This document shows, piece by piece, positions 1 through 36,890 of a DNA stretch of 36,890 nucleotides (within the stretch, counting starts at the first letter, position 1; each line of letters begins with the position of its first letter). The stretch covers positions 1-36,890 of the forward strand of contig JAGXGJ010000130.1 of the NCBI GenBank assembly GCA_024636875.1, in the 5' to 3' direction. Position numbers and translations under genes: made by a program. The notes beneath the pieces are model-generated. The model was given only the letters and a program-made list of their open reading frames with translations, made no database searches and was not told the origin of the DNA. This DNA is from Methylococcaceae bacterium (GTDB taxonomy: Bacteria; Pseudomonadota; Gammaproteobacteria; Methylococcales; Methylomonadaceae).

Positions 1-83
1 GCCGCCCATAAACGCAATGTCGCTTCATTCAATCGACAGGAAAGTGCTTTATACTTGGCTTCTATAGTTGTTGTATCATCCAT
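1..83 (-). CDS. ISAzo13-like transposase, N-terminal fragment (runs off left edge)
   Basis: Reading leftward from an ATG at 81-83, the frame stays open to the window edge (27 codons). It begins MDDTTTIEAKYKAL and continues with LNEATLRLWAA. This pattern (IEAKY..L, a short gap, then LNE..RLWAA) is what I remember of the N-terminus of ISAzo13-family transposases, which is followed by a helix-turn-helix not present here. The start is uncertain: an in-frame GTG lies 21 bases upstream and neither start has a well-spaced ribosome binding site. The DDE catalytic residues would be outside the window, so activity cannot be judged. The family call rests on recall of a short segment. Confidence 0.5.
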   Translation of the reverse strand, partial: MDDTTTIEAKYKALSCRLNEATLRLWA

Positions 84-149
84 GACTTCACAATAGACAA
101 TCACCTCTAATTGTTCAAGTTATTTTTGCTTACTGACTTAGCATTTATT

Positions 150-176
150 TATGACAGGAACATGACAGATTGAAGA
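150..176 (-). promoter_or_regulatory. PHO-box-like direct repeat upstream of the ISAzo13-like transposase
   Basis: On the minus strand this reads CTGTCAT, four bases, CTGTCAT, then AAAT: two perfect 7-base units on an 11-base period. That is the arrangement of a PhoB binding site and it points at the transposase start about 70 bases away. The spacer (GTTC) is less A/T-rich than the E. coli consensus. Because the neighbouring gene is a transposase, the repeats may instead be part of the insertion element's terminal sequence. Confidence 0.35.
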
Positions 177-179
177 TGC

Positions 180-821
180 CTTGTGAGTCTGCTACATGAT
201 GAATTGAATCTTATTCGTTATCTGACCGGGCATAAGACGATAACCTGATACGGCCCGGGGTAATAGAGAACGAGGAAGCCGCGGTTTGCACCGCCGTGCA
301 ATCGGTCAATGTCGATTGACCTGGATTAGACGCGAAAATCCTCAGTTGAGATAAGGCGGGAGGTTTCGTGACCACTTTAGGTCTCGGATTTTTTGTCGAT
401 TTGTTAACGGGTTTTGATCTGTCAGAGAGACTGCGATTGGTTATTGATGGGAGTGGAATAATCGATGGGATGGTCAATCCTCTCGCTACGGACAAGGCGG
501 CCGACTGAGGAATTCGGCTGTATTGCCACTCCTGGTTTCCGTCAAGGATGACGGCGAGAAATGCACCTATTTGACCAAAATTGCTTCAAGCAATGACCAA
601 AACTGTCATACTACTGAAACATGAATATCGGATAATTATGCTATTACTGTATCGAACAAAAATCTGATTCTCTCATCATTGTGGATTCGGTTTTGTTTAC
701 ATGTCACGGGTGATGGGGAGGCAACCAGCTTTGCCACCAATTTTTATCATACGGCGATCCTTTTTGAAACTACCAATACACATAACGGCTTCTTCAACTG
801 TTAACACACAATGAACTTACT
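180..821. other. Gene-poor stretch between two insertion elements
   Basis: No convincing gene is visible here. A 46-codon plus-strand frame from a GTG near 369 (VTTLGLGFFVDLLTG...) and a 94-codon minus-strand frame across 211-495 both exist. Neither has a recognisable family, a ribosome binding site or conserved neighbours, and they overlap each other. The stretch is flanked by mobile DNA, so it is most simply degraded or non-coding accessory sequence. Confidence 0.4.
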
Positions 822-1073
822 ATGACACCAATGGAAAAAACCGAGGCATTCTTCGACGAACTGGTCGCGCATTACGGCGAAGGTGAGGAGCGCGAAATTC
901 GCGCTGCTGCCAAACTCATGCTGGTCGCGCTTGCCAAGTTCAAGGAACATAGCGGCCCACGTGGTATTGATCTGGCGGATGAGTATCTGAACCTGCTCAA
1001 ATATGATCCGGAGAAATTCGAGCGAATCATGCAGAGCAATCGCAGCCACGGTGATGATAATTGGCTGGCCTGA
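822..1073 (+). CDS. Small hypothetical protein, 83 residues
   Basis: The protein is short, acidic in its first third and predicted largely helical: it begins MTPMEKTEAFFDELVAHYGEG and ends SHGDDNWLA. There is no signal peptide, membrane segment or cysteine motif, so it is probably cytosolic. I do not recognise the family. No clear Shine-Dalgarno sequence precedes either the ATG at 822 or the in-frame ATG at 831, and the second could equally be the start. It stands alone between a gene-poor stretch and an IS1595 element, so no operon context helps. The composition looks protein-like rather than an accidental frame, but function is unknown. Confidence 0.5.
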   Translation: MTPMEKTEAFFDELVAHYGEGEEREIRAAAKLMLVALAKFKEHSGPRGIDLADEYLNLLKYDPEKFERIMQSNRSHGDDNWLA

Positions 1074-1183
1074 GTTTCTTGAAAAGATAACCCGGCGTCT
1101 CCTCTGGAATCCTGGCCTAAATCAGCGCTGACCGGTGCGGCCGGAATGTTGTCTTTTCGGTCGGAGCACAAGACTTACTTCTT

Positions 1184-2211
1184 CCTGATTAACCACAAGC
1201 CTCCGCAACTTTATAAGCCCCTGTCCCTCTAAGAAGTAAGCGAATTCGGAGGCGGACAGATGTGTAAAAATAAAATACAATTTCAAGCAGGGTACAGTTT
1301 GGTCGAATTGTTTCAAAATTATGGCACCGAAGACCAATGTTCACATGCGCTGTTTAAGTGGCGTTGACCGTCAGGGTTTTGTTGCCCGAGCTGTGGTTGC
1401 GGCAATTATTGTATTTTAAAAGCCAGGAAGCTATACCAGTGTAATGGTTTCCACCACCAAACCACATTGATAAGTGGGACTATATTTGAACAGACCAAAC
1501 TCCCGCTGACCTTATGGTTCTTGGCCATCCACTTGGTCACCCAAGCCAAAACGGGCTTATCGGCGTTGGCGCTTAAGAGACAGTTGGGTGTATCGTACAA
1601 TACCGCATGGAGCATGAAGCACAAGATCATGCAGGTCATGAAAGAGCGCGATGACAGCAAACCCTTAACGGGCAAGATCCAATTAGACGACGTCTATTGG
1701 GGTGGCGAGCGTCGGGGTGGCAAAAGGGGACGGGGTACGGAAAATAAAGTGCCTTTCGTGGCGGCTGTCTCACTCAATGAAGCTGGTCACCCCATTGCGA
1801 TGAACATGAATGTGGTCAAAGGCTTCCGCCTAGCTGAATTGTCCCGTTGGGCAAAGCGGCATCTGCAACCCGGCAGCACGGTCATTTCCGATGGCTTGGC
1901 TTGTTTCTTCGCCTTAAAAGACGCTGGGTGCATCCATATCAGTATCGTCACGGGCGGTGGGCCGCAAAGCGTCACCAATGAAGAGTTCACTTGGGTAAAC
2001 ACCATGATAGGCAATGTCAAGAAGGCCATCAACGGCACTTACCATGCAATCAACCCAAAACATTTGCCCCGGTACCTTGCGGAATTTTGTTACCGGCATA
2101 ACAGAAGGTTCCAACTGGACAATATGTTGCCCCGCTTTGCATATGTCGCAGTAAGGACTCCCCCATGCCGATGAGGCTTTTAAAAATGGCGGAGGCTTAT
2201 GGGTAATCAGG
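1184..2211 (+). mobile_element. IS1595-family insertion sequence with inverted ends and 8-bp target duplication
   Basis: The left end (from 1184) and the right end read on the other strand (from 2211) both start CCTGATTA and match at 25 of 29 positions, including a shared AAGCCTCCGC. Immediately outside, TACTTCTT occurs at 1176-1183 and again at 2212-2219, a perfect 8-bp direct repeat, the duplication length known for IS1595-family transposition. The single internal gene is an ISXO2-like transposase, consistent with the family. The stop codon of that gene lies inside the right inverted end. The insertion lies flush against the 3' end of glgX, sharing one base with its stop codon and leaving glgX intact. 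Confidence 0.88.
1260..2206 (+). pseudogene. IS1595-family (ISXO2-like DDE) transposase, inactivated by a nonsense codon and a frameshift
   Basis: Reading from ATG 1260 gives MCKNKIQFQAGYSLVELF, typical of zinc-ribbon IS1595 transposases. Codon 36 (1365-1367) is TGA where relatives carry Trp in an LFKWRWP-type motif. The frame continues through a zinc ribbon (CPSCGCGNYC, YQCN) and the ISXO2-like core: LDDVYWGGERRGGKRGRG (first Asp), VISDGLACF (second Asp), and YLAEFCYRHNRR with the probable third acidic residue. Near 2160 a run of five Cs appears to have lost one base: the original frame stops at 2174, while the +1 frame continues MPMRLLKMAEAYG to TAA at 2204-2206, as in intact relatives. A re-initiated protein from about 1467 would lack the zinc ribbon. 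Probably dead, though it could be mobilised in trans because its ends are intact. Confidence 0.85.
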
Positions 2212-2218
2212 TACTTCT

Positions 2219-4315
2219 TTAACCGCGGGCAGGCCACCCTTCCAGAATCACGACGCTACGGGATTGAATCAGGTAACGGGGCTGATCCAAAGCTTCCTGC
2301 TGTTTGAGCTCCGGAATGTCATGCGGTGAATCCAGCGAGGTATCGAGCGCCCGGCGCCAGACGTGGTCTGGTATTGTTGGTAATTCGGTTCCAAAAGCCG
2401 CGTTGGACATGTTGAACATAATGTGCAGATCGGCTTCCGAATCCTTGACGGCACCGAGTGTGTAAGCTAGAAACTGGCTATCGGGGTCGTCCCATTGAGG
2501 CGCGTTCAGCCGGTTTCCGTGCCATGCCACGTCGGCGATTCCGCGGCCAGTCAACGTTTCACCGGTCAGGAATCGCCTGCGGCGGAGGCAGGAGTGACGC
2601 TTGCGGAAGGCAATCAGCCGCTGCACAAATTGCAGCATGTCCGCATTGCTTTCAACCAAATTCCAGTCGAACCAGCTCAGTTCGTTATCCTGGCAGTACC
2701 CGTTGTTATTGCCGCGCTGGGTCTGTAGCACCTCGTCACCGGCGAGAATCATCGGAACACCCTGGCTCAGCATCAGAATCGCCAACAGATTCTTCGCCTG
2801 GCGTTTCCGCAAGGCGAGGATTAAGGAATCCTCGGTTTCTCCTTCGTGTCCACAATTCCAGCTGTAATTTTCATTGGTCCCGTCCCTGTTGTTCTCACCA
2901 TTAGCCTCATTGTGTTTGCTGTCATAGCTGACCAGGTCGTGTAGAGTGAAGCCGTCATGGCAGGTGATGAAGTTGATGCTGTTGGTCGGCAGCCGCCCTG
3001 CGTGCGCATAAAGATCGCTGCTGCCTGAGACGCGGGTGGCCATCTCGTCCAGCAGTCCGCGATCGCCGCGAACGAAACAGCGGATCACATCACGGTAACG
3101 GCCGTTCCATTCCCGCCAGCGGAAACCGGGGAATCCACCCACCTGATAGAGTCCGGCTGCGTCCCAAGCTTCGGCGATGATCCGGCTCTGCGATAGCGTG
3201 TCCGACAGCTCGATACCCCAAAGTACTGGCGCGTTTTGCAGCGGACTGCCGTCCTCGCCCCGGCACAGGGCGCTCGCCAAGTCGAAGCGGAAACCGTCGA
3301 CATGGAATTCATTGACCCAGTAAACCAGGATATTGTGCAGAAAATCGGCGACCATCGGGTGGTTGGCATTGAGCGTATTGCCGCAGCCCGTATAGTCATA
3401 ATAGCGGGTGCGGTCGAAGGGATCCAGGTGATAAAACCCAGCATTGTCAATGCCTTTGAAATTGATCGTGGGTCCGTCGGCGCCGCCCTCGGCGGTGTGA
3501 TTGAACACCACATCGAGAATAACACCTATTCCTGCTTGGTGCAGAGCCTTCATCAGATTCTTGAACTCCTGCCGGTGAGCACTCCCCTCGGGTGTAACGC
3601 AGTAACCGGGATGAAGCGAGAAGAAGCTGTGCGGACTATAACCCCAATAGTTCCGCAGACCGAGCTGAACCGCGCCCGGTGGAACGTCCTGCTCGTCGAA
3701 AGCCATCACCGGCAGCAGTTCGATGTCGGTAACGCCGAGCGACTTGAGATACGGAATTTTCTCGATGAGGCCGGCGAAAGTGCCGGGATTGCCGACCTTT
3801 GAGGATGTGTGCCTCGTAAATCCCCTTACATGGACTTCGTAAATGATCGTATCTTCGAGCGCATGATTGAGCGGCTTATCTCCCTCCCAGTCGTAACCGT
3901 CATCGTCAACCACCAGGGCCCGGTAGGAACAGGGAATCCCGGCATCATCCTGACTGGCGGCTTGCCGGTTCCAGAAATGATCGGTGACGGCGCGTGCCCA
4001 GGGATCGAGCAATTCCTTGCCGTGATTGAAACGGAAGCCCGAGGCACGGGTATCCTGCGGACCATCGAAACGCCACGTGTAACAGGTCCCTACCGGCAAA
4101 TCCTCCACGTAGATGTGCCAGGAGAAAAAAGTCTTGTGTTCATCGGGATTGAGCCACAGGATTTGGAAGGGCTCCGGACTTTCGGGACGCTCATAGAGCA
4201 GCAGCTCGGCCCAAGTGGCGTGCAATCCGAAAATGGAAAAATTGACACCGCATTGATCCGGAATCGCCCCGTGTGGATAACGTCGCCCCGTTGAGAATTT
4301 GTATTGTGTTGGCAT
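2219..4315 (-). CDS. glgX: Glycogen debranching enzyme GlgX
   Basis: Hydrolyses alpha-1,6 branches in glycogen, preferring short limit-dextrin branches left by glycogen phosphorylase; cytosolic. An N-terminal CBM48-like domain (GVNFSIFGLHA) precedes a GH13 barrel. The four GH13 signatures are present: DVVFNHTAEG, GFRFDLASAL (nucleophile Asp), IIAEAWD (acid/base Glu) and NFITCHDG (third Asp). Length of about 698 residues is normal for the isoamylase/GlgX group. I chose ATG 4315 (MPTQYKFSTG) because family members begin close to the CBM48 domain and a GAGAGAG lies upstream; ATG 4357 adds 14 residues but has a badly spaced ribosome site. It is last in the minus-strand phosphate/polyphosphate series, with glgP divergent 10 kb away. 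An IS1595 element abuts its stop codon without disrupting it. TreX-like isoamylase is the alternative name. Confidence 0.93.
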   Translation of the reverse strand: MPTQYKFSTGRRYPHGAIPDQCGVNFSIFGLHATWAELLLYERPESPEPFQILWLNPDEHKTFFSWHIYVEDLPVGTCYTWRFDGPQDTRASGFRFNHGKELLDPWARAVTDHFWNRQAASQDDAGIPCSYRALVVDDDGYDWEGDKPLNHALEDTIIYEVHVRGFTRHTSSKVGNPGTFAGLIEKIPYLKSLGVTDIELLPVMAFDEQDVPPGAVQLGLRNYWGYSPHSFFSLHPGYCVTPEGSAHRQEFKNLMKALHQAGIGVILDVVFNHTAEGGADGPTINFKGIDNAGFYHLDPFDRTRYYDYTGCGNTLNANHPMVADFLHNILVYWVNEFHVDGFRFDLASALCRGEDGSPLQNAPVLWGIELSDTLSQSRIIAEAWDAAGLYQVGGFPGFRWREWNGRYRDVIRCFVRGDRGLLDEMATRVSGSSDLYAHAGRLPTNSINFITCHDGFTLHDLVSYDSKHNEANGENNRDGTNENYSWNCGHEGETEDSLILALRKRQAKNLLAILMLSQGVPMILAGDEVLQTQRGNNNGYCQDNELSWFDWNLVESNADMLQFVQRLIAFRKRHSCLRRRRFLTGETLTGRGIADVAWHGNRLNAPQWDDPDSQFLAYTLGAVKDSEADLHIMFNMSNAAFGTELPTIPDHVWRRALDTSLDSPHDIPELKQQEALDQPRYLIQSRSVVILEGWPARG

Positions 4316-4453
4316 TAGTGAAAGTCTCTCTCTATTCTGTTTAAAAAATACTTTCATGCCTTGCAGGAAAGGGGCCGCTCCCGCTTAAAGTACCAATCCT
4401 CTGAAGCTCGTTATACTGGGCTGGTGATCATGGTCCATCGATATCAGCTGTCC

Positions 4454-5770
4454 CTACTTTGCGATGGTAATGCCGGGGGCGGTGGATTTAGGTAGTTCGC
4501 TCACGGCCATCTGGAAAATCTGGTGGAGAAGCTGGAAGCCTGCGGCATTCCAGGGATACTCCTTGTCCGGAGCCACAGCATAGTAGTGCCCCTTGTAGTA
4601 AACGGTCAGCTCCGCCCCTTCCGGTTCATCTTCCTCCTCCAAGATCTCCAGCGTGTGATTGGGGTTTTGGGCCACTTCGTCAGTCCGGGGGTCTTTTTCC
4701 ACGAAGTATTCGGGCTCATAGTCTATCGTCTTCCCGAGAAAGTTCAGTATTGAAAGAAAACTGCGCAGGCGGAGCTTTCCGGTCATCGGGTATTCTCCGC
4801 CTGGATAACCGGCGCGGATATCGATCACAACCTCGTTGGGTGGGCCCTTCTGAGCGGACTCGTTCATCCGGATTTTTTCCTCATCTGGAAGGAGTTCCGG
4901 ATCGTAATTGGTGATCACGATCCGTCCGGTCACGCGGGCGGACAGTCTGTACAGACGCTTGCCTACATCGAACGTTACAGTGACTTCATCGTGTTCCAGC
5001 GCCTGGAGCCCTTCCGGTGTCATGGCTTCTGCCGGCAATGTCCACGAACGTCTGAAGATCAAGGGCTCAATGTAGAGGTCATTGCTGTCCTGGATGCTGG
5101 ATAAGTGCAGGACAACCCGGCGGAATTCCGGGTATCCCACCATGTCGGAGGGTTCGTTAAGAAAGGCGACATCTTTACCCAACCGAGGCATCCGGAGTTC
5201 CCCGACCATTATCCGCAGTAAAAGATCAATGTCGTAATGTTGCTGAAGCAGCAGGGTCATTTTATCTGAGGTAAACGGCGTCAGCAGACGCTTGGTGAAC
5301 TCAGCCCCCTCGATGGGCACAATGCTGATAGTCGGGTTTTCGGCAGCGCCTATGCCGAAGATTGGCGTAAGCAGGCCGCCGTTCTCGCCGGTTAATGCAG
5401 GCGTCATACCCGCGTTCATCTGGAAATTATAAGTGGCTGCAATATTGGCAATGCCGGTGAAATGGATCGGATCGCGATAACGGGCACGGGCTATGTTGAG
5501 TAAAACCAGCCGCGAGAGGATATTATTTGAAGACTTGTCGTAGTTTAGAACGTCCCCTTCCAGAGTCATAGGCGCCAGACAACCGGTGAGACTCGAGGCG
5601 CAAAGACACACAAGAATCCAGCATGAAAAACGGGAGCGCCGAAAATGACCCGCCCAACGGGTTTGGCAAGGCGATTTGGAGGGTGCGTAGTTTCCTGGCA
5701 TCGTTACTCGATACCTTCTAAAGCATACGGGAGGCAATCCAGACTTTAAACAACGCTCACCGGCCATCAC
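4454..5770 (-). CDS. Putative outer-membrane lipoprotein of unknown function, next to ppk
   Basis: I do not recognise a characterised function. A hydrophobic stretch ending ASSLTGC (Cys64 counted from the GTG at 5770) is a clear lipoprotein signal, so the mature protein is probably lipidated and envelope-bound; the next residues (Leu-Ala) do not signal inner-membrane retention. The mature part contains LLNIARARYRDPIHFTGIA and ENPTISIVPIEGAEFTKRLL, segments that look like a conserved family I have seen only as hypothetical. Low-complexity acidic patches occur near the end (ILEEEDEPEGAEL). The GTG start at 5770 lies 5 bases after the ppk stop, suggesting translational coupling. ATG 5701 (MPGNYAPSK) gives a more normal signal-peptide length with AGAAGG upstream, and may be the true start. 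Confidence 0.8.
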   Translation of the reverse strand: MMAGERCLKSGLPPVCFRRYRVTMPGNYAPSKSPCQTRWAGHFRRSRFSCWILVCLCASSLTGCLAPMTLEGDVLNYDKSSNNILSRLVLLNIARARYRDPIHFTGIANIAATYNFQMNAGMTPALTGENGGLLTPIFGIGAAENPTISIVPIEGAEFTKRLLTPFTSDKMTLLLQQHYDIDLLLRIMVGELRMPRLGKDVAFLNEPSDMVGYPEFRRVVLHLSSIQDSNDLYIEPLIFRRSWTLPAEAMTPEGLQALEHDEVTVTFDVGKRLYRLSARVTGRIVITNYDPELLPDEEKIRMNESAQKGPPNEVVIDIRAGYPGGEYPMTGKLRLRSFLSILNFLGKTIDYEPEYFVEKDPRTDEVAQNPNHTLEILEEEDEPEGAELTVYYKGHYYAVAPDKEYPWNAAGFQLLHQIFQMAVSELPKSTAPGITIAK

Positions 5771-5775
5771 TCTAA

Positions 5776-7938
5776 TCAGGGATTTGCCAGAGCGCGCATC
5801 ATCAGCAAGCTCTGGGAGGCGCGTTCCTCTTCGCCGTCAGCTGGGCGGCGCTGAACATAATGGCCGTCCGGATGCATGTCCCACGCCTGGCGGTTGTCCT
5901 GCAACTGGATGTCCAAAATCATCCGAAGCTCCCGTTTCAGGTTCGTATCCTCGATGGGCACAACGGCTTCGACCCGCCGGTTCAGGTTCCTCGTCATCCA
6001 GTCAGCGCTGCCGATGTAGATTTCTTCCTTACCGTGGTTTTCAAAGTAAAAGATGCGGGCGTGCTCCAAATAACGGCCGATCACGCTGATGACCCGGATA
6101 TTCTCGCTCACCCCTGGAATGCCTGGACGCAGGCAGCATATGCCGCGGATGATCAGGTCGATCCGGACACCCGACTGAGAGGCTTTGTAGAGAAGCCTGA
6201 TCATATCGGCATCCACGAGAGAGTTCATTTTGGCGATGATTTGCCCTCCATTGCCATTGCGGGCATGCCGGATTTCCTGCTCAATTAGCCCTTGCATACG
6301 GGGTCGCAGCGTCAGCGGCGCCACCAGGAGTTTTCGATAGGCGTCGTGGCGGGAATAGCCGGTCAGATAGTTGAACAAGTCACTCAGATCCGCTCCCAAC
6401 TCTTCGCGGCAGCTCAAAAGTCCAAGATCAGTATAAAGTTTCGCAGTCTTCGGGTTGTAATTGCCAGTGCCGATGTGGACGTAGCGCCTGAACCGGCCTC
6501 CCTCCTCCCGCACTACCAGAGCGGTCTTGGTATGGGTCTTCAGACCGACCATGCCATAAACGACATGAACACCGGAATCTTCCAGCTTCTGGGCCCAGGC
6601 AATATTGTTTTTCTCATCGAAACGAGCCTTCAGCTCGACCAGAGCCGCCACCTGTTTATGATTCTCGGCTGCGGTCATTAGCGAGTGGACAATCGGCGAA
6701 TCACCCGAGGTTCTGTAAAGTGTCAGTTTGATGGCCATCACTTGGGGATCCACGGCGGCCTGGGCGATAAACTCTTCCACAGTCGCAACAAACGACTCGT
6801 ACGGATGATGAACGAGAAGATCGCCTTTCTTGATCTCTTCGAAAATTGCACCGGGAAACTCGTCCTGCGCGCTGTCCTTCGCCTCGGCTATCCGGATCTG
6901 CTTGAAACGCGCAGGTACGACGGGAATCCAGGGAGGGTCCATTAGAGCAGGGAACGGCAGTCCCATGAAAAAAAACAAATCCTTGAGATTCAAAAGCCCT
7001 TCGATTTCATAGACTGCGTTTTCGGTAATCTCGAGAGCCTTGATGAGCCACTCCCTTTCAGGAGCCTGCATCGCGCGCTCGACTTCCAGACGGCAGACAA
7101 AGCCGTCCAGGCGGCGTTTGTTGACTTCTTCTGCTATCGCTTCTAGCAAATCGTCGGCCTCTTCTTCTTTCAACGGAAAATCGGCATCCCGGGTAATGCG
7201 AAAGAGATAGTGTGCCTTGATCAACATCCCGGGGAACAATCGGTCCAGATGCTGGGCGATCACCTGCTCCAGAGCCAAGCCGACCCACGTCGGCCGACTC
7301 TCATCTTTGCCGTTGCGGTCATTGCTCAAAGTGACGAAGCGGGGCAAGCTATCCGGCACCTTGACCCGCGCGAATCGCTCAATACCCGTTTCAGGGTCTT
7401 CCACTATGACCGCAAGATTCAAACTGAGATTGGACATTTGAGGAAAAGGATGCGCGGGGTCGACACTCAATGGCGTCAACACGGGAAAGACGTGATCCTC
7501 GAAGTAATTCTTCACAACGCGGCGCTGGTCCGTGTCCAAATCCGGATAATTGAGAAGAAGAATACCTGATTCGGCCAACGCCGGGCGAAGTTCGGACTCA
7601 AAGAGATGATGCTGTTCCTCGACTTTCCCCACCAGGTGTTCGTGCAAAACCTTAAGCTGTGCTTTTGGTGAGGAACCATCCGGAATCTGAGGATAAACCC
7701 CGGCCTCGATCTGCTCCATAAGGCCCGAGATCCGGACCATAAAGAATTCATCCAGGTTCGAGCTGAAAATCGCGGCAAACTTGAGCCGCTCCAGCAGTGG
7801 CGTCCGGGGATCGGAAGCTTCATGCAGCACCCGGTCGTTGAAGCGGAGCCAACTCAATTCACGGTTGAGGTAATATTGGGAATCCTGTAAGTTGACAGTT
7901 TTTTCCGCCTCCTCGAGCCCTTGACTGATTGCGTTCAC
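5776..7938 (-). CDS. ppk1: Polyphosphate kinase 1 (PPK1)
   Basis: Reversibly polymerises the gamma-phosphate of ATP into inorganic polyphosphate; membrane-associated or cytosolic. The N-terminal domain is classic (NRELSWLRFNDRVLHEA, SNLDEFFMVRISGL), followed by the head domain and two phospholipase-D-like halves. GLKTHTKTALVVR carries the histidine expected to be phosphorylated, followed by HIGTGNYNPKTAKLYTDLGLL. The second half has LEHARIFYFEN and GSADWMTRNLNRRVE. About 720 residues, normal for the family. I favour the GTG at 7938, preceded by GAGGAGG at ideal spacing; another GTG at 7944 overlaps that ribosome site. It is followed after 5 bases by a lipoprotein gene and lies downstream of pstSCAB-pstS2, fitting a role in storing imported phosphate. 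Confidence 0.96.
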   Translation of the reverse strand: MNAISQGLEEAEKTVNLQDSQYYLNRELSWLRFNDRVLHEASDPRTPLLERLKFAAIFSSNLDEFFMVRISGLMEQIEAGVYPQIPDGSSPKAQLKVLHEHLVGKVEEQHHLFESELRPALAESGILLLNYPDLDTDQRRVVKNYFEDHVFPVLTPLSVDPAHPFPQMSNLSLNLAVIVEDPETGIERFARVKVPDSLPRFVTLSNDRNGKDESRPTWVGLALEQVIAQHLDRLFPGMLIKAHYLFRITRDADFPLKEEEADDLLEAIAEEVNKRRLDGFVCRLEVERAMQAPEREWLIKALEITENAVYEIEGLLNLKDLFFFMGLPFPALMDPPWIPVVPARFKQIRIAEAKDSAQDEFPGAIFEEIKKGDLLVHHPYESFVATVEEFIAQAAVDPQVMAIKLTLYRTSGDSPIVHSLMTAAENHKQVAALVELKARFDEKNNIAWAQKLEDSGVHVVYGMVGLKTHTKTALVVREEGGRFRRYVHIGTGNYNPKTAKLYTDLGLLSCREELGADLSDLFNYLTGYSRHDAYRKLLVAPLTLRPRMQGLIEQEIRHARNGNGGQIIAKMNSLVDADMIRLLYKASQSGVRIDLIIRGICCLRPGIPGVSENIRVISVIGRYLEHARIFYFENHGKEEIYIGSADWMTRNLNRRVEAVVPIEDTNLKRELRMILDIQLQDNRQAWDMHPDGHYVQRRPADGEEERASQSLLMMRALANP

Positions 7939-8030
7939 AAGCACCTCCTCTTATCGTAGTAGCAACCTGTTCTCCCGCTGCGTCAAAACAAGGTAGGGCG
8001 GCCCCGCCTCTGTGGGAACGAAAGTGTCTC

Positions 8031-8708
8031 CTAAGGCAAACATCCGGTTTTGGCTTGATCCTTAAGAAAGCAGGCAATTTTTGCCTTCAGGCGCGGCAAA
8101 CGAAACAAGTTGGCCAGGTTGTTTCTCGGCAACCTCTTAACCTGTTCCGAGAATTCGAAATAAGACTTGGCATTTGCGGCCGTCAGCACGAACGGCGGCT
8201 GACCCTCTTTAGCAAGGATATAGCTCATCACAAGGCTTCCCGTACGATCATTGCCTTCGATGAACAGCTGCGGCTCACTCAGGATGCGAATGTAGATGTT
8301 TGCGGCCCGATGCCAAACCGATCCATATCGATGCAGCGCATACCATTCGGCCAAATCGTGAATACCTGCATCAGTCCGCTCGTAAAAAAACCGGTTAGTA
8401 GCCTCAATATGCTTTTTGTATTCACATCGTCTCTGTTCACTTCTCCCACACAACACACGGTTATTAAGCTCCAACAGATAGGCGGAGCCTCCGAAGGCAA
8501 ACAACTCAATCCTGGCTTCCAACAGTTGGTTGACCAGGGCATAACCCGACACCAGATTCTCCACTACCTCATCGTCCATCCGCTCACGGGGATGCTTCAT
8601 TTCTCGGTTGAGTACAGGCAATTGCTCTTGTACCCCGCGCAATGATTGCTCGATACCTTGAAGGTTGAAACGAGGGCTGACCGCTTGTCTCATAACCAAT
8701 TTATCCAT
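8031..8708 (-). CDS. Fic-like protein with a degenerate catalytic motif
   Basis: About 225 residues from ATG 8708 (MDKLVMRQAV), preceded by AGGGG close to the start. The frame extends upstream to 8915 but would then overlap pstS2, so the short form is preferred. Residues 147-156 read QLFIEGNDRT, matching the Fic motif HxFxxGNGRxxR, but with Gln in place of the catalytic His, Asp for the second Gly, and Ser for the last Arg. The following helix (GSLVMSYILAKEG) fits the fold. Active Fic enzymes transfer AMP or other nucleotide moieties to hydroxyl side chains; without the His, standard AMPylation is unlikely. It lies between pstS2 and ppk, about 90 bases before ppk, on the same strand. It may have a regulatory or non-catalytic role, or be decaying. 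Confidence 0.65.
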   Translation of the reverse strand: MDKLVMRQAVSPRFNLQGIEQSLRGVQEQLPVLNREMKHPRERMDDEVVENLVSGYALVNQLLEARIELFAFGGSAYLLELNNRVLCGRSEQRRCEYKKHIEATNRFFYERTDAGIHDLAEWYALHRYGSVWHRAANIYIRILSEPQLFIEGNDRTGSLVMSYILAKEGQPPFVLTAANAKSYFEFSEQVKRLPRNNLANLFRLPRLKAKIACFLKDQAKTGCLP

Positions 8709-8853
8709 AGCCCCTGCGCCTATCCGGTTCCAAAATAGGCCGAACTTAAACAGGCACTGAAAGAGAAAGACAGATGCGCCATGTGTTCCTGGGATTCCTG
8801 AATGTGAATGATGCCCTTCTTCCAAGGCGATCCCGAGCCGTCGAACGAGCCGG

Positions 8854-10077
8854 TTATTGAATATTTTCCAAAGCCTTCCACGACCGGGAAACAATTTCAT
8901 CGGGCAGCGGCACATAACCGAGCTCGCGACTGTAACGCTGACCCTCCGTCAGGCCGAATGTTACAAACTGCTTCAGCGCTGAGGCTTTCGCCGGATCCGG
9001 GTAGTGTTGGTACAATAGCAGCCAGCTCAAGGTCACAATCGGATAGGCATCCTCACCAACAGGGTCCGGTATCAGCAATCTCAGATTGTCCGGCATCAGC
9101 TTGGAGTTGCGGGCTAACGCCTTTGCTCCCGATTGGTCGTTGGGCTCCACGAAACGGCCTGCTTTATTCTCCAACCAGGCCATGGGCAGTCCAAGCCGTT
9201 TAGCAAAACCATACTCGATGTAGCCTATCGACCCCTCGCTGACTTTGATGCGCGATGCCACGCCTTCGTTACCTCGAGCTGCCATGGCGCTGCCCGGCCA
9301 ATCCACCACCTTGCCTACGCCAGGGCCGCGGTCGCGCCATTCCCGGCTGACGGTGCTCAGGTGATTGGTAAAAGCATAGGTGGTGCCGCTGCTGTCCTGG
9401 CGGGCAACGATCGTAATGTTCTGGTTTGGGAGGTCCAACTCGGGATTGGCTGCTTTAATCCGGACATCGTTCCATTGGGTTATTTTCCCGGCAAAAATAT
9501 CCTCATAAACATCCCTTGGCAGTTTTAACGGCCCGCTCAGGCCTTTTACATGATAGGCGAGCACGATGACGCCAGCCGTCGCCGGCACCAGTTGCGCTCC
9601 TCTCTTCACCTGAGCCATCTGTTCATCACTGAGGGCGGCATCGCTTCCGGCAAAATCCAGCTCCTCGGCTAGGAAGCCGCGGATACCTTCACCGCTGCCC
9701 ACCGCCGCATAGCTGATCTGGACGTTAGGGTGCTGCTCAGCGAAGATGCGTATCCAGCGCTGATAAAGCGGCGCGGGAAATGTTGCTCCACCCCCGCGTA
9801 ACTCCAGGCTTCCGGCTTGAGCGACTGTGCCTTCGACTATCCCGGCCAAGCACACAACAGCGAAAAAAACAAGACACCATGGCAATGCTGCTGACTTAAA
9901 AACAGGTGCACCTTCTCCCTCAGGGAGAAATCGGGTATGAGGGGATTTAAATTGGCTTTTTTCCTTAGTTTTATTTCCCCTCACCCAACCCTCTCCCTCA
10001 GGAGAGGGCCTTGTACTGTATAAGTCAACAGGATTGAGACTCCTTGAACCTCTACCAAAGCTTATCTTGCTGTTCAT
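8854..10077 (-). CDS. pstS: Phosphate ABC transporter substrate-binding protein PstS, second copy
   Basis: Periplasmic phosphate-binding protein delivering phosphate to PstCA. Ligand-binding signatures match the other PstS of the window: RGGGATFPAPLY, GSGEGIRGFL and RQDSSGTTYAF. The hydrophobic signal segment (LPWCLVFFAVVCLAGIVEG) starts only around residue 65. Residues about 22-59 are encoded by an imperfect inverted repeat (RPSPEGEGWVRG and RFLPEGEGAP are its two arms), so the n-region appears lengthened by insertion of a repeat that kept the frame. The ATG at 10077 has GGAG at 9 bases, so the long form should be translated. A TTG just before PWCLVFF is an alternative without a ribosome site. 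Begins 18 bases after pstB, so it closes the pst operon. Possibly a different affinity from the first PstS. Confidence 0.92.
   Translation of the reverse strand: MNSKISFGRGSRSLNPVDLYSTRPSPEGEGWVRGNKTKEKSQFKSPHTRFLPEGEGAPVFKSAALPWCLVFFAVVCLAGIVEGTVAQAGSLELRGGGATFPAPLYQRWIRIFAEQHPNVQISYAAVGSGEGIRGFLAEELDFAGSDAALSDEQMAQVKRGAQLVPATAGVIVLAYHVKGLSGPLKLPRDVYEDIFAGKITQWNDVRIKAANPELDLPNQNITIVARQDSSGTTYAFTNHLSTVSREWRDRGPGVGKVVDWPGSAMAARGNEGVASRIKVSEGSIGYIEYGFAKRLGLPMAWLENKAGRFVEPNDQSGAKALARNSKLMPDNLRLLIPDPVGEDAYPIVTLSWLLLYQHYPDPAKASALKQFVTFGLTEGQRYSRELGYVPLPDEIVSRSWKALENIQ
9909..10007. repeat. Imperfect inverted repeat inside the 5' end of the second pstS
   Basis: The left arm (about 9909-9942, containing CTTCTCCCTCAGGGAG) and the right arm (about 9976-10007, containing CCTCTCCCTCAGGAGAGG) are inverted relative to each other and separated by an A/T-rich centre. 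Both arms carry the CCCTCACCC/CCCTCTCCC type of sequence also seen in the core of the 100-bp intergenic repeats of this window, but the TAGAGTCC/TAGGAGCC termini are absent. It lies wholly in coding sequence and is translated as part of the long PstS leader. Confidence 0.7.
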
Positions 10078-10095
10078 CAGGTTGACTCCGCCGGG

Positions 10096-10923
10096 CTAAC
10101 TAAATTCGCCACGAATGTATTGTTGGGTCAATTCTTCTTTGGGGTCATCGAAGATTTGGCTGGTTTCCCCGAGTTCCACCAGGTAACCGGTGCGCCCGCC
10201 TTCCGAGATCTCGACCGATAAGAAGGCAGTCTTGTCGGCAACGCGCTTCGCCTGCTGCATATTATGGGTGACCAGGGCAATCGTGTACTTTTCCTTCAGT
10301 TCGATCATTAACTCTTCGATGCGCCGGGTGGAGATGGGATCAAGCGCGGAGCAAGGCTCGTCCATCAACACCACCGCCGGTTCTGTGGCGATGGCCCTGG
10401 CTATGCACAGCCGCTGTTGCTGGCCGCCCGAAAGCGAAAGGCCGCTGGCTTTGAGCTTGTCCTTGACCTCACCCCAGAGCGCCGCTTTTTTCAGGGCATT
10501 CTCTACACACTCAGCAATGTCGCCCTTGAAACGATTCAGGCGCAGCCCAAAGGCGACGTTATCGAAAATGCTCATGGCAAAGGGATTGGGCTGCTGGAAC
10601 ACCATGCCGATGTAGCGGCGCACGACTACCGGATCCACGGTCTTATGGTAGACATCCTGGTTGTTGAAATGTACATTGCCCTCAAACCGGAAACCCTCTA
10701 TCAGATCGTTCATGCGGTTGAGGCAGCGTAAAACCGTACTCTTGCCGCAGCCTGAAGGCCCGATAAATCCGGTAATCTGGCCTTTCTGAATGGGAACATG
10801 ACTGTCTCTGACGGCTAGAAAATCGCCGTAAAACACTTTGTCCAGATTGCAATCGATGACGACATTGGAATGCGCATTTTTGCTCGCATTCACATTGCTT
10901 GCCGCGGAAAAATTCATATTCAT
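10096..10923 (-). CDS. pstB: Phosphate ABC transporter ATP-binding protein PstB
   Basis: Cytoplasmic ATPase energising phosphate import through PstCA. Walker [13 protein letters not shown] signature LSGGQQQR, Walker B VVLMDEP followed by CSALD, and the switch His in [19 protein letters not shown] are all intact. The ending ([18 protein letters not shown]) is typical of PstB. I chose ATG 10923 (MNMNFSAAS), with GAAGAGA upstream; the in-frame TTG at 10938 adds five residues. Length of 275 residues is slightly above the usual 250-270 because of a short N-terminal extension. It lies 20 bases after pstA and just before the second pstS; no phoU follows, unlike in E. coli. Confidence 0.97.
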
Positions 10924-10943
10924 GGTCGGTCTCTTCAAAATCG

Positions 10944-11858
10944 TTAAACTTTTTTACGCCCCAAAACACGGGCAAGAATGTTAAATAGCAGCACCATCAT
11001 CACCAGCACCAGCGAAGCGGTCCATGCCAACTCGATCTGGTTCTCATAAGGCATGCCGGCGAAGTTGTAGATCAACACGGACAGCGAAGCGATAGGCTCC
11101 ATCACATGTGCCGTTCCGTTTTCGACGAACCAATAGTTACTGAACAAGGCGGTGAAAAGCAGCGGCGCCGTTTCCCCGGCGGCGCGGGCGATGGCCAGCA
11201 TCACCCCGGTCAAGACCCCGGGCAGCGCCGTTGGCAACACGATCTTCCAGATGACCTGGCTACGGGTACAGCCTATCCCGTAGGCTGCTGCCTTCATTTT
11301 GGAGGGTACCATACGCATGGCTCCTTCAGCGGTGAGCACGACCGTGGGCAGCATCAGGAGCGCCAGCGCCACACCCGCCGCAGGTGCCGAATAGGTGCCG
11401 GTCGCCAGTACCACGACCGCATAGGCAAATACGCCTGCCAGGATAGAGGGCAAACCCGTCAGGGTTTTGGCACAAAATCGGGCTACATAGGCCACTTTTC
11501 CATCCGGCTCCAGTTCAGCCAGAAAAATGGCCGCCAAAAAACCGATAGGGATGCTGATGACCGCACCGAAGCCCACCGTAACCAGCGTACCCACGATGGC
11601 GTTGCCGAAACCTCCGCCTTCCTCGAACCCCGCCGGCGGCAATTCGGTGAAAACCTCCAGACTCAGACGGTGCCCGCCCTTGACGATCAGCCCATAGAGT
11701 ACCGAGATCAGCGGCACGCTGGCGATGATGGCTGCAAGCCATGCGATACCGGTCAGCAATATATTGGTAATTGAGCGGCCTTCTAAAAGCGAGCGCTGCA
11801 AACAGGGCGCTTCTTTCGCTATTTCTTGTTCCGGGTGGAAGGAGTCTTGTATATTCAT
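10944..11858 (-). CDS. pstA: Phosphate ABC transporter permease PstA
   Basis: Inner-membrane permease that pairs with PstC to form the phosphate channel. About 304 residues with six predicted membrane segments (for example [20 protein letters not shown] and [20 protein letters not shown]). The cytoplasmic coupling loop that contacts the ATPase is visible as [20 protein letters not shown] followed by [20 protein letters not shown]. The start ATG 11858 has AAGG at 8 bases and overlaps the stop of pstC as ATGA, a classic sign of coupled translation. It is followed closely by pstB. The assignment as PstA rather than PstC rests on order, length and the short N-terminal segment. Confidence 0.96.
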
Positions 11859-12826
11859 CTGCCGGCCTTCAATTGTTTTGAAGTCATTGTCATAATGGCC
11901 GTTCCGGCCATATTGACGACGAAGGTGATCAGGAGCAGCACCAGGGCGGCGTACATCAAAACCGGTATTTCGTGTTGGCCCGCTTCTGGAAAGTTCAGAG
12001 CCAGCAGGGCGGCCAGAGTATTACCGGGAGAAAACAGGGACAGGCTGAGTTGATTGGAATTCCCGATCAGCATGGCCAAGGCCATTGTTTCTCCGAGCGC
12101 TCGACCGAAACCCAGGACGAGGGAACCAAAAATACCTGTCGAGGCGGTGGACAGCATAACCTTCAGGATCACCTCCCAACGGTTCGCACCCAGACCGTAT
12201 GCCGCTTCCTTGATGCGATAGGGGACCATTCTCAGGGCATCCTGTGACACCGCAGCGATGGTCGGAAGGATCATAATCGACAGCACTAACGCTGCCGGCA
12301 GCATTCCCGGTCCGCTCAGGGTGGTGCTAAAAAACGGAATCCAGCCGAATTCGGCATTCAGCCAGTCTGCTATCGGGCGAACGAAGGGTATCACCACATA
12401 AATACCCCACAAGCCATAAACGACGCTGGGAATGGCTGCCAACAGTTCGATAATAGTCCGGAAAACGAGAGCAATTCTGGGGGGTAGAAAATCCTGGGTG
12501 AGAAAAATCGCCATGGTAATGCCAAAAAAGCCGCCAATGATCAAGGCCAGGATTGAACTGTAAAGAGTGCCCCATATTTCCGGAAGGATTCCATAAACCT
12601 GCTTGTTGACATCCCAGGTGGTGCCGGTCAGGAAGCCAAGCTGATACTCACTAATGGCAGGCACCGCCTTGGCACCTATTTTCCAAAGAATAAGCCCGAC
12701 TACAATGAGAATTAACCAGGCGCAAACCGTGGCTAATCCCCGAAACGAGCGGTCAAGCAGATAATCAGTCTGCGAAGGGGGACCCGAGATTTGTTCACCG
12801 GCAACGGTTTGTTCAAAAGCATTCAT
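11855..12826 (-). CDS. pstC: Phosphate ABC transporter permease PstC
   Basis: Inner-membrane permease partner of PstA. About 323 residues with six predicted membrane segments, the first around residues 32-52 (LATVCAWLILIVVGLILWKI), and the larger periplasmic loop that distinguishes PstC (LGFLTGTTWDVNKQVYGILP). The binding-protein-dependent permease signature EAAYGLGANRWEVILKVMLP-like stretch is present, with LGFGRALGETMALAMLIGNS after it. Start ATG 12826 has only a weak ribosome site. It is separated from the first pstS by 95 bases that hold a strong hairpin, so its expression is probably lower than that of pstS. The stop overlaps pstA by four bases. Confidence 0.96.
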   Translation of the reverse strand: MNAFEQTVAGEQISGPPSQTDYLLDRSFRGLATVCAWLILIVVGLILWKIGAKAVPAISEYQLGFLTGTTWDVNKQVYGILPEIWGTLYSSILALIIGGFFGITMAIFLTQDFLPPRIALVFRTIIELLAAIPSVVYGLWGIYVVIPFVRPIADWLNAEFGWIPFFSTTLSGPGMLPAALVLSIMILPTIAAVSQDALRMVPYRIKEAAYGLGANRWEVILKVMLSTASTGIFGSLVLGFGRALGETMALAMLIGNSNQLSLSLFSPGNTLAALLALNFPEAGQHEIPVLMYAALVLLLITFVVNMAGTAIMTMTSKQLKAGR

Positions 12827-12872
12827 TTAAGTTATCACGAGGGTTGATGGAAAAAACTATACATAGGAAAGA

Positions 12873-12910
12873 AAAGGGTGGAATCGGATTGTCTCGCAAT
12901 CCACCCTTCT
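12873..12910 (-). terminator. Hairpin between pstS and pstC (attenuator or transcript stabiliser)
   Basis: Read on the minus strand, AAGGGTGGA pairs with TCCACCCTT around an inner ATTG/CAAT stem, followed by a T-rich TTCTTT. It begins 12 bases after the pstS stop. Such hairpins after a binding-protein gene typically terminate part of the transcripts or protect the pstS message, giving an excess of binding protein over permease. Confidence 0.7.
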
Positions 12911-12921
12911 TGCAAGTCCAG

Positions 12922-13956
12922 TTATTGAATTTTGCTGACGTTAGCGCGGACTGCCGTAACAACGTTTTCGGGAAGCGGAATATAGCCCATTTTGGCGCTT
13001 AGCTTCTGTCCCTCGGTCAGCCCATACTCAACCATTTCACGCAGAATCCCGGCCTTCTTGGGATCGGGGTTTTTCTCATAAAACAGCATCCAGGTAAAAG
13101 TGGTAATCGGATAGGATTTATCACCCTCAGGATCAAGCACCCAAACAATGAGATTTTCCGGTAGCTGTACGCTAGCCAGTGTCGCCTGCCCGCTCTCCTC
13201 GCTCGGGTGCACATATTTGCCGGCTTTGTTTTGCAGATCGGCCATCAGTACCTTGGCACCCAAGGCGTAGCCATATTCAATGTAACCAATGGCACCGGGG
13301 GTTTGCTTGATAGTGGCGGTAACGCCATTGTTTTTGGGCGCGGCGACGATTTTATCGCTGCTCGGCCAGTTAACTGTTTTGCCGGCTCCGGGGCCATTCT
13401 TCCAGTCCGGGCTAATCGCGCTGAGATGACTGGTAAAAACAAAGGTCGTGCCGCTGCTATCGGCCCGCCGCACGACGGTAATAGGTAAATCCGGCATCTT
13501 CAGATCGGGATTTGCACTCTGAATCCGTTCATCATTCCATTGGGTGATTTTACCGAGAAAAATATCAGGATAAACATCACGCGGCAACTTCAATCCCTTT
13601 GGATTACCGGGAAGGTTGTAAGCAATTACAATTTCGCCGGCCGTCATCGGCAACAGGACGACGCCTTCCTTGACCTTGGCGATTTCCTCGGGTGTCATCG
13701 CCGCGTCACTGGCTGCAAAATCAACTGTGTGGTTGATAAAGTCCCGAATTCCGGCACCGCTGCCTTTCGCCTGATAATCGATGCTGGCGTTCTTGAGTGT
13801 TTTACTAAAGCTCTTGAACCAGGCAGAGTAAAGCGGAAACGGAAAACTGGCTCCGGACCCCGTCAATCTTATTGTTTCCTCCGCAGACGCGGGGCTGAGG
13901 CAGACCAGATTGAGAACAATCCCAAGCATGCACGTAAGTAAACCGACTCTTTTCAT
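12922..13956 (-). CDS. pstS: Phosphate ABC transporter substrate-binding protein PstS, first copy
   Basis: Periplasmic high-affinity phosphate receptor for PstCAB. Start ATG 13956 (MKRVGLLTCMLGIVLNLVCL) with GAGGGT at 7-8 bases; a longer in-frame start at 14016 is not needed. Signal peptide with a probable cleavage after LSPASA. Phosphate-contacting loops: TGSGASFPFPLY, GSGAGIRDF and RADSSGTTFVF. About 344 residues, normal. First gene of the pst operon, preceded by a divergent control region with a PHO-box-like array and followed by a hairpin. It is clearly related along its length to the second PstS in the window, suggesting an old duplication. Confidence 0.96.
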   Translation of the reverse strand: MKRVGLLTCMLGIVLNLVCLSPASAEETIRLTGSGASFPFPLYSAWFKSFSKTLKNASIDYQAKGSGAGIRDFINHTVDFAASDAAMTPEEIAKVKEGVVLLPMTAGEIVIAYNLPGNPKGLKLPRDVYPDIFLGKITQWNDERIQSANPDLKMPDLPITVVRRADSSGTTFVFTSHLSAISPDWKNGPGAGKTVNWPSSDKIVAAPKNNGVTATIKQTPGAIGYIEYGYALGAKVLMADLQNKAGKYVHPSEESGQATLASVQLPENLIVWVLDPEGDKSYPITTFTWMLFYEKNPDPKKAGILREMVEYGLTEGQKLSAKMGYIPLPENVVTAVRANVSKIQ

Positions 13957-14268
13957 TGAATGACCCTCTTTAAAATTAAATGGATATATCGGACTTACAT
14001 CATAAATCGGCAACATTACAAGATTATTACATAATAAAAACGAATCTGATTTCGTGGATAGGTATGCGTCTTGTCATTGAATTGTCATTAACGGTCATTA
14101 TTATTTGCAAAATGACACTACCATCAGGCACATTGCGAGAATACGCTGAATAGTTACGAAATTTTAAAACTGATTTTTCGGGGTGCCCAGCGATCCCTGA
14201 AATCCTACAACAGGGTATTTTGAGGTTTAAGTTATAACGCCTATACCCCCATTGGAACTTCTTTTTAT
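13957..14268. promoter_or_regulatory. Divergent control region of the pst operon and the DUF47/glgP pair
   Basis: A/T-rich, non-coding, 312 bases. It holds the PHO-box-like array (14070-14099), an A/T-rich candidate -10 for the pstS side around 14025-14036 (TTATTACATAATAA) and no recognisable gene. Nothing else stands out apart from a weak five-base hairpin near 14203-14220. Confidence 0.6.
14070..14099 (+). promoter_or_regulatory. Tandem PHO-box-like array between pstS and the DUF47 gene
   Basis: Three units on an 11-base period: TTGTCAT (14071-14077), TTGTCAT (14082-14088) and GGTCATT (14093-14099), with A/T-rich spacers TGAA and TAAC. This matches the PhoB site layout (CTGTCAT, four bases, CTGTCAT) and gives two overlapping boxes. 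The array sits in the divergent region, about 115 bases from the pstS start and 170 from the DUF47 gene start. The repeat orientation points toward the DUF47 gene, but position suits either promoter. No clear -10 sequence decides which. Confidence 0.7.
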
Positions 14269-14922
14269 ATGGCTTATGAGACCACTATGAATGCTGATAA
14301 CGTAGATCGCCCAAATTCCCGCTCCCTAGAAATTATATTCAAGGAACATCTCGATAACACAATAGAGTGCGGCCAGGCTCTTAACCAGCTCTTCTTGAAT
14401 CTTGGGGAACCTGACCAATATATAACGAAGGTAAAACATCTAGAAGAAAAGGGAGATAGACTTACAGCGGAGGCATACTGCGCTCTAGAATTTCTTACTT
14501 ACTCCGAATTTATTCATATCATTGAACAGTTAGTCAAACGCCTGGATGATATTGTGGATGGAATTAATAATACTGCTCGACTTATTGATATCTGTCATCC
14601 AAGACAGATCGAGAATGCAGCGCACGATATTCTATCGACCCTGCTATCAATGATTGAAAATCTCAAGATAGAGATAGCGCATTATCCAGACAATGAGTTG
14701 GCAAGTATAAGAGCGTGCTGTAAGACGCTCAAGGGGAGCGAAGAAAATGCGGACGTAATCTATCATGATTGGCGGAAGAAACAGCGTCGAGTTCTCGTGC
14801 TTTCACTGATCGAAGAGAATAACTGGACCGAGATTCTGGGTGTCCTCGAACAAACGACGGATGCCGCTTATCATGCGGCACTATTGCTCGAGCGCATAGC
14901 CAGATATCGTCAAAAACAATAA
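14269..14922 (+). CDS. DUF47/PhoU-like phosphate transport regulator
   Basis: About 217 residues, all helical in appearance, with the PhoU/DUF47 pattern: FKEHLDNTIECGQALNQLF, HLEEKGDRLTAEAYCALEF, RLDDIVDGINNTARLID and a late LEQTTDAAYHAALLLERIA. This family (COG1392) usually accompanies low-affinity Pit transporters or modulates phosphate uptake. Here it stands divergent to the pst operon with no pit gene beside it, so it may replace the missing phoU. ATG 14269 has no ribosome site; ATG 14287 has GAG at a suitable distance and could be the start. Followed by glgP after 62 bases. Its base composition looks more A/T-rich than its neighbours. Confidence 0.85.
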   Translation: MAYETTMNADNVDRPNSRSLEIIFKEHLDNTIECGQALNQLFLNLGEPDQYITKVKHLEEKGDRLTAEAYCALEFLTYSEFIHIIEQLVKRLDDIVDGINNTARLIDICHPRQIENAAHDILSTLLSMIENLKIEIAHYPDNELASIRACCKTLKGSEENADVIYHDWRKKQRRVLVLSLIEENNWTEILGVLEQTTDAAYHAALLLERIARYRQKQ

Positions 14923-14984
14923 GCCTGTCAACTACCTGCTTTCAGCACCTGTTGACGGGCAAAAATAATTCTAAGGAGACTTCC

Positions 14985-17483
14985 ATGACTGCGAAAATAC
15001 CCAGAGCATCTTCAGTGACCTCTGCCGACCATGAACATACACGGACTGGAACCAGTCCCGCTGCATTGAAGGCCGCTTTTCAGGACAACCTCAATTATGC
15101 TGTAGGCCGTCCGCTGGATATATCGACGCCCGAGGATCGCTATCAGGCCATTGCACTCTCGGTTCGTGACCGCATCATGCAGCGGTGGGTGAAGCAGGTT
15201 CAGCGATGGAATAGTCCCGATTTACGGCAGGTTTCATACCTGTCCGCAGAATTTCTGGTGGGACCTCGCCTGGGCAAGGATCTCCTTAATCTCGGGATCA
15301 CCGAGAATGTACGTCAGGCGATGGCCGAAATGGACCTCAATCTTGAACAATTCGTGGGACTGGAAGAAGATCCGGGCCTTGGCAATGGCGGCCTGGGAAG
15401 GCTGGCTGCCTGCTATCTCGACTCATTGGCGGCCCTCGGATATCCGGCAATCGGCTACGGCATCCGTTACGAGTTCGGGATCTTCGATCAGATCATCAAG
15501 GACGGCTGGCAAGTCGAGGTCACCGACAAGTGGCTACGGTACGGCAACGTATGGGAAATCGCGCGTCCGCACTTTGCTGAAGTAGTCAAACTGGGCGGCC
15601 ACACCGAGCCTTATGTCGATGAACACGGACAGTATCGCGTAAAGTGGGTACCGGGCCGGGTTGTGGTCGGTATTCCCTATGACACACCGATTCTCGGATA
15701 TCGCAGCAACTCCTGCGCCCTGTTGCGTCTCTGGAGCGCCGAGGCGGCCCAATCCTTCGATTTTGCCGACTTCAACCGCGGCGATTATTATGGAGCGGTG
15801 GAGGAAAAAGTCTACTCTGAAAACATTTCCAAAATACTTTACCCCAATGACGAGCAGCTGCAGGGTAAACGTTTGCGCCTCGAACAGCAATACTTCTTCG
15901 TGGCCTGCTCCATCAAGGACATGATTCGCCTGTGCCTGCGCCGGGGATTGCCGCTTGACCGGTTCCACGAAATGTATTGCATCCAGCTGAATGACACCCA
16001 CCCCGCCATCGCTATCGCAGAATTAATGCGGCAATTACTTGATAAGTATGCCATGCCTTGGGAGCAGGCATGGAACATTACTCAAAAGTCTTTCTCCTAC
16101 ACCAATCATACCTTGCTGCCGGAGGCCCTGGAAAAGTGGTCTCTGCCTTTGTTCGCCGCCGTCCTGCCGCGCCACCTCGAGATCATCTACGAGATCAATC
16201 GCCGCTTTCTCGATGAGGTTCGTATCAAGTTTCCGGGCGATGAGGGAAAAGTCGCACGCATGTCGATCATCGACGAGTATGGCGAAAAGTTTGTACGCAT
16301 GGCCAATCTGTCGGTGATCGGAAGCCATGCGGTCAACGGTGTAGCTGAACTTCATTCCGCGCTGGTAAAGAGTCAACTGTTCTCTGACTTTTACACCCTG
16401 GCACCGGACAGTTTTTACAACGTGACCAACGGGGTGTCGACGCGACGCTTCATTGCATTGAGTAATTCGGGGCTGACCCGGCTGATCGATGAACAGATTG
16501 GCGAAGGCTGGTTGACCGATCTGTATCGCCTCAAAGAGCTCGAAACCCACTCGGGCAATGCCGGCTTCCAGAAAGCATGGTCGGATGTCAAACGGGCAAA
16601 CAAAACACGTTTGGCGAAAATCATCCATGAAAGAACCGGCATTACGGTCGATCCTTCATCGCTGTTCGATATTCAGGTGAAGCGCATCCACGAGTACAAG
16701 CGCCAGCATCTAAACATACTCAATATCATCACCTTGTATCATCGTCTCAAATCTGATTCCAGGCTTGTCATTACCCCACGGACCTTTATCTTCGGAGGGA
16801 AAGCTGCGCCCGGCTATTTCATGGCCAAGCTGATCATCAAGCTGATTAACTCCGTGGGAGAGATCATCAATCGTGATCCTGATGTTCGTGATCTGATCAA
16901 GGTCGTTTTTCTGCCGGACTACAATGTCAAACACGCGCAGAACATCTACCCCGCCGCCGATCTGTCGGAACAGATCTCGACTGCCGGCAAGGAAGCCTCG
17001 GGGACCGGAAACATGAAATTCTCCATGAATGGTGCATTGACCATCGGCACATTAGACGGCGCCAACATCGAGATTCGCGAGGAGGTGGGTGCGGAGAATT
17101 TTTTTCTGTTCGGCCTGACCGCCGACCAGGTAGTAAAACGGAAAGCCGAAGGTTACCACCCCGCCGATTACTATCATGGCGACACAGAACTTAAAGCAAC
17201 CATCGATCTTATTAACAGCGGTTTATTTTCCCATGGTGACACAGAACTGTTCCGGCCGATTACCAACCATCTCTTGTATCATGACGAATACTTGCTAATG
17301 GCGGATTACCGGACTTATGTGGACTGCCAGCAAGAAGTCGATCACGCCTATAGCGATCCCGCACACTGGACGCGCATGTCGATTCTGAACGTCTCACGCA
17401 TGGGTAAATTCTCATCCGACCGGGCGGTTCGGGAGTACGCCGAACACATTTGGCATTTGGAACCTTTACACGAGGGCGAATAA
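14985..17483 (+). CDS. glgP: Glycogen/starch/alpha-glucan phosphorylase
   Basis: Cleaves alpha-1,4-glucan ends with inorganic phosphate to release glucose-1-phosphate; needs pyridoxal phosphate. The PLP-binding signature is intact (EASGTGNMKFSMNGALTIGT, with the Schiff-base Lys in NMKF), as are LGNGGLGRLAACYLDSLA, VKRIHEYKRQHLN and GGKAAPGYFMAK. At 832 residues it has the usual full length. ATG 14985 is preceded by AAGGAG; an upstream in-frame TTG at 14952 overlaps that site and is not needed. Because it consumes phosphate, its placement behind a PhoU-like gene and opposite pst-ppk-glgX is biochemically sensible: GlgP trims chains and GlgX removes the remaining branches. Confidence 0.97.
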   Translation: MTAKIPRASSVTSADHEHTRTGTSPAALKAAFQDNLNYAVGRPLDISTPEDRYQAIALSVRDRIMQRWVKQVQRWNSPDLRQVSYLSAEFLVGPRLGKDLLNLGITENVRQAMAEMDLNLEQFVGLEEDPGLGNGGLGRLAACYLDSLAALGYPAIGYGIRYEFGIFDQIIKDGWQVEVTDKWLRYGNVWEIARPHFAEVVKLGGHTEPYVDEHGQYRVKWVPGRVVVGIPYDTPILGYRSNSCALLRLWSAEAAQSFDFADFNRGDYYGAVEEKVYSENISKILYPNDEQLQGKRLRLEQQYFFVACSIKDMIRLCLRRGLPLDRFHEMYCIQLNDTHPAIAIAELMRQLLDKYAMPWEQAWNITQKSFSYTNHTLLPEALEKWSLPLFAAVLPRHLEIIYEINRRFLDEVRIKFPGDEGKVARMSIIDEYGEKFVRMANLSVIGSHAVNGVAELHSALVKSQLFSDFYTLAPDSFYNVTNGVSTRRFIALSNSGLTRLIDEQIGEGWLTDLYRLKELETHSGNAGFQKAWSDVKRANKTRLAKIIHERTGITVDPSSLFDIQVKRIHEYKRQHLNILNIITLYHRLKSDSRLVITPRTFIFGGKAAPGYFMAKLIIKLINSVGEIINRDPDVRDLIKVVFLPDYNVKHAQNIYPAADLSEQISTAGKEASGTGNMKFSMNGALTIGTLDGANIEIREEVGAENFFLFGLTADQVVKRKAEGYHPADYYHGDTELKATIDLINSGLFSHGDTELFRPITNHLLYHDEYLLMADYRTYVDCQQEVDHAYSDPAHWTRMSILNVSRMGKFSSDRAVREYAEHIWHLEPLHEGE

Positions 17484-17612
17484 GAACAGGGGCTTGTTTG
17501 AAACTCGATAGGCCGTAATGCCCCCCGATGACATCGCTGGTGCTCAGAGCATCAGCGCATGTTACGGAAAATTTGAAGGTATTACTTCTCTTCTTTATTT
17601 GTATCTTTTTGG

Positions 17613-17804
17613 TTATGCTTGATACAGCATCAATTCTTGTTCTGCTTCAAGCCAGTCCTCAAGTTCGTGACCCGGCTCAAAGCCTCTGCTTTCCGCCTTG
17701 AGATAGGCAAGTTCAGCAATCCTGGCGTCAAGGTCTTCTGATTTCAAGATATTGCTGGATTCTTCAGGATCTGAATTTACTTCTTGTTTAACGATTGTAG
17801 CCAT
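17613..17804 (-). CDS. Small DUF2934-domain protein
   Basis: A 63-residue acidic protein. Residues 27-58 fit the DUF2934 pattern: RIAELAYLKAESRGFEPGHE followed by LEDWLEAEQEL. Proteins of this family are small, cytosolic and of unknown function, often found beside carbohydrate or stress genes. ATG 17804 is preceded by AAGGTG at a short distance. It lies downstream of and convergent with glgP, separated by about 130 bases without an obvious terminator. The family call rests on the RGFxPGHELEDWLEAE motif; the function remains unknown. Confidence 0.85.
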   Translation of the reverse strand: MATIVKQEVNSDPEESSNILKSEDLDARIAELAYLKAESRGFEPGHELEDWLEAEQELMLYQA

Positions 17805-18162
17805 CTTTCACCTTACTATTGCTAGATTAATTGACTGGCTTTGAGCCTTAGTAATGCACGGCAAAATCCAATCAGGAACATTGGATCATAAAAATGTTAC
17901 ATAAACATTACAATACCCTCAATATTGCAGGGTTTTTTAAAATCCGAATAAAAAACATACCCGTCATGGAGAATAATATCTTGTGAATAGCGGGTACCTT
18001 TAATAGTCCTTATTAATGAATGCTCGATTCGATAAGTTTTGAGACAGAATCATCAGAATCAGACACCGAGGCAATTCGTCATTCGTCTTCTCTGAATTCA
18101 TCATTCTGTCATGAGCCTATTATAATCTTGCAACAGTTATAACGCTAATTACAGGGTGCGAT
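17805..18162. other. Non-coding region upstream of pssA
   Basis: A/T-rich and non-coding on both strands. At 17915-17938 a 5-base stem (ACCCT/AGGGT) followed by six Ts resembles a weak plus-strand terminator, but no gene ends nearby. The region should hold the divergent promoters of the DUF2934 gene and pssA; I could not pick out convincing -35/-10 pairs. Confidence 0.4.
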
Positions 18163-18675
18163 ATGCAAATTTTAAGATTGATGAAACTTGCTGATATTTT
18201 TACAGTTGGCAATCTGTGCTGCGGCATCGTTTCGATTTTGCTGGCTATTGATGGCCATTATGGTTTAAGTGCATGGCTGCTGTTTTTAGCGGTGGTGTTT
18301 GATGTGCTTGATGGAAAAATAGCCGGTTTACTGCATCAAAAGAATCTTTTTGGCAAACAGATCGATTCCATGTCTGACCTGGTATCATTTGGCGTTGCAC
18401 CCGCATTGTTATATTACTCGATGAGTTCTCCCGGTGTTTTAGGTATTGCAGTGTCATTATTTTTTGTCGCCTGCGGTATGCTTCGACTTGCACGTTATAA
18501 TATTTCTGAAGGAAGCGGTTTCGTGGGCGTGCCGATTACGGTAAATGGTGTTCTATTCCCCTTACTTTTTCTGCTTTTCAGCAGCTTTCCCGAAAGCCTC
18601 AAGTATTGGCCGATGGTCTTTTTAATTCAGGGTTTTCTGATGATTTCTACTGTTAAAATATCGCGGATATTCTGA
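18163..18675 (+). CDS. pssA: CDP-alcohol phosphatidyltransferase, probable phosphatidylserine synthase PssA
   Basis: Integral membrane enzyme expected to join CDP-diacylglycerol to serine, the first step toward phosphatidylethanolamine. The family motif DGx2ARx8Gx3Dx3D is nearly intact at residues 47-72 (D47, D50, G51, G64, D68, D72), but the Arg after Ala54 is Gly55. The context SDLVSFGVAPALL is typical of the PssA branch rather than PgsA. About 170 residues, on the short side, with five to six hydrophobic segments. ATG 18163 has AGGGTG upstream. The next gene starts 2 bases after its stop. Serine specificity is inferred from the motif context; another headgroup alcohol is possible. Confidence 0.85.
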   Translation: MQILRLMKLADIFTVGNLCCGIVSILLAIDGHYGLSAWLLFLAVVFDVLDGKIAGLLHQKNLFGKQIDSMSDLVSFGVAPALLYYSMSSPGVLGIAVSLFFVACGMLRLARYNISEGSGFVGVPITVNGVLFPLLFLLFSSFPESLKYWPMVFLIQGFLMISTVKISRIF

Positions 18676-18677
18676 TT

Positions 18678-18941
18678 ATGGATAACGATACCTTGATAAA
18701 TCAAGCGAGAGACCTTTATGCTGCTTTATACGTCGAACAATACGCACGGTCCATCGAAAACAAAACCAGGTTTAACCGTCTTGATCACGCAGTAATATGT
18801 GCTTATTGCCGTTATCAACGTCGTTTAAACCGTTGCGTTTTGTGCTATCAGCATCGATTATATGACTGTTATCGTGACTTTTTGGGGGAAAAGCAGCGGC
18901 GCTGCCCCGCAGCAAATATTCACCTGACACCGAAGCGATAA
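18678..18941 (+). CDS. Small cysteine-containing hypothetical protein coupled to pssA
   Basis: An 87-residue basic protein with no signal peptide or membrane segment. It contains AVICAYCRYQRRLNRCVLCY, two CxxC pairs (CAYC and CVLC) ten residues apart, followed by a His and another Cys, which could form a zinc knuckle. It starts 2 bases after the pssA stop codon, so it is almost certainly cotranscribed and translationally coupled. I do not recognise the family. The tyrosine and arginine richness suggests nucleic-acid or lipid-headgroup binding, but this is speculation. Confidence 0.6.
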   Translation: MDNDTLINQARDLYAALYVEQYARSIENKTRFNRLDHAVICAYCRYQRRLNRCVLCYQHRLYDCYRDFLGEKQRRCPAANIHLTPKR

Positions 18942-19274
18942 ACAAAGGAACGAATTAGGCCAAGCGGCGCATACTTTAGCGCTTTGATTACCTGGCTTAT
19001 TTACCCGGAAATTCTTCAATTCCTGACTATCTCGCCGAAAATTTCGGCCTGATTCCTTATCTCAATATATTCCATCAAAACGCCGATAAAACATAAAAAA
19101 AGCTGTTTCCCCGAACGATTTCATTAAAAAGTCATATTAGTTCTATAGTATAGGTTTTTGCAACTCTTCCTGCTGACCCGAAAATCTCCATAGATCCGAT
19201 TTAAAAAATCAGCACAGTTGATGGCTTGGATATCCCGCTATTGTCGAATTTAAACAAATACCATCCACGGGCTT
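18942..19274. other. Intergenic region with a possible coding remnant
   Basis: Non-coding by strict criteria. From about 18991 to 19098 one plus-strand frame reads YLAYLPGNSSIPDYLAENFG and continues IPYLNIFHQNADKT before a TAA. It is protein-like but blocked upstream by a TAG and without a start, so it may be the 3' remnant of a lost gene. The rest is A/T-rich and must contain the promoter of the glycosyltransferase gene. Confidence 0.35.
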
Positions 19275-20333
19275 ATGACATTGAAAATTGCGTTCATCAC
19301 TGATGCCTGGCATCCACAAATAAATGGCGTGGTGACAACCATCCAAAATACTTGTTCGGAACTGGAACGATCTGGACATCAAATTAAACTCATAACTCCG
19401 GATCAATTTAAAACAATTCCCTGTCCGAGTTATCCTTCAATTCGCTTAGCACTTGCCTGTTATGGAAAATTAACAAGGCACCTGGATGAGTTCAACCCTC
19501 AACGCATTCATATTGCCACGGAAGGACCTTTGGGAATGGCTGCGAGGCGATATTGTATACGACATAATCTGGCATTCACCACGTCATTTCATACCTTATT
19601 TGCCGAATACGTTAATTTGCGATTTAAAATCCCTTTATCGTGGGGTTACGGTTTTTTGCGCTGGTTTCATGCCCCGGCTAAAAAGGTCATGGTCGCAACT
19701 TCCTCGGTGGAATCAGATTTGCGTGCAAGAGGCTTTAAAAATTGTCTGGTTCGCTGGTCTCGCGGCGTAGATCCTGATTTTTATTATCCAAGGGATAAAG
19801 CTTTTCTATCACTGCCCCGGCCTATATCCATGTTTGTTGGAAGAGTAGCCATTGAAAAGAACATTGACGCCTTTTTGTCCCTGAATATTCCAGGGACAAA
19901 AATTGTGGTGGGAGATGGTCCGCAGTTGAAAGAACTGAAAGCCAAATTCCCGGACACGGTTTTTGCTGGTTTTCTGTCAGGGGAGCCCTTGGCCAAACAT
20001 ATCGCTGCCGCAGATGTGCTTGTATTTCCCAGTCGCACCGATACCTTTGGCATTGTCATGCTGGAGGCATTAGCCAGCGGCATACCTGTCGCTGCTTTTC
20101 CGGTAATTGGTCCAATGGATGTGATTACCAGCGATAAAGTAGGCAAGCTAGATGAAAATTTAAAGAAGGCGATCACTGATGCTTTGCAATTAGAAGCTCA
20201 GGACTGTAGAAATTATGCGCTAAAGTATTCCTGGGCTCATTGTACCGAGCAATTTTTTAATAATCTTGTCCCTGCTTTTGATGAGATTAAGCAACTGGAA
20301 AGTAATTCAATAGCCGAGCCTTTTGTAAAATAA
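19275..20333 (+). CDS. Glycosyltransferase family 4, probably alpha-mannosyl- or glucosyltransferase type
   Basis: Begins MTLKIAFITDAWHPQINGVV, the donor-independent signature of GT4 enzymes related to glycolipid and phosphatidylinositol mannosyltransferases. The acceptor-side His is in TSFHTLFAEYVNLR. The C-terminal GT-B domain has FVGRVAIEKNID, VVGDGPQLKELK, VFPSRTDTFGIVMLEALASG; the donor-binding EX7E motif is altered to DTFGIVMLE, with Asp at the first position. About 352 residues, normal. No strong ribosome site precedes ATG 19275. Being downstream of pssA it may act on a lipid acceptor at the inner membrane face, but donor and acceptor cannot be read from sequence. Confidence 0.9.
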   Translation: MTLKIAFITDAWHPQINGVVTTIQNTCSELERSGHQIKLITPDQFKTIPCPSYPSIRLALACYGKLTRHLDEFNPQRIHIATEGPLGMAARRYCIRHNLAFTTSFHTLFAEYVNLRFKIPLSWGYGFLRWFHAPAKKVMVATSSVESDLRARGFKNCLVRWSRGVDPDFYYPRDKAFLSLPRPISMFVGRVAIEKNIDAFLSLNIPGTKIVVGDGPQLKELKAKFPDTVFAGFLSGEPLAKHIAAADVLVFPSRTDTFGIVMLEALASGIPVAAFPVIGPMDVITSDKVGKLDENLKKAITDALQLEAQDCRNYALKYSWAHCTEQFFNNLVPAFDEIKQLESNSIAEPFVK

Positions 20334-20433
20334 ATCCTGTTAAGCTCAAACCCTGAAATTGAGTCGTTTAAAACAAAGCGTCGCCAGCGATGCTGTAGGT
20401 GCTTTCGCAGGATCTGTCTATTCCACCCTCAGT

Positions 20434-20868
20434 TCAGGTTCGCCATGGATGCTCAGGTAAATCAGTGATACCAATAACTTTAACCCCTGCCTTGGCTACC
20501 TGATGGTCGTTGTCTACCGAACTGCCGCTGACCCCGATCGCACCAATCAGAACTCCATTTTCGTCGACGACAGGAACGCCGCCTGGAAAAGTAATCAGAC
20601 CGTCGTTAGAGTGTTCAATACCATAAAGCGGCCCGCCCGGTTGTGATAACAGGCCGATCTGCCCCGTGTCCATGCTGAAAAAACAAGCCGTCCTGGCTTT
20701 TTTAATGGCAATATCGACGCTGCCTACCCAGGCGCCATCCATTCTGACGAATGCCTTTAAATCAGCGCCGGAATCAACGACAGCAATGCACATCCGCGTG
20801 CCGATTTTTTCTGACTCACGAATAGCCGCCTCCATCGCCTTCTCCGCCTGCTCGAGTGTGACATGCAT
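20434..20868 (-). CDS. GlcG/HbpS-family (DUF336) protein, possible haem binding
   Basis: About 144 residues with the DUF336 layout: [71 protein letters not shown] and a final DHQVAKAG. Family members include the haem-binding HbpS and the GlcG protein of glycolate loci; most have no proven function. No signal peptide from ATG 20868, which has AGAGAGGA at about 10 bases; an upstream in-frame start at 20904 would add 12 residues without a better ribosome site. It stands alone between a convergent glycosyltransferase gene and a MITE-like repeat that lies in its upstream region. Confidence 0.85.
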
Positions 20869-20945
20869 AATTTTATTCCTCTCTGTCCAGCTTTCATTAA
20901 TCAAAATTGATCATGGCAAAAAATCAATATTATTTCATAGAGTTA

Positions 20946-21046
20946 TAGAGTCCGACGTTGGTAAAGCGACACAAAGTCCCCTCTCCCTTTGGGAGAGGGT
21001 TAGGGTGAGGGTATTACAAAGGCCGCTTTACCAACTTTGGCTCCTA
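20946..21046 (-). repeat. MITE-like repeat, copy A
   Basis: A 101-bp element, reverse orientation relative to the other copies. It starts TAGAGTCCGACGTTGG and ends CCAACTTTGGCTCCTA, so its outer ends are imperfect inverted repeats sharing TTGGTAAAGCG. The core holds the palindrome CCCTCTCCCTTTGGGAGAGG. Located between the GlcG-like gene and spoT, upstream of the former and downstream of the latter. Confidence 0.9.
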
Positions 21047-21120
21047 TATTCTACGACTGCCGGTGCAAATTATTCGCAATGACCAAATGATCATGCAAAT
21101 AAACTGGCACAAACAAAATT

Positions 21121-23295
21121 CTACGCTCTTACCCGGGAAATTTTTATAACTATGGATAATTCCTTCAAACGGCGCATGATTTTGGCTAAATGTACGCGGT
21201 CTTTTACCGTTAAGGTGATTAAGTCAACGCAAACCCGGTCATCCTGATCGACGACGGTAACATTTTCAATGTTTGAACCCAATTCGGAAATGGTCGAGGC
21301 AATAGTTGCCAGTGACCCGCGCTGATTAAGCACAGTTATGCGGATTTCAGCAGGGAAATCGCCGGCGACCTCAGAACTCCATTCCACATCCAGCCAGCTG
21401 GTGTGCGTTTTCAGAAACACCGTACGATTACGGCATTCGTGATGATGCACCACAATACCCTTGCCTGGATTAAAATAACCTATTATTGAATCTCCCGGTA
21501 TCGGTCTGCAGCATTTGGCCAGTGTAATCACCATGCCTTCTGTACCTTTTATAACCAGCGCTGTTTTCTGGATTTGATCAACGTCATTCAGCTTGATATT
21601 GGCATAAATATCATCCTGAGTTAGCCGTTTTGCGATCAAAAATGGCATTTTGTTGCCCAAACCAATATCTCCCAGCAAGTCGTTTAAAGACTGCATGCCT
21701 GTAACTTCAAGCAATGCCCGTATTCGACTTTCTTCGATATTTTCCAGCCGCAAATGCATGACTTGCAGTTCTTTATCTAACAAGCGCCGGCCTAAACTGA
21801 TTGCTTCCTGCTGTTTAAAGTGTTTCAGAAAGTTACGGATACTTGAACGTGCTTTTGCCGTAATTACATAATTGAGCCAAAGCGGATTTGGTCTGGCCCA
21901 GGACGCAGTTATCACCTCTACTGTCATACCGTTTTCCAGTCTGGTTTGCAAGGGTACCAACTGTTTATCAATTCTGGCAGATACGCAGGCATTACCGATA
22001 TCGGTATGCACAGCGTAGGCAAAATCAACAACTGTGGCGCCTTGGGGTATTTTAATAATGCCTCCCTTGGGGGTGAACACAAAAACTTCCTGCGGGAACA
22101 AGTCAACTTTTAAATTATCAATAAATTCGAGTGAATCTCCTGCAGACTTCTGAATTTCCAGTAAATCCCTTAGCCACTCGTTGGCGCGCGCCTGAAATTT
22201 TTCAGTTTTATCGTCATCGGATTTATACAGCCAGTGTGCCGCAATTCCCGATTCCGCCATGCGGTGCATCTCGTGAGTTCTGATCTGGATCTCAACGGGG
22301 ACGCCATAAGGACCGATAACTATGGTATGTAAAGATTGATAACCATTGGCTTTAGGCAGAGCGATATAATCTTTAAAGCGGCCGGGAATAGGTTTATACA
22401 AATTATGAATGATGCCTAAAGCACGGTAGCATGTGTCAACATCATCGCAAAAGATCCTGAAGGCATAGACATCAAAAATCGATGATAACGATACTTTTTT
22501 TTGGAGCATTTTTTGATAAATGCTGTAAACGTCTTTTTCCCGTCCTGAAACATCACAATGCAGATCGACCTGATCCAGACGCATTTTTATCGCACTTTCA
22601 ATGGTGTCGATAATTTTACTACGGTTGCCACGAGCTTTCTTTATAGCATTAGTCAATACGGTATATCGTAGCGGGTACATTGCCTCAAAACTTAGCGATT
22701 CCAGTCTGTGCCGGATTTTATTCATCCCCAGGCGATTGGCAATCGGGGCATAAATATCCAGCGTTTCGCGAGCAATCCGTCGTTTTTTCTCTGCCGGCAT
22801 GACGCCTAACGTTTGCATATTATGCAGCCGGTCTGCCAATTTGACCAGGATGACACGCAGGTCTTTGCCCATCGCAAGAAACATTTTACGGACATTTTCT
22901 GCTTGCGCTTCTGCCTGACTCTGGGACTTGCCGTCAATTTTGGATAGTTTGGTAACGCCATCAACCAGCTCTGCAACTTCTTGGCTGAACTGTTCACCCA
23001 GTTCTTTTTTGCTGATTGATGTATCTTCAATGACATCGTGCAAAATCGCCGCCATGATGCCGCTGGCATCCATGCGCATTTCGGCGAGCGTAATGGCAAC
23101 AGACACCGGGTGACAGATATAAGCTTCGCCGCTTTTACGAAACTGTCCGGCGTGCGCAGCCGCGCCAAACTCATAAGCGCGGATGCAATCCCTGACTTGA
23201 TTTTGATCCAGATAACCGGACAAAGTCGTACATAAACGCTCAATCAGGTCGTCCTGAAGGCGTTTTGGTTCGACAGTGTCGGCTATTTCCAGCAT
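21121..23295 (-). CDS. spoT: Bifunctional (p)ppGpp synthetase/hydrolase SpoT
   Basis: Makes and degrades the stringent-response alarmone (p)ppGpp. The N-terminal HD hydrolase is intact: HAGQFRKSGEAYICHP and ILHDVIEDT (His86, Asp87). The synthetase half has RFKDYIALPKANGYQSLHT and VEIQIRTHEMHRMAESGIAA. TGS (VFTPKGGIIKIPQGATVVDF) and zinc-finger/helical segments follow, and the end is an ACT domain (RITVLNQRGSLATIASTISE). At 724 residues it is standard length. Placement 11 bases after rpoZ is the conserved rpoZ-spoT arrangement, separating it from RelA, whose HD motif is usually degenerate. Confidence 0.96.
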   Translation of the reverse strand: MLEIADTVEPKRLQDDLIERLCTTLSGYLDQNQVRDCIRAYEFGAAAHAGQFRKSGEAYICHPVSVAITLAEMRMDASGIMAAILHDVIEDTSISKKELGEQFSQEVAELVDGVTKLSKIDGKSQSQAEAQAENVRKMFLAMGKDLRVILVKLADRLHNMQTLGVMPAEKKRRIARETLDIYAPIANRLGMNKIRHRLESLSFEAMYPLRYTVLTNAIKKARGNRSKIIDTIESAIKMRLDQVDLHCDVSGREKDVYSIYQKMLQKKVSLSSIFDVYAFRIFCDDVDTCYRALGIIHNLYKPIPGRFKDYIALPKANGYQSLHTIVIGPYGVPVEIQIRTHEMHRMAESGIAAHWLYKSDDDKTEKFQARANEWLRDLLEIQKSAGDSLEFIDNLKVDLFPQEVFVFTPKGGIIKIPQGATVVDFAYAVHTDIGNACVSARIDKQLVPLQTRLENGMTVEVITASWARPNPLWLNYVITAKARSSIRNFLKHFKQQEAISLGRRLLDKELQVMHLRLENIEESRIRALLEVTGMQSLNDLLGDIGLGNKMPFLIAKRLTQDDIYANIKLNDVDQIQKTALVIKGTEGMVITLAKCCRPIPGDSIIGYFNPGKGIVVHHHECRNRTVFLKTHTSWLDVEWSSEVAGDFPAEIRITVLNQRGSLATIASTISELGSNIENVTVVDQDDRVCVDLITLTVKDRVHLAKIMRRLKELSIVIKISRVRA

Positions 23296-23306
23296 AAACT
23301 TAAATA

Positions 23307-23546
23307 TCAGAACATCGGATTGTGATTGTGCGTTTCACTAACCCGATGCAGCAGGTTAATGTTCTCTTCAGTCACATGACCTGCTGCAATTTCACGTAAA
23401 GCGAGAACTGTATCCTTATCCTTTCCACGAGGAAGAAATTCAGTCGCACCATGACTTAGTTGGCGCGCTCTTGCACCCGCTAGCAAAACCAGTTTGAAAC
23501 GGTTTTCTACATGTTCCAAACAATCCTCGATAGTAACTCTGGCCAT
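23307..23546 (-). CDS. rpoZ: RNA polymerase omega subunit
   Basis: Small subunit that helps fold and stabilise the beta' subunit of RNA polymerase. Begins [20 protein letters not shown], then [13 protein letters not shown], the conserved omega core. About 79 residues from ATG 23546, which has AGGA at 7 bases; an upstream TTG at 23561 overlaps that ribosome site. Followed by spoT after 11 bases, and omega contributes to a ppGpp-binding site on the polymerase, so the pair is functionally linked. Confidence 0.96.
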
Positions 23547-23572
23547 TTTTTTATCCTGCAAGTTATAGAAAT

Positions 23573-23592
23573 CAGCCTGTTCGACCAGGCTG
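23573..23592 (-). promoter_or_regulatory. Hairpin between pgk and rpoZ
   Basis: CAGCCTG and CAGGCTG form a perfect 7-bp stem around a 6-base loop. It lies about 90 bases after pgk and 26 before the rpoZ start. No T-run follows on the minus strand, so it is not a standard terminator; a leader structure for rpoZ or a processing site is possible. Confidence 0.45.
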
Positions 23593-23681
23593 AAAGTTAA
23601 TATGTTTCATTTATTCCCAAAATTTAACATAACGACATTGAAATAATTAATTAGTATATGAATAAAGACTAAATTAAACCA

Positions 23682-24854
23682 CTAAGCTCGTGATTTTAAA
23701 ATAGCGACTGCGGGTAGTTCCTTGCCTTCAAGAAATTCAAGGAATGCACCGCCGCCCGTAGATGTGTATGAAACCTGATCATTAATGCCGTATTTGTCGA
23801 TAGCCGCCAGGGTGTCGCCGCCCCCGGCAATTGAAAATGCACTGCTTTCGGCAATGGCTGTTGCAAGTGCGCGTGTACCGTGACTGAATTGTTCTATTTC
23901 AAATACACCGACAGGACCATTCCAGACTATAGTGCCGGCTGACTTCAGTAACTCTGCATACTGTTTTGCAGTATCGGGGCCTATATCCAGAATCAAATCA
24001 TCCGCTTCAACGTCTGCAACCTTTTTTATTGTGGCGACGGCAGTTTCTGAGAATTCTTTGGCGCAAACCACATCAACAGGGATGGGAATATCAGAGCCTG
24101 CTTGTCTGGCGGCGGCAATCAAGCGTTGGGCTTCTTCAATTAAATCGGCTTCATAAAGCGACTTGCCTACTGGAAAACCCGCGGCCGCGATGAAGGTATT
24201 GGCAATTCCGCCACCAACGATTAACTGGTCTACCTTTTCCGACAGTGATTTTAATACCGTCAATTTGGTAGATACTTTAGACCCTCCGACAATAGCCACC
24301 AGCGGTTTAGCAGGCGTTTCCAGGGCTTTACCCAGGGCCTCCAGCTCACTGGCCAGCAAAGGGCCTGCGCAAACAACCGGTGCAAACTTGGCCACACTGT
24401 GTGTTGAAGCCTGTGCTCTGTGGGCCGTACCAAAGGCATCCATTACAAAAATATCACAAAGAGCGGCCATTTTCTTTCCCAACTCATCACTGTTTTTTTC
24501 TTCGCCGGCATTGAAACGCACGTTTTCACAAAGTACGACTTCACCCGGCGTTATAACAATTCCGTTCAGCCAGTCTTTTTCCAGTCTGACCGGTTTGTCA
24601 AGCAGTTCTGACAAGCGTTCGGCAACGGGCTTCAACGAAGCTGCTTCATCATACTGGCCTTCAACCGGACGGCCAAGATGTGATAACAGCATCACCGCCG
24701 CTCCGGCTGCCAGGGCTTTTTCAATGGTTGGAACACTGGCCTGAATACGAATATCGCTGGTCACTTTACCGTTTTTTACCGGCACATTCAGATCCTGACG
24801 AATTAATACCCGTTTTCCTGATAAATCCAGATCAACCATTCTTTGTATCGACAT
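23682..24854 (-). CDS. pgk: Phosphoglycerate kinase
   Basis: Catalyses 1,3-bisphosphoglycerate + ADP to 3-phosphoglycerate + ATP in glycolysis, reversed in gluconeogenesis; cytosolic. The substrate-binding N-terminus is plain ([18 protein letters not shown], with LLSHLGRP), followed by [14 protein letters not shown], and the nucleotide-binding C-domain has [21 protein letters not shown] and [12 protein letters not shown]. The length of 390 residues is normal for bacterial Pgk. ATG 24854 is preceded by GGGAGAGGA. A thioredoxin-fold gene ends 27 bases upstream, so they are probably cotranscribed. Confidence 0.97.
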
Positions 24855-24881
24855 ATTTTCCTCTCCCGGTTTTGTGTATAT

Positions 24882-25442
24882 TTACTGTGTGTGTTTCCAT
24901 TTGATGGAGCAGCCCATGCTGGCTATCTGCTGTTCCGGGCCATGACCTGTTTCAGCGATCAGTTTCATGGCTTCAAACAGGTCGCGCCGGGTATCTGCCG
25001 GTGCGGTTTCCTTCCGGCTGGCATCAAGCCTGCCTCTATATTGCAATTCAAAGTCAGCATTATAACCAAAAAAGTCGGGTGTGCAGACAGCGCCGTACTG
25101 TTTGGCGACCTCTTGCGTTTCATCGAATAAATAGGGAAAGCCAAAATTCAGCTGTTCGGCGATCAACTTCATGTTGTCAAACGAATCTTCGGGGTACTCA
25201 GCCGGATCATTGGACATGATTGCTACAGACTCGATGCCAAACTGTTTTAGCTCACGAGTATCTCTGACAATCCGTTCCTGCACGGCTTTAACATAAGGGC
25301 AATGATTGCAAATAAACATAATCAATAAACCCTTTTCGCCCATACATTGTTGTAGCGGCCAGGTACGGCCGTCAACGCCAGGTAATTTAAAATCAATTGC
25401 TTTTTTGCCAAAATCACAGATTGGCGTTTCCAGTGATACCAT
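24882..25442 (-). CDS. Thioredoxin-fold (AhpC/TSA-like) redox protein
   Basis: About 186 residues without a signal peptide, so cytosolic. FKLPGVDGRTWPL opens the peroxiredoxin-like fold, and MFICNHCPYVKAV gives a CxxC pair (Cys45 and Cys48) at the thioredoxin active-site position. The conserved cis-Pro is likely in AVCTPDFFGYN. The NHCPYV version of the motif defines a subfamily usually annotated as thioredoxin family protein; its substrate is not known. First gene of a two-gene unit with pgk. A role in reducing cytosolic targets or peroxides is inferred from the fold alone. Confidence 0.88.
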   Translation of the reverse strand: MVSLETPICDFGKKAIDFKLPGVDGRTWPLQQCMGEKGLLIMFICNHCPYVKAVQERIVRDTRELKQFGIESVAIMSNDPAEYPEDSFDNMKLIAEQLNFGFPYLFDETQEVAKQYGAVCTPDFFGYNADFELQYRGRLDASRKETAPADTRRDLFEAMKLIAETGHGPEQQIASMGCSIKWKHTQ

Positions 25443-25654
25443 CGTTTCTCCCCTCTATTTAATTTTATAAAACTTGTATAACAGGATATCTTTGTTTACG
25501 CAAGCGCTACTGTACAGCAAAATAAAAGTGTTTTTTATTTTTTTCACACGCCGTATACGCCGCTGGTTTTTGCCGGCACACAGGGATTTCTAATGCCTGT
25601 TGCTTTATTTCATGCCAAAATATGTCTTAATTTTAAGCGTAATATCGAGAAATT

Positions 25655-26587
25655 ATGAAAATTGCTATTTTATCCCGTAACCCTAAATTATATTCAACCA
25701 TGCGCTTGGTTGAAGCAGCACAGGCACGCGGGCATCAGGTACGGGTTCTGGATGTATTGCGCTGTTATATGAATATTACTTCGCATAATCCGTCCATACA
25801 TTACCGGGGCGAAGACTTGACCGGATTTGATGCCGTTATTCCTCGAATTGGCGCATCAGTGACTTTTTATGGCACCGCAGTTTTAAGACAATTTGAAATG
25901 ATGAATGTGTTCCCATTAAACGAATCGGTGGCGATATCGCGTTCAAGGGATAAATTACGCTCGATTCAATTGCTGGCCAGAAAGGGTATCGGCTTGCCTG
26001 TGACCGGTTTTGCCCATAACCCGGACGATATCGAAGATTTAATTTCTCAAGTCGGCGGTGCGCCGCTGGTGATTAAATTATTGCAGGGCACGCAAGGAAT
26101 CGGTGTGGTATTGGCAGAAACCCACAACGCCGCAGAGAGTGTTATTCAGGCTTTCATGGGGCTTAATGCCAACATAATGGTGCAGGAATTTATTAAGGAA
26201 GCGGGTGGCAGTGACATTCGCTGTCTTGTAATAGGTGATAAAGTGGTAGCGTCTATGAAGCGGCAGGCTTCAACATGCGAGTTTCGTTCCAATCTGCATC
26301 GCGGCGGCACTGCCACATTAATACGTTTAACACCCGAAGAACGCTCTACAGCAGTACGTGCCGCAAGAATCATGGGATTGAATGTCTGCGGCGTCGACCT
26401 GCTGCGCTCCAATCATGGTCCGGTTATTATGGAAGTCAACTCATCTCCTGGACTGAAAGGTATTGAAGCTACCAGCGATAAGGATATTGCCGATATGATC
26501 ATTCAATTTATTGAAAAACGCTTTGAGACGATGGAAACGGCAAAAGACAAATCACCGACCCGTACCCGGACCCGCGGCAAAGGATAA
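25655..26587 (+). CDS. rimK: RimK-type ATP-grasp ligase (ribosomal protein S6 modification or alpha-L-glutamate ligase)
   Basis: ATP-grasp enzyme expected to add glutamates, classically to the C-terminus of ribosomal protein S6. Family hallmarks: [71 protein letters not shown] (ATP lysine and loop), [19 protein letters not shown] and [15 protein letters not shown] (metal ligands). The 310 residues exceed the E. coli enzyme by about ten, with a basic TRTRTRGKG tail. A GAG six bases before ATG 25655 is a modest ribosome site. Monocistronic by layout, divergent from the thioredoxin-fold gene. Confidence 0.95.
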
Positions 26588-26970
26588 TTTTGCGTAGCGG
26601 CGCAGGTTTGTTCGCAGTTGTCCAGCTTCCAGTCGAGTGCTGATGCAGTACATTGTTTATAGCTTCCTGATCAACTTTAATGTAAAACTATTGAAGCCAA
26701 GGATTAAAAAGCCCGGTTTTATGAATCCTCTCCATATCAGGCATGAAGTCAATACAGTAATATCTTCAAGTCCTTCATGGTAAAAATAAATGACATTTTT
26801 TGGAATCAGCACCCATTGGTAAACCGGTTATAGGAGCCAAATTTGGTAAAGCGACCTTTGTAATACCCTCACCCTAACCCTCTCCCAAAGGGAGAGGGTA
26901 CTTTGTGTCGCTTTACCAACGCCGGACTCTATAATTCCTGGTAAATTTTATGATAAAAAGTCAGCTCTAT
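26588..26970. other. Intergenic region containing a MITE-like repeat
   Basis: No gene is visible between the convergent ends of rimK and the DUF3301 gene. The left 240 bases have no recognisable motif or terminator; the MITE-like copy B occupies 26831-26931. Confidence 0.6.
26831..26931 (+). repeat. MITE-like repeat, copy B
   Basis: A 101-bp element beginning TAGGAGCCAAATTTGG and ending CCAACGCCGGACTCTA. The core contains CCCTCACCCTAACCCTCTCC followed by the AAAGGGAGAGGG half of the palindrome. It carries no coding potential and lies between the convergent rimK and DUF3301 genes, where it does no visible harm. Confidence 0.9.
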
Positions 26971-27282
26971 TCAATCAATCCGGTACGGCTCCATATAAAT
27001 TGACTCGACTCGGCGGCCGAGCATTAACACGTACCCGTTATAGCGTTCATTGCCGGTCGATGAAAACTCAAACAGAAATGATCGCCGTACCTGCATTTTT
27101 CCTGTTTTATCTCTTTTCAGCCGGATGCCATTTAACGCAACATAACCATCCAGCATCTGCACCTCCATAGCCAAACAATGGTCTCTGACTGTTGCCAGCG
27201 CAATCTCCTTGACTTTCTGGGCGTTAAACCAGTACCCATATGCCAAACACATAAAACATATTAAAATAATATCATTTAACAT
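26971..27282 (-). CDS. DUF3301 family membrane-anchored protein
   Basis: A 103-residue protein with one N-terminal membrane helix (MLNDIILICFMCLAYGYWF) and a cytosolic or periplasmic domain. The later segments (QMLDGYVALNGIRLKRDKTG, RRSFLFEFSSTGNERYNGYV, LGRRVESIYMEPY) match what I know of the DUF3301 pattern: variable anchor, VAL..IRL.RD..G.., FEFS..G..R..G.V.ML GRRV. Function is unknown; the family occurs in gamma- and betaproteobacteria. No strong ribosome site upstream. Its neighbours on both sides are unrelated. Confidence 0.8.
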   Translation of the reverse strand: MLNDIILICFMCLAYGYWFNAQKVKEIALATVRDHCLAMEVQMLDGYVALNGIRLKRDKTGKMQVRRSFLFEFSSTGNERYNGYVLMLGRRVESIYMEPYRID

Positions 27283-27378
27283 AGTTCAGGATTTGATATA
27301 AACAACTACAATCATCCATTCTACTAAAGTTTTAGCATGAAACATTGTAATTGCTCATTAGTTACAGGCAATCTTTGC

Positions 27379-27413
27379 TAGACCTGCCAGGTTTTAAAAA
27401 CCTTGCAGGTCTA
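27379..27413. repeat. Near-perfect palindrome with AAAACCTTGCAGGTC arms
   Basis: TAGACCTGCCAGGTTTT on the left is matched by TAGACCTGCAAGGTTTTT on the opposite strand, an extended palindrome differing at one position in the stem. It lies in the intergenic space 55 bases before the GFA-family gene. Similar short palindromes are scattered as repeats in many bacterial genomes; it lacks a T-run on its own axis and is unlikely to be a plain terminator. Confidence 0.65.
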
Positions 27414-27466
27414 AATCCAGAAAATAATGAGAAGTTGCGAAACCTTTCCTAATCTAGGGAGAAAAT

Positions 27467-27880
27467 ATGAAACTTCCCGCAACCGGTGCTTGTCTTTGCG
27501 GCTCTGTTAGTTATGAAATTTCAGCTGAACCCGTCGCCTGCGTGAACTGTCATTGCAGGACATGTCAAAAAGCGACCGGGGCGCCTTATATAGCCCTTCT
27601 GTTTGTGCCTGCATCTGCTCTAACAATACGCGGTAGCTATAAGGAATATGCGACTATTGCTGCAAGCGGAAACACGTTGTATCGTGCTTTCTGCTCTGAA
27701 TGCGGAACTTCTTTGTTTGGAAGAAACAGTCACTTTACTAAAATTCGGCCAGTCGCTGCAGCAACCCTTGATGACCCTGCTATCTTCAAACCCCGGAAGG
27801 ATATGTGGGTAGTAGACGCCCAGCCTTGGGATTTTATGAATCCTGACTTACCTAAATGTGCCGGCAATTTTTGGGAATAA
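27467..27880 (+). CDS. GFA-family (CENP-V/formaldehyde-activating-like) zinc protein
   Basis: A 137-residue cytosolic protein with the zinc ligands of the GFA fold: GACLCGSV (Cys9, Cys11), CVNCHCRTC (Cys25, Cys28, Cys30, Cys33) and FCSECGTSLF (Cys76, Cys79). The family was named for a glutathione-dependent formaldehyde-activating enzyme, but that reaction is doubtful for most members. ATG 27467 follows AGGGAGA at good spacing. A formaldehyde link would be attractive in a methylotroph, yet nothing here proves it. Downstream is an esterase gene 50 bases away on the same strand; S-formylglutathione hydrolases are esterases, but this one looks like the carboxylesterase/phospholipase type. Confidence 0.9.
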   Translation: MKLPATGACLCGSVSYEISAEPVACVNCHCRTCQKATGAPYIALLFVPASALTIRGSYKEYATIAASGNTLYRAFCSECGTSLFGRNSHFTKIRPVAAATLDDPAIFKPRKDMWVVDAQPWDFMNPDLPKCAGNFWE

Positions 27881-27930
27881 CTTAAGGTAATGCAATTTGA
27901 TTAATTTTATTGATTATATGGAAAACAACT

Positions 27931-28599
27931 ATGCACTCTGAACTTGGCACAATCGAAATACAGCCTGAATCAGCTCACAAGTATTCTGTAATATGGCTGC
28001 ATGGCCTGGGTGCAGATGGACACGATTTTGAAAACATCGCTCACGAACTGCGTTTAAATGCGGAATCTGCCATTCGTTTTATTTTTCCCAATGCACCTGT
28101 TCAACCTGTCACCATTAATGGCGGAATGGAGATGCGCGCCTGGTACGACATTTTGCAGATGTCACTGGAACACAAGGTTGATATAGCAGGAATTTATCAA
28201 TCAGCAATATTGATAAGCCGGCTCATTGATCAGGAAATGAATAAAGGTATACCCTCTGAACAGATTTTACTCGCCGGGTTTTCCCAAGGTGGTGTGATTG
28301 CACTGCATACCGGGTTAAGATACCCGCACAAACTGGCAGGCATCATTGCTTTATCGACTTATTTACCGGCCCTTGAACAATTAAAAACTGAATGCTCGTC
28401 CGCTAACAACACCACGCCGATATTTATGGGACACGGTATACTGGATCCGGTTGTTGCCATTGAATCGGGTAAAGCCGCATTTAATGCGCTTCATGCCCTT
28501 GACTACAACGTTGAATGGCATGATTATCTAATGAAGCACTCTGTTTGCATCGAAGAACTGGGACATATTTCAACTTTCATTAATAATGTTTTCACTTAA
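27931..28599 (+). CDS. Alpha/beta-hydrolase, carboxylesterase/lysophospholipase type
   Basis: About 222 residues of the phospholipase/carboxylesterase (Abhydrolase_2) family, hydrolysing short-chain esters or lysophospholipids. IWLHGLGADGHDFE holds the oxyanion region, GFSQGG carries the nucleophile Ser118, and the remaining triad is Asp172 (HGILDPVV) and His203 (LMKHSV). FPNAPVQPVTINGGMEMRAW and WYDI are typical of the family. ATG 27931 has GGAA upstream; an in-frame TTG at 27910 is less likely. Probably cotranscribed with the GFA-family gene. No signal peptide, so cytosolic. The physiological ester is not known. Confidence 0.93.
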   Translation: MHSELGTIEIQPESAHKYSVIWLHGLGADGHDFENIAHELRLNAESAIRFIFPNAPVQPVTINGGMEMRAWYDILQMSLEHKVDIAGIYQSAILISRLIDQEMNKGIPSEQILLAGFSQGGVIALHTGLRYPHKLAGIIALSTYLPALEQLKTECSSANNTTPIFMGHGILDPVVAIESGKAAFNALHALDYNVEWHDYLMKHSVCIEELGHISTFINNVFT

Positions 28600-28636
28600 A
28601 CGCGCACGAAATAACATCGCCAATAAAACAGCGTAG

Positions 28637-28654
28637 GGGCGGATTTATCCGCCC
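28637..28654. repeat. Short perfect palindrome after the esterase gene
   Basis: GGGCGGATTTATCCGCCC pairs with itself (8-bp arms around TT/TA) 37 bases after the esterase stop. No T-run follows, so it is not a clear rho-independent terminator; it may be part of a widespread short repeat or protect the transcript end. Confidence 0.5.
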
Positions 28655-28703
28655 AAGGCGACTGAAGCATCTTGCTAATCAGCAGCCCTTTTGAAACAGA
28701 CAT

Positions 28704-28738
28704 AAAAAAAGGGCGTGCCGGTTCCGGCACACCCTTTT
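28704..28738 (-). terminator. Strong rho-independent terminator of the small membrane protein gene
   Basis: On the minus strand GGGTGTGCCGG, a 2-base turn and CCGGCACGCCC form an 11-bp stem with one G-T pair, followed by seven Ts. It begins 14 bases after the stop codon of the 108-residue membrane protein. Four Ts on the opposite side mean it may also work for transcripts arriving from the esterase gene. Confidence 0.9.
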
Positions 28739-28752
28739 CTAAAGCCAAAAAT

Positions 28753-29079
28753 CTAGGCCTTTACTGCATCGGCTACTTCATTAAATGCTTCGACTTTTGT
28801 TTTTCCGATCTTGATCAAATCAACGCCTGTATCAACAAGCATTTTGCAAAGTCCGGGGATTTTGTAAACAAGCAAACATAAATAACCAACTACTGGAATG
28901 GCAATCAAAGCCCCTATAAAACCATGAATACCTATAACCCCCATCAATTTTATAAGCAATGCAATTGCATCAAGAGGCAGTAAAATCAAAGCGCCGAAGT
29001 AGGTTATCACCGTGAATGTAAACACTACAAAAACAACAAACTGAAGCAACCTTACCAACGCAACATTAACTTTTTTCAT
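28753..29079 (-). CDS. Small integral membrane protein of unknown function
   Basis: A 108-residue protein with three hydrophobic stretches: LLQFVVFVVFTFTVITYFGA, an ALLIKLMGVIGIHGFIGALI region and IPVVGYLCLLVYKIPGL. The end is a short cytosolic helix (DLIKIGKTKVEAFNEVADAV). I do not recognise the family. ATG 29079 lies downstream of the rhomboid gene on the same strand with a gap of about 100 bases, and the gene ends at a strong terminator, so it closes that transcript. Its location beside a membrane protease may be chance. Confidence 0.7.
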   Translation of the reverse strand: MKKVNVALVRLLQFVVFVVFTFTVITYFGALILLPLDAIALLIKLMGVIGIHGFIGALIAIPVVGYLCLLVYKIPGLCKMLVDTGVDLIKIGKTKVEAFNEVADAVKA

Positions 29080-29180
29080 ATATTTTAAACCGCTCCCGGC
29101 GCCTGGTTTGGGAAATATAAAATCCCCACTTTTTTAAAATGAAATATTATACCTTTAAAGCCCTCAAAATCATTTATTTT

Positions 29181-29840
29181 TTACTCAGGTTCTTTTCGAA
29201 CAAACAAGCGGTACAGAATGGAACCGGCAATAAAACCGCCCAAATGGGCCCACCAGGCTACATTAACCTTGGTACCTTCAAAAATCACTGCAGTTGTTGC
29301 ATTATGCAATTGAAGCAGTACCCATAACCCCAAAAAAGCAATGGCCGGCACATGAAACACCATCGGTGGAAAAAACACAATTACGCGTTCAAGCGGGTAT
29401 AGGAAAAAATATGCCGCCAACACGCCCGCTATTGCACCCGAAGCGCCGATAACAGGAATAGTAAGCATGGGATCAAAATACCACTGCAAAATTGACGCAA
29501 AAACTCCACACACCAAATAAAAAACCAAAAAAGGGAGCCGCCCCATTCTGTCTTCGACATTATCGGCAAAAATCCACAAGAACCACATGTTGACAACCAA
29601 ATGCAGCCAACCTGCATGTAAAAACAAGTTGGTCACAAATGATAAATAACCATCGAAAGGCAAACCTGAATAAGAACTGGAATATCGCGCAGGGACCATG
29701 CCATAACGATTAAGCAGTGTGATGGCTGTTTGATCGGGCATTAACTGCATGGCAATAAAAATGCTGATGCAGACTGCCATTATCCCCCATGTCACATAAG
29801 GTTTTGAATAGCAAGGCGCAGTATCTCTAATCGGTATCAT
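29181..29840 (-). CDS. Rhomboid family intramembrane serine protease
   Basis: Cleaves transmembrane substrates within the bilayer. The catalytic Ser is in GASGAIAG (Ser134 from ATG 29840) and the His in AHLGGFIAG (His199); the oxyanion-region HLVVNMWFLWIFADNVED motif and LFLHAGWLHLVVN are also clear. About 219 residues and six membrane segments, a basic rhomboid core without a large extra domain. ATG 29840 is preceded by AGGGTAGGA; a longer in-frame start at 29879 adds 13 residues. Substrates are unknown. A small membrane protein is encoded downstream on the same strand. Confidence 0.94.
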   Translation of the reverse strand: MIPIRDTAPCYSKPYVTWGIMAVCISIFIAMQLMPDQTAITLLNRYGMVPARYSSSYSGLPFDGYLSFVTNLFLHAGWLHLVVNMWFLWIFADNVEDRMGRLPFLVFYLVCGVFASILQWYFDPMLTIPVIGASGAIAGVLAAYFFLYPLERVIVFFPPMVFHVPAIAFLGLWVLLQLHNATTAVIFEGTKVNVAWWAHLGGFIAGSILYRLFVRKEPE

Positions 29841-30009
29841 TGTTCCTACCCTGTAGTGTGTTGAAATAACATTTTGCAAAGCTTAACAGCTAAAACCCGA
29901 TTAGCAATGCTATGTGATTTAAATCATAACCCTGAAAACAAAAAGCTTATAATACCAGCGATCATTTGCATTTCATCACCTGCGTAACCGCAGCAACTAC
30001 TCAAGATTC

Positions 30010-31344
30010 ATGCCGCCTAATTCAACAGACACCCCGCCATCATTTTCAAGTTTATCACTGGCCGAACCGCTGCTCATGGCAGTCAGCAAGCTGGGCTTTA
30101 TGCAACCCACTCCTGTCCAGCAACAGGCCATTCCGCCAGCTTTGGAGCACAAGGATTTGCTGGTCAGTGCCGAAACAGGCAGTGGTAAATCTGCCGCATT
30201 TCTATTGCCTGCACTACACCATCTGCTTACTTTACCCTCCAGAACATTCGGCACACGCGCACTCATACTCGCGCCGACTCGCGAACTGGCGCAACAGCTT
30301 TTCAAGCAAAGCCAGCAATTAGCCGAATTCACAGACCTTAAAGTTGGCATCATTACCGGCGGCGATGACTTCAGGCTGCAGCAGAACATGCTTCGAAAAA
30401 ATACGGAAATCGTGATTGCAACGCCGGGGCGTCTTCTGGAACTGATGGAACAGGACTCACCAAACTTCAGCCATCTTGAAGTGCTGATTCTGGACGAGGC
30501 CGATCGTATGCTGGATATGGGTTTTAGTGAAGATGTGCTGACCATCGTCAAAAGCTGTAATGCACAAAGGCAAACATTGCTGTTCTCTGCCACGCTGACG
30601 CATTTTGGCGTTATCAAAATGGCTGACAAGATCCTGAAAAATCATGAAATTGTAGCATTAAATACGCTGTACGACGGGCACCGCAACATCGAACAGCAAA
30701 TCGTACTGGCTGACGATAATGATCATAAACAGAAATTGCTAGCCTGGCTGTTGCTTAATGAAACCTATGACAAGGCGCTGGTCTTTACCAACAGCAGAAT
30801 TCAGGCGAACACTCTTCGGGGCCCGTTGCGGGGACAAAAACTCCGCGTCGGCGTACTCCACGGCGAAATGGATCAAAAAGACCGCAACCGGATGATGGCC
30901 TTATACCGTGCCGGCGAAGTTAACATCATGATAGCTACAGACCTTGCCGCCCGCGGCTTGGACATCAAGGGTATCAACCTGGTTATCAATTTTGATGTAC
31001 CCAGAAACGGCATCAATTATATACACCGTATAGGCCGTACCGGCCGGGTCGATGAACTGGGACTTACAATAGCCCTGGTAAAAAGCACAGAATGGAATTT
31101 AATGTCAGGTATTGAGCGTTTTTTGAAGCAGAAATTTAAACGCCGGACTATTAAAGAGCTGGAGGGAACATATCAAGGCCCCAAGAAACTTAAAGCGTCT
31201 GGAAAAGCGGCTGGCGTTAAAAAGAAAACAGAACCTAAAAAAACTGTCGCGGAAAAAGTCAAAATACGTCACAGAGACCAGAAAAACATCGGCAAGAGGC
31301 GCGTGCCCACTAATAAAAGCTCTTCAGACCAAGGCGGCAGATAG
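30010..31344 (+). CDS. DEAD-box ATP-dependent RNA helicase
   Basis: ATP-dependent RNA remodelling, likely in ribosome assembly or RNA decay. Motifs are in order: Q motif (GFMQPTPVQQQAIP), I (AETGSGKS, residues 54-61), Ia (PTRELA), Ib (TPGR), II (DEAD, 162-165), III (SAT), IV (ALVFTNSR), V (ATDLAARGLD) and VI (HRIGRTGR). The C-terminal 60 residues are Lys/Arg-rich (KKLKASGKAAGVKKKTEPKK), an RNA-binding tail. The 444-residue length and the short tail resemble SrmB or RhlE-type helicases; the exact subfamily cannot be fixed here. Divergent from the rhomboid gene. No strong ribosome site at ATG 30010. Confidence 0.95.
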   Translation: MPPNSTDTPPSFSSLSLAEPLLMAVSKLGFMQPTPVQQQAIPPALEHKDLLVSAETGSGKSAAFLLPALHHLLTLPSRTFGTRALILAPTRELAQQLFKQSQQLAEFTDLKVGIITGGDDFRLQQNMLRKNTEIVIATPGRLLELMEQDSPNFSHLEVLILDEADRMLDMGFSEDVLTIVKSCNAQRQTLLFSATLTHFGVIKMADKILKNHEIVALNTLYDGHRNIEQQIVLADDNDHKQKLLAWLLLNETYDKALVFTNSRIQANTLRGPLRGQKLRVGVLHGEMDQKDRNRMMALYRAGEVNIMIATDLAARGLDIKGINLVINFDVPRNGINYIHRIGRTGRVDELGLTIALVKSTEWNLMSGIERFLKQKFKRRTIKELEGTYQGPKKLKASGKAAGVKKKTEPKKTVAEKVKIRHRDQKNIGKRRVPTNKSSSDQGGR

Positions 31345-31399
31345 TCGAAATACTGATAACTTCAGACCCGTATATCGTGTTCTCCGGGATACCTGAGCT

Positions 31400-31948
31400 T
31401 TATCCTCTCACCGGTTTCTTTTCAAGCTTTCTTTGTAACGTGCGCCTGTGCATGCTTAAAGCCCGGGCAGCAGCCGAAATATTACCATCATACTGCATGA
31501 GTACTTTCTGTAAATGTTCCCATTCCAGCCGTTTTACCGATAAGGGATTTTCACTAATCGAAACCGATGGGTCGCCTTCATTTTTCTTGAGGGCATTGAC
31601 AATTTCATCCGCATTAGCCGGTTTGGTCAAATAATGTATGGCGCCCAGTTTTATCGCTTCAACTGCTGTGGCAATACTGGCGAAGCCGGTCAGCATAACA
31701 CAGGCGGTATTATCATCTAAAGAAATCAGCTTCTTAACCAGCTCAAGACCGGATTCATAGCCAATACGCAAATCAATCACCGCATATTCGGGTAGATATT
31801 GCTCGGCAAGAGCGATACCTTCTGCTACATTGGTAGCGACCAGTACCTCATAGCTTCTTTTTTCTAAGGCGGACTTCAACACGTTACAAAATGTTTCATC
31901 ATCATCCACAAGCAGCAGACGCGGTTTATCCATTTCATGAATAGTCAT
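31400..31948 (-). CDS. regA: RegA/PrrA/ActR-type redox response regulator
   Basis: Cytosolic two-component regulator of about 182 residues. Receiver: LLLVDDDETF (acidic pocket), phosphoryl-acceptor Asp59 in YAVIDLRIG, Thr in MLTGFASIATAVEA and Lys in YLTKPANADE. The DNA-binding part is the short Fis-like helix-turn-helix of this family (NISAAARALSMHRRTLQRKL), ending KKPVRG. RegA homologues control respiration, carbon and nitrogen genes in response to redox state. Its start overlaps the end of the sensor kinase gene by 14 bases, and the kinase carries RegB hallmarks, so pairing is firm. Confidence 0.93.
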   Translation of the reverse strand: MTIHEMDKPRLLLVDDDETFCNVLKSALEKRSYEVLVATNVAEGIALAEQYLPEYAVIDLRIGYESGLELVKKLISLDDNTACVMLTGFASIATAVEAIKLGAIHYLTKPANADEIVNALKKNEGDPSVSISENPLSVKRLEWEHLQKVLMQYDGNISAAARALSMHRRTLQRKLEKKPVRG

Positions 31949-33311
31949 TATCAGTCTCTGTATTTAAAAGTGGTAAAGTGATTTCCACGCAGGCGCCATT
32001 CGGTTCACTGTTGTAGAGTTGAATTTTACCGCCCAGGCGATTAATTGTAGAATAGGTTAAAAATAGCCCTACACCCAGGCCACGTTTTTTGCTGACCACC
32101 GGGTGCTTGCCGGCCAAATCGACTAAATCTGAAGGAAAGCCTGGGCCAAAGTCGCGAATCTTGATAGTCATATAACTTTTATCCCAGGTTGCGTGGAATT
32201 CAATACCCTGTTCAACAGGGGATGCCTCGGCGGCATTATTTAAAATATTAATAATAGAATGTGTCAATGTCCGTTCGGCAATAATTTTAGCTTCTATTGC
32301 AACATCAGGATCTATTACACAGTTTAGTTTTGCTGCCGGCTTGTGCGCACGCCATTGATTAATCACACTATCGAGATAATCAGCAACAAGTATCACGCTG
32401 CCTGATTCGGCGCGCATTTCACCGGCAGAGGCTGACATTACCGACAGCGTTTCCTTGCAGCGGTTAATTTGCTGTTGCATGATCAGCATCTTTTCGTACA
32501 GATCAGGGTAGCGATGACTCGGGTACTCCTGTTCCAGCTCGTGAGCCACTATCGCAATAGTGCCTAACGGAGTTCCCATGTCGTGAGCCGCACTCGCGGC
32601 CAATGTGCCCAATGCGATAACCCGCTCATCTCTTAACGCATTTTCCCGGGCCTCAGCCAGACTCCGCTCCTGATCCTTGAGGGTCCTGGCCAGCTCAACA
32701 ACAAAAAAAGCGACCAGGCCGGCGCTAAATACAAAACCAAACCACATGCCAAACATGTGTAAACTGAAATAACTTTTGTCATTCATGATATGAGCGTGTT
32801 GCAACATTTGATAGCTCTCTATATCTGAATGCAGCAACGGCGCCGGGTCGGGCATATGAGGTTCTATAGACGGCAAGGGAACATTAAAAGCGATCAACAT
32901 CGTATAAAGCGATGTAGTTAAAATCACCATATACCACGCATAGGCCTGCGGCAGCATAATTGCTGTAATAATAAGAGGCAATAGAAATACCCAGGTGATT
33001 GGATTTGAAGCGCCTCCAGTCAAATATAATAACGCTGCTATGGCGAAGACATCGATTGATATCTGCGAAAAAATCTCCAATTCCGTCACTGGCTCATCAG
33101 TCTCAAGGCGCATTGACGTATAGAGATTGACTGCCACTGTCGCTAATACCACTAACCAGAGCTGCTGCTCCGGCAGATTAATATTAAGACCATATATCGA
33201 TAAAATGATAAGCATCCCCTCACCCATCACCATCAGGTTTCTGAGAATAAATAACCACTTCAAATTTTGTTTGGCAGAAATTTCCGTTTTTGGTGAAACA
33301 TGTGAAAGCAT
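31935..33311 (-). CDS. regB: RegB/PrrB/ActS-type redox sensor histidine kinase
   Basis: Inner-membrane kinase of 458 residues with six predicted N-terminal membrane segments. Residues 99-105 are GGASNPI, the quinone-binding loop of RegB (GGxxNPF, here with Ile). The H-box is ASAAHDMGTPLGTI with phosphorylated His243; Cys285 in INRCKETLS corresponds to the redox-active Cys of RegB. ATP-binding boxes: NILNNAAEAS, IRDFGPGFP and GLGVGLFLTYSTINRLGGKI. Paired with regA downstream (14-base overlap). Probably senses the respiratory electron-transport state through ubiquinone and a disulfide. Confidence 0.93.
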   Translation of the reverse strand: MLSHVSPKTEISAKQNLKWLFILRNLMVMGEGMLIILSIYGLNINLPEQQLWLVVLATVAVNLYTSMRLETDEPVTELEIFSQISIDVFAIAALLYLTGGASNPITWVFLLPLIITAIMLPQAYAWYMVILTTSLYTMLIAFNVPLPSIEPHMPDPAPLLHSDIESYQMLQHAHIMNDKSYFSLHMFGMWFGFVFSAGLVAFFVVELARTLKDQERSLAEARENALRDERVIALGTLAASAAHDMGTPLGTIAIVAHELEQEYPSHRYPDLYEKMLIMQQQINRCKETLSVMSASAGEMRAESGSVILVADYLDSVINQWRAHKPAAKLNCVIDPDVAIEAKIIAERTLTHSIINILNNAAEASPVEQGIEFHATWDKSYMTIKIRDFGPGFPSDLVDLAGKHPVVSKKRGLGVGLFLTYSTINRLGGKIQLYNSEPNGACVEITLPLLNTETDNDYS

Positions 33312-33475
33312 TTTTTATTAATTAATTATTTTAATTATTTACTGTCTGGGAGAGACAAAATACAAGGGTTAAAGGCAACAACATTATTAACATTCACCTT
33401 ATACCTTAATATATGTATATAAGCTGCGACAATATGTCACATTTTTATTTGCAATAACTGTTGCTATTATTAACC

Positions 33476-33572
33476 TAACTTCAAAGCTCTTGATAGAGTT
33501 TTAAAGCTGAAAGTTGCGTTATATCACTCCTAATAAGCCTTGAGGCGGTTTTTTTTAAACCGCCTTTTTTTT
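33476..33572 (+). ncRNA. Candidate small RNA between regB and msrA
   Basis: A roughly 97-base transcript is suggested by an extended -10 (TGCTATTAT, 33462-33470) and a perfect rho-independent terminator ending at 33572, with no open frame between. It lies on the plus strand, divergent from regB and convergent with msrA, so neither neighbouring gene can use this terminator. A short stem (AGCTC/GAG) near 33485-33500 is possible. The -35 match is poor, as tolerated with extended -10 promoters. No known sRNA family is recognised. Confidence 0.5.
33543..33572 (+). terminator. Rho-independent terminator of the candidate small RNA
   Basis: AGGCGGTTT and AAACCGCCT pair around a short T loop and are followed by eight Ts, all on the plus strand. 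Read on the minus strand no T-run follows, so it does not serve regB or msrA. Confidence 0.85.
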
Positions 33573-33588
33573 GTGCTGTCATCATACA

Positions 33589-34221
33589 CTAATCAAAATC
33601 CACACCCAGCCCGCCCAGACCACAATAACCCATCGGCTCTTTGGCAAGATATTGCTGATGATAATCTTCGGCATAATAAAACGCGCTTGCCGGCATAATC
33701 TCGGTAGTTATATGATTAAACCCTGCTTTCGTGAGCTGCTGCTGGTAGTGTTGTTTTGATTCAAGCGCTTCCTCCAGTTGTTCCCGGGTGCAGGTATAAA
33801 TACCAGACCGGTATTGTGTCCCGATATCATTACCTTGTCTCATGCCCTGAGTAGGATTATGTGATACCCAGAACAGCCGGAGTAACTTACCGTATGATAT
33901 TAATGCTGGATCATAAATAACTTTTACAACCTCATTATGCCCGGTTAAACCGCTGCATACTTCATCGTAAGCCGGATTGGGCGTGTAACCGCCGCTATAA
34001 CCGACCGCAGTACTGAATACACCTGGAAGTTGCCAATACTTTCGCTCAGCCCCCCAAAAGCAGCCCAGGCCAAATAGAGCCTGTTCCATACTGGCAGGAA
34101 ACGGCGGCACAATTGGGTTGCCCGTTACGAAATGTTTATTGGTAACAGGCATCGGTATGTCTCTGCCCGGCAATGCATCTGCAGGGCTGGGCAAGATAAG
34201 TTTTTTTGATGATAAAATCAT
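33589..34221 (-). CDS. msrA: Peptide methionine-S-sulfoxide reductase MsrA
   Basis: Reduces methionine-S-sulfoxide in proteins using thioredoxin. The active site [10 protein letters not shown] holds Cys54; supporting motifs are [32 protein letters not shown] and [14 protein letters not shown]-terminal [11 protein letters not shown] carries the resolving Cys. About 210 residues, with an N-terminal extension of about 48 residues before the core, as in E. coli MsrA; no obvious signal peptide, so cytosolic. It stands alone, convergent with the candidate small RNA and divergent from hslO, another oxidative-stress gene. Confidence 0.96.
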
Positions 34222-34275
34222 GGTTTATGGTATTTTGGCACAGTTGTTCAGAACCGGGTTACGTTAAGTTTACTA

Positions 34276-34380
34276 AGTGCAGCACCTATTTTGTATTGAC
34301 GATCAGGCTCTCAATGACATTTGAGAATATAAATATATTACAAACGCATCAATATAACTAATGAAAACAGGTGCTGCACT
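34276..34380. repeat. 105-bp element with 18-bp inverted ends
   Basis: The left end AGTGCAGCACCTATTTTG and the right end read on the opposite strand, AGTGCAGCACCTGTTTTC, match at 16 of 18 positions. The interior is A/T-rich with no open frame. The size, ends and lack of coding content fit a miniature inverted-repeat element, different from the TAGGAGCC family. It is the only copy I see in the window, between msrA and hslO. Confidence 0.65.
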
Positions 34381-34407
34381 AATATTCCGGCATTATAACA
34401 AAGCATA

Positions 34408-34502
34408 TAGGAGCCAAAGTTGGTAAAGCGACCTTTGTAATACCCTCACCCTCTCCCAAAGGGAGAGGGTACTTTGTGTCGCTTTACCAACGTCGGACTC
34501 TA
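34408..34502 (+). repeat. MITE-like repeat, copy C, in the hslO leader
   Basis: A 95-bp element with the same ends as copy B (TAGGAGCCAAAGTTGG and CCAACGTCGGACTCTA). It lacks one CCCTAA unit in the core, which explains the six missing bases. Its right end is 20 bases before the hslO start codon, just ahead of the ribosome site. Confidence 0.9.
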
Positions 34503-34522
34503 TATACACATACAGGAAAGTC

Positions 34523-35392
34523 ATGACAGAGCACGATTTATTACGCCGTTTTTTATTTGAAGACTTGGGTATTCGCGGTGAATGGGTCAAACTGACAGCG
34601 AGCTGGCAAGCGGCTAAACAGCATCAACAAGGCCCTCTGAATGCGCAACTGCTATTGGGACAGGCGTTGGCCGCTGTTGTCATGTTGTCGGCAACCATTA
34701 AATTTAACGGCTCGATGATACTACAGGCGCAAGGTAATGGTTGCATTAAAACACTGGTTGCACAGTCTACACATAATCGAAAGATACGCGGGTTGATACG
34801 CAGTCATGATCAAGTGCCGGCGGGATCGTTAGAAACCCTGTTTGGACAGGGACACCTGGTTTTAACCATAAACACAGACAATACCCAACCTTATCAGGGT
34901 ATTGTATCGCTGCAAGGTAGAAATTTGGCTGCCGCCCTGGAAACCTATTTTGAACAATCCGAGCAGCTTAAAACCCGCTTGTGGCTGTTTGCCAGTAACA
35001 CCCATGCAGCAGGCTTGTTATTGCAAGAGCTGCCAGCGCAAAGCAGCAACAAGGCTGATTGGGAACGAATAGAGATGCTGGCAGACTCGATCACTGAACA
35101 GGAATTGCTGGAATTGGACTGTGAATATGTATTGTACAGATTATTTAATGAAGAAAAAGTAAGACTGCTTGATCCCGGGCCGGTTGAGTTTCAATGCACC
35201 TGTTCCAAGGCAAAAATCGAAAGAAACCTGTGTGCGCTGGGCAGAGAGGAACTGGACGACATTTTAAAGGAGCAGGGAACCATTCAGGTATGCTGTGAGT
35301 TCTGTAGTAAAAAATATCTTTTTGATAGTGTTGATGTGGCAGGACTGTTGTCTCACGAAAGCGTGGCCAATCCATCTGAAACGCGGCATTAA
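34523..35392 (+). CDS. hslO: Redox-regulated molecular chaperone Hsp33
   Basis: Cytosolic holdase switched on by oxidation, preventing aggregation of unfolding proteins under oxidative stress. The C-terminal zinc switch is complete: CTC (Cys225, Cys227) and CEFC (Cys258, Cys261), spaced by 30 residues as in the family. The N-terminal part has GQALAAVVMLSATIKFNGSM and the substrate-binding fold. About 289 residues, normal. ATG 34523 follows AGGAAA at the right distance. The whole upstream region up to 20 bases before the start is MITE copy C, so the promoter must be inside or beyond that repeat. Probably cotranscribed with the AlbA_2 gene downstream. Confidence 0.96.
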   Translation: MTEHDLLRRFLFEDLGIRGEWVKLTASWQAAKQHQQGPLNAQLLLGQALAAVVMLSATIKFNGSMILQAQGNGCIKTLVAQSTHNRKIRGLIRSHDQVPAGSLETLFGQGHLVLTINTDNTQPYQGIVSLQGRNLAAALETYFEQSEQLKTRLWLFASNTHAAGLLLQELPAQSSNKADWERIEMLADSITEQELLELDCEYVLYRLFNEEKVRLLDPGPVEFQCTCSKAKIERNLCALGREELDDILKEQGTIQVCCEFCSKKYLFDSVDVAGLLSHESVANPSETRH

Positions 35393-35404
35393 TTGAATGA
35401 CAAA

Positions 35405-36235
35405 ATGAAACGATTTCTTTTATTAATCCTGTCACTCTGGAAGCAACAATTAAAACTCTATTTCGTTGCCGCCTTGATAGGGGCGATTATAGGCGTTTTG
35501 GTGTTGGCTCCAAGCTACGATTATGTTGATTCACAGTTACATACAGATAATGGTACCTCATCAATCGAATATATGTTGGGCCAGTTCAAAGAATTGTTAA
35601 AGGGAAATATTTTCCAAAATAACTTGATGCTGTTTTATGCAGAAATTGGCGCAATGCTGGGTCTGTTGACAATAGGCATATACAGTTTTCTGCATAAGCG
35701 CTTAATGCGAATTGAACTGTTAAAAATGGAGCTGAATAAGGATATGCCTTCAATCATTCAGCAAGGAGAAGGGCCTTTTCTGGAGTTTAAATCCACATTT
35801 CGCTGGGACATGGAACAATCGCGCACTAACCGGCTGCTTGAAGGCGTTGTACTAAAATCAATAGCAGGATTTCTCAATAGCAAACATGGAGGAACGTTGC
35901 TGATCGGCGTTTCAGATGATGGCCAGATTATAGGCCTGGAAAACGATTACCAAACGCTTAAGAAGCAGAATCAGGATGGATTTGAACAGATCATTATGAC
36001 AGCAATAGCAGCTAATCTTGGCGCAGACTTGTGTTCGCATGTGAGTATTTTATTCCATGTTATAGATAATAAAACCATCTGTCGGCTGATTGTTACTCCA
36101 TCTGTCAGACCGGTGTTTTTAAATCAAGGGAACAATCCAAAACTGTATGTCAGGACAGGCGGTGCAACCCGGGATTTAAACATTCAGGAGGCACTGGAAT
36201 TTGCGCCAATCAGATGGAATCTGACCAGGCATTAA
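35405..36235 (+). CDS. Membrane-anchored AlbA_2 (Schlafen-like) domain protein
   Basis: About 276 residues from ATG 35405; a TTG at 35393 directly after the hslO stop is an alternative. Two hydrophobic segments (LYFVAALIGAIIGVLVLAP and NLMLFYAEIGAMLGLLTIGI) bracket a short periplasmic loop. After them comes an AlbA_2 domain: EGPFLEFKSTFRWDMEQSRT, then KSIAGFLNSKHGGTLLIGVS and DDGQIIGLENDY, ending with KLYVRTGGATRDLNI. AlbA_2 domains bind nucleic acid or nucleotides and occur in Schlafen nucleases, regulators and some defence proteins. The FLEFKS..R and GGTLLIGV.DDG motifs are intact. Function unknown. It follows hslO without a gap, implying one transcript. Confidence 0.85.
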   Translation: MKRFLLLILSLWKQQLKLYFVAALIGAIIGVLVLAPSYDYVDSQLHTDNGTSSIEYMLGQFKELLKGNIFQNNLMLFYAEIGAMLGLLTIGIYSFLHKRLMRIELLKMELNKDMPSIIQQGEGPFLEFKSTFRWDMEQSRTNRLLEGVVLKSIAGFLNSKHGGTLLIGVSDDGQIIGLENDYQTLKKQNQDGFEQIIMTAIAANLGADLCSHVSILFHVIDNKTICRLIVTPSVRPVFLNQGNNPKLYVRTGGATRDLNIQEALEFAPIRWNLTRH

Positions 36236-36325
36236 GGGCGGCATAAGTCAATTGGTGACATAAATTCGTAACAATAAAAAACTTGCTGATTTTTCAAACA
36301 AAATGATAGCATTCTGGCTGAATTA

Positions 36326-36424
36326 TAGGTTGGTAAAGCGACCTTTGTAATACCCTCACCCTCACCCTAACCCTCTCCCAAAGGGAGAGGGGACTTTGTG
36401 TCGCTTTACCAACGTCGGACTCTA
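36326..36424 (+). repeat. MITE-like repeat, copy D, abutting an aquaporin fragment
   Basis: A 99-bp element with the family's right end (CCAACGTCGGACTCTA) intact but the left end shortened: TAGG is joined directly to TTGGTAAAGCG, so about 8 bases are missing. The core has one extra CCCTCA unit. It lies directly against the start of the truncated aquaporin sequence. Confidence 0.9.
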
Positions 36425-36425
36425 T

Positions 36426-36629
36426 ACTATCGGCGGTTTTGCTGCCAACGGCTATGGCGAGCATTCACCGGGTGGATACTCTTTGTTAGCGGCACTGGTG
36501 ACAGAAATTGTCATGACCATGATGTTTCTGTTCATCATCTTATCGGTTACCCACAAAAATGCGCCAAGTGGCTTTGCCGGGCTCGCCATTGGTCTGTGTC
36601 TGACCTTGATCCATTTAATCTGCTTCTAA
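36426..36629 (+). pseudogene. Truncated aquaporin (AqpZ-like) fragment
   Basis: Reads [20 protein letters not shown] and then LIHLICF before a stop. [15 protein letters not shown] and the later [12 protein letters not shown] correspond to the middle-to-late part of AqpZ (E. coli: [15 protein letters not shown] and AIGLALTLIHLI). The first half, including the first NPA motif, is missing on the left, where MITE copy D begins, and the sequence stops just before the second NPA motif. It cannot form a water channel. A frame exists from a TTG inside the repeat, but this is chance. The 5' half does not occur upstream in the window, so this is a rearrangement scar rather than a simple insertion. Confidence 0.85.
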
Positions 36630-36635
36630 ATAAGT

Positions 36636-36890
36636 ATGAAAACCTACGCATTAGATAATTCGCTTTCCGTTGATAGGTTTTTCAACCTGCAACTGGAATC
36701 CTGGTTGAGCAGTTTCAACCGACAGGCGCAATCATTCAAAAACGTTGCGCAACGGCTAAGACTCGCGACTACTTCTGCCCGAAGATTCGATAAAGTCTGT
36801 TTGCGCTTGCGCACAAACGAACTTGTCAGTAGTAATGCGGCCCTAGACGTAAGCAGAAAACTTTTCTGCCTGTGGAAAAACATTTTCCAC
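36636..36890 (+). CDS. Possible N-terminal part of an unknown protein, open to the right edge
   Basis: A frame starts at ATG 36636 seven bases after the aquaporin fragment and stays open for 85 codons to the window end. It begins MKTYALDNSLSVDRFFNLQL and is basic, with SFNRQAQSFKNVAQRLRLAT in the middle. It has no recognised domain or signal peptide and only a weak ribosome site. It could be the start of a real gene, or a fortuitous frame: the minus strand is also open across most of this stretch. Confidence 0.4.
   Translation, partial: MKTYALDNSLSVDRFFNLQLESWLSSFNRQAQSFKNVAQRLRLATTSARRFDKVCLRLRTNELVSSNAALDVSRKLFCLWKNIFH

Follow-up and report, generated by a model that had tools for sequence, protein, structure and literature searches.

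RegB/RegA is a widespread redox switch, and PcrZ, a small RNA (sRNA) of Rhodobacter sphaeroides, is controlled by PrrA, the RegA homologue of that species. As described in the available text of the sources, PcrZ forms an incoherent feed-forward loop with PrrA (PMC4263372, PMC10253847); the circuit is an alphaproteobacterial photosynthesis circuit, and those parts of the sources describe no multi-copy family or kinase-adjacent gene. In Enterobacterales, ArcZ lies beside arcB, downstream of it and usually overlapping its 3' end, and according to the available part of the article it is repressed by ArcA and cleaved by RNase E (PMC11331407). In Streptococcus, the two-component system CiaRH controls several similar sRNAs, the csRNAs, composed of a hairpin, an unpaired anti-Shine-Dalgarno stretch and a terminator hairpin (PMC3091779, available text). 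RegA is also at work in a type I methanotroph, Methylomonas sp. DH-1, where the kinase carries the quinone-binding motif GGASNPI and RegA is activated on methanol and binds the feo promoter; a TonB receptor and the tonB operon also depend on RegA, although no binding could be detected at them, and the authors leave the intermediary for such indirect targets open (PMC13274454, in the portion available). The main text of that article uses none of the terms sRNA, small RNA, noncoding or motif, and its regulon is made of protein genes only. In the open-access literature we found no paper that ties RegB/RegA to a multi-copy sRNA family.

We analyzed a 36,890-nucleotide stretch of DNA (the window). 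It makes up a 36.9-kb contig from an assembly (G000) of 3.19 Mb at 77% completeness, which the nearest named regB loci assign to the Methylococcales. Our main reading, to which we assign a probability of roughly 0.75, is that it encodes a trans-acting base-pairing sRNA of about 97 nt, whose promoter is controlled, and most likely activated, by RegA through a box at 33425-33441, and which is one of several siblings. By position and physiology the nearest described sRNA is ArcZ: in both cases the gene lies beside a redox two-component system, on the strand opposite to the kinase gene, and ends in a Rho-independent terminator. Unlike ArcZ as presented in the accessible part of PMC11331407, the present sRNA is upstream of regB and divergent from it, has siblings, and is probably activated instead of repressed. 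It would resemble PcrZ in belonging to the circuit of a RegA homologue, a likeness by description and not by sequence. With the csRNAs it shares two predicted hairpins with an unpaired anti-Shine-Dalgarno region between them, and several copies per genome, whereas its neighbouring system is RegB/RegA-like, its host is a methanotroph, and the csRNAs have an anti-start-codon element of their own (PMC3091779, available text). By analogy it would work like the csRNAs of CiaRH but is not one of them, being set apart by regulator and organism and not by sequence comparison. No Rfam 15 family reached its gathering threshold in the window (0 matches); the suhB/MmgR family (RF00519) gave a sub-threshold match over 33502-33580 (E = 0.0022, 25.3 of 41 bits), the likeness lying in CGUU..CUCC..terminator, and six loci with siblings or distant relatives gave no Rfam match at E <= 0.1. 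We regard the sRNA and its siblings as a new family within an already known type of regulator.

On the minus strand of the window the order is msrA (33589-34221), an intergenic gap of 277 bases, regB (31935-33311) and regA (31400-31948). The product of regB, which points away from the sRNA, is a redox sensor kinase of the ActS/PrrB/RegB family that contains GGASNPI and matches NF033792 (E = 1.2e-63) with 215 of the 350 bits required, below the curated cut-off. The product of regA, a response regulator of the ActR/PrrA/RegA family and the proposed activator of the sRNA, has Response_reg and HTH_8 domains and matches NF033791 (E = 1.2e-55) with 188 of the 250 bits required, also below the curated cut-off. 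Past msrA lies the Hsp33 gene, on the plus strand. It and its neighbour are flanked by a repeated, MITE- or REP-like element (34405-34505 and 36329-36426), whose copies share 63 nt at 97% and 42 nt at 95% identity, the first copy having inverted arms.

The initial annotation had placed in the gap a candidate small RNA divergent from regB, with an extended -10, a body without an open frame and a plus-strand terminator that no annotated gene can use, and this observation is confirmed. The extended -10 (TGCTATTAT) is at 33462-33470 and the intrinsic terminator at 33542-33572, with the hairpin GAGGCGGTTTTTTTTAAACCGCCTT at 33542-33566 followed by eight T at 33565-33572; since msrA and regB are both on the minus strand, neither can use it. 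The sRNA itself (33475-33572, plus strand) would start at 33476-33478 and ends in U8. Support for the -10 and the terminator from this single sequence is weak: a promoter scan found 5 sites against 8.3 expected and did not list TGCTATTAT, which has no -35 box; the 3.5-kb region holds 6 terminator-like sites against 3.7 +/- 2.2 expected; and the folded RNA has z = -2.84, with 3 of 200 shuffles equally good.

Comparison with relatives lifts the sRNA block far above chance, because the same block is found in them with near-random flanks. When the 277-base gap was used as query, the matches covered mostly 33424-33573 (best E = 5e-56), a few of them only part of the block; 49 of 61 genomes gave some match at E <= 1, many of these being box-only or chance, while the 24 genomes below 1e-8, the window's own included, all belong to its family (f1). 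Sixty loci were recovered in a search for regB relatives, and at 33 of them the block lies upstream of regB on the opposite strand, in one case (L066) as two in tandem. These 34 copies and the window's own were aligned (alignment A1). Pairwise identity over the 35 is 0.37 in the 40 nt before the box, 0.93 in the box, 0.63 from the box to the -10, 0.77 in the -10 region, 0.87 both in the first nine transcript bases and in a 26-nt core, and 0.32 in the 40 nt after the U tract. The body is therefore conserved beyond the terminator hairpin in the way of a gene, and the flanking DNA is not, in agreement with a small RNA divergent from regB. No open frame is conserved: the longest complete one in the aligned copies has 0-21 codons, single-base insertions and deletions shift reading frames between copies, and a nine-codon TTG frame seen by eye through the linker of the window's sRNA was rejected because it is shifted or stopped in relatives.

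A covariance model (R1) was built from the 35 copies and scores the window's sRNA at 95.7 bits. Its 35 matches at regB loci are its training sequences, and the independent result is the search of the order, where R1 matches 87 of the 201 Methylococcales genomes searched, which represent 20 of 48 genera and all belong to f1; this tally still includes one match judged spurious by eye (G137, L133, lacking box and core) and one (G034) that is a sibling sRNA. Counting from the listings and assuming the same draw, f1 accounts for 127 of the 201 genomes, so that the sRNA is carried by at most 87 of 127 genomes of this family and R1 matches 0 of 74 in the others. Among 369 genomes of the class R1 matched three: the window's own, its relative G012 and a weak one without box, judged spurious by eye (G474, L093). 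Among the cultivated carriers of the sRNA are Methylobacter luteus (L053), Methylobacter marinus (L050) and Methyloglobulus morosus (L071). The sRNA and its box also occur far from regB, as in G014 (sRNA at C8:202763, RegA at C8:171589), which makes the sRNA a gene of its own. The candidate thus looks like a real small-RNA gene, one of a family.

The conserved unit starts earlier than the interval 33462-33572 of the initial annotation, which contains the RNA but leaves out, and so missed, a 17-bp palindromic box, TGCGACAATATGTCACA (33425-33441, plus strand). This box, the proposed RegA site of the sRNA promoter, precedes 35/35 aligned copies, and its end is 34-36 nt from the AACT start in 34/34 copies measured out of the 35. 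It abuts the -35 position of a promoter with no recognisable -35; with a start at about 33477, a box at -52 to -36 would fit an activator. At the 60 regB loci the box is found at 33/33 with the sRNA and at 0/27 without it (the stretch upstream was scanned over 900 nt in 23 of the latter and over 104-464 nt in four). Since box and sRNA come and go together, the box at these loci serves the sRNA and not regB.

In its exact form, TGCGACAATNTGNCRCA, the box occurs among the matches listed in 150 of 201 genomes of the order, against 3 matches of a reversed control pattern, and in 37 of 340 genomes of the class (62 matches, against 1 for the control). A scan of the window's own genome allowing two mismatches gave 4 matches against 4 for the control, and only the exact site stands above the control. 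Outside the order, a strong RegA is present in 30 of 35 genomes with the box and in 9 of 45 without it (Fisher p = 4.5e-9, a value that counts related genomes as independent, uses a RegA cut of 1e-40 set after the gap from 7e-42 to 1e-23 had been seen, and compares with box-less genomes taken non-randomly from the head of the list for high completeness). Five genomes have the box and lack a strong RegA (G248, G283, G348, G419, G461), and for two of them, G348 and G419, a box genome of the same genus does have one. By coordinates, the box is within 3.5 kb of regA in 12 of the 35. It also lies just upstream of regB homologues, facing away from them, in other orders (L221, L222, L232, L242, L249) and in other families of this order (L262, L264, L266, L269-L271), and at L236 it is found 35 nt before a regB homologue, supported by NCBIfam, which it faces. 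Because it co-occurs with RegA across Gammaproteobacteria, the box is most likely a RegA site. It matches, except at one position, what we take to be the RegR box, GNGRCRTTNNGNCGC; the available text of PMC4064962 gives no RegR-box consensus.

The link with the redox kinase that the initial annotation had suggested therefore gains a RegA-co-occurring box at a fixed distance upstream of the sRNA. Its other suggestion, a link with msrA, found no support. In the ~2.5 kb retrieved to either side, regB without msrA is seen at some copies (L104, L107, L108, L111, L118, L121), msrA without regB at others (L095, L110, L123, L125, L126, L131, L134), and neither gene at still others (L105, L106, L112, L113, L114); a functional msrA-sRNA link was rejected because this synteny is not kept.

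The copies share a predicted plan composed of a 5' hairpin, an unpaired CU-rich, anti-Shine-Dalgarno-like linker and a terminator. In the window the 5' hairpin (33476-33516) has an outer stem formed by UAACUU(C) at 33476-33482 with AAAGUUG at 33510-33516, which encloses a variable inner hairpin; across copies the outer stem is (U/C)AACUUU with AAAGUUG. In the fold of lowest energy, the window's sRNA forms the inner hairpin in preference to this outer stem, and RNAalifold on A1 (7 pairs predicted) missed the 5' stem. The outer stem was supplied by hand from single folds, and for this reason the 99.2% of A1 cells in which it is paired is a figure biased towards the stem. No pair of it changed on both sides: of its seven pairs, four never vary, two vary on one side and one varies only by unpaired cells. 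The siblings support the stem independently, since in them it reads AACUCU/AGAGUU, a double change. The linker (33517-33541), which includes the anti-Shine-Dalgarno-like ACUCCU at 33526-33531 and is the proposed target-pairing region, has the conserved sequence CGUUAUAUC-n-UCCUAA. Its CU motif is present in 35/35 copies, against 9% expected by shuffling, and the mean unpaired probability predicted for it is 0.88, against 0.49 for the whole RNA over the same copies. In the terminator, 6 of the 8 stem pairs counted are changed on both sides in some copy, and the U tract has at least 7 residues in 35/35 copies, so that a Rho-independent terminator with a long U tail, a feature of Hfq-type sRNAs, is found throughout.

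Weak matches of R1 proved to be other sRNAs with the same plan and with boxes of their own, often double; some adjoin, by eye, a ksgA-like gene. A covariance model built from nine of these siblings (R2) matched 22 of 39 relatives at E <= 0.05. Two of the 22 do not count as carrying a sibling, G043 (L155, without box, judged spurious by eye) and G020, in which the model had found the first sRNA, so that 20 of 39 have one; at E <= 0.001 R2 matched only G012 among the 369 class genomes. Several similar copies, tandem and dispersed, are present in part of the genomes, with four in tandem in G006 and three in G017. The 41 siblings measured are R2's 38 matches minus the L157 duplicates (four), L163 (two), L155 and L165 (the window's own sRNA), together with those remaining from 19 R2 matches at f1 box loci after the eight weakest had been dropped. 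Where the spacing was measured (40 siblings), the start lies 34-35 nt from the box in 38 and 26 nt from it in two; the CU motif is found in 37/41 linkers, with a predicted unpaired probability of 0.95 against 0.52 for the whole RNA. Copies and siblings together, the unpaired CU-rich, anti-Shine-Dalgarno-like linker is found in 72 of the 76 RNAs measured. The window's own genome holds one sibling (G000:C7:15775-15866; L153 1501-1592); past its terminator lie GGGAGAAACCATG and a frame with a HEAGHAAAIHL motif (254 codons, from an upstream start).

Boxes also precede similar units beyond the reach of R1 and R2. Outside f1 but within the order, the box stands before a hairpin-linker-terminator unit whose linker is UCCUCCUCUU or CCUCCUC, and in three genomes of family f4 (G083, G068, G091) this unit is divergent from regB, the box being ~80-95 nt before the RegB match. 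Among 65 exact boxes outside f1, examined at one locus per genome, a terminator lies within ~230 nt downstream in 17 and on the other side in 1; all 17 are among the 37 Methylococcales boxes, and the 28 from other orders gave 0. Within f1, 21 boxes in 20 loci chosen as not this sRNA have a terminator downstream in 12 cases and on the other side in 1; of those 12, ten are sibling-like and matched by R2, two (L285, L286) weakly.

Other boxes have different neighbours. In family f7, the boxes upstream of regB at L262, L264 and L266, facing away from it, have no terminator or sRNA-like unit downstream. Two boxes (L282, G202:C77; L284, G016:C38) are followed by ~230-nt stretches, alike by eye, that end in a GCCCACTT..AGTGGGC terminator; R2 gave no match in them, and they are perhaps another RNA. 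At 16 loci of other orders viewed for frames, several boxes precede, by eye, TonB-receptor-like or exported-protein-like frames; of four such frames tested, those at L239 and L231 match TonB-receptor models and those at L221 and L232 match nothing. RegA-type boxes lie ~59-76 nt before TonB-dependent-receptor-like frames at L253, L254, L257, L258 and L261 (f7) and at L239 (another order), and for L253 and L239, 180-residue pieces gave weak scores with the copper-receptor model TIGR01778 (52 and 54 of 472 bits). At L295 (G082:C21) an exact box is found 73 nt before a 526-codon open frame that is, by eye, FecA-type TonB-dependent-receptor-like.

From these features the following mechanism can be proposed, in which transcription of the sRNA, binding of RegA, activation rather than repression, the participation of Hfq and Shine-Dalgarno pairing are steps that we infer. 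When the quinone pool is over-reduced, RegB would phosphorylate RegA, and RegA~P would bind next to the weak -35 position, leading to synthesis of the sRNA. The 5' hairpin and the U8 terminator would protect its ends and suit Hfq, and the linker CGUUAUAUC..UCCUAA, left single-stranded, would pair with ribosome-binding sites, so that translation of a set of mRNAs would be blocked, probably with Hfq. Several sibling sRNAs with RegA boxes would act alongside; the related copies suggest a family of sRNAs that may silence other genes.

In six genomes the complement of the linker, RGGRGTGRTRTRRYGY, searched with wobble pairs and one mismatch allowed, yielded 31 matches where the reversed control yielded 21; the excess is mostly in G002, and three exact matches are the sRNA gene itself. 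These matches were not taken as targets: 13 of the 31 were viewed, and two, in purF, fall in conserved codons. With simple shuffles as background, pairing with the start of regB is no better than shuffled (mean z 0.08, 0/35 below -2), leaving feedback on regB through its start unsupported by this test of 35 cases, and none of the 47 open reading frame starts in the window (frames of at least 120 codons) has a z below -2.

The lack of targets in these searches (the six genomes, the regB start and the 47 frame starts) would also be expected if the RNA, real and RegA-controlled, served to sequester a protein or ribosomes, as a 16S anti-Shine-Dalgarno mimic or a CU-rich sponge. What nearly all siblings have in common is the CU-rich unpaired linker, which in other families of the order is UCCUCCUCUU or CCUCCUC; the near-invariance in the present sRNA, however, spans AGCUGAAAGUUGCGUUAUAUC, beyond any anti-Shine-Dalgarno core, and for that reason suits gene-specific pairing, so that we consider sequestration unlikely. 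It is far less probable still that the stretch is not a free sRNA but a leader, an attenuator or an element antisense to msrA. The sibling in the window's own genome does end just before a frame with a ribosome-binding site and could for this reason be the terminated leader of a gene that may be RegA-controlled; at the present locus, though, the next gene, msrA, is antisense to the sRNA, and loci that lack msrA still carry the sRNA.

The identity of the regulator can be questioned as well. Some boxes precede TonB-dependent receptor genes, two of which weakly match the copper-receptor model, and five of the 35 box genomes lack a strong RegA, so that the box might belong to another regulator, for example a metal-responsive one, and the sRNA would merely be a neighbour of regB. 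Against this stand the box-RegA co-occurrence across genomes, the short distance to regA in about a third of them, the regB homologues adjoined by the box in other orders and other families of the order, and the presumed likeness to the RegR box; we judge this possibility improbable, slightly more so than sequestration. A base-pairing sRNA under RegA control remains the preferred reading, which supports and widens the interpretation of the initial annotation.

The RegA regulon of DH-1 as published, in the available part of PMC13274454, differs from the present case in comprising protein genes where we find an sRNA family, and this family is a conjectural candidate for the intermediary of the indirect RegA targets. 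We tentatively extend this to a broader proposal, possible though more doubtful than the main reading: the fast-evolving sibling sRNAs with RegA boxes and anti-Shine-Dalgarno linkers, one of them divergent from regB in f1 and f4, would be the missing intermediary through which RegB/RegA reaches genes not bound by RegA, among them the tonB operon and the siderophore receptor of DH-1, at the switch between methane and methanol or at low oxygen, and RegA of Methylococcales would act largely through RNA. Mapping of the RegA regulon in methanotrophs has just begun, and its indirect targets are, in the part of PMC13274454 available, without a known intermediary; a conserved sRNA family with a likely RegA box makes the question of this intermediary testable in cultivated strains and in existing RNA-seq data.
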